Origin: Hyphomonadaceae bacterium
GTDB taxonomy: Bacteria > Pseudomonadota > Alphaproteobacteria > Caulobacterales > Aquidulcibacteraceae
DNA length: 64,000 nucleotides
NCBI GenBank assembly: GCA_019753175.1
Contig: JAIELK010000012.1
Location: 1-64,000, forward strand
Reading direction: 5' to 3'
The position numbers and the translations under genes are program-made. Below are positions 1 to 64,000 of this stretch, in pieces. Positions within the stretch are counted from its first letter, which is position 1. Every line of letters starts with the position of its first letter. Below the pieces are notes generated by a model, which saw nothing but the letters and a program-made list of their open reading frames with translations, was not told where the DNA came from and did no database searches.

Positions 1-48
1 TGGCTTGATCAGAGCCCATTCCGCATCGCTGAGGTCGAAACGCGCCAT
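1..48 (-). CDS. IS5-family transposase, N-terminal fragment
   Basis: Sixteen codons are visible before the window edge: MARFDLSDAEWALIKP. This pattern (aromatic-D-L-[ST]-D-x-E-W) is the conserved N-terminal DUF4096 segment of IS5-family transposases that precedes the DDE catalytic domain. A strong ribosome binding site (GGGAGG) sits about five bases before the ATG. Whether the remainder is intact cannot be judged here. Confidence 0.6.
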   Translation of the reverse strand, partial: MARFDLSDAEWALIKP

Positions 49-117
49 CTCACCCTCCCGTGCAGAGAGTGAATCAGCATTCGCACGCCCTGTGAATCCC
101 GTTTATGGGTACAGAAT
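1..117 (-). mobile_element. IS5-family insertion sequence, left end (runs out of window)
   Basis: Visible are the first codons of a transposase (ATG at 46-48, minus strand) and about 70 bp of untranslated end. The translated start, MARFDLSDAEWALIKP, matches the usual N-terminus of IS5-family (IS1031/ISL2-like) DDE transposases. The element appears to end next to the CTAG at 118-121, the kind of TA-centred target used by several IS5 groups. The matching inverted repeat and the rest of the element lie outside the window, so the exact boundary is inferred. Confidence 0.6.
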
Positions 118-750
118 CTAGTCAGGCAGTCGCTTGAACAGGACGGTGAGGCACAATGCGGCGGCGGCTGCGCCCCACAAACCATTCAGACCGAACTGAC
201 TGTAGCTGAGCGCGCCGAGCGCTGCGCCGAAAACGAGGCCGATCCACAGCAACGCATACGGCACCCAGTTCCACCGTGGCCCCCCCATCAGCGCGGCGGC
301 AAGGCCGCGGGCCATACGAACAAGGGTGCCCGTCATGTAAGTGAGAGCGATGCCGACATCGCCGTCGCGCTGAAAAACACCGTTGAGTGCGCCCATCGAG
401 CACGCGAGCGCCGCAACCGCCAGTGTCGATGCGCCGCCGCTCGCCAGGAGCGCGGAAAAGGCAAGGCCCGCGCTCACCATTGCAAGCACGCGCACGCTTC
501 CGGCGCGAGCGCCGCTGCGGTTGACGAGCGCGCCGATCATCGCTCCGATGACGAAAAGAGCAATCAGTGCTCCGGCGAGCGCCGCAACTGACATCGATTC
601 CACAAAGCCTACCCCAAGCCGAGTAGAATTGCCGCTCATGAATGAAACGAAGTATCCGCCGAGATGGACGAACGCCGTCGCATCGGCGAACCCCGCCAAC
701 CCCGCAAGCGCCGTGGCGAAAAACCAATACCGTCGTTGATATCCGATCAT
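118..750 (-). CDS. DUF1275 (YoaK-family) membrane protein
   Basis: A 210-residue protein with about six hydrophobic segments. It begins MIGYQRRYWF and continues with the family hallmark G-F-x-D-A followed by G-Y-F-V-S-F-M-S-G-N-S-T-R, which identifies DUF1275/YoaK inner-membrane proteins of unknown transport role. The ATG at 750 is preferred over the longer reading from 798, because the extra residues are Cys/Arg-rich and overlap fliJ. The stop codon TAG at 118-120 lies inside the CTAG next to the insertion sequence, so the last residues may have been altered by the insertion. It is the last gene of the fliI-fliJ side and is probably unrelated to flagella. Confidence 0.8.
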   Translation of the reverse strand: MIGYQRRYWFFATALAGLAGFADATAFVHLGGYFVSFMSGNSTRLGVGFVESMSVAALAGALIALFVIGAMIGALVNRSGARAGSVRVLAMVSAGLAFSALLASGGASTLAVAALACSMGALNGVFQRDGDVGIALTYMTGTLVRMARGLAAALMGGPRWNWVPYALLWIGLVFGAALGALSYSQFGLNGLWGAAAAALCLTVLFKRLPD

Positions 751-757
751 GCCGCAA

Positions 758-1174
758 TCAGACTGTTTTACGCACGTGGCGCAGCGTCGACATTTCATCG
801 AGTTCGGAATCTTCGCGCTTCTCGCGGCGGGCGCGCTCGCGCGCCTCTTCCAGCTCTATCAGCCGTTCGAATTTCCGCACTTCCACGTGCGCGGCGGCGA
901 TCAGCGCACGCAGGCGCTCAATCTCGCCGGCGATGGCGGCGCGTTCAGCTTCGAGCGCCCTGCGCACCGCCAGCGCAGCTTGCGCATAACCGCCATAAGC
1001 ACGCGCCGACTCATAGTCATGCCTCGCAAATTCTTGTTCGGCACGGATGCTCTGCTCGTGGCCGGCAATGCGATCGATACAATCGGTTTCCTTGGCGAAC
1101 TCGGCCGCAAGCGCACGGCGCAGCGTATCTAGGTCACGGGCGGCGAGCTTGAGGAGGGTTCGGAAGGATTTCAT
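758..1174 (-). CDS. fliJ: flagellar export chaperone FliJ-like protein
   Basis: A 138-residue, almost entirely helical, highly charged protein with long heptad-rich stretches (roughly residues 5-125) rich in Ala, Glu and Arg. That is the expected antiparallel coiled coil of FliJ, which links the FliI ATPase ring to the FlhA export gate. Sequence conservation in FliJ is weak, so the call rests on size, coiled-coil character and position directly downstream of fliI on the same strand. A repeat element of about 140 bp separates the two genes. The C-terminus is Arg/Glu/Lys-rich. Confidence 0.75.
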   Translation of the reverse strand: MKSFRTLLKLAARDLDTLRRALAAEFAKETDCIDRIAGHEQSIRAEQEFARHDYESARAYGGYAQAALAVRRALEAERAAIAGEIERLRALIAAAHVEVRKFERLIELEEARERARREKREDSELDEMSTLRHVRKTV

Positions 1175-1176
1175 GG

Positions 1177-1316
1177 CCCCCTCCTCTCAAGGGGAGGGAA
1201 TATGGGGGTGGGGTGAGGCCGGACGTAAGAAGGCTGGCGCTCGAGTCGAGTGAGATGAGTTGGCATGCGAAGCGCTTCAACCCGCCCCCTGCCCCCTCCC
1301 CTCAAGGGGAGGGGGA
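1177..1316. repeat. palindromic repeat element between fliI and fliJ
   Basis: Two GC-rich hairpins bracket this stretch. At 1292-1302/1305-1315 there is a perfect 11-bp stem (CCCCCTCCCCT, CA, AGGGGAGGGGG). At about 1179-1198 there is a near-perfect copy of the same palindrome. Between them lies a G-rich tract (GGGGGTGGGGTGAGG). The arrangement of two similar hairpins around a non-coding core is that of dispersed palindromic elements in alphaproteobacterial genomes. It sits between two cotranscribed flagellar genes and could attenuate or stabilise the message. Confidence 0.65.
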
Positions 1317-1331
1317 GCGATTGTGCGCCCC

Positions 1332-2651
1332 TCACCGCAACGCCTCCGCCAACATGGCGAAACCGTCCTTGATCGGCGTGCGTTCCTCGCGCGCTTGCGT
1401 CAGAAATGCTTCGAGCGCGGGCCGGACGCGCACGGCTTCGTCGACTTCGGCGTCGGCCCCGGGCTTGTAAGCGCCGATACGGATCAGCTCTTCCATTTCC
1501 GCGTAAAGCGAGAGCGCCGCGCGCGCGCGGAGCACAAGCGCGTTCTCCTCCGCCGCATGACACATCGGCATCAGCCGCGAGATCGATTTGAGCACGTTGA
1601 TCGCGGGATAACGGCCGCGCTCGGCGATGGCGCGCTCCATGACAATGTGACCGTCGAGAATGCCGCGCACGGCGTCGGCGATCGGCTCGTTGTGGTCGTC
1701 ACCGTCGACGAGCACCGTGAAGAGCGCCGTGATGGAGCCCTGCTCACCTTCGCGCCCCGGCCCTGCCCGCTCCATCAGCTTCGGCAATTCTGCGAACACG
1801 GACGGCGTGTAGCCTTTTGTCGTCGGCGGCTCGCCCACCGACAGACCGATCTCGCGCTGCGCCATGGCGAAACGGGTTACGCTGTCGACCAGCAGCAGTA
1901 CATCCTTGCCTTCGTCGCGGAAGTATTCCGCCACCGCACAGGCCATGTGCGGCGCGAGTCGCCGCCGTGCTGCGCTCTCATCGGACGTGGCGACGACGAC
2001 GACGGAGCGCCGGCGGCCCTCTTCGCCGAGCGTATCCTCGATGAACTCCTTCACCTCGCGCCCGCGCTCACCGACCAAGCCAATGACGATGACGTCAGCG
2101 CTCGCGCCGCGCGCCAACATCGACATCAGCACCGACTTTCCGACGCCCGAGCCCGCGAACACGCCCATGCGCTGCCCGCGACAGAGCGCGGCAAAGGCGT
2201 TGATGGCGCGCACGCCGACATCGAGCCGGCCGCCGACGCGTGAGCGATCATGCGCCGAAGGCGGCGGCGCGCGCACAAGCTGCGGCTTGACGCCCTGCGC
2301 CAGCGGCCCCTCCCCGTCAACGGGACGGCCGAAGCAATCGATCACGCGCCCCAACCACGCGCGCGAGGGGCGCACCATGGGCGCTGCGCCCTCAAGACTC
2401 ACGCGCGCGCCTGGACGGATCGCTTCGATCGAGTCGTACGGCGCGAACAACGCGCGGTCCCCGCGGAAGCCGACGATTTCGGCGCGCACGTCGCGTGCGC
2501 CGTGAATGGTCGCGCGCGCGCCAAGCGCCAAGGCTTCCGTCGGGCCGCTGGCTTCGATCAACGCGCCTGACAAGCCGGTGACGCGCCCTTCGAAACGGCG
2601 CACTTCGAGCGCATCGATCTCGTGCGCGAGTCTGGAAAGGACGGAGACCAT
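1332..2651 (-). CDS. fliI: flagellum-specific ATP synthase FliI
   Basis: A 439-residue F1-beta-like ATPase that energises flagellar type III export at the base of the basal body. Visible motifs are a Walker A loop (AGSGVGKS, near residue 168), a Walker B region ending [18 protein letters not shown], and the signature [20 protein letters not shown] specific for FliI/T3SS ATPases over F1. The length is normal. It starts with an ATG at 2651, directly beside the divergent ctrA promoter region, and is followed by fliJ. CtrA control is plausible because flagellar genes are classical CtrA targets, but no canonical box was seen immediately upstream of this start. Confidence 0.97.
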
Positions 2652-2721
2652 AAGCTGCTCACAGCAAATGCAGTGACATGGTGAACATCGCGTTTACCAA
2701 AAGGCCGCGAAGACCCTGGAT

Positions 2722-2890
2722 GATTCCGAGGCCGCAATCATTCGCTCTACTAGTATGAGCACTTTTTTGAGACGCAGAGTCTTGCGCGACACCCCGAACA
2801 GACTCATTGAGATTCTGCGGTTTCGCTAGCTTTCGATGGTCCGAACAGACTTTCTTAAGACATGAGTCTGTTAATAGCTCGAAAGCTTAA
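2722..2890. promoter_or_regulatory. fliI-ctrA intergenic regulatory region with GANTC and TTAA clusters
   Basis: Five GANTC methylation sites fall within 147 bp: 2722 (GATTC), 2777 (GAGTC), 2801 (GACTC), 2811 (GATTC) and 2864 (GAGTC). An 11-bp direct repeat CCGAACAGACT occurs at 2794 and 2841. An 8-bp inverted repeat AACAGACT/AGTCTGTT occupies 2844-2851 and 2865-2872. Three TTAA half-sites lie at 2855, 2871 and 2887, exactly 16 bp apart. In Caulobacter the ctrA promoters are controlled by CcrM methylation of GANTC and by CtrA binding to TTAA motifs. The density here suggests the same logic, although the TTAA spacing is not the canonical N7. Confidence 0.7.
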
Positions 2891-2938
2891 CGTAGCCGCT
2901 GGGGCGGCGTGCATGCGCGCTGTGGTCGGAGAGGGCAA

Positions 2939-3658
2939 ATGCGAGTCTTGTTGATCGAGGATGACAGCGCGACAGCGCAGGGCATCGAACTGATGCTGAA
3001 GTCAGAGGGCTTCAACATCTACTCGACCGATCTTGGCGAGGAAGGCATCGACCTCGGCAAGCTCTACGACTACGACATCATCGTACTCGACCTGTCGCTG
3101 CCGGACATGCACGGCTACGAGGTGCTAAAGCAGCTGCGCGTGGCGCGGGTCAACACGCCAATCCTGATCCTGTCCGGCACCGCCGACATCGACACCAAGG
3201 TGCGCGGCCTCGGCTACGGCGCCGACGATTACATGACCAAGCCCTTCAACAAGGACGAGCTGATCGCGCGCATCAATGCGATCGTGCGCCGCTCCAAGGG
3301 GCATGCTCATTCCACTATCAAAACGGGCGACATCGTCGTCAATCTCGACGCCAAGACGGTCGAGGTCGACGCCCAGCGCGTGCATCTGACCGGCAAAGAA
3401 TATCAGATGCTGGAGTTGCTCTCGCTGCGCAAAGGCACGACGCTGACCAAGGAGATGTTCCTCAATCATCTCTACGGCGGCATGGACGAGCCGGAACTGA
3501 AGATCATCGACGTCTTCATCTGCAAGCTGCGCAAGAAACTGGCGGCTGCCACCGGCGGCGACCACTATATTGAGACGGTGTGGGGCCGCGGCTACGTGCT
3601 GCGCGACCCGCAGGAGCCCTCGGTGGCGCTGTCGCCGACCAGTGGCGTCGCAGCATAG
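2939..3658 (+). CDS. ctrA: cell-cycle master response regulator CtrA
   Basis: A 239-residue OmpR-family regulator. The receiver domain begins [20 protein letters not shown] and carries the phospho-acceptor Asp51 ([17 protein letters not shown]), the switch Thr/Ser region and Lys ([10 protein letters not shown]). The winged-helix DNA-binding domain includes [20 protein letters not shown] and [16 protein letters not shown], a near-invariant CtrA signature. The protein ends in Val-Ala-Ala, matching the C-terminal Ala-Ala degron used by ClpXP in Caulobacter CtrA. The ATG at 2939 is chosen because CtrA proteins start MRVL. It is divergent from fliI, and its promoter carries GANTC and TTAA clusters. 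Confidence 0.98.
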
Positions 3659-3675
3659 TCACCGACTCAAGCGAG

Positions 3676-4235
3676 TCAGCCGGCCCCGTCATAAGCGCGC
3701 CGAAGGATTGCGATCAGCGCGGCATCGACCTCGCCGGCGTCGGCAAGCGCCGCGATGTACTGGCACATGCCGCCGGGCGGTTGCGCCTTGATGCGCGGGT
3801 GCGCAACCTGCTCCTTGAGATTGAGCCCTAGCTCGAAGCGATCGTTGGTCTTCGGTCCCAGCATCGCGAACTGCTTCTTGCGCCGCAGCGACACGTATCC
3901 CTTCTTCGGGGCGATTTCGAATTCGCCGAAGCCTTCGACGGCGCGCATCAGCTTGTCATGGACGGGACGAAGGCGCGCCTCTTGCCGGCATAGATCTCGG
4001 CGAGCGCATCGCCTTCACTGTTTCCCGTCGCCTTCGTCGACATAAGCGCGACATGGGTCAGCGTGTGGGCGTCGCCGTGCCCGAGCTTGAACATCTCCAT
4101 CGCCCAGGCGCGCACCTCGCCATGCTTTGTCAGCCCAGATTTGCCAATTGCAGCCGTCAGCTGAGCAAGGCTTTTCCCGGTCTTCTTCTCGATATTGGCG
4201 ATTTGCGTCGCCACCGCCTTTTGCGGATCAACCAT
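3676..4235 (-). pseudogene. DUF4287/DUF5655 domain protein, split by a frameshift
   Basis: Two adjacent reading frames together give one protein. The 5' part (4235-3948, 95 aa, starts MVDPQKAVATQIANIEKKTG) is the DUF4287 domain. The 3' part (3948-3676, 90 aa) contains FEIAPKKGYVSLRRKKQFAM and PPGGMCQYIAAL, which are DUF5655 signatures. Around 3975-3990 the residues expected across the junction (LRPVHDKLM) are encoded in the frame of the second part, consistent with loss of one base near the AAGAGG run. The stop of the first part and the ATG of the second overlap as TGATG, so reinitiation could still make the second half. The 5' ATG overlaps the end of the SRPBCC gene, implying cotranscription. 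A true mutation and a sequencing error are both possible. Confidence 0.75.
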
Positions 4236-4776
4236 CGTTGGCCGCCCGCGCCGCGCCGGTCGAGGCGTAACGCTGCAAGCGGTCGAGCTGATTCATCAGC
4301 ACCATGTCCACCGCGGGCGCCATCGCGTCGAGTCCGAGCGAAGCATCCCCGGAAACGCGGTAATTCATGGTGATCTTCGCGCCATCACCGTCGGGCGCGA
4401 CCACAATGGTCAGCACGCCACCCGCGCCGATCGCCTGCAACGGTCCCAGCGCGCCGGCCATCCGCAGGGTGCGCACGCCTTCATGCTCCATCACCATGAT
4501 GACGCGGGCGTGCTCGACCGACTGATCCGCCCAACGTTCGCAGAAACATCCCCCGGCGCGGGTCGCGAGCGACAGGCGCCGCGCATCGCCAGAGTACGTG
4601 TGTGCGCCATCCCACCATTGGCTGATGCGCGCCACAGACCGCCAGACGTGGTCGGGGCTGTCCCCAGCCAAACGCTCGCCCTGCACGACGAACATGCTCG
4701 GCGTGGCCTCGGACACCTCAGCCTGCGCAGGCACCACGGTGAAAAACGCCAGAACAGCGTACAAGAACAAACGCAT
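4228..4776 (-). CDS. secreted SRPBCC-fold protein
   Basis: A 182-residue protein starting MRLFLYAVLAFFTVVPAQAEV, a clear signal peptide with Ala-x-Ala cleavage near residue 18. The body has the SRPBCC (START/polyketide-cyclase) pattern DHVWRSVARISQWWDGAHTYSGDA and a terminal helix VDMVLMNQLDRLQRYA. These proteins bind hydrophobic ligands in a deep cavity; the ligand here is unknown. The start at 4776 has a GGGGAGG ribosome binding site. The longer upstream reading overlaps the TetR gene and is not used. It is divergent from a TetR regulator with a palindromic operator between them, and cotranscribed with the DUF4287 gene. Confidence 0.8.
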   Translation of the reverse strand: MRLFLYAVLAFFTVVPAQAEVSEATPSMFVVQGERLAGDSPDHVWRSVARISQWWDGAHTYSGDARRLSLATRAGGCFCERWADQSVEHARVIMVMEHEGVRTLRMAGALGPLQAIGAGGVLTIVVAPDGDGAKITMNYRVSGDASLGLDAMAPAVDMVLMNQLDRLQRYASTGAARAANDG

Positions 4777-4794
4777 GACTCCTCCCCAAGGACT

Positions 4795-4810
4795 TGATTG
4801 AATGATCAAT
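4795..4810. promoter_or_regulatory. palindromic TetR operator candidate (site 1)
   Basis: TTGAT-N6-ATCAA at 4795-4809, with a second nested inverted repeat ATTGA-N4-TCAAT ending at 4810, lies about 20 bp upstream of the SRPBCC start codon. A related perfect 12-bp palindrome lies about 95 bp away on the TetR side. The shared TTGAT/ATCAA half-sites suggest one regulator binds both. Confidence 0.5.
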
Positions 4811-4858
4811 CTACACACCAACTTGCCTACGTCAAGTTCGACCGCCCCCCCTCGCTGA

Positions 4859-5521
4859 GTGCGTCCGAGCCCTCTTGACGTGGAGTTGCTTGATCGATCA
4901 AACAAAGGCGTGAAGGCTTCATCCCCGCGAGAGAAGATCGTCTTTGCCGCCATGGAGCTGTTTTGGCTCAAGGGCTACATTTCGACGTCGATCGCTGACC
5001 TGCTCAGCCGCACCCAGCTCAATTCCGGCAGCCTCTATCACGCGTTCCCGTCGAAGCAGGACGTGCTGCTCGCCGTGCTGGAGGCTTATCGCGATGGTAT
5101 TGGCGAGCAATTGCTCGAGCCTGCCTGGCGTGGCGTCGAGGATCCGATCGACAAGATCTTCGCGCTATTGCAGCACTATCGGACGCTGATCCTCGAGTCC
5201 GACTGCACCTATGGCTGCCCGATCGGATCGTTGGCGCTTGAGCTGCACGAGCCCGACCCGGCGGTGCGCGAATTGCTCGCGGCCAACTTCCAGAACTGGA
5301 CCAAGGCCATTGAGGAGTGCCTGGAGGCCGCCGGCGCACGGATACCGCCAGGCGCCGAAAAGAAGGCGCTGGCGCAATTCGTGCTGACGGCGATGGAAGG
5401 CGGCGTCATGCAGGCCCGCACCCATCGCGATGTGGCTTACTTCGATCGCGCTGTCAGCCAGCTGCGTGCTCACTTCGATCTGCTCGAGCAAAGCGCGCGC
5501 GCGCTGGCGGCGGCGCCCTAG
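4859..5521 (+). CDS. TetR/AcrR family transcriptional regulator
   Basis: Up to 220 residues. The N-terminal DNA-binding domain shows the TetR helix-turn-helix: REKIVFAAMELFWLKGYISTSIADLL followed by NSGSLYHAFPSKQDVLLAVLEAY. The C-terminal ligand domain (about 90-205) contains CTYGCPIGSLALEL, typical of the LmrA/YxaF-like C-terminal class. The start is uncertain. GTG codons exist at 4859, 4880 and 4910; no strong ribosome binding site picks between them, and a 12-bp palindrome at 4890-4901 would lie inside the coding region for the first two. The longest form is given. It probably represses the divergent SRPBCC-DUF4287 operon and itself. Confidence 0.85.
   Translation: MRPSPLDVELLDRSNKGVKASSPREKIVFAAMELFWLKGYISTSIADLLSRTQLNSGSLYHAFPSKQDVLLAVLEAYRDGIGEQLLEPAWRGVEDPIDKIFALLQHYRTLILESDCTYGCPIGSLALELHEPDPAVRELLAANFQNWTKAIEECLEAAGARIPPGAEKKALAQFVLTAMEGGVMQARTHRDVAYFDRAVSQLRAHFDLLEQSARALAAAP
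4890..4901. promoter_or_regulatory. palindromic TetR operator candidate (site 2)
   Basis: TTGATCGATCAA is a perfect 12-bp palindrome just before the GTG at 4910. Its half-sites match those of the palindrome at 4795-4810. If it is an operator, the true TetR start may be the 4910 GTG. Confidence 0.5.
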
Positions 5522-5533
5522 CAAGGCTCACGA

Positions 5534-7186
5534 TCACAGCGCCTCGTGCGTCACCTCGCCCTCGCACATCGTCAGCACCGGACGGGCGCGCGGGATATCG
5601 GCCGGCTCGCACGTCATCAGATCGGCTGAGAAGCAGGAAAGATCGGCGCGCTTGCCGACTTCGATCGTTCCGCGTTCGGCTTCGCTGAACGCAGCGAAGG
5701 CCGGCCCGATCGTTAGCATCGCCAGCGCCTCAGCGCGAGAAACACGCTCCTGCAGGCGCCAGTTCGGACCCGCGAAACCGTTGAGATCGTGGCGATGGCA
5801 GGCGGCGTAGAACTCGATCAGCGGATCGCCCTTCTCCACCGGCGCATCGGAGCCGCCGGCAATCACCGCGCCGGAGCGCAGCAACGCATTCCACGCATAG
5901 GCGCCAGCGAGGCGCTGGTCGCCCAGCCGCGCCGGCGCAAAGTGCAGATCGCTGATCGCGTGCGAAGGCTGCATTGATGCGATCACGCCCATCTGCGCGA
6001 AGCGCGGAATATCGGTGGGATCGATCACCTGCGCGTGCTCGATACGCCACCGTGCGGCGCGCAAGGCGCTGGGATCGCCGGCGAAGGCGTCGCGGTAAAC
6101 ATCAAGCACCAGTCGATTGCCGCGATCGCCGATCGCGTGCGTGGCGAGCTGCACGCCGCGCTCGCGCGCTCGGCGCGCGAACCGAGCGATCTCTTCCGGC
6201 GGCATCACCAACAAGCCTGAGGTATCCGCGTCGCTGTAGGGCGCCAGCAGCGCGGCGCCGCGCGAACCGAGCGCGCCGTCCACATAAAGTTTGACGCCGC
6301 GCACGCGCGCGCGCCCCATGCCAAAGGGTCCGCGCACAAACACGGTCTCGGAATCCTCCGGGGTCAGATAAAGGTCGGCGTTCAGCGGCAAAGCGCCATG
6401 TGCCGCGGAGTCGAGAAACAGCATGGCCTCTTCGCCGCTGGTGCTCATATTGGCTACGCCCGTCCATCCGCGCGATGCATAGAGCCGCGCCGCTTCCGCT
6501 AGCGCATCACGCTTCATCGCCGCTGTCGGCGCCGGCAGGCGCGACTGCACCAGTGTCATCGCGTTATCGATCAGCATGCCTGTGGCGGCGCCGGATGCGT
6601 CGCGTTCGATGCTGCCGCCGTCGGGGTCGCGCGTGGCGCTGTCGATCCCGCCCAATGCAAGCGCGGCCGAGTTGGCGACCGCGGCATGGCCATCAATGCG
6701 TTCGAGATAGACGGGCCGGTCGCGGACAATCGCTTCGAGGTCCGCACGCGTTGGGAAGCGCCGCTCCGGCCAATGGGTCTCGATCCAGCCTCGCCCGACA
6801 ATCGGTCCCTCGGGATGTGCACGAGCATAGTCACGCAAGCGTTGCTGCAGGTCCGCGAGCGAAGCGACCCCGACAAGATCCAGCATCATCGCGGCGAGAC
6901 CGACCTGGGGCAAATGCACGTGCGCATCGTTAAACCCCGGAAACGCCGCCGCGCCCTGCAGATTGATCTCGCGGGCGGGAACGCCCGAGCGCGCGTCAGC
7001 GAGCACGCCGGCAAAAACGAACCGGCCAGCGCGAATGCGCACCGCTTCGACGCGAGAAGCGGCGGCGACGCCTGTGTAGATGGCGCCGCCGTGGATGATA
7101 ATGTCAGCTGCGCTCGCGCCTTGTGCGCATCCCGCCGCCAAAGCAGCGAGCGCCAGCTGCCGCCGATTCCACCTCATCATCGCCAT
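5534..7186 (-). CDS. YtcJ-like amidohydrolase, exported
   Basis: A 550-residue metal-dependent amidohydrolase of the YtcJ/AepA type. Motifs are GFNDAHVHLP (metal-binding H-x-H), ATHAIGDRGNRLVLDVY (metal and substrate His/Asp) and GGSDAPVEKGDPLIEFYAA (catalytic Asp). The N-terminus MAMMRWNRRQLALAALAAGC carries a twin-arginine-like motif, a hydrophobic stretch and a possible lipobox (LAAGC), suggesting periplasmic or membrane-anchored location. The ATG at 7186 is selected by the GGGAG site about seven bases upstream. It is the last gene of a minus-strand cluster with a Rieske oxygenase and APC permease, which suggests hydrolysis of an amide- or imide-containing substrate. The substrate is unknown. 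Confidence 0.88.
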   Translation of the reverse strand: MAMMRWNRRQLALAALAAGCAQGASAADIIIHGGAIYTGVAAASRVEAVRIRAGRFVFAGVLADARSGVPAREINLQGAAAFPGFNDAHVHLPQVGLAAMMLDLVGVASLADLQQRLRDYARAHPEGPIVGRGWIETHWPERRFPTRADLEAIVRDRPVYLERIDGHAAVANSAALALGGIDSATRDPDGGSIERDASGAATGMLIDNAMTLVQSRLPAPTAAMKRDALAEAARLYASRGWTGVANMSTSGEEAMLFLDSAAHGALPLNADLYLTPEDSETVFVRGPFGMGRARVRGVKLYVDGALGSRGAALLAPYSDADTSGLLVMPPEEIARFARRARERGVQLATHAIGDRGNRLVLDVYRDAFAGDPSALRAARWRIEHAQVIDPTDIPRFAQMGVIASMQPSHAISDLHFAPARLGDQRLAGAYAWNALLRSGAVIAGGSDAPVEKGDPLIEFYAACHRHDLNGFAGPNWRLQERVSRAEALAMLTIGPAFAAFSEAERGTIEVGKRADLSCFSADLMTCEPADIPRARPVLTMCEGEVTHEAL

Positions 7187-7219
7187 CGAACTCTCCCATT
7201 GAGGCGTCACTCTAGGCGA

Positions 7220-8242
7220 CTACGCGCGGTTGCCAATCGCTTCGGCAACCCAAGCCTGAAAGGCCGCAACGGCGCCCTCGTGCTTGGGGGACAGGCGCCC
7301 AGTCTGGTAGACGCCGGCGTTCAAATTCTCCTGCACGCGCTCGACGATCCATTTATCTTCGGCGGTAACGTCATCCGACATGGCCAGCGTCTCTGGCGTA
7401 GGCTCAGCGCCGCCGGGCGTCAGATAGAAGTAATCCAACCTTGTCTGCGCTGGTCCGATCGGCGACATGCGCTCGATCATCACGCCGCTTTGATAGACGT
7501 TGACGCCGATGTTCGGCCACACCCAGGCCCAGACGCCGTCATAGACGCCCTGCTCGCGCGGCGGCGCTTCGTGCAACGCGACGCGCCCTTCGACCCAGAC
7601 GCGATACGCTTCGGAACGAATGTCGCGGTCGAGGCTCGGGTGCATGATCGGGACATGGTAGCCTTCAAGGTAATTCTCGACATAGGTCTTCCAATTGCAG
7701 TCGAGTACATGCATGCGCTCCAAGCCAACGCGTAGATTCGACCAGTCACGGTCGCCCAATCTGCGCTCCACCGGCGCCATGAGGTCCGCAAGCGCGGGCG
7801 CCTCTGCTTCGATGCACACAAACAAAAGACCTCGCCAGCATTCGACGCGCACGGGGAACAGCGCAAAGTCGCGCGGGTCGAAACCAGCAGCGGGGCCAAA
7901 GTCGCGCGCCTGCCGCAAACGCCCGTCGAGCGCGTAGCGCCAGCCGTGATAGCGACACGTCAATGCGCCGTCGCAAACCCCTGACCGTTCGCTGACCAAT
8001 GGTCCCGCGCGGTGCCGGCACACGTTGTGGAACGCGCGTAGACCACCCTTCTCGTCACGCACAACGATGATCGGATAACCCGCAAGCGTTTCCGCTCGCC
8101 ACGACCCAGTCTCGGCCAGCGCGCTCTCATGGGTGACGAACTGCCAGCTCTTGGCGAAGATCGCAGCGCGCTCCACCGGCCACCGCGACGGGTCTCGGTA
8201 CCAAAGTGCCGGTGCGGTCTCGGGGGCGCTCTGCAAGGTCAT
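7220..8242 (-). CDS. Rieske-type aromatic-ring/amine oxygenase, large subunit
   Basis: 340 residues. The N-terminal Rieske [2Fe-2S] domain shows the C-x-H...C-x2-H ligands (NVCRHRAGPLVSERSG... LTCRYHGWRYALDG, about residues 70-105). The C-terminal catalytic domain has the mononuclear iron facial triad region NWKTYVENYLEGYHVPIMHPSL (Asn/Glu and two His). Such alpha subunits hydroxylate or demethylate aromatic or quaternary amine compounds using electrons from a separate reductase, which is not encoded adjacently. Its ATG overlaps the stop of the upstream APC permease (ATGA), so the two are translationally coupled, hinting that the permease imports the oxygenase substrate. Confidence 0.92.
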   Translation of the reverse strand: MTLQSAPETAPALWYRDPSRWPVERAAIFAKSWQFVTHESALAETGSWRAETLAGYPIIVVRDEKGGLRAFHNVCRHRAGPLVSERSGVCDGALTCRYHGWRYALDGRLRQARDFGPAAGFDPRDFALFPVRVECWRGLLFVCIEAEAPALADLMAPVERRLGDRDWSNLRVGLERMHVLDCNWKTYVENYLEGYHVPIMHPSLDRDIRSEAYRVWVEGRVALHEAPPREQGVYDGVWAWVWPNIGVNVYQSGVMIERMSPIGPAQTRLDYFYLTPGGAEPTPETLAMSDDVTAEDKWIVERVQENLNAGVYQTGRLSPKHEGAVAAFQAWVAEAIGNRA

Positions 8243-9546
8243 GCGGGGACTTTCTGCGGTTGGCGCAGCACATAATAAAGCGGCGCGCCGAGGAGCAAGA
8301 GCGCCATGCCCCATCCGATGACCTCGGCGCCGGAGCCAACGATGGCAAAGAGGCAAATCACTCCCGCCAGCAGCGCCACCGCCGCCCAACCCTTGGCGGA
8401 CTTCCATGAGTGCCGCAGCTCCGCGGCGGCGCTCGCCAAGAGTGGCACGAGCACGGCCAGCGTCGACATCATCGAGAGGAAGGTGAAGGCGCCAATCAGG
8501 CCACGGCTGTAATTCATCGCCAACAAGAGCGAACCGAGCACGGACGAGATCAACAACGCCGCGTAAGGCGAACCGCCGGCATTGGTGCGCGAGAGGAAAC
8601 GCGGCGCCAAACGATCAATCGCGGCAGCCATCGGCAATTGTCCGGCCACAAAGATCACGCCGTTGAGCGCCCCCGCCGTCGCCGCCAGGGCGCCGGCCGC
8701 TACCAACAGGGGCCCCCACGCGCCAAACGCGCGCGCCGCGTCCGAGAACGGCGCTGTCGATTGCGCAAGCTCAGCCGCAGGCACCAGCAGCATCACCGCC
8801 GCGGTCGCCGCAATATACACGACCGTCACGAGAATTGTCCCGGAAACAACAGCGCGCGGAATAGTGCGCTGGGCGTCGGTCACATCGCTCGCCGGCAATG
8901 AACCGGCCTCCAAGCCTGAGAACGCCCACATGGTCAGCAGCGCTGTCGTCGCCAGCACCGCAAACACGGGCTCGCCACTCGGACTAAAGGCCGGGAGATT
9001 CTGCCGCTCGCCTGCAATGACGCCGAGTGCGATCACCGCCAGCAGAGGAATGAGCTTAAGGACCGTCATCGCCAGTTGCGCAAAGCCAGCTTCACGTACC
9101 CCCGCAACGCAAACGAGGGTCAACGTCCAGATCAGTGTGAGCGCCGCTAAGGCTTGCCAAAGTGTGCGGTCCGCCAGCGCCGGTATGAACACCGGAAGAT
9201 AGCCCACAAAGGCCAGCGCGATGGCGGGAATGGCGATCCAGTAGGACAGCCAGTGGCCCCATGCGATCAGGAAGGCGAAGAAATCTCCGAACGCGTCACG
9301 CGTATAGACGTAGGGCCCACCGCTGCGGCTAGTGCGCGAGGCAAGCCGACCGATCGTGAGCGCAAGCAGGATCGAACCCAGCCCGCTGATCAACCAGCCG
9401 CCGAAGCTCAGCGTTCCGTAAGGCGCAAGCACAGCAGGCAGCGTAAACACGCCCGAGCCGATCATCACGCCTACGGTGAGCGACCAGCAACCCCAGAAAC
9501 CCAGCGGCTTGCGCACCGTCTTTGCTTGGCTCCCGTTCTCGGACAT
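8239..9546 (-). CDS. APC-superfamily amino acid/amine permease
   Basis: A 435-residue integral membrane protein with about twelve transmembrane segments. It starts with the APC signature GFWGCWSLTVGVMIGSGVFTLP, where the unwound GSGxF loop in helix 1 binds substrate. RSGGPYVYTRDAFGDFFAFLIAWGHWLSYW is the conserved helix 2-3 region. The ATG at 9546 is preferred over one four codons earlier because GGGAGAGGGA precedes it. The reading frame overlaps the downstream Rieske oxygenase by four bases. Likely role: uptake of an amino acid- or amine-like compound for this cluster. Confidence 0.9.
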   Translation of the reverse strand: MSENGSQAKTVRKPLGFWGCWSLTVGVMIGSGVFTLPAVLAPYGTLSFGGWLISGLGSILLALTIGRLASRTSRSGGPYVYTRDAFGDFFAFLIAWGHWLSYWIAIPAIALAFVGYLPVFIPALADRTLWQALAALTLIWTLTLVCVAGVREAGFAQLAMTVLKLIPLLAVIALGVIAGERQNLPAFSPSGEPVFAVLATTALLTMWAFSGLEAGSLPASDVTDAQRTIPRAVVSGTILVTVVYIAATAAVMLLVPAAELAQSTAPFSDAARAFGAWGPLLVAAGALAATAGALNGVIFVAGQLPMAAAIDRLAPRFLSRTNAGGSPYAALLISSVLGSLLLAMNYSRGLIGAFTFLSMMSTLAVLVPLLASAAAELRHSWKSAKGWAAVALLAGVICLFAIVGSGAEVIGWGMALLLLGAPLYYVLRQPQKVPA

Positions 9547-9625
9547 TCCCTCTCCCATCGTCTGCTTACCGCTTGTGGGAGCGGAGAGCTAGCGGCGGCG
9601 CTCGCGCACCTCGCAAGCCTGGTAG

Positions 9626-10786
9626 TCACGATTGAGTAGCGCCCCAGACCTCGAGGTAGTTGCGCCGCTCCACTCGTCGCCGTGTTCTTAGCGTGAGCAG
9701 CGGGCTCAAGCCGACATCATCGAATAGGTCTTCGATCACTCCGCGCGCACTCTGTTCAGCCTGGGCGAACGCATCTTGGATCCGCTGCAGCATGAAGAAG
9801 CGATAAGGCATGACTGCGACCCTCAGCTCGTGACCACGCCAAGCGAAGTTTGCAAAACCAATGCTGCGGTCACCGGGACGTGGGCAACCATTGCTTCCGA
9901 CCTCGATGTCCGGGCGTTCGTCCAGCCAGCGATTCGCGAACGCCACCTGCGCCGCAAGATCAGGCAGGAAGTCTTGGGCCACGAACCGCAACAGCGCCAT
10001 CAGCGTCGGCGGCGACTCCGTGAAGACGCTAGCGTCCGCGGACACATACTCGCCGGCATTCAGATCGGGCGCGTTCATGCGCTCCACCCAGCGCCAAACG
10101 CGCGGCGCCTGCCGCTTCATCAGCTGCGCAGGATAGGGATCGCGCGCCAGATGCGCGAATAACGGCCCGATGAAGCCGTAGTCCGCCAGCGTCGGGCGCC
10201 CGCCGAGCAGATAGGGTGCGCCCGCGAGATGCGCTTCGAACAGAGCAAGGAACTCACCATAGCTCGCCTCGATGGCGGGTTGGGTTTGCGGCGTCACGCC
10301 GAACGCCGCCATCGCCTTGCGCATGCGAGCGCTGGCGACGCCGAAAACGGTGGCGTGCACATCGGCGTCCCCGGCTGGCGCCAGCGCGGCGCAGAAATCC
10401 GCGCGCAGGAACTCCAGATTCTCGGCGTCGAAGTTCCAGCGATAGTGCATCGCCGGACGAAGCAAACCCTCGCCGCCAAACAGGTCCAGGACGCCGGCAA
10501 TCACGCGCATGACGGGATTTTCGGGCGCTGCGCGCCACGGTCCCTGCCCTGCCGCCTCGAAGTGATCGATGATGTCGGCTGTGTCCTGCAGCACCACGCC
10601 CCCGGGCATTTCCACCACCGGCATGATGAAGCGCCCGATCTTCGGCGCGATCTCGGCGTGAAAGCGCGGATCTCCGACGCAGCGTTCCTCATAGGCGATC
10701 CGCGCCTTGCGAAGATAGGAACGCGCTTTGGCCGTGTAGAGCGATCCCGGCATGCCGAAAAGGATTGGTGCTTGGTCTTTGTGCAC
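9626..10786 (-). CDS. glutathione S-transferase-like protein with extended C-terminus
   Basis: 386 residues from a GTG at 10786 (GGAGG seven bases upstream). The N-terminal thioredoxin-fold GST domain begins ILFGMPGSLYTAKARSYLRKARIAYEE and carries the glutathione-binding VVEMPGGVVLQDTADIIDHF (cis-Pro and Asp). A helical GST C-domain follows (LLGGRPTLADYGFIGPLFAHL). Beyond about residue 270 there is an extra 100-residue region (FVAQDFLPDLAAQ... FFMLQRIQDAFAQA) found in some proteobacterial GST-like proteins and of unknown role. It starts 14 bp after the TetR gene, so the two are probably one transcript. Confidence 0.85.
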   Translation of the reverse strand: MHKDQAPILFGMPGSLYTAKARSYLRKARIAYEERCVGDPRFHAEIAPKIGRFIMPVVEMPGGVVLQDTADIIDHFEAAGQGPWRAAPENPVMRVIAGVLDLFGGEGLLRPAMHYRWNFDAENLEFLRADFCAALAPAGDADVHATVFGVASARMRKAMAAFGVTPQTQPAIEASYGEFLALFEAHLAGAPYLLGGRPTLADYGFIGPLFAHLARDPYPAQLMKRQAPRVWRWVERMNAPDLNAGEYVSADASVFTESPPTLMALLRFVAQDFLPDLAAQVAFANRWLDERPDIEVGSNGCPRPGDRSIGFANFAWRGHELRVAVMPYRFFMLQRIQDAFAQAEQSARGVIEDLFDDVGLSPLLTLRTRRRVERRNYLEVWGATQS

Positions 10787-10800
10787 TTGCGGGCCTCCGG

Positions 10801-11415
10801 CTAATCGACCAAGGCGGCAACGATCCGCTTCACGACCCGCAGCCCTGCCTTTGGCGACAGCCGCTGTTCCTGCCGCAACCGCCGCCACGCTTCGAAGCTG
10901 AGCGCGACTTCGAGAGCTTCCTTTGTGTCGACATCGTCTTTTGAGCTTCTTGGCAGCACAAACAGCAACATTTCGCGGAGAATCTGCGTGAACTGTCCAT
11001 GCGCGGCGCGCAAGAACTGCGAGCGGTGACGATGTGCCTCTGCGGCACTCTTGTATGGCAAGATCTCTTCGTAGAAGCGCACCCGCCGCTCAATCAGACG
11101 GTCCAGCCGCTCCCGCCAGCTGGTTCCCTCGATCGGCTCGCGAACAATGTGTTCGACGCGCTTCAAGATCGCCGCGTGCATTTCGCCGTAGAGGCTGTCC
11201 ATATCGCGAAATAAACGGAACACCGTACGCCGCCCCACACCGGCGCGCTCCGCCACGGCGCCCGCGCTCGGCTCCAAATCCCCCTCCGATGCGAGTTGCA
11301 GCATAGCTGACACGATCGCGGCTCGCGATGCGTCCGAACGTAACGTGCGGCCGTCTCTGGCGGTGCGGGCCGGCCGCATTGGCTGCTCGGCGACAGTCTT
11401 GGCTCGCTTGGTCAC
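10801..11415 (-). CDS. TetR family regulator of the adjacent catabolic cluster
   Basis: 204 residues. An Ala/Arg-rich leader of about 25 residues is followed by a TetR DNA-binding domain: SRAAIVSAMLQLASEGDLEPSAGAVAERAGVGRRTVFRLFRDMDSLY. The C-terminal ligand domain is divergent. It is divergently oriented to the DsbA-fold gene with an 81-bp gap that contains a 9-bp inverted repeat with 7-bp spacer at 11454-11478, a good candidate for its operator. It leads the minus-strand operon with the GST-like gene and possibly the permease, oxygenase and amidohydrolase. Confidence 0.9.
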   Translation of the reverse strand: MTKRAKTVAEQPMRPARTARDGRTLRSDASRAAIVSAMLQLASEGDLEPSAGAVAERAGVGRRTVFRLFRDMDSLYGEMHAAILKRVEHIVREPIEGTSWRERLDRLIERRVRFYEEILPYKSAAEAHRHRSQFLRAAHGQFTQILREMLLFVLPRSSKDDVDTKEALEVALSFEAWRRLRQEQRLSPKAGLRVVKRIVAALVD

Positions 11416-11453
11416 ATGGCGTCCAGATTTTTGGCCTTGCTCGCGCCGCCGAT

Positions 11454-11478
11454 GTTATGGCACTCATAATGCCATAAC
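11454..11478. promoter_or_regulatory. palindromic operator in the divergent tetR/DsbA-fold promoter
   Basis: GTTATGGCA at 11454-11462 and its exact complement TGCCATAAC at 11470-11478 are separated by seven bases. The dyad is centred between the two divergent genes and includes CATAAT (11465-11470), which resembles a -10 element for the plus-strand operon. Size and position fit a TetR dimer site that controls both directions. Confidence 0.7.
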
Positions 11479-11495
11479 CGGCGTAGGAGGCAAGC

Positions 11496-12785
11496 TTGCG
11501 CAAGCTGTTGGCGCGGTTGGGTGGCCGCGCGCTCACGAGTCGCACGCTACGCGCTGTGAGTCGCGCCCGCGCCGCCTTGCGTCGTCGGCTTACCGGGCGC
11601 CGCCCACGCATCGATGTGTTTTACGATGCTGCCGATCCTTATTCCCATCTGCTGATGAACGTGATGCCGCGTTTGATGGCGGCTTACGACGTTGACTGGC
11701 GGCTACACTGCGTATCGCCACCGGACGTCAGCGCTGCACCGCAGGCCCAGCGCCTCAGTACGTATGCGCGCCGCGACGCGATCCTGCTCGCCGGCGCGCA
11801 TAGCATCGCGTTTCCCGATACGCCTCACGAGATTGCGCCAAATGCGGCGCCGACGGGCGCGCTGCGGCTTGCCGCAATCGACGATCCGAAGGCCTTCGTC
11901 TCCGCCGCACTCGAGCTCGGTGACAGGCTTTGGCGCGGCAGCGACAGCAGCGTTGCGACTCCCCAGCAGACCGCAGAGGCGTTCACGGTAGGCGACGCCT
12001 TGCGCAAGAGGCTCGGCCACTATCTCGGCGCGACATTGCACTTCGAAGGTGAGTGGTATTGGGGTTTGGATCGGTTGCCCTACCTGGAAGAGCGGCTTGC
12101 CTTCACGCGCGCCGGCGCGCCGGCAATCGTGAACTGGATCGCAGAAGATGTGGTGGACGAAACCAAGACAGGCGGCGAGATCGATTTTTTCTTGTCGTTT
12201 CGCAGTCCCTACACCTATTTGGCCGCTGAGCGTATCGCAGGGCTGGCGCGGCGCCGGGGGGCCAGACTCAAGCTGCGGCCTGTGCTGCCAATGGTGATGC
12301 GCGGACTGCCAGTGCCGGCAGCTAAACGCTACTACATCATCCGCGACACCAAGCGAGAAGCCGAGCGCTGGAATTTGCCGTTCGGCGACGTGTGCGACCC
12401 AGTCGGCCGCGGCGTCGAGCGAGGCTTGGCCGTCTTGCATCACACCCTGGGAACGGGCGCGGACGATGCCTTTGTGCAGTCCTTCTTGCGCGGGGTGTTC
12501 TCGGAAGGTGTGGACGCCGCGACCGACGCGGGCCTGATGCGAATTGCACAGCGCGCAGGCGTCTCCCACGCAGCCGTCAACGACGCTCTCAAGGATGACA
12601 CTTGGCGGGCACGCGCCGAAGCGAACCGTGCGGAACTCTTTGATCTCGGACTTTGGGGCGTGCCGTCGTTTCGCGTCGCCGACAAGCCCGCGCATTGGGG
12701 CCAGGACCGGTTATGGGCCGTCGAACAGGATCTGCTAGCGCAAGCAAAGAACACAACACCCGCGCTGATGAGGGAACCGTCATGA
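11496..12785 (+). CDS. double DsbA/HCCA-isomerase-fold (thioredoxin-like) protein
   Basis: 429 residues from a TTG start with AGGAGG five bases upstream. Two thioredoxin-fold modules are visible. Module 1 (about 38-200) begins RIDVFYDAADPYSHLLMNVMP. Module 2 (about 222-425) begins GEIDFFLSFRSPYTYLAAERIAG and ends LGLWGVPSFRVADKPAHWGQDRLW, the cis-Pro GVPSF and terminal pattern of 2-hydroxychromene-2-carboxylate isomerase/DsbA-like GST-kappa proteins. Neither module has a CxxC, so a disulfide role is unlikely; glutathione-dependent isomerase or transferase chemistry is more probable. The stop overlaps the ATG of the next gene. Tandem fusion of two such modules is uncommon. Confidence 0.85.
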   Translation: MRKLLARLGGRALTSRTLRAVSRARAALRRRLTGRRPRIDVFYDAADPYSHLLMNVMPRLMAAYDVDWRLHCVSPPDVSAAPQAQRLSTYARRDAILLAGAHSIAFPDTPHEIAPNAAPTGALRLAAIDDPKAFVSAALELGDRLWRGSDSSVATPQQTAEAFTVGDALRKRLGHYLGATLHFEGEWYWGLDRLPYLEERLAFTRAGAPAIVNWIAEDVVDETKTGGEIDFFLSFRSPYTYLAAERIAGLARRRGARLKLRPVLPMVMRGLPVPAAKRYYIIRDTKREAERWNLPFGDVCDPVGRGVERGLAVLHHTLGTGADDAFVQSFLRGVFSEGVDAATDAGLMRIAQRAGVSHAAVNDALKDDTWRARAEANRAELFDLGLWGVPSFRVADKPAHWGQDRLWAVEQDLLAQAKNTTPALMREPS

Positions 12786-13861
12786 AAAAGTGGATCGGCG
12801 GCGTTCTTGCGCTCGCCGTGATCGCAGGCGGGACGGCGCTCTACATGCAGCGCGGCGCCATCGCGTTCGCGGTTTTCGAACGCGGTGCGGTGCAGGTGTT
12901 GGCGACGCCGACGATCGACGCGCTTGGTGATGGATTGCACGCGGGCTTCTGCGGCACTGGCTCGCCCTTGGCGGATCGCCGCCGCGCCGGACCGTGTCTG
13001 GCGATTGTCGCGGGCGAACGCTTGTTCGTGTTCGACGCAGGCGAAGGCGCCGCGGAATCGCTGGCGCTGATGGGACTGCCGGCGGCGCGGATCGAAGCCG
13101 TGTTCCTCACTCACTTTCATTCCGATCACATCGACGGGCTTGCGGCGCTGGCGTTGCAGCGCTGGGCGTCCAGCTCCGCCGACGCACCGCTCGGGCTCCA
13201 CGGCGCTCCCGGCGCCGAGCGCATCGCCAATGGCTTGAACGAAGCATATGCGATCGACAGCACGTATCGCGTGGCGCATCACGGGACGGATATCGTCCCA
13301 CCCGGCGGTTTCGGATTGACCGCTCACCCTTTCGCCATGCCGCCGCCAGATGAAAGCACTGTCGTCTACGATCAAGACGGCGTGCGCGTACTTGCCTTCG
13401 CGGTGGATCATTCGCCGGTCGACAGCGCCGTCGGCTATCGCATCGAGTATGAGGGCCGGAGCGTGGTCATAAGCGGTGACACTAAGCGTTGCGCGTGCGT
13501 CGTTCGCGCGGCGGCCAACGCCGACCTGCTCGTGCACGAGGCGCTGTCGCAGCCGTTGACGCGTGTCTTGGGCAGCGCAGCGCAGCGAAACAATCAGCCG
13601 AACGTCGCGCGCATCTTCCAGGACATAGAGAATTATCACACGACGCCCCGAGAAGCCGCAGAGGTCGCGGCGAGCGCGAACGTGCGCGCGCTGGCGCTAA
13701 CGCACATCGTGCCGCCAATGCCCATTGCTTTCCTCGAGGGCGTCTTCGTCGGCGACGCGCGTGACGCTTTCGAGGGCCCGCTTTGGGTGATGCGCGACGG
13801 CGACATCGTGACCATCGCACCCGACGGCGACATCACCCGCCGCAACACCATACGCTTCTAG
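12782..13861 (+). CDS. metallo-beta-lactamase-fold hydrolase, membrane-anchored
   Basis: 359 residues. The N-terminus MKKWIGGVLALAVIAGGTALYM is a signal peptide or anchor. The metal site LTHFHSDHIDGL (H111-x-H-x-D-H) is followed by GDTKRCACVVRAAANADLLVHEAL (bridging Asp) and LTHIVPP (last His). This order matches the tRNase Z/arylsulfatase-like branch of the MBL superfamily, which cleaves phosphodiesters, sulfate esters or lactones. Export argues against tRNA processing and, with a sulfatase just downstream, for ester hydrolysis outside the cytoplasm. It is coupled to the DsbA-fold gene by an ATGA overlap. Confidence 0.88.
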   Translation: MKKWIGGVLALAVIAGGTALYMQRGAIAFAVFERGAVQVLATPTIDALGDGLHAGFCGTGSPLADRRRAGPCLAIVAGERLFVFDAGEGAAESLALMGLPAARIEAVFLTHFHSDHIDGLAALALQRWASSSADAPLGLHGAPGAERIANGLNEAYAIDSTYRVAHHGTDIVPPGGFGLTAHPFAMPPPDESTVVYDQDGVRVLAFAVDHSPVDSAVGYRIEYEGRSVVISGDTKRCACVVRAAANADLLVHEALSQPLTRVLGSAAQRNNQPNVARIFQDIENYHTTPREAAEVAASANVRALALTHIVPPMPIAFLEGVFVGDARDAFEGPLWVMRDGDIVTIAPDGDITRRNTIRF

Positions 13862-13871
13862 GAGACACCAC

Positions 13872-15509
13872 TTGAAGAAGCTTCTGATTGTCCTTGGCGT
13901 TGTCGTGCTGCTCGGCGCGGTAGGCTATGTCGCTTTCCAACAGTACAAAATCTACATCCCGGGGCTCCTGTCGCGGTTGCGCGATCCGATCGCAGAATAC
14001 GCGCCGGTCGCTTGGCAAACCGGCCCCGTCGAGGCGGAATTGAGCGCCGACGCGCGCCCGCCCAACATCATCGTCATCGTGGCGGACGATCTGGGCTACA
14101 ACGACATCAGCTTCTTCGGCGGCGGTCTGGTGCAAACGCCGAACATCGACGCGCTGGCGCAGCAAGGCGCACACGCCGCCGTGGGCTACGCCGCCAACGC
14201 CACCTGCTCGCCTTCGCGCGCGGCGATCATGACGGGCCGCTATCCGACCCGCTTTGGTTTCGAATTCACCGCCGTGCCGCCGGTATTTGCGCGCAATCTC
14301 GCGAATAGCAGCGGCGACGGCGGGCCGCCTGTGATCTTCCATGGCGATCGGGTGGAGGGTCTGCTGCCCTATCCGCAGATGGGTCTGCCGCCGAGCGAAG
14401 TGACGATGGCGGAGATGCTGCGCGAGCGTGGCTATCACACCGTGCATATCGGCAAATGGCATCTGGGCGAAGCCGACGGCTTGCGGCCAGAAGATCAGGG
14501 TTTTGCCGAAAGCCTCGGCATGACCGCCGGCGGCGGACTCTATCTGCCCATCGGCGACGACAACGCCGTCGAAGCGCGGCTGCCATGGGATCCGATCGAT
14601 CGCTTTCTCTGGGCGAACCTGCCCTATGCGGTTCAATTCAACGGCGGCCAGCGTTTCGCGCCGAACGAATACATGACCGATTACATGACCGATAACGCGG
14701 TCGCGGCGATTAACGCGAACCGCAACCGCCCGTTCTTTTTGTATCTGGCCTACACGGCGCCGCACACACCGTTCCAAGCGACCCGCGAAGATTACGATGC
14801 CATCGCCGGCATCGAGGATCATACGACGCGGGTTTACGCCGCGATGATCCGCGCACTGGACCGCGGCGTCGGCGACGTGATGCGCGCGCTGCGCGACAAT
14901 GGGCTCGACCGGAACACGCTGGTGATTTTCACCAGCGACAACGGCGGCGCCTGGTACGCTGGCATTCCCGGCCTCAACGCGCCGTTCCGTGGCTGGAAAG
15001 CGACCTTCTTTGAAGGCGGCCTGCGCGTGCCGTTTTTCGTCCACTGGCCAGCACAGATCGCAGCGGGCACGCGGATCGGTGGGCCGGCGCACCACATGGA
15101 CATTTATCATACGGCGGCCGCCGCCTCGGGCGCGGCCAGTCAAGAGCGCGGTGACGGCGTCGATCTCCTGCCCTTCCTGCGCGGCCAGGCGAGCGCTGAG
15201 TCGGAGCGGACGCTGTTCTGGCGCTCTGGCGGCTATCGCGTGGTCCGTCGCGGCGACTGGAAGCTGCAGCTTTCGGCGCGGCCGGAGCGTGTGTGGCTCT
15301 TCAATCTCGCTGACGATCCGACCGAGCAGAATGACCTCTCGGAGGAACAACCCGACCGCGTCGTGGCGCTCCGGGCTCTTATCGAGGACTACGAGCGAGA
15401 GCTGCCGGCGCCGCTTTGGCCTGCGCTCATCGAAGGTCCGATCCGCATCGACCCCCCGCTCAATACGCCGTGGCGCGAGGACCAAGAATACATCTATTGG
15501 TCCAATTGA
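13872..15509 (+). CDS. arylsulfatase-type sulfatase, membrane-anchored
   Basis: 545 residues from a TTG start (AGGAGACA upstream), 10 bp after the hydrolase gene. A single N-terminal hydrophobic helix (residues 3-22) anchors or exports it. The sulfatase domain starts PPNIIVIVADDLGYNDIS (metal Asp-Asp). The active-site motif CSPSRAAIMTGRYPTRFG carries Cys112, to be converted to formylglycine, with the C-x-P-S-R consensus and GRYPTR. HIGKWHLG and FTSDNGG (substrate and metal ligands) are also present. The organism therefore needs a formylglycine-generating or anaerobic maturase, none of which is in this window. Likely substrate: a sulfate ester, unidentified. Confidence 0.95.
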   Translation: MKKLLIVLGVVVLLGAVGYVAFQQYKIYIPGLLSRLRDPIAEYAPVAWQTGPVEAELSADARPPNIIVIVADDLGYNDISFFGGGLVQTPNIDALAQQGAHAAVGYAANATCSPSRAAIMTGRYPTRFGFEFTAVPPVFARNLANSSGDGGPPVIFHGDRVEGLLPYPQMGLPPSEVTMAEMLRERGYHTVHIGKWHLGEADGLRPEDQGFAESLGMTAGGGLYLPIGDDNAVEARLPWDPIDRFLWANLPYAVQFNGGQRFAPNEYMTDYMTDNAVAAINANRNRPFFLYLAYTAPHTPFQATREDYDAIAGIEDHTTRVYAAMIRALDRGVGDVMRALRDNGLDRNTLVIFTSDNGGAWYAGIPGLNAPFRGWKATFFEGGLRVPFFVHWPAQIAAGTRIGGPAHHMDIYHTAAAASGAASQERGDGVDLLPFLRGQASAESERTLFWRSGGYRVVRRGDWKLQLSARPERVWLFNLADDPTEQNDLSEEQPDRVVALRALIEDYERELPAPLWPALIEGPIRIDPPLNTPWREDQEYIYWSN

Positions 15510-15530
15510 AACGAGCGTTGGACGCTCGGC

Positions 15531-16745
15531 TCACGCCGCGCGCGCGAGCAAGGTTTCAGAGTCCCTCTGAATTGAGCGGTTCACTTGCTCAATCGCTTTG
15601 AGCGCGCCGCTGACCGTGCGCTGGAACCCCTCGAGGTCACGCAGCAGCTCGTCCATGCGGTCCCGCTGGGTGTCATGGCGAGCGCACTCAACCTTGCCCA
15701 TCACACGCATGACTTCCAGGCCAGTCGCCAGACGGCTCATTTCAAGACAGGCGTGCCCAAAGCCGCGCGCGGATTGCGCAATAGCCTTGAGGCTCTCGTA
15801 CGCGAGCGCGCTGTACTCTTCCTGCTGGCGGGTTAGCAGGACGATCTCCGTGTCGCGCGGCATGCCTTCCTGCTCCGGCTCGCTTTTGAAGCAACTCAGA
15901 AGCTCGCGTTGTATGCGCGCAGTGCAGATCAGGAACAAACCCCGATTGATGGCGTTGAATACGGAGCGCGCGGACTCGGTGAACTGATCGAGGATCGCCT
16001 GCATCTCGTGAGAAAGCACTGCGTAGTTGTTGGAAATCACGGCGATGGCCGCACCTTCCTGGCCGAGCTGCGCCGCTAGGACTCGAAAATTGAAGGGCAC
16101 GTGTTCGTTTCGCGCGTAGGCGACGGCGATCTCTTGCGCGTGTCCCAGCAGCGCCTTCGCTTTTTCGAGCAGGTCCGCAAACAGCTTGAGTGCGGGATCG
16201 GGATCGCGTTCTAAGTGGCGGTCTCGCGCCGCCAGCTCGCCGGCGAGCGCTTCCGCCATGAACGATGGATAGTCTGCGAACCCGAGTTCGGCCAGCGTTC
16301 CGGCCAGTATCGCCGCGCTGTCTTGGGGCTTCAGCCCCTCACGACGCTCGCGAGCAGCCAACTCCGGGTAGTACCCACGAACCACGTCAAATAGTGGTCC
16401 GCTGGGCCTTAATCGCACCGATAAGTAACCGCCTTCGATTGGCGTTACGATCGCGAAAACCCAATATGGGCGTCCATCCTTGGCTCGGTTCTTGACGAAC
16501 GCCCCAATGGGCCTGCCCTGCTTCAGCGTGTCCCACAAAAGCCAGAAGACGGCCCGGGGCGTGTCGGGATGGCGAACGATCTTGTGCGGTTTGTTCAGCA
16601 GCTCATGCCACGGATAGTGGCTAATGCGTTGGAAAACGCTGTTGCCGAATAGGATGATGCCGGCGGGATCGGTTCGTGAGAAGAACAGTTCCTGGAATTC
16701 GAAAGGAACCTCTCCTGGGTCAAGCGGGTCACCAGCGCCGGTCAT
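15531..16745 (-). CDS. Aer-like PAS protein with uncharacterised helical C-terminal domain
   Basis: 404 residues from ATG 16745. Residues about 15-110 form an Aer-type PAS domain: FSRTDPAGIILFGNSVFQRIS, HKIVRHPDTPRAVFWLLWDTLKQG and FVKNRAKDGRPYWVFAIVTPI are all characteristic of the FAD-binding aerotaxis PAS. Instead of HAMP and methyl-accepting signalling domains there is a 270-residue, Ala/Glu-rich helical region with no membrane segment and no recognisable output domain. It lies alone between the sulfatase operon (convergent) and the ridA operon (divergent). A cytoplasmic redox or oxygen sensor acting through protein contacts is an inference. Confidence 0.75.
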   Translation of the reverse strand: MTGAGDPLDPGEVPFEFQELFFSRTDPAGIILFGNSVFQRISHYPWHELLNKPHKIVRHPDTPRAVFWLLWDTLKQGRPIGAFVKNRAKDGRPYWVFAIVTPIEGGYLSVRLRPSGPLFDVVRGYYPELAARERREGLKPQDSAAILAGTLAELGFADYPSFMAEALAGELAARDRHLERDPDPALKLFADLLEKAKALLGHAQEIAVAYARNEHVPFNFRVLAAQLGQEGAAIAVISNNYAVLSHEMQAILDQFTESARSVFNAINRGLFLICTARIQRELLSCFKSEPEQEGMPRDTEIVLLTRQQEEYSALAYESLKAIAQSARGFGHACLEMSRLATGLEVMRVMGKVECARHDTQRDRMDELLRDLEGFQRTVSGALKAIEQVNRSIQRDSETLLARAA

Positions 16746-16847
16746 CTGCGTATCTCGAAGCAACAAGGCACTTTGGCGCGCGATGATTAATGGCGTCTAT
16801 AGGCGGGACTAAGTAGGATTACGAGGCAAGAGCACCGAGGAACGAAG

Positions 16848-17252
16848 ATGCCCCGCCAGATCCTTCAGCCTCCCGGGTGGCCGCGTCCGAAAGGCTATGT
16901 CAACGGCATCGCCGCGACCGGGCGGATGGTGTTTACCGCGGGTGTCGTCGGGTGGAACGAGCAGGAACGATTCGAGGACGCCGACTTCGCCGGTCAGTTT
17001 CGGCAGGCGCTCCGCAACACGCACGCCATCCTGGCTGAGGCCGGCGCGCAGCCTGCCGATATCGTGCGCATGACCTGCTACGTCACCGACAAGCGCGAGT
17101 ACCTCGCCGCGCGCGCGGAAGTCGGCCAAGCCTGGCGCGAGGTTTTCGGCAAGGTGTTTCCGTGCATGGCGGTTGTCGAAGTGTCAGCGCTGATGGAGGA
17201 CGCCGCCAAGGTCGAGCTTGAGACGACCGCGGTGATCGAGGACCCAAGATGA
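16848..17252 (+). CDS. RidA/YjgF-family enamine/imine deaminase
   Basis: 134 residues of the Rid superfamily. It begins RQILQPPGWPRPKGYVNGIAATGRMVFTAGVVGW and ends VFGKVFPCMAVVEVSALMEDAAKVELETTAVI, the conserved trimer core and active-site segments. Rid proteins hydrolyse reactive enamine/imine intermediates. A GAGGAACGAAG ribosome site precedes the ATG. Its stop overlaps the start of the large flavin hydroxylase gene (ATGA), so the two are cotranslated. This suggests a role in the same aromatic pathway, possibly deaminating an amino- or imino-intermediate. Confidence 0.92.
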   Translation: MPRQILQPPGWPRPKGYVNGIAATGRMVFTAGVVGWNEQERFEDADFAGQFRQALRNTHAILAEAGAQPADIVRMTCYVTDKREYLAARAEVGQAWREVFGKVFPCMAVVEVSALMEDAAKVELETTAVIEDPR

Positions 17253-19606
17253 AGATCAGCGTCGTCGGCGGCGGTCCAGGCGGGCTTTATTTTGCGCTGC
17301 TCGCCAAGAAGCGCCTGCCCCAATGCGTTATCGACGTCTACGAACAGAACCGGGCCGACGACACTTTTGGCTTCGGCGTGGTTTTTTCGGACGAAACGCT
17401 CGACGAATTTCTGAGCGCCGATCCGGAGTCTTACGAACAGATACGCTCCAGCTTTGCTTACTGGAGCGATATCGTCATCCACCACCGCGGCGAACGAACC
17501 GTGGTCGGCGGCAACGGGTTCGCCGGCTGCTCGCGCGTGGCCCTGCTGCAGCTGCTGCAGCGCCGTTGCCGTGCGGTCGGCGTCAACCTGCACTTCGAGA
17601 GCGCAATCGACGCACCTGCGATCGAAACGCGCTTCGCCGACTCCGACCTGATCGTCGTTTCGCAAGGCGTGAATAGCCCGGTGCGCAATGCGCTCGCCGA
17701 CGCCTTCGGTGTGCGTATCGTCGAGCAGCGCAACAAATTCGTGTGGCTGGGCTCGACCCGGCCGCTCGACGCCTTCACCTTTTTCTTCGTCAAGACCGAT
17801 CATGGCTACTTCTGCGCGCATACCTATCAGTATGAGCAAGGTCATTCGACCTGGGTGATCGAAACGACGCCAGAGACCTGGGCGGCGGCCGGCTTGGAGC
17901 AGATGAGCGAAGCCGAGAGCGCGCGCTACCTCGAACGTGTCTTCGCCGAGCACTTGCAAGGTCATCGCTTGATCACCAACCGTTCGATCTGGCGCAACTT
18001 TCCGACCATCTCTTGCAGCACGTGGCGACAGGGAAGGATGGTGTTGCTGGGCGACTCGAAAGCCACAGCGCACTGGTCGATCGGGTCTGGCACCAAGCTC
18101 GCCATGGAATGCGCGATCGCGCTCGCCGACGCGGTGGTCGAGCACGGCGACAATATTGACGCTGCCTTGGAGCGCTACGAAACGCTGCGGAGAACGCCGG
18201 TCGAGATCACCCAGCACAACGCCCAGGTCTCGCTGCGCTGGTTCGAAGACATGGCGCAGCATTGGGAGAAGCCGCGCTACCAATTCGCGTTCTCGCTGAT
18301 GTCGCGGGCAAAGGCGCTCACGTGGGACAATGTCGGCGCGCGCGACGCGGCTTTCCTGCGCAAAGTCGAGGAAGAGTATTACCGGCGCTACGAAGCGCGA
18401 ACCGCGCGCGCCGTCGCTCGCGAGCGCCCGACGCCGATGTTCACGCCGTTCGATCTGCGCGCGCTGACGCTAGCCAATCGAGTGGCCATGGGGCCGATGG
18501 CGCAGTACAGCGCCATCGACGGAGACCTGACCGATTGGCACTTCATGCATTACGCCGCGCGCGCGGTAGGCGGCGCCGGGCTCGTCTTCACCGAGATGAC
18601 ATGCCCCACGCCCGACGCGCGTATCACGACCGGCTGCACCGGCCTGTGGAGCGACAAGCAGGAGCGTGATTGGGCGCGGCTTGTGGCCTTTATCCACGAG
18701 ACGACGCCGGCCAAGGTTTCGCTTCAGCTCGGTCATGCCGGTCGCAAAGGTTCGACCAATGCGCCGCAGCGAGGCGAAGACCTGCCGATGGCGAACGGCA
18801 ATTGGCCGATCTACTCGGCCTCGCCCCTCCCCTATCTCAAAGACACATCCGACACCCCGATTGAGCTCGACCGCGCCATGATGGATGCGATCCGCGACAC
18901 CTTCGTCGCCGCCGCACAACGCGGCGCGCGCGCTGGCTTCGACATGCTCGAATTGCACTGTGCGCACGGTTATCTGCTGGCGAGCTTCCTCTCCCCGCTC
19001 ACCAACCAGCGTCGCGACGAATACGGCGGCAGCGCCGAGAACCGAGCGCGGTTTCCGCTTGAGGTTTTCGAAGCACTGCGCGCGGCCTGGCCCGCCGAGA
19101 AACCGATGTCGGTGCGGCTCTCGTGCTCGGATTGGGCGGCAGGCGGGCTCTCGCTCGACGATCTTGCGACCTATGCGCGCCTCTTCAAGGCGGCGGGCGT
19201 AGACATCATCCACGCCTCGTCAGGGCAAACGGTGTCGTGGCAAAGGCCCGTCTATGGCCGGATGTGGCAAACACCGTTCGCAGAATTCATCCGACTCGCC
19301 GCCGACATCCCGACGATCGCCGTTGGCGACATTACCCTCCCGGAGCAGATCAACACGATCGTTGCCGCGGGCCGGGCGGATCTTTGCGCACTGGCGCGGC
19401 CGATGCTGAATGACCCGTTTTTCGTTCGCCGCGCCGCTGGGCACTACGGTGTGCGCAGCGTTGGGGGCGCCCCGCTCGGCTGGCCAGTGCAGCTACGCTC
19501 TGGCGAAGCACAGCTCTATCGGGAAGCGGAGAGAGCAGCCGAAAAGCTGGCAGAACTCAACGCCAAGGCGCGACCGAACCGGCGTCATTATCAGCGCGCG
19601 ACCTGA
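17249..19606 (+). CDS. bifunctional aromatic acyl-CoA 5-hydroxylase/OYE-type reductase
   Basis: 785 residues fusing two flavoenzymes. Residues 1-~380 form an FAD monooxygenase: MKISVVGGGPGGLYFALLAKK (GxGxxG Rossmann motif), FGFGVVFSDETLDEF and VLLGDSKATAHWSIGSGTKLAMECA (FAD ribityl/pyrophosphate site). From about 395, MFTPFDLRALTLANRVAMGPM opens an Old Yellow Enzyme barrel with LQLGHAGRKGST, ELHCAHGYLLASFLSPLTNQR and DEYGGSAENRARF. The same architecture occurs in salicylyl-CoA 5-hydroxylase and 2-aminobenzoyl-CoA monooxygenase/reductase. The latter fits the coupled RidA gene, but no CoA ligase lies nearby and the substrate is not decided by the sequence. Confidence 0.92.
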   Translation: MKISVVGGGPGGLYFALLAKKRLPQCVIDVYEQNRADDTFGFGVVFSDETLDEFLSADPESYEQIRSSFAYWSDIVIHHRGERTVVGGNGFAGCSRVALLQLLQRRCRAVGVNLHFESAIDAPAIETRFADSDLIVVSQGVNSPVRNALADAFGVRIVEQRNKFVWLGSTRPLDAFTFFFVKTDHGYFCAHTYQYEQGHSTWVIETTPETWAAAGLEQMSEAESARYLERVFAEHLQGHRLITNRSIWRNFPTISCSTWRQGRMVLLGDSKATAHWSIGSGTKLAMECAIALADAVVEHGDNIDAALERYETLRRTPVEITQHNAQVSLRWFEDMAQHWEKPRYQFAFSLMSRAKALTWDNVGARDAAFLRKVEEEYYRRYEARTARAVARERPTPMFTPFDLRALTLANRVAMGPMAQYSAIDGDLTDWHFMHYAARAVGGAGLVFTEMTCPTPDARITTGCTGLWSDKQERDWARLVAFIHETTPAKVSLQLGHAGRKGSTNAPQRGEDLPMANGNWPIYSASPLPYLKDTSDTPIELDRAMMDAIRDTFVAAAQRGARAGFDMLELHCAHGYLLASFLSPLTNQRRDEYGGSAENRARFPLEVFEALRAAWPAEKPMSVRLSCSDWAAGGLSLDDLATYARLFKAAGVDIIHASSGQTVSWQRPVYGRMWQTPFAEFIRLAADIPTIAVGDITLPEQINTIVAAGRADLCALARPMLNDPFFVRRAAGHYGVRSVGGAPLGWPVQLRSGEAQLYREAERAAEKLAELNAKARPNRRHYQRAT

Positions 19607-19803
19607 CCTGAAAAGTTCAACCCACTTCGCCTGCGATGGCGCCGCCGCAGCGCCGCCTTCACGGCCAGATCACCATGCTGGTGAACGGCGGCAGCGTCGC
19701 TTGCGCCATGACGAACAGCCCTGGAGCACGGCAAGGGCGACGTTGTGAAAGAAAACGTAGCGTAGGATGTCGCCTTCCTTACGCCGAGCTAAGCTTTAAA
19801 AAA
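19607..19803. other. non-coding spacer before tRNA-Ala
   Basis: Between the hydroxylase stop and the tRNA gene no reading frame with convincing coding character is seen. A stretch on the minus strand (about 19690-19785) reads like a protein piece that changes frame and hits stops, perhaps a decayed gene, but no family was recognised. Confidence 0.4.
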
Positions 19804-19879
<76 letters not shown>

Positions 19880-19987
19880 TCTGCGGCGGCGAACCGCGCG
19901 GGCGGTATAGTCTCGCTCGCAGCGGCGCGCAACGGGCTTGGCCGTTGGAACTGGACGAATCCAAGGCAAGCGGGCTAGAGCCGGTCC

Positions 19988-20299
19988 ATGATCCACATCC
20001 TCTTCGAGCTGATCCGCGCCGTCCTGGGCCTGGTTCAGGTCGTGCTCATCGTTTATGTCGTGATTTCCTGGCTCTACGCCTTTGACGTGGTGAGCCGGCG
20101 CAACCAGGTTGTCGCGTCGATCTGGGAGTTCACAAGCCGCCTGAGCAACCCGATCCTACGCCCGTTGCGGCGGGTCATTCCCCCGATCGCCGGCGTCGAC
20201 CTTTCGGTGTTGGTGCTGTTGTTGATCCTGTATCTGGTGCAGACGGAAGTGACGTGGTGGCTTGAGCGCCTGCTCTTGGGCCAGGGCGGCTTTTTCTGA
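19988..20299 (+). CDS. YggT family inner-membrane protein
   Basis: A 103-residue protein with two hydrophobic halves (about 3-30 and 68-95) joined by the YggT signature NPILRPLRRVIPPIAGVDLS. YggT proteins are small membrane proteins linked in various bacteria to osmotic shock tolerance and cell division or plastid complex assembly; the biochemical role is open. The next small gene starts two bases after its stop, so they form one transcript, followed by mscL. Confidence 0.92.
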   Translation: MIHILFELIRAVLGLVQVVLIVYVVISWLYAFDVVSRRNQVVASIWEFTSRLSNPILRPLRRVIPPIAGVDLSVLVLLLILYLVQTEVTWWLERLLLGQGGFF

Positions 20300-20300
20300 G

Positions 20301-20558
20301 ATGCTCGACCTCGCGCCTGCGCCCCGCACGCTGACGACGCCGGCTCGCCGCTGGCGCAATTACTATCGAGTCTATCGGGTGCTTGACCTCGGCCGTATCG
20401 GCACGGTGTTTCCCGGCGTTCACCCCGGCCCCGACGCTTTCCCATCGCGGGAGATCGCCGAAAGCCATGCGGTTAACTTCCTGAAGCTGCTCAATCCGCC
20501 GGGACGTTGGTGGATGGACCACGTCGGCGCCTTCCCCGAAGGCGACGCACCGAACTAG
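20301..20558 (+). CDS. small conserved-looking protein of unknown function
   Basis: An 85-residue reading frame whose ATG lies one base after the yggT stop, which supports translational coupling. The sequence is rich in Arg, Pro and aromatic residues (RRWRNYYRVYRVLDLGRIG, then NPPGRWWMDHVGAFPEG). It has no signal peptide or membrane helix. I do not recognise a family. Coding is supported by tight coupling and by codon use like the neighbours (G/C at third positions). Confidence 0.6.
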   Translation: MLDLAPAPRTLTTPARRWRNYYRVYRVLDLGRIGTVFPGVHPGPDAFPSREIAESHAVNFLKLLNPPGRWWMDHVGAFPEGDAPN

Positions 20559-20619
20559 GCTCACTTGACGTCGATTGCGAACTGCGCTGGCGTGCCGCAG
20601 CGGTAATCAGGGGAGTCCG

Positions 20620-21039
20620 ATGTCTATCGTCAGTGAGTTTCGCGATTTCGCGATGAAGGGGAACGTGGTCGATCTCGCCGTCGGCGTAATCATCGGCGCG
20701 GCGTTCGGCACCATTGTCTCGTCGCTGGTCGACGACCTGATCATGCCAGTGGTCGGCGCCGTGACCGGCGGGCTCGACTTCTCGAACTATTTCCTGCCGC
20801 TATCCAATGCCGTCACTGCAACCACGCTCGACGCCGCCCGTGAGCAAGGCGCGGTGTTCGCCTACGGCAAATTCATCACGGCAGTACTGAAATTCCTGAT
20901 CATCGCCTGGGTGCTGTTTCTGGTCATCAAAGCAATGAACCGCATGAAGAAACAGGCGGCAGCGGCGCCTGCCGCGCCACCGGCTCCGTCCGACGAGATC
21001 GTGTTGTTGCGGGAGATCAGGGACGCCTTGAAGAAGTAG
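20620..21039 (+). CDS. mscL: large-conductance mechanosensitive channel MscL
   Basis: 139 residues. The N-terminal amphipathic helix and TM1 read [37 protein letters not shown], near-identical to the MscL consensus with the pore-lining Gly/Ala face. TM2 is [19 protein letters not shown], followed by an Ala/Pro linker and the C-terminal bundle helix [13 protein letters not shown]. The homopentamer opens under membrane tension as an osmotic safety valve. The start at 20620 has GGGGAG upstream; longer readings are ignored. Confidence 0.98.
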
Positions 21040-21078
21040 CGATTGCCGGCTTGGCCTGCGGTGCATACATCGGCGCTG

Positions 21079-21711
21079 ATGGCTGACGCGAAGATTTGCG
21101 GAATCACCAGCTTCGACGCGCTTGAAGCCGCCATCGAAGGCGGCGCGCGCTTCGTCGGCTTCGTGACCTACCCGAAGAGCCCGCGCTTCCTGTCGATGGA
21201 CAAGCTCGCTGCGCTGGCGGCGCGGGCGCGCGGGCGCGTGGAAACCGTGCTGGTGACGGTCAACGCCGACGACGCCCATATCACCGCCGCCGTGCTGGCC
21301 GCGCAGCCAGACTACATTCAGCTGCACGGATCGGAGACGCCCGCCCGCGCCGGCGAGGTACGCCCGTTCGCACGGCGCGGCCTGATCAAGGCGGTCGGCA
21401 TCGCCCGCCGGGAAGATTTCCAGACCCTGCCGCCCTACTACCCGGCCATCGACTTTTTCCTCTTCGACGCCCAGGCTCCCAAGGACGGCCTCCCCGGCGG
21501 CAACGCCTTGGCCTTCGACTGGGCAGTGATGGCCGGGGCGGAGATCGGCCGACCCTGGTTCCTGGCCGGCGGCCTCAACCCCGGCAACGTCAAGGAGGCG
21601 ATCCGGGTCTCAGGGGCTGACCTTGTGGACGTCTCCTCTGGCGTGGAAAGCGCCCCCGGCCTAAAGGACCCGGCTCTGATCGCACAATTCTTGGCCGCTG
21701 CTGAAGTCTAA
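21079..21711 (+). CDS. trpF: phosphoribosylanthranilate isomerase
   Basis: 210 residues. TrpF catalyses the Amadori rearrangement of N-(5'-phosphoribosyl)anthranilate to CdRP in tryptophan synthesis. The (beta/alpha)8 motifs are AKICGIT (catalytic Cys after beta-1), [24 protein letters not shown] (catalytic Asp) and [14 protein letters not shown] with VDVSSGVE (phosphate site). A start at 21079 matches the usual family N-terminus. It is followed after 8 bp by trpB and then trpA-accD. Confidence 0.96.
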
Positions 21712-21719
21712 ACTCACAC

Positions 21720-22934
21720 ATGGACGCACGTCGCAACTGGCAGGACTTGCCCGATTCCGAGGGACGTTTCGGCGTCTATGGCGGGCGCTTCGTGGCCGAG
21801 ACTTTGATGCCGCTCGTGCTCGATCTCGAGCGCGCTTATCGCCAAGCGCAGGCCGATCCGGGGTTCGCCGAAACCATGGCGGAGTTCTGGACCCACTATG
21901 TGGGCCGGCCGAGCCCGCTCTATTTCGCCGAGCGTCTCACCGCGCATTACGGCGGGGCGAAGATCTACTTCAAGCGCGATGAACTCAATCACACCGGCGC
22001 GCACAAGATCAACAATTGCCTCGGCCAAGTGCTGCTCGCACAGCGCATGGGCAAGACCCGCATCATCGCCGAAACCGGCGCCGGCCAGCACGGCGTCGCC
22101 ACCGCCACCATCTGCGCGCGACTTGGCCTACCCTGCGTGGTGTTCATGGGCGCGACCGATATCGAGCGGCAGAAGCCGAACGTGTTTCGCATGAAGCTGC
22201 TCGGCGCCGAAGTGCGCCCGGTGACCAGCGGCGCGGCGACGCTGAAGGACGCGATGAACGAAGCGCTGCGCGATTGGGTGACGAACGTGGCTGACACCTT
22301 CTACTGCATCGGCACGGCGGCGGGGCCGCACCCGTATCCGGAAATGGTGCGCGAGTTTCAAAGCGTGATCGGCCGCGAAGCGCGCGCACAGATTTTGCTG
22401 CGCGAAGGACGATTACCCGACGTGGTGATGGCCTGCATTGGCGGCGGCTCGAACGCGATCGGGCTTTTTCATCCGTTCATCGACGACGAAGATGTGCGCC
22501 TGATCGGCGTCGAAGCGGCGGGGCGCGGCATCGACGACCGCTTCGAGCACAGCGCCGCGATCAATGGCGGCCGCCCCGGCGTGCTCCACGGCAACCGCAC
22601 GTATTTGTTGCAAGATGCCGATGGGCAAATCCTCGAAGGTCACTCGATCAGCGCCGGCTTGGATTATCCGGGCGTCGGCCCGGAGCACTCGTACCTGCAC
22701 GACATCGGCCGCGCCCACTATCTGAGCGCCACCGATGACGAAGCGCTGGCCGCGTTCCAGCTCTGCGCGCGGCTCGAAGGCATTTTGCCGGCGCTTGAGC
22801 CGTCGCACGCGCTCGCGCGGGTGGGCGATGTGGCGAAGGAGGTCGGGCGCGACGGACTCATCATCCTGAACCTCTGCGGCCGCGGCGATAAAGACGTGTT
22901 CACAGTGGCGGATGCGTTGGGGGTCACGTTGTGA
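21720..22934 (+). CDS. trpB: tryptophan synthase beta chain
   Basis: 404 residues, full length. TrpB condenses indole with L-serine. The PLP lysine is Lys96 in [14 protein letters not shown]. Also seen are [17 protein letters not shown], the phosphate-binding GGGSNAIG loop, and the COMM-domain region [20 protein letters not shown]. It lies 8 bp after trpF. Between it and trpA a repeat element of about 150 bp has inserted, which breaks the usual tight trpB-trpA coupling. Confidence 0.98.
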
Positions 22935-22954
22935 GGGCCCGGCGGGACATTCGC

Positions 22955-23101
22955 CCTTCTCCCCCGCGAGGGGGAGAAGGTGGCGCGAAGCGCCGGATGA
23001 GGGGGCAGGTGTCGGAGCGAAGCGCGGCGCTCAATTCTCCTCGCCGCCCCCTCACCCGTTCGAACAAGTTCGAACGACCTCTCCCCCTCGCGGGGGAGAG
23101 G
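22955..23101. repeat. interspersed palindromic repeat between trpB and trpA
   Basis: The left end is a hairpin with an 11-bp perfect stem (CCTTCTCCCCC, loop GCGA, 22955-22980). The right end is a second hairpin with a 10-bp stem (CCTCTCCCCC, loop TCGC, 23078-23101). The core contains GAAGGTGGCGCGAAGCGCC then GGATGAGGGG, and two adjacent GTTCGAAC palindromes (about 23058-23075). The same core pattern recurs inside polA (52596-52721), showing that this is a dispersed family. Confidence 0.85.
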
Positions 23102-23115
23102 TTTGGAGCCTGCGC

Positions 23116-23946
23116 ATGAGCACGCAGCGCATCTGCGCAAAGTTTGCAGCGCTCAAGCGCGCCAATCGCGCCGCGCTGATCGTGTACATCATGGCGTCCG
23201 ATCCTGATCACGAGACGTGCTTTGAGATTCTCAAGGGGCTGCCCGAAGCCGGCGCCGATATCATCGAGCTTGGCTTTCCGTTCACCGATCCGATGGCCGA
23301 TGGGCCGAGCGTACAGAAGGCCGGCTTGCGCGCGCTGAGGGCTGGCGGATCGTTGAGGCAGACGCTCGACCTCGCGCGCCGCTTTCGTGAAACCGATGCA
23401 GATACACCGCTCATCCTCATGGGCTACGCCAATCCGATCGAAAGCATGGGCTATGACGCGTTCGCAGCGAACATGGGCAACGCCGGCGCCGATGGCGCGA
23501 TCGTCGTCGATCTGCCGTCTGAAGAAGACGCGCCGCTGCGTGAAGCATTCACCAAACATGATCTCTCCATCATCCGCCTCGCCACGCCAACCGCGAACGA
23601 TCAGCGCTTAACCAAGGTGCTGGATGGGGCGTCTGGCTTCCTCTATTACGTCTCGGTCGCTGGGGTCACGGGCGCCAGTGCGGCGACGACCGGAGCGATC
23701 GAGACGGCGGTCGCTCGCCTCAAACGCGCAACCGACCTGCCCATCGCGGTCGGTTTCGGCGTGCGCGAACCGGTAGCGGCAGCCGCCATCGCCCGTCATG
23801 CCAATGCGGTGGTGGTCGGCTCGGCCATCGTGGACGAAATCGCCATCGGCGAGCCGGCGAAAGCGGTCGAACGCGTCTTGCGTAAGGTGCGGCTTTTGAG
23901 CGAAGCTGTGCGCTCTGCGCGGGCTTTAGAGGGAACACCCGCATGA
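23116..23946 (+). CDS. trpA: tryptophan synthase alpha chain
   Basis: 276 residues. TrpA cleaves indole-3-glycerol phosphate to indole and glyceraldehyde 3-phosphate. [21 protein letters not shown] contains the catalytic Glu and Asp. [14 protein letters not shown] is the loop 6 region, and [12 protein letters not shown] with VVVGSAIVD forms the phosphate site. The ATG at 23116 begins [10 protein letters not shown] and avoids reading through the repeat. Its stop overlaps the accD ATG (ATGA), so expression of accD is coupled to trpA. Confidence 0.97.
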
Positions 23947-24914
23947 ATTGGCTGTCGAACTTCGCGCGGCCCGGGCTTCGCGGCAAGAAGCCGGACGAGG
24001 CGCGCGAGACGCCCGACAATCTCTGGATCAAGGATCCGCTTTCGGGCGAGCTGATTTATCGTGCCGAGCTTGAAGCCGCCGACTGGGTGACGCCTTCCGG
24101 CTTTCACATGCGCATCGGGCCCGACGCACGCTTCAAGATGATATTCGACGAGCAGGCCTGGCAGAAGATCACGCTGCCGAAGGTCGCCGCCGATCCGCTC
24201 AAGTTCAAGGACGACAAGAAGTACGTCGACCGGCTGAAGAGCGCGCGCGCAAAGGTCGGGCGCGAGGATTGCATGGAAGCTGGCTATGGCCGCATCGGCG
24301 GCGCCCACGCGGTGGTTCTTGTACAGGACTTCGACTTCATGGGCGGCTCGTTGGGCATGGCTGCTGGCGAAGCGTTCATCGCCGCGGCGGACGCAGCGCT
24401 TCGGCGCAAGGCGGGGATGGTCATGGTGACGGCGTCGGGCGGTGCGCGCATGCAGGAAGGCATTCTGTCGCTGATGCAGATGCCACGCACGACGCTGGCG
24501 ATCCAGTCACTGCGTGAAGCGGGCCTCCCCTACATCGTTGTGCTCTCCGATCCCACGACAGGCGGCGTCACCGCCTCTTACGCGATGCTCGGCGACATCC
24601 ACATCGCCGAGCCCAACGCGCTGATCGGGTTCGCCGGCCCGCGCGTGATCGAGCAGACCATTCGCCAGAAATTGCCGGAGGGCTTCCAGCGTTCGGAATA
24701 TCTGCTCGACAAGGGCATGGTCGATCTGGTCGTCGACCGCCGCCAGCTGAAGACGACGCTGTCGATGTTGCTGACGGTGCTGATGCACAAGCGCTCGTCG
24801 CGGCAAAGCGACGGCGAGCCGATCGAGCTGACCGAACTCGCCCCGACCGAGGCGGAAGCGACGGGCCAAGAGCGCCGCAAGTCTAAAGCGCCGCGCGCGA
24901 AGGCGGCGGAGTAG
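23943..24914 (+). CDS. accD: acetyl-CoA carboxylase carboxyltransferase subunit beta
   Basis: 323 residues. With AccA it transfers the carboxyl group from biotin to acetyl-CoA, the first step of fatty acid synthesis. The crotonase-fold core is intact: [28 protein letters not shown] and [16 protein letters not shown]. The N-terminal zinc ribbon is not. Where bacterial AccD normally has CPxCG...CPxCGHHMRI, this protein has DPLSG and TPSGFHMRI, so all four zinc-binding cysteines are missing. The tail after residue 285 is Lys/Ala/Glu-rich. It is coupled to trpA by a four-base overlap. Confidence 0.96.
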
Positions 24915-24932
24915 CGTTCCCATGCATGCGCT

Positions 24933-25036
24933 CGTCATTCCGGACGCGCGGAGCGCGATCCGGAACCCAGGAGCCACACTCACGTCGCTTGCCCCTGAGT
25001 TCAGGGTTCGTCGCTATGCGACGCCCCTGAATGACG
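24933..25036. repeat. dispersed element with CGTCATTC-type inverted ends
   Basis: It begins CGTCATTCCGG (24933-24943), includes GATCCGGAACCCAGG, and ends CCCTGAATGACG (25025-25036), an imperfect terminal inverted repeat. A related element with perfect ends occurs at 56966-57078. It fills the accD-folC gap and has no reading frame of its own. Confidence 0.7.
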
Positions 25037-25043
25037 AAGTCGG

Positions 25044-26327
25044 TTGACGGCAGTGACGGACGCAGCGCTGCAACGCCTCACCGAATTGTTCGGCCCCGAG
25101 TTTGGTCACGGCAAGCCCTTCGATCTCACGAAGCTGCACCAAGTCTTGGCGGCGTTGGGCAGTCCGCACGAACATGTACCGCCCGTCATCCACGTCGCCG
25201 GCACCAACGGCAAAGGCTCGACCATCGCCTTCATGCGCGCGATTGCTCAGTCCGCCGGTCTGCGCGTGCATGCGTTCACCAAGCCTCACTTATTCCAACT
25301 GCGCGAACGCTTTGTCGTTGCGGGTGAAGTTGTCAGCGAGGGCCGGCTGATCAGCGTCGTCGAGCGCATCGCCGCGATCAGCCGCGACATCACCCAGTTT
25401 GATGCGCAAGTCGCCGCGGCATTGACCTTGTTTGATGAAACCCACGCCGACTTGATCTTGCTTGAGACAGGAATGGGCGGGCGTCATGATTCCACCAACG
25501 TCGTTCCCAGGCCCGCAGCGAGCGTGATCACGCCCATCGGCTTGGATCACCAGGACGCGCTCGGCGAGACGCTCGCCGAAATCGCCGCACACAAGGCGGG
25601 GATCTTGAAGCGCAGTTCGCCCGGCTTCGTGGCGCGCCAGCATCCCGAGGCGATGGCGGTGATCGAAGCCGAGGCTGCGCGCGTCGGCGCCCCGCTCTTC
25701 CGCTGCGGCGCTGAATGGGATGCATATGAGTCTCGCGGCCGACTTGTGGTGCAGTCCGAGACACGCCTGCTTGATCTGCCGCTACCGGCGCTGCGCGGAC
25801 GCCATCAGATCGACAATGCCGGACTTGCGTGCGCGACATTGCTTGGTCCTCAACGTTTCACGTTCGCTGACGACGCGTTCGCCGCGGGCGTCGCTAACGC
25901 CCAGTTGCCTGCGCGCCTGCAGCCGCTGACCCGCGGCGCGCTGAGCGCGCAGATACGCGCGCGCGGGGGTCAAGTCTTGGTTGACGTCGCCCACAACGCG
26001 GAAGCGGCCGCCGCGATTGTCGATGCTCTCGGCGCTTGGAGCGGCGACACGATCTTTGTTGTCGGCATCCGCCAGCGCAAGGATGCGCAGCGCTTCATCA
26101 AAACGATCAGCCCCGCCGCCACCAGCCTGATCGCGGTGCCTTTGGCAGACCATCACACCGCGCCCGCCGATCTTGCCCAAATCGCACATGCGGCAGGACT
26201 CAAGGCGGGCTCTGCGCCCTCACTCGCTGCCGCCATACAAAACGCGGCGCAGTCTCCTGCGCCGCGGGTGGTCATTTGCGGATCTTTCCTGCTCGCCGCC
26301 GAAGCACTCGGACTCGAAGGCGCCTAA
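25044..26327 (+). CDS. folC: bifunctional folylpolyglutamate/dihydrofolate synthase
   Basis: 427 residues of the Mur-ligase superfamily. FolC adds L-glutamate to dihydropteroate and to folates. [19 protein letters not shown] is the P-loop, [13 protein letters not shown] follows the family pattern, [18 protein letters not shown] and [12 protein letters not shown] are the Mg/ATP and substrate loops, and [11 protein letters not shown] is the C-terminal domain signature. The start is uncertain: TTG at 25044 or GTG at 25053, neither with a clear ribosome site. It converges with trxA, the two genes overlapping by three bases at their stops. Confidence 0.95.
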
Positions 26328-26644
26328 ACCGTCTCGTTCAGCCACTCGACGATCTTCGACTTCGGCATCGCGCCAACCTTGGTCGCGGCGACGCGCCCGT
26401 CCTTGAACACCATCAAAGTCGGAATGCCACGCACACCATAACGGCCCGGCGTCATCGGATTTTCATCGATGTTGAGCTTCGCCACTGTAACGCGGTCACC
26501 CATTTCGGCGGCGATCTCTTCCAGCGCCGGGCCGATCTGCTTGCACGGCCCGCACCACTCGGCCCAGAAGTCGACAAGCACGGGACGCCCGGACTTCAAG
26601 ACGTCGGATTCGAAGCTGTCGTCCGAAACTTTGGTGGTGCTCAC
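26324..26644 (-). CDS. trxA: thioredoxin
   Basis: 106 residues from a GTG start with GAGGAG seven bases upstream. The active-site motif FWAEWCGPC places the redox cysteines at residues 31 and 34. The cis-Pro loop (GIPTLMVF) and terminal helix are normal. A longer 119-residue reading starts upstream without a ribosome site. It reduces protein disulfides in the cytoplasm. It follows addA by about 50 bp on the same strand, an arrangement frequent in alphaproteobacteria. Confidence 0.97.
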
Positions 26645-26693
26645 GCGCGTACTCCTCGATGTTTGGGTGATGTAAGACGTCAAAACCGGCGTT

Positions 26694-29600
26694 TCAAGAA
26701 TTAAGAAAGCGGTGCAGCTCCGCGTCGAGAAGCTGCTCCGGAATGTCCATCAGCCTGGGCGCTTCCGTCCACAGCAACGCACATACGACGTCGCGTTTTG
26801 GGAACACCTGTTGCAGCACATTCCGGTAGAGCGCCAGCTGCAGCACATACGCAGGCGACACATTGCCGGCTTCGGCAGGCGCTGGCCGATCGGTCTTGAA
26901 GTCCAAGATCATAACGCGATCGCGCTCAATCACGAGCCGATCGACGATGCCGGCGACCTTTCGGTCTCCCACCAGCCCAATGATCGGCGCCTCCGCACGG
27001 CTATCGCTCGAGAACAACGGTGCGAAGCGAGCGTCCCCAACGACGGCGAGCGCTTCTTGGGCGAGCGCGGCTGCGGTGTCATCCGCGACGCCTTGTTTTG
27101 CCAGAAAGGCAAGCGCCGACTTCATGCGCCGAGCGTGCGGCACGCCGGGCAAGCGCTGCAGCAGGCCGTGGATCAGAAGACCGCGCCTGAACCGCGCTCG
27201 CCCTTCTTTCAGCGGAGACAATGCTGGCGGCGCTGCGCTTAGCGCCCGAGACGGCGCCGCATGGCGAGTGCTGGAGGCGGCGACGGGGCGTCGCGCCCAC
27301 TCCGGCAATGGCGCAGCCGTGTCGGTCTCGATTGCAGGCGTCGCAGCAATCTGCGGTTCACCGAGCCGCAAGCCTTCGCCGAACGGGCTCTCGAACGGCT
27401 TCGCGTCGATTCTACCCAACGCCTCATGCACGGCGAGCCGCCAACTCTCCGGCGCCTCGCCTGCTTTCGCGTTTCCGTATTTGGCGCCGCACACAATCAG
27501 ACGATCGCGCGCGCGCGTCATCGCCACATAGAGCAGTCGCCAGTGTTCGCCGAGTTGGCGCTGTGCGTGGCTGGCGCGCGCATCCGCGACCTTCGCATCG
27601 TCGTCCTTGCGGCGAAAACTGACGAAGGGCGATGAGGACCCGTCGAACATCAGTCCATTTTCGGGATCGACGTCAACGCCAGCCGTTGTGTCCGCGAGGA
27701 TCACCAGCGGCGCCTCCAGGCCTTTGGCGCCGTGTACCGTCATGACCCGAATGGCGCCGGTCTCCGCCTCGAGTTCGCGCTTCACCTGGCCAGCGTCGAC
27801 TTCGATGTCATACAGAAAGCGTTGCAGCGTCTGGGCGCGATCGCCCATCGGCCGCGCCGCCCGCTGCAGCAGCTCCTCCAGCGGATCGCGCGCCTCCAAG
27901 CCGAGACGCGCAAAGACGCGGCGCCAGCCGCTGTCGCCGGATTCGAACGGACGCTCTAGCGCCCAGCTTAAGAACGTGAACGGGTCGTCGCCCCGGCGCA
28001 TGGCGAGCGCGCGTGCGAAGTCTCGCGCCGACGCGTATTTCGGGTCAGTCTGCGCCTGCAAGCGCGCAAACAGAGTTTCACCCTTTTCTCGCCGATACGC
28101 GAGCGGGAACAGGTCCGCATCATCGTCAATGAGATTGCACCATGGGCCCTTCAGCACGCATGCCAGCGCCAAGTCGTCGGTGGGATCGAGCGCTACTCGC
28201 ACAAGCGCCAGACAATCTTCGACGGCGAGTTCCTCACGCAGGACCATCCGGTCCGCACCCGCAACGGGCAGTTCGGCTCGCTTGAACGCCTTAATCAACT
28301 CGCGAAATAGCGGGCCGCGTTTTCTTACCAGGGCCAAGACATCCCCTGCCCTTATCGGCCGCAGACCATGCTGGTCGTGGACCGCCTCTTTCCCCGCGAT
28401 CATATCCTTGATGCGCAGAGCCAGCGCGCGAGCCAGCACGGCGTGAACACTGGTTCCAGTTTCGTTGTCCAGCGGCGCATCCCATGCACTCGGCTGGGCC
28501 GGCTCGTCGCGCGACGCAATCGGCCACACCTCGACCACGCCGCACGCTTCGCGCCGCGCGGTCAGATGTTCGATGACGTCCTGCCCCTCTGGCATGTTCG
28601 CAATCAGCGGCTTGTCCACAAATGTCGCGTCGACCGCGGCGAGGATTTGCGGCGCCGAGCGGAACGACGTGCGCAGTTCCGGACCTTTGAACACAAGCCC
28701 GGCGTTGTGGGCGTCTTGCGCGAGTCGACGCTTCTCCGCCAAGAAACGCCGCGGATCGGCGCCTTGGAAGGCGTAAATGCTTTGCTTCGGATCCCCGACC
28801 GCGAAAACGGTGCGCACCCGCGTTCTCGCGCCCGCGCCAGCGAAGAACTCAGCCTGCAGCGGCGCAAGCAGGTCCCATTGCGTCGCGCTGGTGTCTTGAC
28901 CCTCGTCGACCAAGATGTGGTCCAATCCGCCGTCAAGCTTGTACAGCACCCATGGCGCCGCATCGGATCTCTGCAACAGCGCTTGCGCGTGCTCGATCAA
29001 ATCGTCGAAGTCGAGCGTCGCGGTTCGTTGCTTCGCCGCCTCGTAGGCTTGATCCAGCCGCATCCCAAGCACTAGCGCGGCCACGGCGTCCTCTGCGCGC
29101 TCGATCGCGTTGAGCTGCTCGCGCGCGCCGACGCAACGATCGGCGAGCGCCTGAACCAAGCGGGCGAGCGCTGGATTCTTGGTCGCGAAGCCGGCGGTGA
29201 TAATGTTCTTATAGGGCGTGTCGCTGCTGCTGAACGCAAAGTCGAAACAACGCTGCAAAACGGCGCCAGCCGGTTCCATCCGGTCGAGGCTCTCCATGAT
29301 GGCCCGTAGCCGTGCAGCCGTCTTCTGGTCATTGTTCGTCGAACCACTCAGCGCTCTGGCCGCTTCGCGCAACGCAGGCCAGTCTTGCGCGACCACGAAA
29401 GCGCGCGCGAAGTCTGTCGCAGTGAGCCGCGCTTCATGCCGGTCGCGCAGCGCCTGCGCCGCAAACAATTCACCTTGGTGGGCGCTAGCGAAACGGCGGA
29501 AATCCGCTCGCCTGAGCGCCAGCCGGTCGAGGAAACCCTGGAGGTCCTCACCCGAGAGCCTCGCCGCGAACCGTGCGAACGCTTCGCGCGGCGCATCCGA

Positions 29601-30095
29601 CGCGTGCGCGGCTTCAGCGCGCGCTGTCGCCAGCAAAGCGGACGCCGCTGTGTCGTCGGCGATTGTAAACCCTGGCGGCACGCCCGCCTCGAGGGGGAAG
29701 CGCGCTAGCAAACGCTCGCAGAACGCATGGATGGTCTGGATTTTCAGTCCCCCCGGCGCTTCCAGCGCGCGCGCGAACAGCGCCCGGGCGCGGCCAAGAT
29801 CGGTCGCTCTTACGTCCAGCTTCTCAAGGTCGGCCGCGAGCGCAGCATCGGAGGCGACGCTCCAGCCGCCGAGGCGTTCGAACAAGCGGCGCTGCATCTC
29901 GGCCGCCGCCGCCTTGGTATAGGTGATGCACAGGAACGCGCACGGGGTCGATCCCGCCAGCAGCAGCCGTGCGATGCGATCGACCAGCACTTTCGTTTTG
30001 CCGGAGCCGGCGTTCGCCGTGACGAACACGGAATTTGCCGGATCGGCTGCGATTCTCTGATTGACGTTCGCTTCGTGCAAGGCGTCGGTGGTCAT
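26694..30095 (-). CDS. addA: double-strand break repair helicase-nuclease AddA
   Basis: 1133 residues. This is the UvrD-like helicase and nuclease subunit of AddAB, which resects DNA ends for RecA loading (the RecBCD counterpart). Motifs run in order: Walker A ([16 protein letters not shown], near 25), [32 protein letters not shown] (DExx), [43 protein letters not shown], and the C-terminal RecB-type nuclease [14 protein letters not shown] near residue 1095. The ATG at 30095 overlaps the addB stop by four bases, so the two subunits are cotranslated. Confidence 0.97.
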
Positions 30096-33022
30096 TGTTC
30101 GCCTCCGTCCGCATCGGCCCATTCCTTGCGCCGCGCGAGATGATCATATTCGGCGTAGGGCTTGATGAATTTGACCCGCGGTTTGGAGAGGAACGGCTGG
30201 TCCAACTGCGCATAGCGCGCCAGTAAGCTCGCGAGCGACGCAAGCGCCTGCTCGCCGCACTCATAAGCGCTGGTCTCAAGCTGCAGCGCGCGTGGCGTTG
30301 GATCGGCGTTTCCGAGACGCCAGTAGATGAGTTCGCTGACGCGAGCCGGAGGCGCGCCCTCGAAGGCGCCGCGCGCCAGCATCGCCGCCTCCAAAAGCAA
30401 TTGCGGCGACAAGCCCGACTCGACTTGTTTGTCCGACGGCGGATCGCCAGTCTTGTAATCCATGATCGCGACATAGCCTGGCGCGATCTCGATGCGGTCG
30501 GCCACGCCGCGCAGGGTCACGTCGCCGACCTTCAACACGCCCCGCTTCTCGCGGTGGATCGCCGGATTGTGTCGCCGCCGGTCGGCGAACCACGCCACCA
30601 GCGCCGCCGCCGAGACCTTCAACCGCTCCGCTTCAGCCGCACGGCGCTCAGCGCTGACGCCGACGGCGCACATCTCTTCATCCAACAGACGAAGCAGCAG
30701 GTTGACATCATCGCCATCGCCGAAGCGCTCAATCGCTGCATGGATCGCGGTGCCGCGCTCGGCGGCGCCGGCCGGCGCGCCGATCGGTTTCAGAAAGTCG
30801 AGTCCCAAGATGCGCCGCGCATAGACCGCATACGGATCGCGGATCAGCCTCTCAACCTCGGTCACGCTCAGCTTCTTGATGCGCGCGTGCACAGGGGGAC
30901 GCGGCTGCGGACGCGACGCGGGACTCACCGTCAGCGGCGCATCGAGCTGGCGCGCGAAGCTTCGATACGCGTCCGCGCGTTCAAGCTCAGCGCCCGCGCC
31001 CTGCAGCATCGTCTTCAACCGCCACAACCAACGCGACGCCAGCGTCGGCGTACCATCCTGCCGCAACGCGCGCGTCAACACGACCATCGGAGACGACGCC
31101 AGCTGGGCGAAATCATGGGCGGCGAGACCGATGCGCTCGTCGAGCGCCGGCAGGCAGAGTTCGCGGCGCATCGCGCGCGAGAGGAACGGATCCTCGCCGA
31201 CCGGCGCCGGCCACACGCCCTCGTTCAGCCCCGCGAGGATCATGAGTTCGCGTCGCTGCAGACGCGCTTCAAACAGACCCCAGATCGCTACGCGCGGATC
31301 GCCGTCGCGCGGCGGCGGCGGGATTTCGGTGCGCTCCAGCAATCGCGCCATGACCCGCGGCGCTGCATAGGATGACATGGCGCCGAGGGCGCCGCCATGT
31401 TCGATCACGTCCTGCAGCAGCTTCGCGGCCGCGGCGCCGTCGTGTCCGGCCCAGGCCATGTCGCCAGCGAGGTTCTGCGCCGCCTCAGCAATAGCTTGCG
31501 CAAACGCCGAGAGCGTCGTCTCAACGTGCGACATCAGTGTCGTAAGCGGTTCAAGCGCCAGCGCTGTCGCCGAGACAAGCGAACGTGCAGGCTCAGACTC
31601 GGCAAGCTCCTTCAAGCCCCCTAGCGCGGAGAGCGAGGTGAAGCGGCGCGGACCACGCAGCGCCAACCTCTCCAGCGCCGCCAGCGCGTCGGCGTCCTGC
31701 GCAAGCGCGACGCGCGGATGCTTCAGCAAACCGGCGAGCGCAACCGGCTCGCTTGCATCGCCCGCCAATTCGCAAAGAAGCGCCAGCAATCGACCCGCTT
31801 GCGTATGCGCCAACGGCTCGCCGTGCGATACGCTGGGCGCGATGTTCCAGCGCGCCAGCTTGGCCTCCACGCGCCGCGCGAGGGCGGCGTCTGGCGTCAC
31901 CACGGCGACGCTTGCATCTTGCCGCTCCAAAGCCTCGCGCACCATGAGTGCGATCGCCGTCGCCTCTTCGTCCTCCGTGGCGGCTTCCAGCACCCGCAGG
32001 CCGCGCGCACCCGCCGCGACCATCTCCGCACCGCCGGCTGCGCGAAGGCGCGTCAGCCAGTCCGCCGTTTTTTCCGCCGGCGCCAGGGCTTCGCGCACCA
32101 GCACTCTGCGCGCGCGGCCATTTGCGCTCTCACTCACCATAGGCTGCACGGCCTCTCTGTCGACACCCAACGAAGCCAGCGTCGCCTTCAGCGCGAATTG
32201 TGGGTGTTGATCGCCGACCAGCGCCCACGCTTCGGCGTCGAGGTCGACATCGAGCCCCGGGAACACGACGACGCCGCGCGGAAGCTGCGCGACCACGCGC
32301 ATCAGTTCGCGCGTGGAGGCCTGTGAGCCAGTCGATCCTGCAACGACAATCGGCCGCTTCGGCTTCGCTTCGCTCCACCGCTTCGCCAAGTCGCGCCGCA
32401 ACTGCGCCCCGTGCGCAGCCGGGTCGCTGCGCTCGACGTCGGCCAGGAACGCCGGCCAGTGCTTGACAATGATGTCGAGAAACGCCGCCGAACTTGCCCA
32501 GTGCCGCGCAAGATCGATGCTCTGCGCCAGGGTCGGCAACGCCTCCCACGCGACACGCTCAGCGCTCGCGGCGCTGTCGAGCAACTGCGCCAGTTCGTCG
32601 GCGAGCGCCAGCGCGCGCGCCGGATCTTCGACCCCGTTTTCGAGTTTGTCGCGACGGCGAATGAGCGAAGCCAGCAGCAACCGCCGATGCAGCTTGGGAA
32701 TTGGCGGCGGCAAGTCCGTCGTCACGTCCTCAGCCCATAGCTCGGCATCGTCGTCTGCCTGCGGATCGCCCAGCGGCCGGATCGCCGGCAACAGCGCGGC
32801 GCCGCCGAGGCGCTTCGCGAAAGCATCCATTAGGCCGCGCACAGACCGCCGGTTCGGCGCCAGCACCAGCGCATCGGCAAGCGCGAACGGATCGTCCTTG
32901 CGCCAGAGCTCCGCGACCATCGCATCGGCAAGCACGTCGAGGAACGGCGAAGACGCCGGCACGACGCGCAAGCGCGGCGCCGGTCCGCTGAACAGAGGCT
33001 CGGGCAACCCGAGCGGCAGCAT
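30092..33022 (-). CDS. addB: double-strand break repair protein AddB
   Basis: 976 residues of the alphaproteobacterial AddB family (inactivated helicase fold plus nuclease). The C-terminal RecB-like nuclease motif is VAIMDYKTGDPPSDKQVESGLSPQLLLEA. ALVLAPNRRSVRGLMDAF marks the N-terminal P-loop-like region, and SVTEVERLIRDPYAVYARRILGL precedes the nuclease domain. ATG 33022 is chosen because GAGGG lies seven bases upstream; a GTG at 33028 would instead give the four-base overlap with the preceding stop. It is downstream of and coupled to the murU-like gene and overlaps addA. Confidence 0.95.
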   Translation of the reverse strand: MLPLGLPEPLFSGPAPRLRVVPASSPFLDVLADAMVAELWRKDDPFALADALVLAPNRRSVRGLMDAFAKRLGGAALLPAIRPLGDPQADDDAELWAEDVTTDLPPPIPKLHRRLLLASLIRRRDKLENGVEDPARALALADELAQLLDSAASAERVAWEALPTLAQSIDLARHWASSAAFLDIIVKHWPAFLADVERSDPAAHGAQLRRDLAKRWSEAKPKRPIVVAGSTGSQASTRELMRVVAQLPRGVVVFPGLDVDLDAEAWALVGDQHPQFALKATLASLGVDREAVQPMVSESANGRARRVLVREALAPAEKTADWLTRLRAAGGAEMVAAGARGLRVLEAATEDEEATAIALMVREALERQDASVAVVTPDAALARRVEAKLARWNIAPSVSHGEPLAHTQAGRLLALLCELAGDASEPVALAGLLKHPRVALAQDADALAALERLALRGPRRFTSLSALGGLKELAESEPARSLVSATALALEPLTTLMSHVETTLSAFAQAIAEAAQNLAGDMAWAGHDGAAAAKLLQDVIEHGGALGAMSSYAAPRVMARLLERTEIPPPPRDGDPRVAIWGLFEARLQRRELMILAGLNEGVWPAPVGEDPFLSRAMRRELCLPALDERIGLAAHDFAQLASSPMVVLTRALRQDGTPTLASRWLWRLKTMLQGAGAELERADAYRSFARQLDAPLTVSPASRPQPRPPVHARIKKLSVTEVERLIRDPYAVYARRILGLDFLKPIGAPAGAAERGTAIHAAIERFGDGDDVNLLLRLLDEEMCAVGVSAERRAAEAERLKVSAAALVAWFADRRRHNPAIHREKRGVLKVGDVTLRGVADRIEIAPGYVAIMDYKTGDPPSDKQVESGLSPQLLLEAAMLARGAFEGAPPARVSELIYWRLGNADPTPRALQLETSAYECGEQALASLASLLARYAQLDQPFLSKPRVKFIKPYAEYDHLARRKEWADADGGEQ

Positions 33023-33024
33023 GC

Positions 33025-33750
33025 TCACGCCCTCAGCGCCGCGGCCGCGAGACGCGCTTCAGCCGCGGCGCGCGCTTCGGGGTCGCCGACATGCATCCAG
33101 CAGCCGCCAAGCGGCGCACCATACAGACGTCGCTCAGCCGCCAGGCGGCGCCATACGCGCGTAAACGAAAACGGTTCAAGCGGCTCGTCGTCGACGATGC
33201 GTGGATCGACGATCTGCACGCCCATGTACGCCCACGGCGTGTGCGGCAGCGCATCGCGAAACATCAGCGCACCGTGCTCATCCATGAAGAAGTCTCCGGC
33301 GCCGTCAAAGCCCAGGCACTGATCCATCGCCGCGAGCATCAGACGGGCTCCCATGCGCGAAGCATCAAATCCCGCCGCCAAGCGTGCAATGGCGGAACCT
33401 GAGGGCTCGTCCCAGACCGAGTCGATATTGCAAACGACAATCGGACCGTCGCCGAGCAAGGGTCGCGCCTGCTTGACGCCGCCTCCTGTTTCCATCAGCC
33501 GCTCGCGTTCGTCGGAGATAGCGATGTCGATATCGCTGCGACGCAACACGTGCGCTTCAAGCGCATCGGCGAAGGCGTGCACATTCACCACGGCGCGCTT
33601 GACCCCCGCTTCTGCCAGCCGGTCGAGCACATGATCGATCAGCGCCCGGCCGCCCACCGTCACCAGCGCCTTCGGTCGATCATTGGTCAGCGGGCGCATG
33701 CGGGTGCCGAGTCCCGCCGCCAGCACCATCGCCGTATGCGGAACTTTCAT
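33025..33750 (-). CDS. murU: nucleotidyltransferase, probably MurNAc-1-phosphate uridylyltransferase
   Basis: 241 residues of the sugar-nucleotidyltransferase family. MVLAAGLGTRMRPLTNDRPKALVTVGG is the NTP-binding signature (G-x-G-T-R-x9-P-K). ERERLMETGGGVKQA and VVCNIDSVW give the substrate and metal sites. Its stop-start overlap (ATGA) with the upstream sugar kinase-like gene matches the amgK-murU pair, which converts recycled N-acetylmuramate to UDP-MurNAc and bypasses de novo synthesis, giving fosfomycin tolerance in organisms that have it. A mannose-1-phosphate guanylyltransferase is the alternative; context favours MurU. Confidence 0.82.
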   Translation of the reverse strand: MKVPHTAMVLAAGLGTRMRPLTNDRPKALVTVGGRALIDHVLDRLAEAGVKRAVVNVHAFADALEAHVLRRSDIDIAISDERERLMETGGGVKQARPLLGDGPIVVCNIDSVWDEPSGSAIARLAAGFDASRMGARLMLAAMDQCLGFDGAGDFFMDEHGALMFRDALPHTPWAYMGVQIVDPRIVDDEPLEPFSFTRVWRRLAAERRLYGAPLGGCWMHVGDPEARAAAEARLAAAALRA

Positions 33751-34850
33751 GCCGCGCGCTCCAGATAGGGCCGCGCGACCTCACGCGCGAACGCGCGCGC
33801 ATCTTCGAGCGCTGGGTGGTCCAGCGTACGCGCGAGATGACCCCACATGCGCGGCATGAAGGCGGCGTACCTGGTCTTGCCGTCATGGGCGAGCTGCGCG
33901 AAGCGGCCAAGGATGCGCATGGTGTTGATGGCGCCGAGCACGGCGATTTCGCGCTCCAGAGCTTGCGTGTCCGCGCCGGTGGTTTCGAGATAGGCGCGGA
34001 TCGCCGCCGCGTGCGCCGCTCGGCTGACATCGCGGCGCGCATCGTGCAGCAACATCGAGAAATCCCAGCCGCGCCAACCGCGCACGGCGTCCTGAAAATC
34101 CAGCAGTCCAACGCGCTGCAAGCCCTCGCGCTCGGGCAGCCAAAGCAGGTTCTCCGCGTGATAGTCCCGGATCGTGAACGCACGCGGGAAGCCCAGCGCC
34201 TTGACGATCAGCGCATCGCGGATCGTCTCCCAGCGTGCGCGCGCGGCGTCATCGATGCGCACGTTCTCAGCGCGCGGCAGCCAATCGATAAACAGGTCCG
34301 CGTTCACCTCGAGCGCGAGCGCGTCGTAATCCTGAATTGGCCAGGCGACGCCGCCCACGCCTTCAACGCGCGACGGCGGCACATTTGCATGCACGTGCGC
34401 AAGCACGCGCGCCGCCTCTTCATAGAGCGCAACTTCGTCGGCGCCATCGGCGATGACCCGCGCGTAGAGATCGTCGCCCAAATCTTCGAGGACCGCATAC
34501 CCGGCTTCGCAATCGGCGCCGTAGACGGCGGGCGCCGCGAGTCCAAGCTGTTCCAGATACCCGGCAACAGCAACGAAGGCTTCGACGCGGGACGCCGCCA
34601 GCCGTGCGGCCGCGTTCCAGCCCATGGCGCGTCGCTGATCCGGCGTCGCTCCAGGCGGACACGGCGCGCTTTCCGCGCTCTTCGGAGCGTCCATCAGAAT
34701 GGCGCGCCGCTGGCCCAGGCGCAGCCGTTCGTAACGACGCGTCGAAGCGTCACCGGCAAGCGGCGCGCGTTCGGCTTGCGCGAAGCCGGTTTCAGCCAAG
34801 AGTCGCGCGAGTGCGTCAGATCGTTGCAAGTCTGGTTCTCCACGCGCCAT
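33747..34850 (-). CDS. amgK: aminoglycoside-phosphotransferase-fold kinase, probably AmgK
   Basis: 367 residues. The APH/choline-kinase fold is shown by AVLEDLGDDLYARVI, the catalytic loop FTIRDYHAENLLWLPEREG (D-x-H-x-x-N) and the metal site VGLLDFQDAVRGWRGWDF. Next to the nucleotidyltransferase, this is best read as AmgK, the anomeric MurNAc/GlcNAc kinase of peptidoglycan recycling. Its ATG lies 35 bases inside the end of tsaE and its stop overlaps murU, so tsaE-amgK-murU-addB-addA form a compact operon. Confidence 0.85.
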   Translation of the reverse strand: MARGEPDLQRSDALARLLAETGFAQAERAPLAGDASTRRYERLRLGQRRAILMDAPKSAESAPCPPGATPDQRRAMGWNAAARLAASRVEAFVAVAGYLEQLGLAAPAVYGADCEAGYAVLEDLGDDLYARVIADGADEVALYEEAARVLAHVHANVPPSRVEGVGGVAWPIQDYDALALEVNADLFIDWLPRAENVRIDDAARARWETIRDALIVKALGFPRAFTIRDYHAENLLWLPEREGLQRVGLLDFQDAVRGWRGWDFSMLLHDARRDVSRAAHAAAIRAYLETTGADTQALEREIAVLGAINTMRILGRFAQLAHDGKTRYAAFMPRMWGHLARTLDHPALEDARAFAREVARPYLERAA

Positions 34851-35289
34851 GCGCCGTGAGTTTGGCCGTACGGCCCTCTTCGGCCATTGAGAGCGCCAGG
34901 TCGAGCCGGTCGCACGGCAGAAAGGCGCCCAACCGCTCCGGCCACTCGACCAAACACGCTGCCGTCACAAACGCCTGATCGAGTCCCAGCTCCCAGGCAT
35001 CCTCGGGCGCCTTCAGCCTGTAGAGATCGACGTGCCAGAGCTGCCCGCGCGCGCCGTCGTAGGTTTGCACCAGGGTGTAGGTCGGGCTTGGCGCCTCTTC
35101 ATCATCTCGGCCGGTCCATGCCCCGATGGCGCCGCGGGCGAGCGTCGTCTTCCCGGCGCCAAGGTCCCCGAACAGGCAGACCACGTCGCCGGGCCTCAGG
35201 CGTTCGCCGATGCTCCGCCCGAGCGCCTCGGTCGCCGCGGCATCCGGCAGCGCAATTCGGCGCGAATCGACGATCTCTTCAGCGGTCAC
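34816..35289 (-). CDS. tsaE: tRNA threonylcarbamoyladenosine biosynthesis ATPase TsaE
   Basis: 157 residues from a GTG. TsaE is the small ATPase that cycles the TsaBD complex making the universal t6A37 modification of tRNAs reading ANN codons. FGDLGAGKTTLARGAIGAW is the Walker A. SPTYTLVQTY and LWHVDLYRLKAPEDAWELGLD are the switch and conserved HxDxYR motifs. VEWPERLG follows the family pattern. It is first gene of the minus-strand operon and overlaps amgK. It is divergent from the ferredoxin reductase gene across about 80 bp. Confidence 0.96.
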   Translation of the reverse strand: MTAEEIVDSRRIALPDAAATEALGRSIGERLRPGDVVCLFGDLGAGKTTLARGAIGAWTGRDDEEAPSPTYTLVQTYDGARGQLWHVDLYRLKAPEDAWELGLDQAFVTAACLVEWPERLGAFLPCDRLDLALSMAEEGRTAKLTAHGAWRTRLATI

Positions 35290-35370
35290 GGCAACGGATG
35301 CTGGCAGCGGCCCGGCGCGGCATCAAGGCCCGCTTGCGCCTCGCGGCCATTGCCGCCAAACACTGGCGTG

Positions 35371-36946
<1,576 letters not shown>

Positions 36947-36947
<1 letters not shown>

Positions 36948-37393
36948 TGCGATATGTGCCGCCGCCGCTGTGGGCGCTGATCTTCCTGGGCGCCGGTTAC
37001 GCGCTTAGCTTGGCGCCAGGTTTGGCGGCGCTGCCCATCTTACCAACCCGGCCGCTCGGGTTGATCGTCGTTCTGGCTGCGATCGCCGTGCTGCTCTGGG
37101 CGATGGTCCAATTTCGCATGGCGAACACGCAGCTCCTCCCCAACTCGCCCGCCAACAACGCCCTGGTGACGAACGGCGTGTTCGCGATAACGCGCAACCC
37201 GATGTATCTCGCGATGGCGCTGTTTTGCCTCGGCGGCGCGCTCTGGTTCGGCCGCTTGCCTGTGCTGATCGCACCGCTGCTGATGTTTGCCGTCGCCAAC
37301 TGGGTGTTTATTCCGTTCGAGGAAGCGAAGATGCGCCGGCAGTTTGGCGACGCCTTTGATGCATATTGCGCGCGCGTGCGACGCTGGATCTAA
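36947..37393 (+). CDS. isoprenylcysteine/phospholipid methyltransferase-family membrane protein
   Basis: 148 residues with four hydrophobic segments. The family signature is GVFAITRNPMYLAMALFCLG (R-N-P-x-Y, the SAM-binding core of ICMT/PEMT-like proteins), followed by VFIPFEEAKMRRQFGDAFDAYCARVRRW, where E-E and Y-x3-V-x-R-W are conserved. The methyl acceptor is unknown in bacteria without prenylation. Its start overlaps the ferredoxin stop, so it belongs to that operon. It converges with divL. Confidence 0.87.
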
Positions 37394-37396
37394 CGG

Positions 37397-39841
37397 CTAG
37401 GCGGCGCGCTTGGCGCTCTTCTGTTGCGAAGGCGGCGGCGCGGGCGGCGTGTGATCGGCGCTATCGGGTAGGTGACACGTCACGGTGGAGCCCCTGCCCG
37501 GCTCGCTGACCAGCTCCACCCAACCGCCATGCAGCTCCACGAACGAGCGCACCAGCGCAAGTCCAAGCCCCGCACCACGGCGATCGCCCGAGTGGAAACT
37601 GTCGAACGCGCGCGCCTGTGCGTCCACGCTCATGCCCTTGCCGGTGTCGGACACCGCGATGCGAACGGCATTGTTGCGCCGCTCCGCGGTAACGTGAATC
37701 TCGTCGCCGCGCTCGGTGTGCTTCAGCGCATTCGACAATAGATTCACCAGCACCTGTGTGATCCGCTTCTGATCGGCTTTGACAACGATTTCCGGATCGC
37801 ACTTGATGCTGATGGGCACTTCGGTGTCACGCGCCTTCGAAGCGGCCATTCCCACGCTTTCGTTGATCGTGTCATGAATGTTGACAGGGCTGAGATCGAG
37901 TTCAACGCCGCCCGCTTCGACCATGGCGATGTCGAGAATGTTGTCGATCAGCTTCGACAGCGAGGACGATGCTTCGATGATCGCGCCCACCTGGTCGAGC
38001 TGGCGATCGTTGAGCGGTCCGAACACGCGCGCCGACAAGAGTTCGGCGTTGCCGTAGATCGCCTGCAGCGGATTGCGCAGCTGGTAGGATACGTTCTCGA
38101 CAAACTGGCCCTTGAGCTTGTCGGCCTGCTCGAACGCCTCGGCGCGCTCGCGCAGCGCTTCCTCGATGCGACGATCGGCGGTGATGTCCTGGAACGCCAC
38201 TAGTGTGGCGCCGTCCGGCAGCGGCCGGGTCAGGAATTTCAACACGCTGTCGTCGCTGCGAACCATTTCCGAGCGGAACTCGACCCGCGCGGCGGGCGAC
38301 GGGTCAGTGATGCGCGCGCGCACCTGCGTCCACACTTCACGCTTGTGGAAGAGCGGCTCGCACAGCTCTACCAGCCGATCAAAGACGATTTCCCCCTCCA
38401 GCGCCGGGGGCTCGACCTTCCACATCGACGCGAATGCGGCGTTGGACAGCTTCAGCCGGCCGTCGAGGCCGAACACAACGATCGCCTCGTGCAGCTTGTC
38501 GAGCGCCGCTTTTTGCGTCTGCAGCAGCGCATCATACTGGCTCTTCAACGCTATTTCGTTGGTGATGTCCGAGAAGATGAGCAGCATGCCGCCCGCGGGG
38601 TGCGTCTGACGAGCAATGCGCAGCATGCGTCCATCGGGCAGCGCCCAGAGATCCTGTGGCAGCGCCTCGTGCTCCTGATAGAATGCAAGTTCACGCGCGC
38701 GCCACTCCGCATAGTTGGCGTGCGCCGGCAGCTTGCGCTTTTCTTTCAGGTAATCGAGCCACGCTGCATGCGACGGCCGCTCCGCCAGAAACGACGCCTC
38801 GACACCCCACATGTCTTCGAATGCGCGGTTGTGAAACACCAGCCTGCGCTTGGCGTCGAAAACCGCGATGCCCTCGGCGAGATGGTTGAGCGTCTCATCG
38901 TGCGCGCGCTGCTGCTTGGCGAGCTGGTCGCGCACACGCTCGGCCTCGGTGACGTCGATGGCGATGCCAGCGGCGCCGCCAGTCACCGGACTGACGCGAA
39001 ACTGCAGCGTGCGCAACTCGCCGCCGACCACGGCGGAGCGCGTTTCTTCGACCGCGGCGCCGGTTTCGACGGCTCTGCGCGCGAGTTCGACAGCGCCCTG
39101 GTCAAGCTGAAGATTGCGCGCAAGCGCTATGTCGAGCGACTTCGCTTCAAGCGCCGCGAGGAACTGCGGGTTCGCCCATTCGAGCCGCTGCGCATGATCG
39201 ACGCGCCAGGCCATGAATGGGGCGCCGTTCCACATCTCCAGGAACGACGCCGGATCGCGCGCGATCACTTCGTGACCGGACGTGATACGGTTGTTGCCGG
39301 CGCTTTCTTCGACGCCGCGGACGCTCGCGTCTAGGATCCAAACGACGGCGCACGAACCAGCCGTGCGGCCGTCCGCCTCGACATAGACGCCCTCTGGCGT
39401 GGATATCTTCAGCGAAAACGCGACCCCGTCGCTGCGCAATTTCGCAAGCGAACCCGACAACCGCGTCCGCGCGCCGCTCGAATCCGTCGCCTCGAACGCA
39501 GAGAGGCCTTGCAGGATGCGGACGGCCGGCTCGGAAACGGACGAGTTGCCGGAAAAACGCAACAAGCTCGCTAGCGCCAGCGGGCTGCCGTAAATACGCG
39601 GCTTGCCCCAGTCGGCGGCGACCTCGCTCTTCGCATCATCCCAGATCAGCACCACGCCCGGATGCGCGCCAAAGATCGCGTCGACCCAGGAAAGCTTATC
39701 CTCCAGCTCATGCGCGCGCCGCTTCCACGCCGCCACGCCGCCGCGCGCGCCATCGGTGACGCGCAGCGCCCAAAGCAGCGAGGCAACCGCGATTGCGGCC
39801 GAGCCGGCCGCAACCAAAAGGCTTGCGAAACCACCCTCCAA
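37397..39841 (-). CDS. divL: DivL-type PAS sensor pseudokinase (Tyr in place of His)
   Basis: 814 residues from a TTG with AGGGG upstream. It has one N-terminal transmembrane helix (about 5-26), several PAS-like domains (about 150-570, including LNHLAEGIAVFDAKRRLVFHNRAFEDMWG), then the kinase core. The H-box reads QFVENVSYQLRNPLQAIYGNAELL, with Tyr586 where histidine kinases have His. The ATPase domain is intact: NLLSNALKH (N-box), SDTGKGM (G1) and GAGLGLALV (G2). Tyr at this place is the hallmark of Caulobacter DivL, which reads DivK phosphorylation state and tunes CckA and thereby CtrA. A perfect CtrA box lies about 105 bp upstream. Confidence 0.93.
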   Translation of the reverse strand: MEGGFASLLVAAGSAAIAVASLLWALRVTDGARGGVAAWKRRAHELEDKLSWVDAIFGAHPGVVLIWDDAKSEVAADWGKPRIYGSPLALASLLRFSGNSSVSEPAVRILQGLSAFEATDSSGARTRLSGSLAKLRSDGVAFSLKISTPEGVYVEADGRTAGSCAVVWILDASVRGVEESAGNNRITSGHEVIARDPASFLEMWNGAPFMAWRVDHAQRLEWANPQFLAALEAKSLDIALARNLQLDQGAVELARRAVETGAAVEETRSAVVGGELRTLQFRVSPVTGGAAGIAIDVTEAERVRDQLAKQQRAHDETLNHLAEGIAVFDAKRRLVFHNRAFEDMWGVEASFLAERPSHAAWLDYLKEKRKLPAHANYAEWRARELAFYQEHEALPQDLWALPDGRMLRIARQTHPAGGMLLIFSDITNEIALKSQYDALLQTQKAALDKLHEAIVVFGLDGRLKLSNAAFASMWKVEPPALEGEIVFDRLVELCEPLFHKREVWTQVRARITDPSPAARVEFRSEMVRSDDSVLKFLTRPLPDGATLVAFQDITADRRIEEALRERAEAFEQADKLKGQFVENVSYQLRNPLQAIYGNAELLSARVFGPLNDRQLDQVGAIIEASSSLSKLIDNILDIAMVEAGGVELDLSPVNIHDTINESVGMAASKARDTEVPISIKCDPEIVVKADQKRITQVLVNLLSNALKHTERGDEIHVTAERRNNAVRIAVSDTGKGMSVDAQARAFDSFHSGDRRGAGLGLALVRSFVELHGGWVELVSEPGRGSTVTCHLPDSADHTPPAPPPSQQKSAKRAA

Positions 39842-39946
39842 AGCCGACCCCTAACGTTTCATCCACAGGCGAAACGAATCGCCAGCCCCAAAGGGCATCC
39901 TCCCGCACCCGCAGCGCGATTGAAACGCCGCCGCAGGCCGGAAGCG

Positions 39947-39961
39947 TTAACAACAGCTTAA
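39947..39961. promoter_or_regulatory. CtrA-binding box upstream of divL
   Basis: TTAA-CAACAGC-TTAA at 39947-39961 is an exact TTAA-N7-TTAA, the full CtrA consensus. It lies 105-120 bp upstream of the divL start and just beyond the stop of the TonB-like gene. Further TTAA half-sites occur at about 39977 and 39982. Confidence 0.65.
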
Positions 39962-39992
39962 AAATATGAAGGCGAGGTTAAGTTAAGACAGG

Positions 39993-40679
39993 TCAACGCG
40001 CTGCGTCAGCAAACGCAGGCTCGGGCCGCGATTCCGGCGGCCGCGGCAACGAGGCAAGCGCCGACGATTCGCGTTCCACCGGCCTTGCCGCGCCTTCGAT
40101 GCGAAACACAAACGGAACCCGATACGTCGCACCGAATCGCATGTGCTCGTCGCGCCTCGGCGTGAAGGTAGCTTGCGCCAACGCATCGCGCGCGGCTTCA
40201 TAGAACACGTTGGACGGCCACACGTCGACGCAACCGATGTTCTTGGCCTTGCCCTCGGCGTTCACCTCGAACTCGAGCACGGCAACGCCTTCGATACCCA
40301 GCTTGCGGGCGAACTCAGGGTAGCGTGTCGGCGGCGGGACCGCGAACTCCCAAGGCATTGTCTCCTCGCTGCGCGCAAGCGGATCATCGGCGCGCCAAAT
40401 CACGCAGCATGAGCCCGATGGCAGGCGCTGGCGCAGACGCTGCAGTTCCCGATGGGATTCGATCCACTCGGAGAAGCGGCCGGACATGTTTAGCAGGAAC
40501 AAGACCAAACCCAGAATGGCCGAGCCTGACACAAACATGGCGATACCACTGGCCAGGCCGATCGCGGATAGCGCCGTGGTCAGACCCAGGTGCAGTGTGA
40601 CCACGACGACAAACAGCGCCAGGTAGAAGAGCGCGCGCAGCGTCATCAGCGACGCAGCGCGGGTGGCCCTTACGAGCAT
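39993..40679 (-). CDS. TonB-like C-terminal domain protein, membrane-anchored
   Basis: 228 residues. Two hydrophobic helices (about 12-36 and 40-64) are followed by a periplasmic region. The TonB C-terminal pattern is present at about 115-195: PTRYPEFARKLGIEGVAVLEFEVNAEGKAKNIGCVDVWP, then FYEAARDALAQATFTPR. The usual Pro-rich spanning region is missing and there are two membrane helices instead of one, so it is unlikely to be the main TonB energising siderophore receptors. The tail after 200 is disordered. It is divergent from the cytochrome gene. Confidence 0.75.
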   Translation of the reverse strand: MLVRATRAASLMTLRALFYLALFVVVVTLHLGLTTALSAIGLASGIAMFVSGSAILGLVLFLLNMSGRFSEWIESHRELQRLRQRLPSGSCCVIWRADDPLARSEETMPWEFAVPPPTRYPEFARKLGIEGVAVLEFEVNAEGKAKNIGCVDVWPSNVFYEAARDALAQATFTPRRDEHMRFGATYRVPFVFRIEGAARPVERESSALASLPRPPESRPEPAFADAAR

Positions 40680-40808
40680 TCGTGACGTCCCTCTTTCACC
40701 TGCTCTTGGCGCACCGGCGAAGCCTCCGCAATGCGGCGTGCAGCCTGGCGCTGGGGATAGTTGAGCATGATCAAGGCGCGTTGGCGACGCGTATCGTCAG
40801 TTAGGCGC

Positions 40809-41156
40809 ATGCGGCTGCTTGCCTCTTTCCTGTTGCCTCTAGCCCTGTTTGCGTGTGCGCAGACAACCACGACGAGCACGCTCGAGCGGACGGGCGATGC
40901 CGCTGAGGGTCGTCGGCTTGCCGAGATCAATTGCGCGCGCTGCCACGCCATCGGCACGGGGGGCGAGAGCCGCCATCCGATGGCGCCGCCCTTCCGGACC
41001 TTGTCGCGCAATTATCCGGTCAATGCGCTGGAAGAAGCCTTTGCTGAGGGCATCCTGGTAGGGCACCCGGCAATGCCCGAATTCCGCCTTGAGCCGGCGC
41101 AGATCGACGATCTTCTCGCCTACATCGAAAGCGTGCAGGAGCGACAGGGCGGATGA
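40809..41156 (+). CDS. c-type cytochrome, lipoprotein
   Basis: 115 residues. The signal peptide MRLLASFLLPLALFACAQ ends in a lipobox (LFAC, Cys16). The haem site is CARCH (42-46), with a probable axial Met in GHPAMPEF near residue 85 and the terminal helix IDDLLAYIESVQ, a class I cytochrome c layout. A Thr/Ser linker separates the lipid anchor from the haem domain. Start 40809 is chosen so that the signal peptide begins the protein. Electron partners are not encoded nearby. Confidence 0.88.
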   Translation: MRLLASFLLPLALFACAQTTTTSTLERTGDAAEGRRLAEINCARCHAIGTGGESRHPMAPPFRTLSRNYPVNALEEAFAEGILVGHPAMPEFRLEPAQIDDLLAYIESVQERQGG

Positions 41157-41218
41157 CGCGTGGGTGGGCGCCGCCTGCGACAGGCTCAGGCTGACGCCCC
41201 TCCACTCCGCCAGCTCCG

Positions 41219-42616
41219 CTAGTACCGATAATGGTCCGGCTTGAACGGCCCCGCCGGCGAGACGCCGATATAGTCCGCTTGCGCCTTGCTCATCTGCGTC
41301 AGCTTCACACCGAGCTTATCGAGGTGCAGGCGCGCGACCTTCTCGTCCAGATGCTTCGGCAGCGTGTAGACAAGGTTCTCGTAGTTCTTGCCGTTGGTCC
41401 ACAGCTCGATCTGCGCCAGCGTCTGGTTGGTGAACGAGGCCGACATGACAAAGCTCGGATGCCCGGTGGCGTTGCCAAGATTCACCAGGCGCCCTTCGGA
41501 GAGCACGATGATCTTCTTACTGTCCGGAAATTCAACGTGGTGCACCTGCGGCTTAATCTGGTCCCACTTGAAGTTCTTCAGCGCGGCGATCTGAATCTCG
41601 GCGTCGAAGTGGCCGATGTTGCAGACGATGGCGTTGTTCTTCATCGCCCGCATGTGATCGATGGTGATCACGTCCTTGTTGCCGGTGGCGGTGACGAAGA
41701 TGTCCGCATGGGGCGCGGCGTCCTCCATGGTGACGACCTGATAGCCTTCCATCGCCGCCTGTAGCGCGCAGATCGGGTCCACCTCTGTCACCAACACGCG
41801 GGCGCCGCCCTGGCGCAGCGACGCCGCCGAGCCTTTGCCAACATCGCCGTAGCCGGCGACCACGGCCACCTTGCCGGACAGCATCACGTCGGTGCCGCGG
41901 CGGATGGCGTCCACCAATGACTCGCGACAACCATACAGATTGTCGAACTTCGACTTGGTGACGCTGTCATTGACGTTGATCGCCGGGAACGGCAGTTCGC
42001 CTTTCTTGGCCATTTCGTACAGGCGATGCACGCCCGTTGTGGTCTCCTCGGACACGCCCTTCACGCTCTCGCGGATGGCGCGATAGAAGCCCGGCTTCGC
42101 CTTGAGATACTTGCGAATGGCGTTGTGCAGCGCCTCTTCTTCCTCGTTGGAATGATGGGCGATGAAGTCCGGATCGTCCTCGGCCTTCGGCCCCAGCACG
42201 CAGAGCAGCGTCGCGTCGCCGCCGTCGTCGAGGATCATGTTGGCGTACTCGCCGTTCGGCCACTCGAAGATGCGGTGAGCGTAATCCCAGTACTCTTCCA
42301 GCGTCTCGCCCTTCACCGCGAACACCGGCGTGCCCTTGGCCGCGATCGCGGCCGCAGCGTGATCCTGGGTGGAGAAGATATTGCAGGAGGCCCAGCGCAC
42401 TTCGGCGCCGAGGTGCTGCAGCGTCTCGATCAGCACCGCGGTCTGGATCGTCATGTGCAGCGAGCCGGCGATGCGCGCGCCCTTAAGCGGCTTCGACGCG
42501 CCGTACTCGGCGCGGATCGCCATGAGACCCGGCATCTCCGTCTCGGCGATTTCGATCTCCTTGCGGCCCCATTCCGCCAGCGAGAGGTCTTTCACGATAA
42601 AGTCTTGTGCGCTCAT
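41219..42616 (-). CDS. ahcY: adenosylhomocysteinase
   Basis: 465 residues from an ATG with AAAGGAG six bases upstream. AhcY splits S-adenosylhomocysteine to adenosine and homocysteine and so relieves product inhibition of methyltransferases. Seen are [52 protein letters not shown], the NAD-binding [20 protein letters not shown], and the C-terminal PFKPDHYRY that reaches the neighbouring subunit. Length is normal for the proteobacterial enzyme. An SAH riboswitch occupies its leader, so its substrate controls its expression. Confidence 0.98.
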
Positions 42617-42640
42617 CGCGCGCTCCTTTTGAAAGCTCGC

Positions 42641-42722
42641 GAGCGTCGTTTTCCAAAGCTGGAAACCCCGGGCAAGCCTGGCGGCCTCTCCTTCAGAGGG
42701 GGCCGTCGCAACGCTCCTTGCC
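42641..42722 (-). promoter_or_regulatory. SAH riboswitch in the ahcY leader
   Basis: On the minus strand the leader reads GGCAAG-GAGCG-TTGCGAC, then a P2 hairpin (CGGCC...GGCCG), then CCAGG-CTTGCC, and closes with AACGACGCTC. GAGCG pairs with CGCTC to close the main stem. GGCAAG (ending at 42722) pairs with CTTGCC to form the pseudoknot. The conserved core GGAGCG-TTGCGAC / CCAGGC / AACG-CGCTC is that of the S-adenosylhomocysteine riboswitch, which turns on recycling genes when SAH rises. The element ends about 25 bases before the ahcY ATG, close to the ribosome site. Confidence 0.92.
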
Positions 42723-42804
42723 TGGGCGAGCCGGGAGATAGCAGCCGGCCGTTTTGCTGGCAACCGCCCCATCGCGGTTATGCGCTGCGCACCTGTTATG
42801 CAAG

Positions 42805-42832
42805 CGGCCGCCGGGCTATCGCCCGGCGGCCG
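42805..42832 (-). terminator. strong hairpin between the MscS-like gene and ahcY
   Basis: CGGCCGCCGGGC, TATC loop, GCCCGGCGGCCG forms a perfect 12-bp GC-only stem (42805-42816/42821-42832). It lies 22 bp after the stop of the upstream channel gene in the direction of transcription. No T-tract follows, so termination would be of the U-less kind or the hairpin may just protect the 3' end. Confidence 0.5.
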
Positions 42833-42854
42833 TCGCTTCGCGATCGGTGCGCTG

Positions 42855-44096
42855 TCAGCCGCCGCTCGTCCAGCGATCCAGTAGGCGCTTGGCGGCGTCG
42901 CGGCCGCCCACCCCGAAGGCGATCGCCACCGCCACCGCCACCGCGCCGAGCACCAGCCCGAACGCCAACACGATGATGTCGTTGGCCAACCCCATGAAGC
43001 GCAGGCCCACGGCAGTCGCGAGCGCGATCACGCCCCAGCGCACCATCACCGAAATGATCTCGCTGGTGGGTTTGTCCTCCTTGCGACTCGCCGCGCCCAA
43101 GATGTTGGCGAGCAGGATGCCGAGCGCGATGATCACCGCGCCGAACAATACGCGGCTCGCCAGCGACAGCACTTCGCTCAGCATCGCCGCCATCGAAGTG
43201 AACGCCAGCAGCCGCGCCGCCTCCACCGCCGCGAACAGCACGATGCCGATCAGCACGGCAAGGCCGATCATGCGCGACGGCGGGAAGCGTGAGAGATCGA
43301 CCGACTGCTCGCTGGGCGTCAAATCCATCTTGTCGCGCCCGACGCGTACGGGCTCAGCATTGGCGATCGACGAGATGATGGTGTCGAAGCCGATTGAGCG
43401 CAGCCCCTCTTCCGTCAGTGTCATGATCCAACGCCCGATGACATAGGCGATGAAGATGATCAGCGCCGCGCCGATCACACGCGGAATGGTAGCCAGGATC
43501 TCCTGCAGCATGAACGTCGCCGGCGTTGAGATCGCCTCGATGTTGAGCGCGTCCAGAGCGGCGATGGCCACAGGGATGATGATGAAGGTGAAGGCGAGAA
43601 TGCCGAGCAGACGCCCGAGGCCGGGTCCACGCGGGGTGTGCGTCAAGCCCATGGCGATCAGGCGCTCGTCCAGCTCGATTGCTTCCACCGTCGCTTCGAC
43701 CATGCGCCGCACGATGGTCGCCAGCGCGAAGCCGATGATGAAGATGAGCGCCGCGCCAACAACCGCGGGCAGATAGTTCAGGAAGCCCGCGAGCATGTTG
43801 TTCAGCGGAGCGGCCACCGCGTTCAGCTGCAACACATTGAGCGCCGCCAACAGGCCGAGCAGCCAGACCAGCCAATAACCAACCTCGCCGACGCGTTCGC
43901 CGATATCGGCCGTCGGCTTCACGCCGCCGGGCTTATCGCTGTCCTTGCGCGACAGGAACGGAATGCGATCCACGCCCTTGGCGACGGCCCATTTCACCAT
44001 CTTGGCGGCGAAGTGCGCGATCACAAGAATAACGATCGCCAGCGTGACTTCCGGCAGCCACTCGACGATTTGTGTCCAAACTTGATTCCAGGTCAT
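42855..44096 (-). CDS. MscS-like mechanosensitive ion channel family protein
   Basis: 413 residues from an ATG with GGGAGGA seven bases upstream. There are at least six hydrophobic segments. Two copies of the conserved TM-helix repeat are visible ([35 protein letters not shown] and [32 protein letters not shown]), followed by a third helical set with [20 protein letters not shown] and a terminal [26 protein letters not shown]. This repeat (PF05552) marks a branch near MscS without the large cytoplasmic cage. A role in osmotic adjustment is inferred. Confidence 0.82.
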
Positions 44097-44258
44097 GAAG
44101 AATTCCTCCCGCGAGGGCTCGTTTGGGCCAGAGTGTCGCGCCATGACAAGAACGATCCTAGGCAATGCGCGCAGCGCGCGTGCGGGCGAAGCGCGCGACG
44201 TGCTTTTTTCTCCAACCGATAGGCCTTTGCCGAGCCTCCGAACCGCGGCTTCGTGCGG

Positions 44259-45947
44259 TTAACGCGAGGGGCCGCCCAAAACGCGAAGGCACGCCGCCAG
44301 GGATTCCCCCGAAAGGCCCCCATCGAGCACCAAACGCTGGTGCACATACGAACCGGGGCCGCGCGGCATATAGCGAAGCGTGCGTTCGACATCGCCATCG
44401 CGGACGACGTAGGCAATCTGAAGTTCGCTGTTGCCGATCTCTCCGGCGTCGCGGCGGACAAGCGTCATGCCGTCCCGCATGCCTGCCGCGTAAGCCGGAC
44501 CAGCGCGGATGACCCCGGCTATGACATTATTGTTCGCGGTGGTGGCTTCGATATCGAAGCCGCGATGAAAGGGCGCAAGTGATTGCGTCTCCAGTACGCC
44601 ACAAGGTGCGAAGGCGTCGGCCGGAAGCATGATGGCGGCGCCCTGCTCCACATGCGCCGCCAAGTCGGCGGCGACACTCAGACCGAGCGATGACGCAACT
44701 TCGGCAAACAACGCGACAGCGACCCTCTCGTCGCCGTCACGAACCCGCTGACGCATGCCGAGCATGACCTCATCAAGGCTCCGACCTGCTGCGCGCAGGC
44801 GCGCATCCCATAGTATCGCCAATAGTCGCCCGCGCTGATAAGGGAGTTGCTGCACATCGCGATCGCGCCAGAAGTCAGCGACGATCCGGGCGTTTGTCGC
44901 TGTCCTTGCAGGCGACTGCGCATACGCCGACAACATGGTGTTCAGATCAGCTGCGAAGTCAGACGGCGCCCAAAGCCCGTCACGCACCAAGAGGCGCGAG
45001 GTGTAGTAATCGGTAAAGCCTTCGGACAGCCAATACTCCGCCGCCTCACTTTGTTGCGAGAAGCCACCGATGCGTCCGGGAATCCAGGTGTGCAGCGCTT
45101 CGTGCGCGAGCAGGCGCGTGACCGCCGGCGATTCCGCGTTAGCGGTGGCAAAGAAAGCGAATGCATCGCCGAGACCGGTTCCGCCTATCGACAGCCAACC
45201 CTCCGCTGGCGACTCCAGAGGCAGCAAGGTCACTAGATATGGTTCGTCGGGGTCGTCCCAAAAGCGGCGGTGGCCGGCGACAATCCCTGCGACACGATGG
45301 GCGAGATCCTCATCGTTGAAGCTCCAGTGCCCACGAATGGCCAGGCGTATGCCGCCATCGCCCGCACGCACGAGGCGAAAGTCTCCGCCCACGATCACAC
45401 TCGACGAAACGTCGCCGAGCACGAGATCAGGATGCTCCAAGTCAGAGGCAAACGCCCAACCGCGCGGCAGTCTTGCAGTGACGCGGACGCGCGTTGTGTT
45501 GTCGGCGCCCATCGGCGTGACAAGCGCAGCGTTGCCGATCAGATGGAAGTAACTTGGTTGCACAACCGCGCGATATGCGTTGCCCTCGCGGGCGTTTGGC
45601 GCGCCTTCAAAGTCCTGAATCACCCGATAGCGCACATGGATGCGCGCATTCGGCCGGTGCGAGAGGGTCCGCTCACCCGGCTCGTCGCCATCACGCAATT
45701 CAGCGCCTGACACGACGGTGAGCGCCTCCACGCTGCGCCACAGCTCCTCCTGGCCTCCCCAGGACTGCGGCAAGCGCAACTGCGTCTCGCCGTCCGCCTC
45801 GCCCCTGAAGCGCAAGTCGATCTGCACTGCGGTCAGTGCGCCCGCTTCGAGAATAGGGGTCAGCCGGTAATCGATGCGCGGCGCGCTTGCAAATCCACTC
45901 AGAGCAAACGCAGCAATGACGGCGGTCGCCAACGCGAACTGGCGCAT
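44259..45947 (-). CDS. M61-like (gluzincin) metallopeptidase, secreted
   Basis: 562 residues. A signal peptide MRQFALATAVIAAFALSGFASA precedes a beta-rich N-terminal domain. The zinc motif LLAHEALHTWIPGRIG (H-E-x-x-H, about residue 280) and the third ligand in EYWLSEGFTDYYTSRLL identify an M61/M1-like gluzincin. A C-terminal PDZ-like segment (about 480-535) includes AGVIRAGPAYAAGMRDGMTLV. M61 glycyl aminopeptidases often have PDZ tails. It is probably periplasmic and its substrate is unknown. It is followed by the MscS-like gene after about 160 bp. Confidence 0.87.
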   Translation of the reverse strand: MRQFALATAVIAAFALSGFASAPRIDYRLTPILEAGALTAVQIDLRFRGEADGETQLRLPQSWGGQEELWRSVEALTVVSGAELRDGDEPGERTLSHRPNARIHVRYRVIQDFEGAPNAREGNAYRAVVQPSYFHLIGNAALVTPMGADNTTRVRVTARLPRGWAFASDLEHPDLVLGDVSSSVIVGGDFRLVRAGDGGIRLAIRGHWSFNDEDLAHRVAGIVAGHRRFWDDPDEPYLVTLLPLESPAEGWLSIGGTGLGDAFAFFATANAESPAVTRLLAHEALHTWIPGRIGGFSQQSEAAEYWLSEGFTDYYTSRLLVRDGLWAPSDFAADLNTMLSAYAQSPARTATNARIVADFWRDRDVQQLPYQRGRLLAILWDARLRAAGRSLDEVMLGMRQRVRDGDERVAVALFAEVASSLGLSVAADLAAHVEQGAAIMLPADAFAPCGVLETQSLAPFHRGFDIEATTANNNVIAGVIRAGPAYAAGMRDGMTLVRRDAGEIGNSELQIAYVVRDGDVERTLRYMPRGPGSYVHQRLVLDGGLSGESLAACLRVLGGPSR

Positions 45948-45972
45948 TGTGTCCCTCCCAAAGTTGAACAGA

Positions 45973-46236
45973 TCAACGTTGCTTGCGCAACTTCAGCAAC
46001 AACACCAGTCCTGCAAGCACCGATGCGACCGCATTCCAAAGCACGATAGAGGGGGCGGCGCGCATCAACCCATAGCTCAACCACAGGAGCGCTCCCGCGA
46101 GCACCATGGCGTAGGTAAGGGCCGAGACGCTTTGCGTGTCACCGCCGCGAACGATTTTGACCGCCTGCGGTGCGAACGCAAACGAGCCGATGAATCCCGC
46201 AACCAGGCCGAGCAGCTCGACAGCATCCGACTGCAT
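45973..46236 (-). CDS. SemiSWEET family sugar transporter
   Basis: 87 residues with three transmembrane helices, one triple-helix bundle that works as a homodimer. The MtN3/PQ-loop signature is GLVAGFIGSFAFAPQAVKIVRGGDTQSVSALTYAMVLAGALLWLSYGL, including the Pro-Gln hinge. It sits between the PTS phosphocarrier and a peptidase gene. A link between sugar flux and the neighbouring regulatory PTS is conceivable but not shown. Confidence 0.9.
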   Translation of the reverse strand: MQSDAVELLGLVAGFIGSFAFAPQAVKIVRGGDTQSVSALTYAMVLAGALLWLSYGLMRAAPSIVLWNAVASVLAGLVLLLKLRKQR

Positions 46237-46258
46237 GTGTGCTCCTGCGGGAGGGGAT

Positions 46259-46534
46259 TCACTCGCCCTCGTGAAACTTCGCCCGGATCAGCGCCTCGAT
46301 CTGGTCCAGCGCCTCGGCGGCGCGCGCGCCATCCGCTTCGAGCTCGATTTCGCTGCCCACGCCGGCGCCGAGCATCATCAGGTCCATGAGCGAGCGCGCG
46401 TCGGCTTCTTCGTCGTCGCGGCGCACCAATATGACGGTGTCGTCAAACGACAGTGCGATGTCCGCCAGTTTGCGGGAGGCGCGGGCGTGCAAGCCGCGAA
46501 CGTTGGTGATCGGTACGAAGCGCTTCAGCCCCAC
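46259..46534 (-). CDS. HPr-family phosphocarrier protein
   Basis: 91 residues from a GTG. NVRGLHARASRKLADIA carries the phosphorylatable His16. The regulatory serine is present as Ser48 in EADARSLMDLMMLGAG. In alphaproteobacteria this HPr serves a regulatory PTS with EIIA-Man and, in most, HPr kinase/phosphorylase phosphorylates the serine. Here no HPr kinase gene lies beside it. It follows the EIIA gene by 9 bp. Confidence 0.94.
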   Translation of the reverse strand: MGLKRFVPITNVRGLHARASRKLADIALSFDDTVILVRRDDEEADARSLMDLMMLGAGVGSEIELEADGARAAEALDQIEALIRAKFHEGE

Positions 46535-46543
46535 CGGGCAGCC

Positions 46544-46957
46544 TTAACACGCCTTCTGTGCGCCCGCCAATTCCACCGACGCCACGCGAATGTAGCGGCG
46601 ACCGGCCTCCTGCGCGGCGAGCGCCGCCTCCGGCAGCTTCATGCGACCGCGAACCTCCGCCAGCTTGATCAGCATCGGCAAGTTCACCCCGGCGATCACC
46701 TCGATGTTCACTTGGTTGATCACCGAGATCGCGAGATTGGACGGGGTGCCGCCAAACATGTCCGTGAGGATCACGACCCCGTCGCCGCTATCCACAGCCC
46801 GGACCGCGTCGATAATGTCGGTCCGGCGGGCCTCCATATCGTCGGTCGGGCCAATGGGAACGGCCTTCATCTGGTCCTGCGGGCCGAGCACGTGCTCGGC
46901 CGCGGCGACGAACTCGTCCGCCAAACGGCCGTGCGACACCACGACTATGCCGATCAT
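46544..46957 (-). CDS. PTS EIIA component, mannose family
   Basis: 137 residues. MIGIVVVSHGRLADEFVAAAEHVLG carries the phosphorylated His9, and GVVILTDMFGGTPSNLAISV is the family active-site loop (D-x-F-G-G-T-P-S). The gene stands alone without IIB, IIC or IID partners, so it is a regulatory rather than a sugar-transporting EIIA. In related genomes the order chvI-chvG-hprK-EIIA-HPr is common. Here chvG is followed directly by EIIA after 125 bp with no hprK. Confidence 0.93.
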   Translation of the reverse strand: MIGIVVVSHGRLADEFVAAAEHVLGPQDQMKAVPIGPTDDMEARRTDIIDAVRAVDSGDGVVILTDMFGGTPSNLAISVINQVNIEVIAGVNLPMLIKLAEVRGRMKLPEAALAAQEAGRRYIRVASVELAGAQKAC

Positions 46958-47082
46958 TCACTGCTCCCGCCGATCCCGCCCCCGAACGGGTCTGGACGAA
47001 CGCGCAAGATATAGCGTTTCGCAGGTGCGAGAAAAAGCGAAAGTCGCACCGTCCGATTGATGCTGTGCTATGATACCACAAT

Positions 47083-48705
47083 TTAGGTCGTCTGTTGGAC
47101 AGCGGCGAGCGGCAGCTCAACCACCAGCCGCGCCCCGGTCGGGTCTCTGTTCTCGGCAAAGATTCGGCCACCGTGGGCGTTCACAATTTGCCGGGCTATG
47201 GAGAGCCCTAGGCCAGAATTGCCGCCGAACGCCGCGCCTTTGGGACGCTGGGTATAAAAGCGCTCGAACACGGTCTCGAGGTTCTCAACCGGAATGCCCG
47301 GGCCTTCATCGTCGACCAGCGCACGAACCACGTGCCGGCCCCGGGATTCAATCACCTCAACGCTCACCATCACGCGCCCCTGAGGCGGGCTGAAGGAGCG
47401 CGCGTTGTCAATCAAGTTGCGAAACACTTGGCCTAACGGACCGGGTTGTCCCACGACGAACGCCCCTGTCGGCTTCTGACCGGCAAAGGCGACCGTCACG
47501 CCGGTGCGCTCGTCGGCGGCGTAGGCGCGCGTAAGTTCGTACACCAGTCCGCCCAGATCGACGTTGCCATGATCACCCCTGGCGGTCTCAGCCTCGATGC
47601 GGCTCGCGCGGGCAATGTCAGTGATGAGGCGGTCCAGGCGTTGTACGTCCTGCGCGACGATCGCCAACATCTCCGCTTGCCTGGCGGGATCAGGCGCCGC
47701 CCGCGCCGTAGCCACCGCCGACTGGATCGAAGCCAGCGGGTTTTTGATCTCGTGGCTCACATCGGCGGCGAAGCGTTCATTGGCGTCGATCCGATCGGCC
47801 AAGGCATTGGTCATCGCCTCGAGTGAGGCCCCGAGCGCGCCGATCTCGTCATTGCGCCGCGACACGTCCGGGAGCGACAAGCGCGTCGCGCCGCTCAATC
47901 GCAGCGTATCGGCGGCGGCGGCCAGACGCCGCAGCGGACGCGCGATCGAGAGCGCCAAAAGCAAGGAGGACAACAGCACCGCAATCGCCGCGCCGATCAC
48001 AAACGGGATCATGCTGGCGCGTTCGGCCACCAAAATGCGCTCTACGTCCGCGCTTTCGATGGTCACCGTTCCCATCACCATCTGAACGCGGCGCAGCGGC
48101 AGCGTCACCGTCACCACGCGCTCGCCCTTCTCGTTCAGCCGCTCGCCGCTGACGATCTCACCGCGCATTGCGCGCTCGTGTTCCTCGTCGAGCGCGATGG
48201 TTGGCCGCCACGGGGTGATGCGAGTGTATTCCAGCCGCTGAGCGGCGCGGCCAATGGTTTCACCGATGCTCGGCTCTTCGCCGATCCGCGGCAACGGCCG
48301 CCCTTCTGGCCGGTCGTAGATCACATCGCTGTCCGCAATCAGACGCCCATCCGCGGCGAACATCCGCACGCGTGGCCGGCCGACATTGGACCGAGCGCCG
48401 CCTTCCGCAATCGGCGGCAAGATGCGCCGCAGCACTGCACGCACCGCCGGCTCATTGACATAAGGGTAGGGATCGCCCTCGACGGTGCCGGTCTCGATCA
48501 GCAGATTGGTGATCAGCTCACCCTGCGTTCGCAAGTTCCGTAGCTGCGCCTCGGTGAGCCCCGCGCGCATCTCCGTCAGCAGCAACACGCCGCCGATCAG
48601 AAACACCAGCCCAACGATGTTCGACAGGAAGATCGTGCGCGTGATGCGCGAGCGCGCAAAGCGCTGAAGACCCTCAGCTCTCGTTGTATCTGTACCCAAC
48701 GCCAT
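47083..48705 (-). CDS. chvG: two-component sensor histidine kinase ChvG
   Basis: 540 residues. There are two transmembrane helices (about 24-45 and 240-265) around a periplasmic sensing domain, then HAMP and a histidine kinase core. The H-box is [22 protein letters not shown]. The ATPase has [13 protein letters not shown] (N), VDDEGPGI (G1), [10 protein letters not shown] (F) and [19 protein letters not shown] (G2). ChvG responds to acidity or cell-envelope stress and phosphorylates ChvI. The ATG at 48705 overlaps the end of chvI by 32 bases. This start keeps the conserved leader [19 protein letters not shown]. Confidence 0.95.
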
Positions 48706-49372
48706 AAAGCGTTTCGATCGCGTCGAACTCGCCGTCGATTTCGCGGAACTTTTTGCGGAGCCGCTTGATGTGACTGTCGATTGTTCTGTCGTCGACATAG
48801 ACCTGATCGTCATAAGCGGCGTCCATCAACTGATCGCGGCTCTTCACGTAGCCGGGACGTTGCGCAAGCGCCTGAAGGATGAGGAATTCGGTGACGGTGA
48901 GCCGGACCTGCTGCCCCTTCCAGGTACACGCATGCCGATTCGGATCGAGCGTGAGTTCCCCGCGCACGATTGGTTTCTTGTCGCCTGGCGCCTCGCTCCC
49001 TCCGGCGCCGCTGCGGGTGCGCCGCAACAGCGCCTTGACGCGCTCGCCCAGCAGGCGCTGCGAGAACGGCTTTTTGATGTAGTCATCGGCGCCGACATTG
49101 AAGCCGACCACCTCGTCCATCTCGTCGTCCTTGGACGTGAGGAAGATCACCGGCAGGCTCGAACTCTGCCGCAACCGCTTCAGCACCTCGACCCCGTCCA
49201 TGCGCGGCATCTTGATGTCGAGGATGGCGATGTCGGGCGGGCTCTCGGACAGCGCGGCCAGCGCCGCAGCGCCATCGGTATAGGTGCGGACGACGTAACC
49301 CTCCCCCTCAAACAGCACCTTGAGGGAGGCGAGGATGTTCTCGTCGTCGTCGACCAGGGCGATGGTGGGCAT
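48674..49372 (-). CDS. chvI: two-component response regulator ChvI
   Basis: 232 residues. The receiver domain [26 protein letters not shown] has phospho-acceptor Asp52 ([17 protein letters not shown]), switch Thr ([12 protein letters not shown]) and Lys ([11 protein letters not shown]). The OmpR-type winged helix contains [30 protein letters not shown] and [15 protein letters not shown]. The start at 49372 is set by the receiver N-terminus. It is cotranscribed with chvG. In alphaproteobacteria ChvI governs envelope, exopolysaccharide and acid-response genes. Confidence 0.96.
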
Positions 49373-49501
49373 AGGGTCCGAAGGTTCCTGACGTCTCTGT
49401 AATGTTCCCGAGGCCCTGTCATAGCCTTCAATCGCTGGCGAGGAAACAGGTTCGCCACAATTCGGCGGCGCATCGCGGAAAAGTGAGGCCACTGCTGACA
49501 G

Positions 49502-49945
49502 TTAACGCGATTCCGCGCGATCACGGCTCAGAAACAGCGCGTGGCCATCGCTATTGGAGCAGGTCAGCCCGGCTTCCGCGCTCTGACACGTGAACGGCCC
49601 GCGCGACCAGCTTTGGCCATAGGCCACCGTTTCTCCAGCACAGCACGGCGCATCGCTGACATCCGTCTGTACCCGTGCCGGACCGGTCTCCGACATGATG
49701 ATGCGCACATAGGTCGGCGCAACGCGATCGCACTGCAGCTCTGCGCGACCGTCCGGTGACCGATACACCGCTGTGCCGCCGGCTGGGATGTAGGCACAGC
49801 CGATATTGCTCGACGGAAGCTGAAACTCCTCCAGTTGCCCGTGTGCGGCGACTGGCGCCTCCGTGGTCGGGGACTGGGCGTCCTCAGTCCCCTGCGGCGA
49901 GCAGGAGGCGAGTGCAAAGGCGGCGATCAAGATCAGCAAGCGCAT
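49502..49945 (-). CDS. DUF6636-like lipoprotein
   Basis: 147 residues. MRLLILIAAFALASCSPQ is a lipoprotein signal with lipobox LASC (Cys15). After a Pro/Thr linker, FQLPSSNIGCAYIPAGG..., AELQCD and LTCSNSDGHALFLSRDRA match the pattern of the DUF6636 family, small secreted proteins with paired cysteines and no known function. The longer upstream reading runs into a duplicated piece of the polA 3' end and is not used. It lies upstream of chvI but about 130 bp away. Confidence 0.75.
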   Translation of the reverse strand: MRLLILIAAFALASCSPQGTEDAQSPTTEAPVAAHGQLEEFQLPSSNIGCAYIPAGGTAVYRSPDGRAELQCDRVAPTYVRIIMSETGPARVQTDVSDAPCCAGETVAYGQSWSRGPFTCQSAEAGLTCSNSDGHALFLSRDRAESR

Positions 49946-49984
49946 GCCCAATTCTGACGCGATGCGTCGGCCCACGCAACAAGA

Positions 49985-50072
49985 CCCTCCCCTAATGCGC
50001 CGCACCCCAAGTCGCGCCGACCTTTGCATCCGCCGTCAGCGGCACGGAAAGCGCCACGGCCGGCGCGGGCGG
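49985..50072 (-). pseudogene. detached copy of the polA 3' end
   Basis: This stretch repeats the last bases of polA (50973-51060). The first 35 bases are identical and the rest about three-quarters identical. Read on the minus strand it still encodes ALSVPLTADAKVGATWGAAH, differing from the true PolA tail (LTVDAKAGATWGAAH) at two residues, and it ends with the same stop. It has no start of its own. It is separated from polA by 988 bp containing one gene. Confidence 0.8.
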
Positions 50073-50083
50073 TGCGCTTGCTG

Positions 50084-50968
50084 TTATTGTGAGCGGACAG
50101 TGATGACTCGGCGGCGCACCTCGGCATCCGACCCCAATGACATACGCACCTCGAATGTGAGGGAACGCACCATGCCTGATTGCAGATCGACAACACACTC
50201 GGTTCGGTGACCCGCTGAACCAATTTGTTGTCCTCGGTCACCTGGAAGGATCTCAAGCCCCTCGACCGATTGAGCGGCGCTTGCATTTGCAGACGCTAAA
50301 TCTGGCGACCGAGTGTGGAGGATGCGTACGGTGCCAGCTTGCCGGTCCACGGCTTGTAGCTCCCACGTTGTGCGTGTCGTGATCGGCGGCCCTCCCAAGG
50401 CGTTTGGAATGGGGACGTCGACAACAAGCGGTTCGCCCATTGCCAGTCCCGTATTGTGGCATGCCGACATGATGCCAAGCGTAAAAAATAGCGCCGGCGC
50501 CGCGGTTTCCGGCCCCCAACTCGCCATCACTCTCTCAGTCGCTTCATAGGCACGCCGCCAAAACGGGTCGCGCTCATGACGCAGCATGATCTGAAACATG
50601 CGACGGCGAACACCGCCCCAATCCGACATGCCGTTGGGCGCTCCGGACTCATCAAGCTTCAACGAGATAGCCTCGCCGATCAGCAGCGTGGGATCGGCGC
50701 CGCCATTGTCGATCACAATAGCGCTCGGGTTCGCGGACAACGTTGTCCAGATTGCGTCGAATGATGCTCCGCGCGCGCGCAATTCCAACGTAGACCGCAC
50801 TTGGCCGCTGCTGGTTCGTGTCTGGCCGTTCTCAGTGAATGTCCGGGTGCGCGTTTCTTCTACGACGTACACGCCCTGGGTAGGCGCAAAAGGAATTTCG
50901 ACAGCCTCTTGCGCCGCCGCCGCCGATATCCAGAGTGCGGCGACGGCCGCAACAACAAGTATTCGCAA
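50084..50968 (-). CDS. secreted protein of unknown function
   Basis: 294 residues from a TTG with GGGGAGGGAAAG upstream. The signal peptide MRILVVAAVAALWISAAAAQ is clear. The mature part is mixed beta with few cysteines (for example IMSACHNTGLA and RTECVVDL). I recognise no family. It lies between two copies of the polA 3' end, so its ribosome site derives from the polA tail sequence. This suggests it arrived with, or after, the duplication of that tail. Confidence 0.75.
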   Translation of the reverse strand: MRILVVAAVAALWISAAAAQEAVEIPFAPTQGVYVVEETRTRTFTENGQTRTSSGQVRSTLELRARGASFDAIWTTLSANPSAIVIDNGGADPTLLIGEAISLKLDESGAPNGMSDWGGVRRRMFQIMLRHERDPFWRRAYEATERVMASWGPETAAPALFFTLGIMSACHNTGLAMGEPLVVDVPIPNALGGPPITTRTTWELQAVDRQAGTVRILHTRSPDLASANASAAQSVEGLEILPGDRGQQIGSAGHRTECVVDLQSGMVRSLTFEVRMSLGSDAEVRRRVITVRSQ

Positions 50969-50979
50969 CTTTCCCTCCC

Positions 50980-53973
50980 CTAATGCGCCGCACCCCAAGT
51001 CGCGCCGGCCTTTGCGTCCACTGTGAGCGGCACGCTCAGCGCCGCGGCTGGCGCGGGCGCGGCTTCCATCACGCGCTTGGCCAGGGCGCAGAGCGCGTCA
51101 GCTTCCGCTTTTGGCGCTTCGAACACCAATTCGTCGTGCACTTGTAAGAGCATGCGGGCCTGAAGGCCCGCGCTGCGTAGCGCCTCGGGCAGGCGCACCA
51201 TGGCGCGGCGGATGATGTCAGCGGCGGCGCCTTGCAGCGGCGCGTTGATCGCCTGGCGCTCGGCAAAGGCGCGTTCCTGATAGTGCTTGGACTTGGCGCC
51301 GGCGATCCAGATGCGGCGGCCGAAAATGGTCTTCACATAGCCATTGGCGCGCGCATAGGCTTTGGCCTCCTCCATGTAGTCGCGAATGCCGGGGAAGCGC
51401 TCGAAATATTTCTTGATATACGAATCCGCCTCGCCGCGCTCGATGCTGAGATTGCGCGCGAGCCCGAAGGCGGAAATGCCATAGATGATGCCGAAATTGA
51501 TCGCTTTCGCCTGGCGGCGGATTTCGCTCGGCATGTCCTTCACCGGCACGCCGAACATTTCCGAGGCGGTCAGCGCGTGAATGTCGATCCCCTCGGCGAA
51601 CGCCTGCTTCAATTGCGGAATGTCGGCGACGTGCGCGAGCAGGCGGAGCTCAATCTGCGAATAATCCGCCGAAACCAGCACATTGCCGGGCTCGGCGATG
51701 AAAGCTTCGCGCAGACGGCGGCCCTCCTCGGTGCGGATCGGGATGTTCTGCAGATTGGGATCGTTGGACGATAGCCGCCCGGTCGTCGTGGCGGCGAGCG
51801 CGTAACTGGTGTGCACGCGATTGGTGCGCGGATTGATCGCTTGCGCCAAATTTTCGGTGTAGGTGGATTTGAGCTTCGACAGCTCGCGCCAATCGAGCAC
51901 CACACGCGGCAGCGCATGGCCTTCATCCGCCAGTTGTTCAAGCACAGACGCGTCGGTCGACCAAGCGCCCGTCTTGGTCTTGGCTCCACCATTGAGCTTC
52001 ATCTCGTCGAACAGGATTTCACCGACCTGTTTGGGCGAACCTATGTTGAAGGCGCGACCGGCAACGCTTTCGGCCTCCGCTTCGAATTGCAGCATGCGCT
52101 GGGCGAAATCGCCGGAGAGGCGCGACAGCATGTGCGGGTCAATCTTGATTCCTTCGCGCTCCATGTCGGCGAGCACCGGCGGCAGCGGCCGCTCCAGCGT
52201 CTCGTACACCACGATCAGCCGCTCGCGCGCGAGTTCCGGCTTCAGCTTGCGCCACAGCCGCAAAGCAGCGTCCGCGTGCTCGCAGGAATAGAGCCCCGCG
52301 CGCTCGATCGGCGCGAGATCGAAACCGGTCTGTGCCTTGCCCTTGCCGACCACGTCGGCCAGCGGGGTCAGCGCATGGCCCAGATGCTTTTCGACCAGCG
52401 AAGCTTTGTCATGCGGATCAAGCCCGCCATAGAGCGCGTACGACATCAGCATCGGATCGTCGTAGGGGCCGAGCGCAACGCCATGATGAGCAAACAGCGC
52501 AATGTCCCATTTGATGTTGAGCCCGATCTTGAGAACCGAGGGATCTTCGAGCAAGGGTTTCAGCGCCGCGAGCGCCGCGGCGAGGGGGATCTGCGCTTCT
52601 CCCCCTCCCCCTTGCGGCGAGGGGGTTGGGGAGTGAGGGGCGTGCAAACGATCCGGTGCCTGGGCGACGGAACGCCCCTCATCCGGCCGCTCCGCGGCCA
52701 CCTTCTCCGCAAGGGAGAAGGTTCGCTCCGCTTCGAGCGCCAACTCGCTCGCAAACAATTCCCCCGCCCTTGGATCGCCGGCCCGGTGCGCCAGCGGCAC
52801 GTAGCACGCATCGTTGGCGCCCAGCGCCAGCGACAGCCCGACCAGCTCCGCGCGTTGCGCGTCGAACGACGTCGCTTCGGTATCGAGCCCGACAATGCCG
52901 GCCGCTTGCGCGCGCGCGATCCAGCGTTCGAGTTCGCCCACGTCGCGCACGATCTTGTACGATTCGCGGCGAAACTCAGTTTCCACCGCTTCCACGATTG
53001 GCCCGCCTGCTCCGCTTTTGGCGGGGGTGGCGCTCGGCGCGGCGTCCGCCGCATAGGCGGCCACGATCGCTGCGCCCTTCTCCTTGGCGTAATGCTCGCG
53101 CACACGCCGGCCGAGTGTGCGGAACTCCATCACATCGAGAAAACGCAGCAGCATAGCGGGATCGGGCTCGCGCACGGCGAAATCCTCCCATTTCTCCTCC
53201 ACCGGCACAGTGTCCATCAGCGTGACGAGGCGGCGCGAAAGCCTGATCTGATCGGCGAAATTGATCAAAGTCTCGCGCCGCTTCGGTTGCTTGATCTCAT
53301 TCGCGCGCTCCAGGATCGCATCGAGGGAGCCGAAATGCGCCATCAACTCGGCGGCGGTTTTCGGGCCGATGCCGGGCGCGCCGGGCACGTTGTCGGTTGA
53401 ATCGCCGATCAGCGCCTGCACGTCGATCACCTTGTCGGGGGTGACGCCGAATTTCTCCAGCACCGCTTCGGGGCCGAGCGCGCGGTTCTTCATCGGATCG
53501 TAGAGCTGGATGATGCCGTCGACGATCAGCTGCATCAAATCCTTGTCAGAGGAAACGATCTTCACCGTCGCGCCCGCCGCCGCCGCTTGGCGCGCATAAG
53601 TCGCGATCAGATCGTCGGCCTCGTAGCCGCCCATCTCGACGCAGGGCAGATTGAACGCGCGCGTGGCGTCGCGGATCAGCGGAAATTGCGGGATGAGATC
53701 TTCCGGCGCCGGGGGGCGATGAGCCTTGTATTCGGGATAAAGTTCGTTGCGGAACGTCTGTTCGCTTTTGTCGAAAATCACCGCGAGATGCGTGGGCGCC
53801 TCGCTCCCCTTCATCTCCTCCAGAAACTTCCACACCATGTTGCAAAAGCCCGCGACCGCGCCGACGCTCAACCCATCGCTCGCACGCGTCAGCGGCGGCA
53901 AGGCGTGATAGGCGCGGAAAATGTAGCCGGAGCCGTCAATCAGGAAGAGGCGCGGCGCGGAGGATTTGGCCAT
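50980..53973 (-). CDS. polA: DNA polymerase I with in-frame repeat insert
   Basis: 997 residues, longer than the E. coli enzyme (928). The 5'-3' exonuclease (1-~290) starts RLFLIDGSGYIFRAYHALPP. The 3'-5' exonuclease (about 340-560) keeps the catalytic Asp and Glu in VGLDTEATSFDAQRAELVG. The polymerase has SADYSQIELRLLAHVAD (motif A), RRQAKAINFGIIYGISAFGLA (motif B) and LLQVHDELVFEAP (motif C). Between AERT and IPLAAALAAL, residues about 418-460 are encoded by an interspersed palindromic repeat, giving a Pro/Gly/Glu-rich loop absent from relatives. The last 90 bases are duplicated downstream. Confidence 0.97.
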   Translation of the reverse strand: MAKSSAPRLFLIDGSGYIFRAYHALPPLTRASDGLSVGAVAGFCNMVWKFLEEMKGSEAPTHLAVIFDKSEQTFRNELYPEYKAHRPPAPEDLIPQFPLIRDATRAFNLPCVEMGGYEADDLIATYARQAAAAGATVKIVSSDKDLMQLIVDGIIQLYDPMKNRALGPEAVLEKFGVTPDKVIDVQALIGDSTDNVPGAPGIGPKTAAELMAHFGSLDAILERANEIKQPKRRETLINFADQIRLSRRLVTLMDTVPVEEKWEDFAVREPDPAMLLRFLDVMEFRTLGRRVREHYAKEKGAAIVAAYAADAAPSATPAKSGAGGPIVEAVETEFRRESYKIVRDVGELERWIARAQAAGIVGLDTEATSFDAQRAELVGLSLALGANDACYVPLAHRAGDPRAGELFASELALEAERTFSLAEKVAAERPDEGRSVAQAPDRLHAPHSPTPSPQGGGGEAQIPLAAALAALKPLLEDPSVLKIGLNIKWDIALFAHHGVALGPYDDPMLMSYALYGGLDPHDKASLVEKHLGHALTPLADVVGKGKAQTGFDLAPIERAGLYSCEHADAALRLWRKLKPELARERLIVVYETLERPLPPVLADMEREGIKIDPHMLSRLSGDFAQRMLQFEAEAESVAGRAFNIGSPKQVGEILFDEMKLNGGAKTKTGAWSTDASVLEQLADEGHALPRVVLDWRELSKLKSTYTENLAQAINPRTNRVHTSYALAATTTGRLSSNDPNLQNIPIRTEEGRRLREAFIAEPGNVLVSADYSQIELRLLAHVADIPQLKQAFAEGIDIHALTASEMFGVPVKDMPSEIRRQAKAINFGIIYGISAFGLARNLSIERGEADSYIKKYFERFPGIRDYMEEAKAYARANGYVKTIFGRRIWIAGAKSKHYQERAFAERQAINAPLQGAAADIIRRAMVRLPEALRSAGLQARMLLQVHDELVFEAPKAEADALCALAKRVMEAAPAPAAALSVPLTVDAKAGATWGAAH
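52596..52721. repeat. interspersed palindromic repeat inside polA coding sequence
   Basis: Reading the minus strand it opens with a hairpin (CCTTCTCC/GGAGAAGG, 52701-52721), followed by GGTGGCCGCGGAGC, GGCCGGATGAGGGG, and closes with CCCCTCACTCCCC and a G/C hairpin near 52600-52630. This order and core (GAAGGTGGC...GCCGGATGAGGGG ... CCCCTCAC) match the trpB-trpA element at 22955-23101 on the opposite strand. It spans about 126 bp, a multiple of three, and contains no stop in the polA frame. Confidence 0.85.
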
Positions 53974-54004
53974 CGGGCCTACTTAGTCGTTTCGCCCGGC
54001 GCGG

Positions 54005-54811
54005 TCAGCCCTTGATCAGCGCGTTGTAGTTCACCGCTTCACCGTCACGGGCGACGAGGGCGTCGCTCTTGCCGGTCGTCAGGAACGCGAGCGCCGCTTC
54101 GTGCGCCGCGGCGAACGCCGCCCGGGCCAGGCCAGCGCCGGCGCTCAAACGGCGCACGCCTAGCCGTCTCAGTTCGGCGGCGTCCGGCAGCCCCCGCCAC
54201 GCCAATACGTTGAGCGGCAGCGGCGACGCCTCGGCGATCGCACCGATATCCGCGGGCTTTAGCGCGAGCGGCGCGAATAGCCCGCTGGCGCCGGCGTCAC
54301 GGAACGCGCGGCCGCGGCGGATCGTCTCTTCGGCCGCCTGATCGGCTGGCGCGAGCTGCTTTATAAAAACGTCGGTGCGGGCATTGATGAAAAGGTCGAC
54401 GCGCTCGCGCGCCGCGGCCGCACGCGCCGCTTCGATTTTCCGCAAATGCAACTCGTGGGGATCGCGGCCATCCTCCAGATTGATCCCAACCGCGCCAACG
54501 CCGATCAAAGCGGCGACGTTTTCCCCGACGCGCGCGGGATCGTCGGCATAGCCGCCCTCGGCGTCGACGCTGATCGGCAGACGTGTCACGCGTGCGATGT
54601 CTTCCACGACTTCTACCAGCCGCGCGAACGGCAGGTCATGGCCGTCGGCATAGCCGCAGGCCCAGGCCACCGCCGCGCTTGAGGTGGCGACCGCTTGCGC
54701 GCCTGCCCGTTCGGCGATCTTGGCGCTGACGGCATTCCACGCGTTTGGCAGAATCAGAAACTCGCGATGCAGCGCATGGAAATCGGCGGCGGCGTGCGGG
54801 CGTGCGGGCAT
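54005..54811 (-). CDS. isocitrate lyase/PEP mutase family protein
   Basis: 268 residues with a (beta/alpha)8 fold. Motifs are LILPNAWNAVSAKIAERAGAQAVATSSAAVAWACGYADG, the metal site PISVDAEGGY, and VGINLEDG with FINARTDVF. This is the oxaloacetate decarboxylase/carboxyphosphonoenolpyruvate mutase-like subgroup. It lacks the KKCGH of true isocitrate lyase, so a lyase on an unknown 2-oxo acid is more likely. GAGGAGAGACCC precedes the ATG. It lies between polA and a divergent transglutaminase-like gene. Confidence 0.88.
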   Translation of the reverse strand: MPARPHAAADFHALHREFLILPNAWNAVSAKIAERAGAQAVATSSAAVAWACGYADGHDLPFARLVEVVEDIARVTRLPISVDAEGGYADDPARVGENVAALIGVGAVGINLEDGRDPHELHLRKIEAARAAAARERVDLFINARTDVFIKQLAPADQAAEETIRRGRAFRDAGASGLFAPLALKPADIGAIAEASPLPLNVLAWRGLPDAAELRRLGVRRLSAGAGLARAAFAAAHEAALAFLTTGKSDALVARDGEAVNYNALIKG

Positions 54812-54951
54812 GGGTCTCTCCTCGATCCGCCTTTAGCCCCTGCCGCCCGCTGGCGCTCGCCGAAAACGGACGCACTCCCTCGAGCGATGCAGCACGCCGT
54901 TGTGGCCCAAGCTGGGGCAAGCTAACCTGCCCTTCGGGCCGAGGGGGATTA

Positions 54952-56961
54952 ATGGATCAAAGCCTTACGAGTGTACGGGAAATTACGCCCGGCGCGGTGG
55001 TCTCGCCGCCGCCAACATGGGCGGACGTGGCGCCGTACACCATCCCCACAGCCGCCAACCCGCACTTCATCGCCAACGGGCTCTGTGCGCTGCTGGACGA
55101 CTCACAGATCGATCTGTGCGGGCCGGACCGCGCCTGGTTCTATCGCCGCGCCGACCTGGTGACCGCCGACGCTGGCGCGCAGCACGCGGCGCAGTTCGGC
55201 GTCAGCTTCGATCCGACATTTGAGCGTGTCGAAATCCATTCCATCGCCGTGATCCGCAATGGTCAGCGTTTGGACCACGCACCTTCCGGCGCGTTTGAGG
55301 TGATGCGGCGCGAACGCAACATGGAGCGCTTGCAGTTCGACGGGCGCATGACTGTGCACCTGACCATCCCCGATGTTCGCCAGGGCGACGTTGTCGAGAC
55401 GTCTTACACGGCGTACGGCATGCGGAAGTCCCTGGCGGGGCGCCACTCGGCGTTCATTGCGCTTGAGTGGCCAGTGGGCATCGTCGACGTGCGTCTACGC
55501 CAACGCACGCCCGTGGGGCGCAGCATTGCCGAGCGCCCCTACAACAACGCACCCGAGGCTTCCCAAAGCGTGGTCGACGGCGTCGTCGAACGCCGCTGGC
55601 GCATGATCGAGCGGCCGGGGTTCCGCTACGAATCGCTGACGCCGCCCTGGACGCTGCAAAGCGCGGCGCTGCAATTCTCCGAATGGCGCGATTGGAAGGA
55701 AGTCGCCGACACCTTCACCCCGCTCTACGAGGATGACGGCCTCTTGCCCGACGAAGTCGAGCAGGAGATCGCGCGCATCGCCGCCACAGAGAGCACGCCC
55801 GCTGGCCGCGCTGCGGCGATCCTGCGCTTCACGCAGAGCGCGGTACGCTATCTCGCCATCTCCATCGGCGAGGGCGGATTTACCCCGCGCAGCCTCGCCG
55901 ACATCTGCGCGACGCGCTACGGCGACTGCAAAGACAAGTCGAAGCTCTACGTCCACATGGCGCGACGGCTTGGCGTCGACGCCTGCCCCACGCTCGTGAA
56001 TACCCGCGACGGCTATGCGCTCGGCGACTGGCTGCCCAGCGCCCAATTGTTCGATCATTGCATCGTGCGCGTTGCCGTCGGCGGTAAAGTGTACTGGCTT
56101 GATCCGACGCGCATGCTGCAGCCGAGCCGCCTCGACAAGATCTCGCAATGCCATTTCGGCTGGGCGCTGCCGCTGCGCCCGGGGGCGATCGGCCTGGAAC
56201 GCATGGCCGATCCGCCCGTGGTGCACCTCGTCGAGACCACCGAGAACGTGGTGCTCGCCGCTCCCGAATCGCCGGTGACCTACGAATGGGTGCACACGTT
56301 TCGCGATGTCCGCGCTGAAGCGGCCCGCGAGCAATTTGCGCGAGAAGGCGCTGTCTCGGTGTTCCGAAGCTATGCCGAAGACATGCAGAAGACGTGGCCG
56401 AACGCACGCGTGATCGCACAGGAGATCGTCTCTGACGACGTCGCGGAGAATACGGTCGTCGTGCGTGAGCAATACGAGCTGCCGAACGCGTGGGCCACGG
56501 CCGGCTCCGCCGCCCACAGCTTCACCACACGTGACCTCAGCATGACCGGCATGCTGGCGCCGCTCGACGGCGGCGAGCGCAAGAACGAGATCTTTCTGGG
56601 GCTGCCGGGAAAGCGCACGCGCCGCGTCGAAGTCCGCACCGCCAAGCCGCACCAGGGCGGATGGCTGCGTGAGCATCGGGCGTCCACGCTGCGTCACAGC
56701 GACGAGATGCGGGTCGTCAATCCGCGCCACCTGGTGATCGAGCAGCTGGTCGAGATCAAGGCGATGACTTTACCGGCGAAGGAGGCCGAGTCGTACCGGA
56801 AGATTCAGACCAACATGGGCAACAACGAACTGGTGGTCACCGAGAGCGATCTGCGCGAGGGGGAAAAGATCAATCCGTTCGTGTTCTGGATCATCGTCAC
56901 CGTATGTGGGTTCGGTTTCGCCGCGATCGTACAAGCACTGAACTGGATGAGCGCTCAGTGA
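54952..56961 (+). CDS. DUF3857/transglutaminase-like domain protein
   Basis: 669 residues from an ATG with GAGGGGGA upstream. The N-terminal DUF3857 region (about 60-230) includes SFDPTFERVEIHSIAVIRNGQRLD and LTIPDVRQGDVVETSYTAYG. The transglutaminase core (about 270-400) has FTPRSLADICATRYGDCKDKSKLYVHMARRLGVDA, where Cys in YGDCKD is the nucleophile, plus LFDHCIVRVAVGGKVYWLDPTRM with the His and Asp. A C-terminal transmembrane helix (about 642-665) is present but no typical signal peptide. Function in bacteria is unestablished; a membrane-associated peptidase or crosslinker is plausible. Confidence 0.85.
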   Translation: MDQSLTSVREITPGAVVSPPPTWADVAPYTIPTAANPHFIANGLCALLDDSQIDLCGPDRAWFYRRADLVTADAGAQHAAQFGVSFDPTFERVEIHSIAVIRNGQRLDHAPSGAFEVMRRERNMERLQFDGRMTVHLTIPDVRQGDVVETSYTAYGMRKSLAGRHSAFIALEWPVGIVDVRLRQRTPVGRSIAERPYNNAPEASQSVVDGVVERRWRMIERPGFRYESLTPPWTLQSAALQFSEWRDWKEVADTFTPLYEDDGLLPDEVEQEIARIAATESTPAGRAAAILRFTQSAVRYLAISIGEGGFTPRSLADICATRYGDCKDKSKLYVHMARRLGVDACPTLVNTRDGYALGDWLPSAQLFDHCIVRVAVGGKVYWLDPTRMLQPSRLDKISQCHFGWALPLRPGAIGLERMADPPVVHLVETTENVVLAAPESPVTYEWVHTFRDVRAEAAREQFAREGAVSVFRSYAEDMQKTWPNARVIAQEIVSDDVAENTVVVREQYELPNAWATAGSAAHSFTTRDLSMTGMLAPLDGGERKNEIFLGLPGKRTRRVEVRTAKPHQGGWLREHRASTLRHSDEMRVVNPRHLVIEQLVEIKAMTLPAKEAESYRKIQTNMGNNELVVTESDLREGEKINPFVFWIIVTVCGFGFAAIVQALNWMSAQ

Positions 56962-56965
56962 ACTT

Positions 56966-57078
56966 CGTCATTCCGGGGCGACCGAAGGCCGAACCCGGAA
57001 CCCATGGGGCGTGCAGCGCTTCGCCATCTCCTGGGTTCCGGATCGCCGCTCGCGATGCTCGCGACGTCCGGAATGACG
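56966..57078. repeat. dispersed element with perfect 11-bp inverted ends
   Basis: CGTCATTCCGG at 56966-56976 and its exact complement CCGGAATGACG at 57068-57078 bound a 113-bp element starting five bases after the DUF3857 stop. Internal AACCCGGAACCCA and CTCCTGGGTTCCGGATCG are themselves inverted copies, so the whole element can fold on itself. It resembles the element at 24933-25036. Confidence 0.8.
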
Positions 57079-57093
57079 AATTTCTTGTAGTCG

Positions 57094-57309
57094 CTAATCT
57101 GCCAGCACAAACCGGCGGTCGCAGTACCCACATTCCACGAAGCGCTCTTCGCCCATGTCGTAGAACACCACTGGGTGCCCGAGCGCGCCCCCGCCGCCGT
57201 CGCACTTCACCTTGCGCGAGGTCACCGTGATCACTTCCGGCGCAGGCGCGGGGTCGGGATGGCCGGGCGTCGTCTGATCGGTCATCGGGTTGCCGACGGG
57301 TTTCGTCAT
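57094..57309 (-). CDS. small zinc-finger (zf-CHCC) protein
   Basis: 71 residues. The C-terminal half shows C-x-GG...G-H-P-VFYD and then FVECGYCDRRFVLAD, i.e. Cys, His, Cys, Cys ligands of the zf-CHCC family found in alphaproteobacteria and in mitochondrial complex I subunit NDUFS6. A disordered Pro/Asp/Thr-rich leader precedes it. The ATG at 57309 has AGGA five bases upstream. It is divergent from the ABC transporter gene. A role in respiratory complex assembly or as a subunit is inferred from family members. Confidence 0.87.
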   Translation of the reverse strand: MTKPVGNPMTDQTTPGHPDPAPAPEVITVTSRKVKCDGGGGALGHPVVFYDMGEERFVECGYCDRRFVLAD

Positions 57310-57389
57310 TTGCGTCCTGGGCGTTGAAGCGAAGCGAAGGCTCCCGTACCTAGAGCGCATCGCGTTCCCGCGCAATCCAGGTCTCCTTC

Positions 57390-58340
57390 ATGCTCGCACC
57401 GTCGCAACAGCCGGCTTACGCCATCGAGGCGCGCGGCCTCGACAAGACCTATCGCGGTCAGGGCAAGGCGGCGGCGGTGCATGCCCTCAAGACAGTGGAC
57501 CTCACGATTCCTCGCGGCTCTTTCTTCGGACTGCTCGGCCCGAACGGTGCGGGCAAGTCGACCTTCATCAACATCCTTGGCGGGCTGGTGAACAAGTCGG
57601 GCGGAACCGCGTCGATCTGGGGTCACGACATCGACGCCGATCCGATGAACGCGCGCGGCGCCATCGGCATCGTGCCGCAAGAGATCAACATGGACCCGTT
57701 CTTCTCGCCGGCGGAAACGCTGGAGCTGCAGGCGGGCTATTACGGTGTGCCCAAGAGCGAACGGCGCACCGAGGAAATTCTTCGGGCGGTTGGCTTGTGG
57801 GACAAGCGCGACGCCTATGCGCGCACGCTGTCGGGCGGGATGAAACGCCGGCTGCTGGTGGCGAAGGCCATGGTGCACTCCCCGCCGGTGATCGTGCTCG
57901 ACGAACCGACCGCAGGCGTCGACGTCGACTTGCGCCGCCAGCTTTGGGATTATGTGCGCTCGCTGCATGCGCAGGGCGTCACCATCGTGCTGACGACGCA
58001 CTATCTCGAGGAAGCGCAAGAGCTTTGCGACACCATCGCCATCATCAATCATGGCCACGTCATCGCCTGCGAGCCGACGCCCCAGCTGGTTGGCCGCCTC
58101 GATCGGAAGACACTGGTGGTGACGCCGCAAGCGGCTTTGTCGCCGCCGCTGCGGGGCTTCGAAGACGTCACCTTCGCGATGCGCCCAACCGGCGCCTTTG
58201 CGCTCACCTACAAGACAAGCAAGCACTCGGTGGAAGAATTGCTGGATCGCGTGCGCGCCGCCGGCGTTGCGATCAAGGATTTGTCGATCGAGGAGCCGGA
58301 TTTGGAAGACGTGTTCGTGGAGCTGACGAGCGGTCAGTAG
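57390..58340 (+). CDS. ABC transporter ATP-binding protein (DrrA/NodI-like)
   Basis: 316 residues. Walker A is FGLLGPNGAGKSTFINILGG, the Q-loop region GIVPQEINMDPFFSP, the signature LSGGMKRRLLVAKAM, Walker B VIVLDEPTAGVD, and the switch His in LTTHYLEEAQ. A C-terminal extension (about 235-316) ending LEDVFVELTSG is typical of multidrug/NodI-like exporters. No ABC-2 permease gene follows, as would be usual; the next gene is an aldo/keto reductase 34 bp downstream. Confidence 0.93.
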   Translation: MLAPSQQPAYAIEARGLDKTYRGQGKAAAVHALKTVDLTIPRGSFFGLLGPNGAGKSTFINILGGLVNKSGGTASIWGHDIDADPMNARGAIGIVPQEINMDPFFSPAETLELQAGYYGVPKSERRTEEILRAVGLWDKRDAYARTLSGGMKRRLLVAKAMVHSPPVIVLDEPTAGVDVDLRRQLWDYVRSLHAQGVTIVLTTHYLEEAQELCDTIAIINHGHVIACEPTPQLVGRLDRKTLVVTPQAALSPPLRGFEDVTFAMRPTGAFALTYKTSKHSVEELLDRVRAAGVAIKDLSIEEPDLEDVFVELTSGQ

Positions 58341-58374
58341 ACGCCGGTCAGCGCGCGTTAGCAAAGGTCGATGC

Positions 58375-59358
58375 ATGCATTACGTCAATCTCGGCGCTAC
58401 CGGCCTGAAGGTTTCGCGCATCTGTCTGGGCTGCATGTCGTATGGCGATGCTTCGCGCGGGCCGCACGCGTGGGTGCTCAATGAAGAGCAGAGCCTGCCC
58501 TTCTTCAAGCAAGCCATAGAAGCCGGCATCACCTTCTTCGATACCGCCAACGTCTATTCGCTCGGCGCCAGTGAAGAGATCACTGGGCGTGCGCTGAAGC
58601 AATTTGCGCGTCGCGAAGAAGTGGTGGTCGCGACCAAGGTGCATGGCGAGATGCGCGCCGGCGACCCTAATGGTCGCGGGCTATCACGGAAGGCGATTTT
58701 CGCGGAGATCGACGCCAGCTTGCAGCGTCTCGGTATGGACTATGTCGATCTCTACCAGATCCATCGCTGGGACGCCGAGACGCCGGTTGAGGAGACGCTT
58801 GAGGCGCTGCACGACGTGGTGAAGGCCGGCAAGGCGCGCTATCTCGGCGCCTCGTCGATGTGGGCGTGGCAATTCATGAAGGCGCTGGCGCTGCAACGGG
58901 CGAACGGCTGGTCGCGCTTCGTGTCGATGCAAAACCACTTGAACCTCATTTATCGCGAGGAAGAGCGTGAGATGCTGCCGCTCTGCCGCGATCAGGGTGT
59001 GGGCGTGATCCCGTGGTCGCCGCTGGCGCGCGGACGCCTGACGCGGCCGCCGGAGCAGGCGACAACCCGAAGCGAGAGCGATCGCTTCGGCAAGGTCCTC
59101 TATCGCAAGACCGAAGACGTCGACCGCGCAATCATCGACGCGGTCGGGCGTATCGCCAACGTTCGCGGCCTGCCGCGGGCGCAGATCGCACTGGCCTGGC
59201 TGCTGCAAAAGCCCGGCGTCACCGCGCCGATCGTCGGCGCAACCAAGCCCGAGCATTTGAACGACGCGGTCGCGGCGCTTTCACTACAACTCACCGCAGA
59301 TGACATCGCCGCCCTCGAAGCGCCGTACGCGCCGCATGCGGTGTCCGGCTTCGTCTGA
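58375..59358 (+). CDS. aldo/keto reductase
   Basis: 327 residues. The (beta/alpha)8 NADPH-dependent reductase has the catalytic tetrad Asp-Tyr in TFFDTANVYSLGASE, Lys in VVVATKVHG and His in DLYQIHRWD. The cofactor loop is APIVGATKPEHLNDAV. It belongs to the AKR subgroup with LGCMSYGD near the start. AAAGG precedes the chosen ATG at 58375; a second ATG lies four bases before in another frame. Substrate unknown. Confidence 0.94.
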   Translation: MHYVNLGATGLKVSRICLGCMSYGDASRGPHAWVLNEEQSLPFFKQAIEAGITFFDTANVYSLGASEEITGRALKQFARREEVVVATKVHGEMRAGDPNGRGLSRKAIFAEIDASLQRLGMDYVDLYQIHRWDAETPVEETLEALHDVVKAGKARYLGASSMWAWQFMKALALQRANGWSRFVSMQNHLNLIYREEEREMLPLCRDQGVGVIPWSPLARGRLTRPPEQATTRSESDRFGKVLYRKTEDVDRAIIDAVGRIANVRGLPRAQIALAWLLQKPGVTAPIVGATKPEHLNDAVAALSLQLTADDIAALEAPYAPHAVSGFV

Positions 59359-59364
59359 ACGGTT

Positions 59365-59991
59365 TCAGGTTCGCGCGATGCTAAGCGCCCAGTTGCGCCC
59401 AGCGCCACGGAACAGCGCTTGATTGATCCACACCATCGCCAGCGGCTCCAAGATGCGCGCTTGCGCCAGAGCGCCGGCGTCCATCACTTCGAAACCGAGG
59501 TCGGCCACCAGTGCGGAGATTGCGCGCTTCGCCATGTCATCATCGCCAGCGATGAACATTACCGGCTTGGCGCTGAGACTCCCGGCCGATTGCATCATTT
59601 CCGCGCCAACTTGGTTCATGGCTTTCACAACGCGCCCGTCTTGCACCCATTCTGCCAGAGCCTCAGCGCCCGACGTGCTGAAACCGCGATCGAGGCTTAG
59701 GACGCCATCTTTGAACTGGAGCGGGTTCATGCAATCCATGACCGGCCTTCCACCGAGATCGCCAAGCTCACGCACCGCCACCTCCGCGACCTGCCACGGC
59801 AGCGCCAGCACGATGACATCCGCCGTAGCGGCCGCGCCTTTCGGGGACAATGCGGTCGCGTTCGTTTCGCCGATTAGCGCTTGATGTTTCGCGGGATCGC
59901 GTACGCCGAGCACGATATCATGCCCGGCCCTCGCCCAACCGCGCGCCAAGGCGCCGCCCACATTACCAACACCGATAATCGCAATCCGCAT
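59365..59991 (-). CDS. NADPH-dependent F420 reductase-like oxidoreductase
   Basis: 208 residues. MRIAIIGVGNVGGALARGWARAGHDIVLGVRDP is a Rossmann motif with the Arg after beta-2 that selects NADP(H). VIVLALPWQVAEVAVRELGDLGGRPVMDCMNPL and VVKAMNQVGAEMM match the F420-oxidoreductase/pyrroline-5-carboxylate reductase-like fold. Proteobacteria with this family usually lack F420, so an unrelated NADP-linked reaction is likely. It converges with the aldo/keto reductase gene, six bases apart. Confidence 0.85.
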   Translation of the reverse strand: MRIAIIGVGNVGGALARGWARAGHDIVLGVRDPAKHQALIGETNATALSPKGAAATADVIVLALPWQVAEVAVRELGDLGGRPVMDCMNPLQFKDGVLSLDRGFSTSGAEALAEWVQDGRVVKAMNQVGAEMMQSAGSLSAKPVMFIAGDDDMAKRAISALVADLGFEVMDAGALAQARILEPLAMVWINQALFRGAGRNWALSIART

Positions 59992-60045
59992 GTGAGATCC
60001 TCCGCGTCATAGCTAGGCAGGCCCCCCAGCAAACGCCAGCGCGCG

Positions 60046-60082
60046 GATAACAAAACGGCCGGCGCTCGTAGACGCCGGCCGT
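60046..60082 (-). terminator. Rho-independent terminator of the HU gene
   Basis: On the minus strand ACGGCCGGCG pairs with CGCCGGCCGT (60073-60082 and 60055-60064, 10-bp stem, 8-base loop), immediately followed by TTTTGTTAT. It lies 28 bp after the HU stop codon. A stable GC stem plus T-rich tail is a textbook intrinsic terminator. Confidence 0.85.
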
Positions 60083-60109
60083 CTCAATATTCCCGGAGTG
60101 AGAGCAGCC

Positions 60110-60526
60110 TTAGCGGCCGCCCATCACCGCCGCCTTCATCACCGCCGACTGGCGGAACGCGAGCTTCTTCGAAGCCTTGATCTTAACCGGCGCGCCCGTT
60201 TGCGGGTTGCGGCCCATGCGGGCCTTGCGGTGCCGGATCATGATCATGCCGACATCGCCGATCTTCACCTTCGCGCCCTTGAGCACGTAGGCCTTCACCA
60301 CGTCGAGATAGCCTTCGGTCATCGCCTTGGCTTCCGACTTCTTCAGGCCGAGATGATCGGCGACCGATTGCAACAGCGTGCTGGCGGTCACGGTCTTGCC
60401 CGGCGTCGCGGTGACGCGAACCGGCTTTGGCGCGGCTGGCGCGGCCTTCTTGGCACTCTTGCGGACGGCGGCTTTCTTGGTCGCCGGTGCCTTCTTTGCC
60501 GCCTTCTTCATTGCTTTACGAGCCAT
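60110..60526 (-). CDS. HU-family DNA-binding protein with histone-H1-like tail
   Basis: 138 residues. The N-terminal about 48 residues are almost only Lys, Ala, Pro and Arg (ARKAMKKAAKKAPATKKAA...), a histone-H1-like tail. The HU/IHF domain follows (TASTLLQSVADHLGLKKSEAKAMTEGYLDVVKAYVLKG, then IRHRKARMGRNPQTGAPVKIKASKKLAFRQS), with the RxGRNPxTG DNA-inserting arm. The ATG at 60526 follows GGGGAAAGCAA. It is a nucleoid-associated protein whose tail should bind DNA non-specifically and compact it. Confidence 0.93.
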   Translation of the reverse strand: MARKAMKKAAKKAPATKKAAVRKSAKKAAPAAPKPVRVTATPGKTVTASTLLQSVADHLGLKKSEAKAMTEGYLDVVKAYVLKGAKVKIGDVGMIMIRHRKARMGRNPQTGAPVKIKASKKLAFRQSAVMKAAVMGGR

Positions 60527-60853
60527 TTGCTTTCCCCTTCTCAAAGATTGCATTCACGTTAGTGCGGGTTGGACCTTGTCGGCTCTGGGTCTCTTGGCTT
60601 GAACCCTTCGCCGCCTCAGCGTCTCAGCCATGCCAGCCAATCCTTGCTGGAGCATGACCAGGCGCCCGCGAAACTTGCGAAAAACCGCCGTTTTCGCGCA
60701 TTTTTCGCGTTTGCGCGGCGCAGCCCTGACATGAGCGCCCGTGAGTCGCAACGCAAAAACGCCGATTCGACGCGCTTTTTGAGGGTTCGCCGCGATCAAC
60801 GTGGCTGGGATACCGCAGTTTCCGGCTTGAAAACGCGATTTCTGGCAGCCGCG
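60527..60853. other. gene-free promoter region upstream of the HU gene
   Basis: About 330 bp between the HU start and the stop of the SDR gene. It is less GC-rich in patches (GCGCATTTTTCGCG, GCGCTTTTTGAGGG near 60690-60785), consistent with promoter DNA for the strongly expressed HU gene and a transcript end for the SDR gene. No convincing gene, RNA or repeat was found. Confidence 0.5.
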
Positions 60854-61636
60854 TCAGCGCAATCCCATGCGAATGCCGCCGTCGAGGCGGACGTCTTCCC
60901 CGTTAAAATAGGGGTTTCGCAGCATTTCGAGCGCCAGCGATGCATACTCGTCCGGGCGTCCCAGCCGCTTCGGGAACGGAACGCTCGCGGCCAAGCCCTC
61001 ACGTACTTTCTCCGAGGCGCCCAGCATCAGCGGCGTTTCAAACGTGCCTGGCAGGATCGTATTGATGCGAATGCCCTCGCTTGAAAGATCGCGCGCGATC
61101 GGCAGCGTCATGCCGACCACGCCGCCCTTCGACGCGGAATAGGCAGCCTGTCCGACTTGTCCGTCCTCGGCCGCCACCGAAGCGGTCATCACGATCGCCC
61201 CCCGCTCGCCCTCGTCCAGCGGATCGAGCGACAACATGCCCGCGGCGGACTTGGCCACGCAACGGAATGTGCCGACGAGATTGACTTGGATGGTGAGGTT
61301 GAAGATCTCGAGCGGGAAATGCCGGATTTCGCCGGTTTCCTTGGCGCGGCTGGCGGTCTTGGCGGCGCTGCCGATGCCGGCGCAGGCGACCAGAATACGC
61401 TCCTGGCCATTGACTTTGCGCGCCGCCGCAAAGCCCGCGTCGACGCTCTCCTCGCTGGTGACGTCGACCTTGCAGAAGGTGACGCCCAGCTCAGCCGCCG
61501 TCTCGGCGCCGCGCACCTCGTCGCGGTCGAAGATCGCGACCTTCACGCCCTCGGCGCGCAATTTCTGAACCGTCGCCTTGCCAAGCCCTGAAGCGCCGCC
61601 CGTCACGATCGCCGCAATGTCCGATGAAAGCCGCAT
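60854..61636 (-). CDS. short-chain dehydrogenase, HSD10/3-hydroxyacyl-CoA dehydrogenase-like
   Basis: 260 residues. IAAIVTGGASGLGKATVQKLRAEGVKVAIFDRD is the NAD(H) Rossmann motif with an Asp that selects NAD. VACAGIG, IVMTASVAAEDGQVGQAAYSASKGGVVGM (Ser, Tyr, Lys) and INTILPGTFETPL complete the classical SDR set. The pattern and length are those of type II 3-hydroxyacyl-CoA dehydrogenases. The start at 61636 fits the family N-terminus, and longer readings are not needed. It is divergent from the lysoplasmalogenase gene. Confidence 0.93.
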   Translation of the reverse strand: MRLSSDIAAIVTGGASGLGKATVQKLRAEGVKVAIFDRDEVRGAETAAELGVTFCKVDVTSEESVDAGFAAARKVNGQERILVACAGIGSAAKTASRAKETGEIRHFPLEIFNLTIQVNLVGTFRCVAKSAAGMLSLDPLDEGERGAIVMTASVAAEDGQVGQAAYSASKGGVVGMTLPIARDLSSEGIRINTILPGTFETPLMLGASEKVREGLAASVPFPKRLGRPDEYASLALEMLRNPYFNGEDVRLDGGIRMGLR

Positions 61637-61723
61637 GTGGTCCTCCGATTTGAGGGCCTTGTAATAGGCACGCACGCGAAGGCAATGGCGTGTTAGAGGT
61701 GAGCGTCGTCGAGGGGGCCAAGC

Positions 61724-62395
61724 ATGGAGTTCGGGCCGGTTTTCTGGGCTTTGGCGGCGCTCGCCGTTGTCGCAGCGGCAGCGTACGGCGCGCTTCTGCT
61801 GGACCGGCCGCGCACATGGCTGCGCGCGCTGGTGAAGACGCTGTTCATGGGCGCGCTTTCCGCGGCGCTGATTATCGCCGACGTACCGGCCCCGCTCGTC
61901 ATCGCCGCCATTGCGTCGGCGTTTGGCGACTTCTTTCTCGCCTTCGACAAAAAGTGGCTGCTGCCGCTCGGCATCCTCTCGTTTCTGATCGCACAGCTCC
62001 TCTACCTCATCATCTTCCTCGCGCTGTGGTTCTTCTCCGGGGACAATTCTCCGCTCTGGCCGCGCTACCTGGCGATGGGCGCGATCGTCGTTTCATCGCT
62101 CGGCTTCCTGGTTTGGATGGCGCCCAAGCTGCGCTGGATGGCGCTCGCTGTCGTGCCCTACGCCATCGCCATCACCGGTATGGCGGTGGCGGCGATGTGG
62201 CTGCCCTGGGCCGGTTGGCCGGCGATGCTGGGCGCTGTGCTGTTCCTCGCCAGCGATTTGGTGCTCGCAACCGAACTCTTCCGGCTTGCGCCCGATGCGC
62301 CAGCGCGGCGCATCACCTCACCGTTCGTATGGTGGAGTTACGCCGCCGCGCAGCTGTTGATCGTGTGGGGCGTCATTCAAGTCGCGCTGACGTAA
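61724..62395 (+). CDS. lysoplasmalogenase (YhhN family)
   Basis: 223 residues with about eight hydrophobic segments. The YhhN/TMEM86 signature is visible in VIAAIASAFGDFFLAFDKKWLLPLGILSFLIAQLLYLIIF (acidic residues in helix 3) and GAVLFLASDLVLATELF. Members hydrolyse the vinyl-ether bond of lysoplasmalogens; in bacteria the role is uncertain. It starts with ATG shortly after the divergent SDR gene, and its stop abuts the hutH stop (convergent, no gap). Confidence 0.9.
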   Translation: MEFGPVFWALAALAVVAAAAYGALLLDRPRTWLRALVKTLFMGALSAALIIADVPAPLVIAAIASAFGDFFLAFDKKWLLPLGILSFLIAQLLYLIIFLALWFFSGDNSPLWPRYLAMGAIVVSSLGFLVWMAPKLRWMALAVVPYAIAITGMAVAAMWLPWAGWPAMLGAVLFLASDLVLATELFRLAPDAPARRITSPFVWWSYAAAQLLIVWGVIQVALT

Positions 62396-63880
62396 CTACG
62401 CGAACGCGCGCGCTGCAATCAGCTCACGCACGCGCGTGATATCATCGGCCAGCGAGCGATCCTGATCGAGGCGCGGCGACATCGCGCGGATCTTCGCATG
62501 CGCCTCTTGCAGCAGCGGCGATGTTTTCAGCGGGGCTTGAAGATCGACGCCCTGCGCCGCTGCGAGTAATTCGATCGCCACGACGTTGGCGGCGTTGCGG
62601 GCGATGTCGCCGGCCTTGCGCGCTGCGAAGGTCGCCATTGAGACGTGGTCTTCTTGGTTCGCCGAGGTCGGCAGCGAGTCCACGCTCGCGGGATGCGCCA
62701 ACGTCTTGTTCTCCGACACCAGCGCCGCCGCAGTCACCTGCAGGATCATAAAGCCGGAGTTCAGGCCGCCATCCTCAACCAGGAACGCTGGAAGACCCGA
62801 GAGCGCGGGATCGATCAGCAACGCGACGCGACGTTCGCTCAGCGACGCGATTTCGGCGGCGGCCATCGAGATCATGTCAGCGGCAAAGGCGACGGGCTCG
62901 GCGTGGAAATTGCCGCCGGAGAGAATGGCGTCATCTTCCGCAAACACCAATGGGTTGTCGGTGACGGCGTTGGCTTCGATTTCGAGTGTCATCGCAGCGC
63001 TGTTCAAAACATCAAGGCACGCGCCCATGACTTGCGGCTGACAGCGCAGCGAATACGGATCTTGTACGCGGCTATCCGATGCGGCAGAGCGATGGCTTTC
63101 GCGGATTTCGCTGCCTTCCATCAGTGCGCGCAATCGTGCGGCGACTTCGATCTGGCCCTTGTGACCGCGCGCGACGTGGATGCGCGCATCAAACGGCGCA
63201 TCCGTCCCCTTCATCGCGTCGGTGGACATCGCGCCAGCCACCAAAGCGGCGTCAAACACATCCTGCGTGCGAAACAGCGCGTCGAGCGCAAGGGCGGTCG
63301 AGACTTGCGTGCCGTTCAGCAGGGCGAGGCCCTCCTTCGGCCCGAGCGTCAGTGGCGCAAGACCAACGCGCTCAAGAGCCTCCGTCGCCGGCATCCGCTC
63401 GCCGCCAACGCGCACATCGCCTTCACCGATGAGCGCGCATGACAGATGCGCGAGCGGAGCGAGATCGCCGGAAGCGCCGACCGAGCCCTGCGCGGGAACA
63501 ATCGGCAACGCGTTCGCTTTCAGCAGAGTGAGCAGCGCGTCGACGACTACACAGCGCACGCCAGAGCGGCCTTGCGCGAGCGTCAGCACCTTGATCGCCA
63601 GCGTCAGCCGCACCACGCGCTCAGGTAATTCCGGGCCGACGCCGACGGCGTGCGACAGCACCAGGTTGCGCTGCAATTGCGCCAGCTTGTCGGCGTCGAT
63701 CCGGGTCGAGGCGAGTTTGCCGAAGCCGGTGTTGATGCCGTAGAGCGCCGCGCCCGAACGCAACGCGCGCTGCACGGTGTCCGCCGAGGCTTCGATGCGC
63801 GCGTAGTCGGCGTCATCCAAGTTCGGCGCATTCTCGCCGGACCATATGGCGCGAAAATCGTTTAGGCTGAGGCGTTTCAT
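62396..63880 (-). CDS. hutH: histidine ammonia-lyase
   Basis: 494 residues. HutH deaminates L-histidine to urocanate, the first step of histidine degradation. The self-forming MIO cofactor is at Ala-Ser-Gly in [15 protein letters not shown] (about residues 136-138). [26 protein letters not shown] and [17 protein letters not shown] (active-site residues) are all present, and length is normal. The ATG overlaps the stop of the upstream urocanate hydratase gene (ATGA), so the two are translationally coupled in a hut operon. Confidence 0.97.
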
Positions 63881-64000
63881 GGTTCTCGCAACATCGGTAA
63901 ATCCAGCCCCTGCTCGCGCGCACACGCGATCGCGTCTTCGTAGCCAGCATCGGCGTGGCGCATGACCCCTGTGCCGGGATCGTTCCAGAGAACGCGCGCG
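63877..64000 (-). CDS. hutU: urocanate hydratase, C-terminal end
   Basis: Only the last 40 residues lie in the window: [23 protein letters not shown] and ...[10 protein letters not shown]. This matches the conserved C-terminus of HutU (ND-P-x-T-G-V-x-R-H-A-D-A-G-Y), which converts urocanate to imidazolonepropionate. The stop overlaps the hutH start. The gene continues beyond the window edge. Confidence 0.92.

Follow-up and report, generated by a model that had tools for sequence, protein, structure and literature searches.

Introduction

Protein-coding palindromes are best described in the intracellular bacteria Rickettsia and Wolbachia, with some enterobacterial cases. Rhizobium-specific intergenic mosaic elements are composite palindromic repeats of Alphaproteobacteria that lie mostly in spacers. 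These mosaic elements are cited in the available part of PMC2873474. As far as the accessible portion of PMC3767692 goes, the genes that host Rickettsia palindromic elements (RPE) include uvrC, ileS, a DNA helicase, and a DnaE-type polymerase (Table 1 of that source), different RPE groups lie close together in orthologues, and the authors consider hotspots; in this R. japonica paper, every Rickettsia orthologue compared is reported to carry insertions. In Rickettsia gmk, the insert is reported to be translated and the enzyme to stay active (PMC2229807, available in part). The available parts of PMC2759123 and PMC2229807 also describe RU-1, RU-2, and RU-3 (ERIC, YPAL), short palindromic repeats with open reading frames that are fused inside genes.

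Here, we describe a palindromic segment within polA of a Hyphomonadaceae-like bacterium, found in a 64,000-nt stretch of DNA (hereafter, the window). We propose, with a probability of roughly three in four, that this segment is a selfish, mostly stop-free, non-autonomous palindromic repeat that is tolerated in certain protein loops and repeatedly fills them.

A palindromic element in frame within polA

The PolA protein encoded in the window matches NCBIfam PRK05755.1 at 1123.7 bits (E 0; cut-off 720). The gene and the parts of the element are as follows:

50980..53973, minus strand: polA, DNA polymerase I, 997 aa (stop-free translation; NCBIfam PRK05755.1)
52599..52722, minus strand: palindromic element (family A), in frame, 124 nt, PolA residues 418-459 (matches to copies in its own genome and genus)
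52701..52721, minus strand: hairpin I, CCTTCTCC-loop-GGAGAAGG (fold of the polA copy; consensus structure with double changes)
52685..52699, minus strand: hairpin II, GGCCGCGGAGCGGCC (fold of the polA copy; consensus structure)
52673..52680, minus strand: central stem, 5' arm, GAGGGGCG (fold of the polA copy; consensus structure)
52635..52642, minus strand: central stem, 3' arm, CGCCCCTC (fold of the polA copy; consensus structure)
52601..52625, minus strand: closing hairpin, CCCCCTCGCCGCAAGGGGGAGGGGG (fold of the polA copy; consensus structure)

The modules run in the order hairpin CCTTCTCC..GGAGAAGG, hairpin GGCC..GGCC, GGATGAGGGGCG, a variable center, CGCCCCTCA, and a closing hairpin CCCCCTC..GAGGGGG. 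We set the limits of the element at its conserved ends, so that it begins at codon 418 and ends with base 1 of codon 459. Because 124 nt is not divisible by 3, the reading frame is kept by the whole allele and not by element length alone. The initial annotation had described an in-frame insert without a stop codon. Its coordinates and sequence hold, and the 997-aa PolA translates without stops.

It had further taken the insert for a copy of a repeat family, a claim that the absence of other genomic copies would have refuted. Many copies were found: BLAST yielded 38 matches to the polA element in its own genome (E <= 0.01, with some places counted on both strands), and 28 of the 30 genus genomes, own included, have matches at E <= 1e-4. 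Across the order, 13 of 200 genomes matched at E <= 1e-12, 11 from the same genus and two from another genus of the same family. Copies measure 114-127 nt in 40 of the 41 that we aligned (one is 133 nt), with consensus ends delimited as ACCYTCTCC and GGGGGAG. RNA folding of the polA element gave z = -3.6, with only 1 of 200 shuffles folding equally well, and the consensus structure from 23 sequences has 33 base pairs, 11 of them with changes on both sides. An Rfam search with two loci returned no match above the gathering score.

The polA insert had also been said to share its motif order with a non-coding repeat elsewhere in the window:

22955..23103, plus strand: related palindromic repeat of another subtype, between trpB and trpA (sequence, 50-nt match at 81%, long hairpin, gene names confirmed)

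Module order is indeed common to both, and the first 50 nt are 81% identical (BLAST, E 5.8e-5), but the spacer repeat proved to be a distinct subtype. It folds into a single, very long hairpin (-110 kcal/mol, z = -10), and a profile of the polA-type family run against the whole window at E <= 1e-4 matched only the polA copy and not the trpB-trpA repeat.

Across five genomes, full copies lie inside genes in 23 of 57 cases (5 of 15 in genome G003), although some of these loci were chosen with bias. Stop-free frames are equally common in copies outside genes; this comparison labeled in-gene copies by a stricter score than the 23/57 count, and L072, labeled outside genes under that score, lies in an imuB-like gene. 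One reading direction accounts for 19 of 23 in-gene copies. Several of these loci were picked by a peptide search that favors that direction, so we do not claim an orientation preference.

In-frame copies occur in 19 gene families of the genus (polA and 18 others), some of them assigned at scores below the model's curated cut-off. The same site is filled in more than one species in polA, uvrC, ileS (two sites), putA, metH, glyS, and the genes for an Lhr-like helicase and an ImuB-like protein, and two other palindrome families sit in the uvrC and ileS loops. Outside the genus, a related palindrome (profile E 1.4e-9) interrupts a different linker of polA in Mesorhizobium composti, again in frame.

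Filled and short PolA loops among relatives

Of 30 genus genomes, 27 could be read at the PolA site (status unread in G025, G008, and G018): six have full inserts, three have partial or cut ones, and 18 have short loops. The interval P393-Q461 is 30-31 aa long in 17 of the 18 short-loop genomes and 34 aa in the other (G011), compared with 59-68 aa in the five full carriers that no contig end truncates. Among the best 80 of 589 named PolA loci, the loop is 16-30 aa in 78, and the remaining two are genus members G015 and G010. The nearest named relatives are environmental genomes of Hyphomonadaceae type and other Alphaproteobacteria. Had all close relatives shared the loop without repeat-like DNA, the initial annotation would have failed; the 18 genomes without the insert rule this out.

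Part of the linker that sister species have is missing from filled polA alleles, which indicates that the insertion was not a clean cut-and-paste event. An AlphaFold model of the PolA exonuclease domain (61 sequences) reached a mean pLDDT of 87.5, with 1kfs as its best fold match, and the insert blocks scored 50-63. The insert, which the initial annotation had taken for an added Pro/Gly-rich loop, appears as a stretch of low confidence flanked by a strand and a helix (this was done for PolA only, and solvent exposure was not computed). As modeled, the exonuclease fold is intact and the polA insert is a floppy loop on it. A model of whole PolA with 23 genus sequences was poor (pLDDT 52) and was not used.

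Ancestry of the inserts

On a PolA tree built without the insert, from which G027 and G023 were left out, the five full carriers require at least five changes, and an AU test rejected them as one clade (p 4e-42). The inserts themselves mostly differ in ancestry at the same site. For only 2 of 26 in-gene inserts is the closest copy at the same site, and the polA inserts fall in three places on an element tree without support values. Pointing the other way, same-site identity is slightly higher overall (69.5% vs 67.2%, permutation p 0.051), and close same-site pairs do exist in metH (83%), the helicase (one pair, 82%), and uvrC (one pair, 90%).

The polA inserts of G000, G029, and G027 also resemble one another at 87-88%, and the G000 and G029 inserts match each other better than either matches any own-genome copy in the comparison (82%). 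Common descent of these three inserts is therefore probable, and they may stem from one insertion. Their dS is 0.15-0.28 and dN 0.10-0.13, whereas the 450 codons downstream of the insert give a dS of 0.77-0.90 and dN of 0.04-0.07. The low insert dS could result from gene conversion.

Silent sites more conserved than those of the gene, together with this likeness, fit a scenario of a single ancestral filling per site, followed by many losses and gene conversion from other copies, or by interspecies homologous recombination of filled alleles, so that insertion would merely seem repeated. We consider this unlikely, though not negligible. The uvrC loop, filled in about 18 of 26 rows as judged by eye, is also compatible with it. 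For recombination, the 36 codons before the G012 insert are 81.5% identical to G014 and 65-70% to sister species, whereas in other windows G012 is 77-95% identical to its sisters; however, local tree support is only 48 and finer windows are mixed, so we treat the hint that G012 gained its insert by recombination as undecided. Against a single early filling stand the number of changes on the PolA tree, the roughly ten losses that one early polA gain would cost (counted by eye on the tree), and the short loop in all 75 named loci unmatched to the genus (among the best 80 of 589). We infer independent gain over conversion.

The same low dS, along with the covarying pairs, would also fit a structural constraint, as expected if the insert were retained for usefulness, whether through a hairpin, RNA or DNA, in the polA message or through a peptide that tunes the 3'-5' exonuclease. 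We give this little credence: two-thirds of the readable genus genomes do without the insert, same-site inserts vary in length and sequence and, for uvrC and ileS, belong to different families, insert amino-acid divergence exceeds that of the gene, and the covariation may come from source copies. An ordinary variable Pro/Gly-rich linker with chance likeness, or an assembly artifact, can be set aside even though loop length varies (16-30 aa) across Alphaproteobacteria and several genus genomes are metagenome assemblies, because the polA insert reaches 90% DNA identity over 135 nt with a copy elsewhere, the single-contig genomes G003 and G002 likewise have copies inside genes, and neither the fold z-score nor the covariation is expected of a linker.

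Proposed spread of the element

Under our preferred reading of a selfish, tolerated repeat, a G+C-rich, non-autonomous palindrome of about 114-133 bp with four hairpins would spread in genomes of this Hyphomonadaceae-like genus; mobility is inferred. As the element is usually stop-free in the frame used, a copy inside a gene could be translated, although translation, too, is an inference. Copies in flexible loops of conserved proteins would persist because the protein still folds, and others would be purged. The loops of the genes named above would thus be landing pads filled more than once, with those of uvrC and ileS also taken by unrelated palindrome families. That recurrence reflects tolerance and not target choice, and that the host is unaffected, are likewise inferred.

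No target-site duplication was evident, in that flanking direct repeats of 3-8 nt around 41 copies were no commoner than in shuffles. A Y1 transposase (RAYT), the enzyme type that moves REP elements, was considered as the mover. Its number correlates with element copy number (rho 0.43 in 30 genomes; 0.62 in the 20 genomes >= 90% complete), from counts among the matches listed and without correction for kinship, and an element lies within 1 of 30 Y1 loci fetched (among 34 Y1 matches listed). With the correlation alone in support, and with the single-contig genome G003 having 23 element matches and zero Y1 transposases, this candidate is not established as the mover.

A broader and more tentative idea, which we hold as possible but would not bet on, is that fixed loops of information-processing proteins (among them UvrC, IleS, PolA, GlyS, the Lhr-like helicase, and the ImuB-like protein) serve as general landing pads. 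Unrelated protein-coding palindrome families would have refilled them, both in intracellular Alphaproteobacteria and in presumably free-living ones, by insertions that replace part of the native linker.

Comparison with known systems

The family differs from MITEs in lacking target-site duplication (41 copies) and from REP/BIME-type repeats in that the consensus of these copies ends without a GTAG or CGTC tag. Compared with Rhizobium mosaic and REP/BIME repeats, it has a substantial in-gene share (23/57 full copies in five genomes, with the biased choice noted above). RU-1, RU-2, and RU-3 are similar as palindromic repeats with open reading frames inside genes but have other hosts, and the available parts of PMC2759123 and PMC2229807 make no mention of repeated filling of one protein site.

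Rickettsia and Wolbachia palindromic elements are closest in kind: 100-150-bp multi-copy palindromes that occur both in spacers and, in frame, within conserved genes. The likeness to Rickettsia elements in the initial annotation stands at the level of analogy, resting on size, multiplicity, position in loops, and the way conserved genes are entered in frame. Our best reading, by analogy and without sequence comparison with RPE, is that the polA element works like these elements in a genus outside the Rickettsiales. The four kinds of host gene listed above for Rickettsia, from what is available of PMC3767692, are hosts in this genus too. RPE and Wolbachia elements occupy solvent-exposed places, and the PolA insert is a modeled low-confidence loop of uncomputed exposure. 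Unlike RPE, the family lies outside the Rickettsiales, with matches nearly confined to its own genus (200 order genomes searched). Protein-coding palindromes are common in this genus, whose named records are environmental genomes. In further contrast to Rickettsia, filled and short alleles here alternate between close species at one site, a natural experiment on whether such elements are selfish and merely tolerated and whether their sites are chosen or filtered, and one that could show how new peptide segments enter essential enzymes.

A palindromic element within polA

The polA gene lies on contig 8 of a 3.13-Mb genome (G000) and carries a multi-hairpin palindromic repeat (family A). As the initial annotation had claimed, the insert keeps the reading frame and introduces no stop.

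53973-50980, minus strand: polA, 997 codons, stop-free
52722-52599, minus strand: in-frame element in polA, encoding PolA residues 418-459

Read on the minus strand, the element consists of hairpin I, hairpin II, GGATGAGGGGCG, a variable centre, CGCCCCTCA, and a closing hairpin. The RNA fold of the polA segment has a z of -3.6, and only 1 of 200 shuffles was as good. Other genomic copies exist, as predicted: BLAST with the polA segment gave 38 matches in its own genome (E <= 0.01; some are both strands of one place) and matches in 28 of the 30 genomes of the genus, its own counted (E <= 1e-4).

The same order of motifs had also been noted for a repeat in the spacer between trpB and trpA, two gene names that we confirmed. 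The two are kin but distinct: the BLAST match covers only the first 50 nt of the spacer repeat (81% identity), the rest is unmatched, and a family profile search of the window did not find the spacer repeat at E <= 1e-4. Judged from sequence, it is a cousin of the polA element. It forms a palindrome longer than the polA element and different from it, and fills most of the spacer (22935-23115; fold -110 kcal/mol). The open trpA frame extends back through this palindrome to 22912, the TrpA family match begins downstream of it, and the palindrome may affect trpA expression.

Across 41 aligned copies, the distance between the same ends is 114-127 nt in 40 and 133 nt in one. The consensus structure, built from 23 copies, has 33 pairs; at 11 of these, one or more sequences differ at both partners. 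Of the 41 copies, 34 lack stops in frame +0 and 35 lack them in one antisense frame, whether they lie inside or outside genes. Readability thus belongs to the repeat as such, and alone it does not prove selection for coding.

In an order-level draw of 200 genomes, 13 match at E <= 1e-12, 11 from the same genus and two, with partial matches, from another genus of the family. At family level, 26 of 60 genomes match at E <= 1e-10, including five from outside the genus with matches only about 45-53 nt long. In both searches the number of candidates scored for each genome was limited; by these matches, the element is concentrated in its own genus.

The insert as a likely loop in PolA

Klenow-type structures align to PolA 337-397 and 461-997; between these blocks they have six residues and this PolA has 63. 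The AlphaFold model of the exonuclease domain (61 sequences) has a mean pLDDT of 87.5, and its closest solved fold is the Klenow fragment 1kfs. The blocks that hold the insert (pLDDT 50-63) follow a strand and precede a helix, and include two short helices of low confidence. By this model, the insert looks like a flexible loop added to a domain that remains intact.

PolA was readable in 27 of the 30 genus genomes (G025, G008, and G018 were left out). Six carry the full insert (G000, G029, G014, G012, G015, and G027, the last at a contig end). Three hold part of it: G010, G009 (judged by eye), and G019, where the contig breaks off. The loop is short in the remaining 18. The loop P393-Q461 spans 59-68 residues in the five full carriers without a contig-end cut and 30-31 in 17 of the 18 short-loop genomes (34 in G011). 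Among named polA loci (best 80 of 589), it spans 16-30 residues in 78, the two long loops being G015 and G010 themselves. Five of these 80 match genus genomes, and the other 75 are all short. Close relatives are thus not all loop-bearing, in keeping with the insertion first proposed. Native linker is partly absent from the filled alleles.

A related palindrome occurs in frame in Mesorhizobium composti polA (locus L147, 4959-5073), near residue 320. It sits in the linker preceding the 3'-5' exonuclease domain, a different site from that in the window genome.

Other host genes and other palindromes

Including polA, 19 host gene families were found, counting only ORFs that run through a copy and look coding on either side of it, and naming them with NCBIfam or Pfam. 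The others are uvrC, ileS (two sites), putA, metH, glyS, argS, a ligase-associated DEXH helicase (presumably Lhr-like), an imuB-like gene (Pfam IMS), a uvrD/pcrA-type helicase, epmA, two pyruvate dehydrogenase subunits, a chromate transporter, an ArnT-like gene (weak), rsmB, mnmC, rsmE, and the error-prone polymerase dnaE2, with two to three inserts. Some scores fall below the model's curated cut-off (e.g., pcrA, rsmB, and ArnT). In locus L083 (G000 C4), an error-prone polymerase ORF (2467-6237) holds two or three copies in one reading frame.

Judged by alignment or by place in the profile, the same site is filled across species in polA, uvrC, both ileS sites, putA, the DEXH helicase, metH, glyS, and the imuB-like gene; short-loop relatives were examined for polA, ileS, and uvrC only. 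Genes contain 23 of the 57 full copies counted over five genomes, a share biased upward by some loci that were picked via peptide match. In G003, a single contig with every locus in the DNA match list, the figure is 5 of 15.

Other palindromes fill the same loops. In six genomes (G001, G018, G022, G013, G026, and G021), the uvrC loop holds a second family in frame (loci L224, L218, L229, L226, L227, and L232), with ends CTCCCCC..GGGGGAG, often a CAGTCAGCTTCGCTGACAG core, and more copies at other loci. Sorted by eye, about 18 of 26 uvrC rows are filled, the remainder being short or gapped. The second ileS loop of G027, G029, and G026 holds a third family in frame, a 45-bp near-perfect palindrome (TTGGACCGCCGGCGTC...), at L185 3865-3913, L189 2689-2793, and L193 2702-2749. 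It is apparently doubled in G029 ileS and also sits inside the G029 putA frame (L068, about 2453-2491).

Ancestry of the inserts

Each site could have been filled by a single ancestral insertion. In a PolA tree without the insert, G012 sits among short-loop species (89-100% support), G014 next to G001 and G022 (100%), and G015 with G010 (100%), while G000, G029, G027, and G019 share a clade with G006, G021, and G013 (100%). A second tree, with outgroups and without G027 and G023, needs at least five changes (gains or losses) for the five full carriers, or six counting partial carriers, and forcing carriers into one clade was rejected (p 4e-42). In an element tree of 65 copies (branch supports not given; the G014 insert, too divergent, left out), the polA inserts occupy three places. 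Among 26 inserts at eight sites each filled in at least two species, the nearest of all 65 copies is at the same site for only two, both uvrC (G003 and G016). Same-site pairs (33) average 69.5% identity and other-site pairs (271) 67.2% (permutation p 0.051). The pattern is better explained by sites being filled separately, or overwritten by conversion, than by one inherited insertion.

Shared descent is supported by the polA inserts of G000, G029, and G027, which are 87-88% alike; those of G000 and G029 resemble each other more than any compared own-genome copy (82%). A single insertion probably underlies all three; that would imply loss in G006 and G021. Because of these inserts, we regard single insertion at each site as unlikely rather than excluded. 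Their silent divergence is 0.15-0.28, versus 0.77-0.90 across the next 450 codons of the gene, and their amino-acid divergence 0.10-0.13 versus 0.04-0.07. By these comparisons, the insert evolves like a repeat under little protein constraint.

Our preferred explanation, with a probability of roughly 0.76, is a selfish palindromic element tolerated in loops. The family, its sites, distribution, and structure are shown by computation, and we infer mobility, neutrality, independent gain, and translation. The element would spread by an unidentified process; a copy landing in frame would be translated and would persist in proteins that can bear the additional loop. The 41 copies showed no target-site duplication. 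Y1 transposases are present in 16 of 30 genus genomes, and their number correlates with element copy number (rho 0.43; 0.62 in the 20 genomes at least 90% complete), with copy numbers taken as at-least values and kinship uncorrected. In G003, however, no Y1 transposase was found alongside 23 element matches, and an element lies near the Y1 gene at only 1 of 30 Y1 loci examined (among 34 matches listed). A Y1-type transposase match with a TAG codon lies on G000 contig 8 (69690-70004), 5.7 kb past the window end.

Comparison with known elements

The likeness to Rickettsia palindromic elements drawn initially holds as an analogy: in-frame insertions occur there too, with uvrC and ileS as shared hosts. 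A R. japonica paper describes insertions in excinuclease ABC subunit C, isoleucyl-tRNA synthetase, an ATP-dependent DNA helicase, and DNA polymerase III alpha, and leaves undecided whether insertion sites are hotspots (PMC3767692). Related elements are reviewed elsewhere (PMC2229807 and PMC10969869), and a further paper describes coding palindromes in hairworm mitochondria (PMC6649704). Among the matches listed from the open-access literature (titles and abstract starts), none reports insertions of this kind in an alphaproteobacterium that lives freely. The element shares the way of life of the Rickettsia palindromic elements but is a family in another host group, where the same loops are filled again and again, some of them by more than one family.
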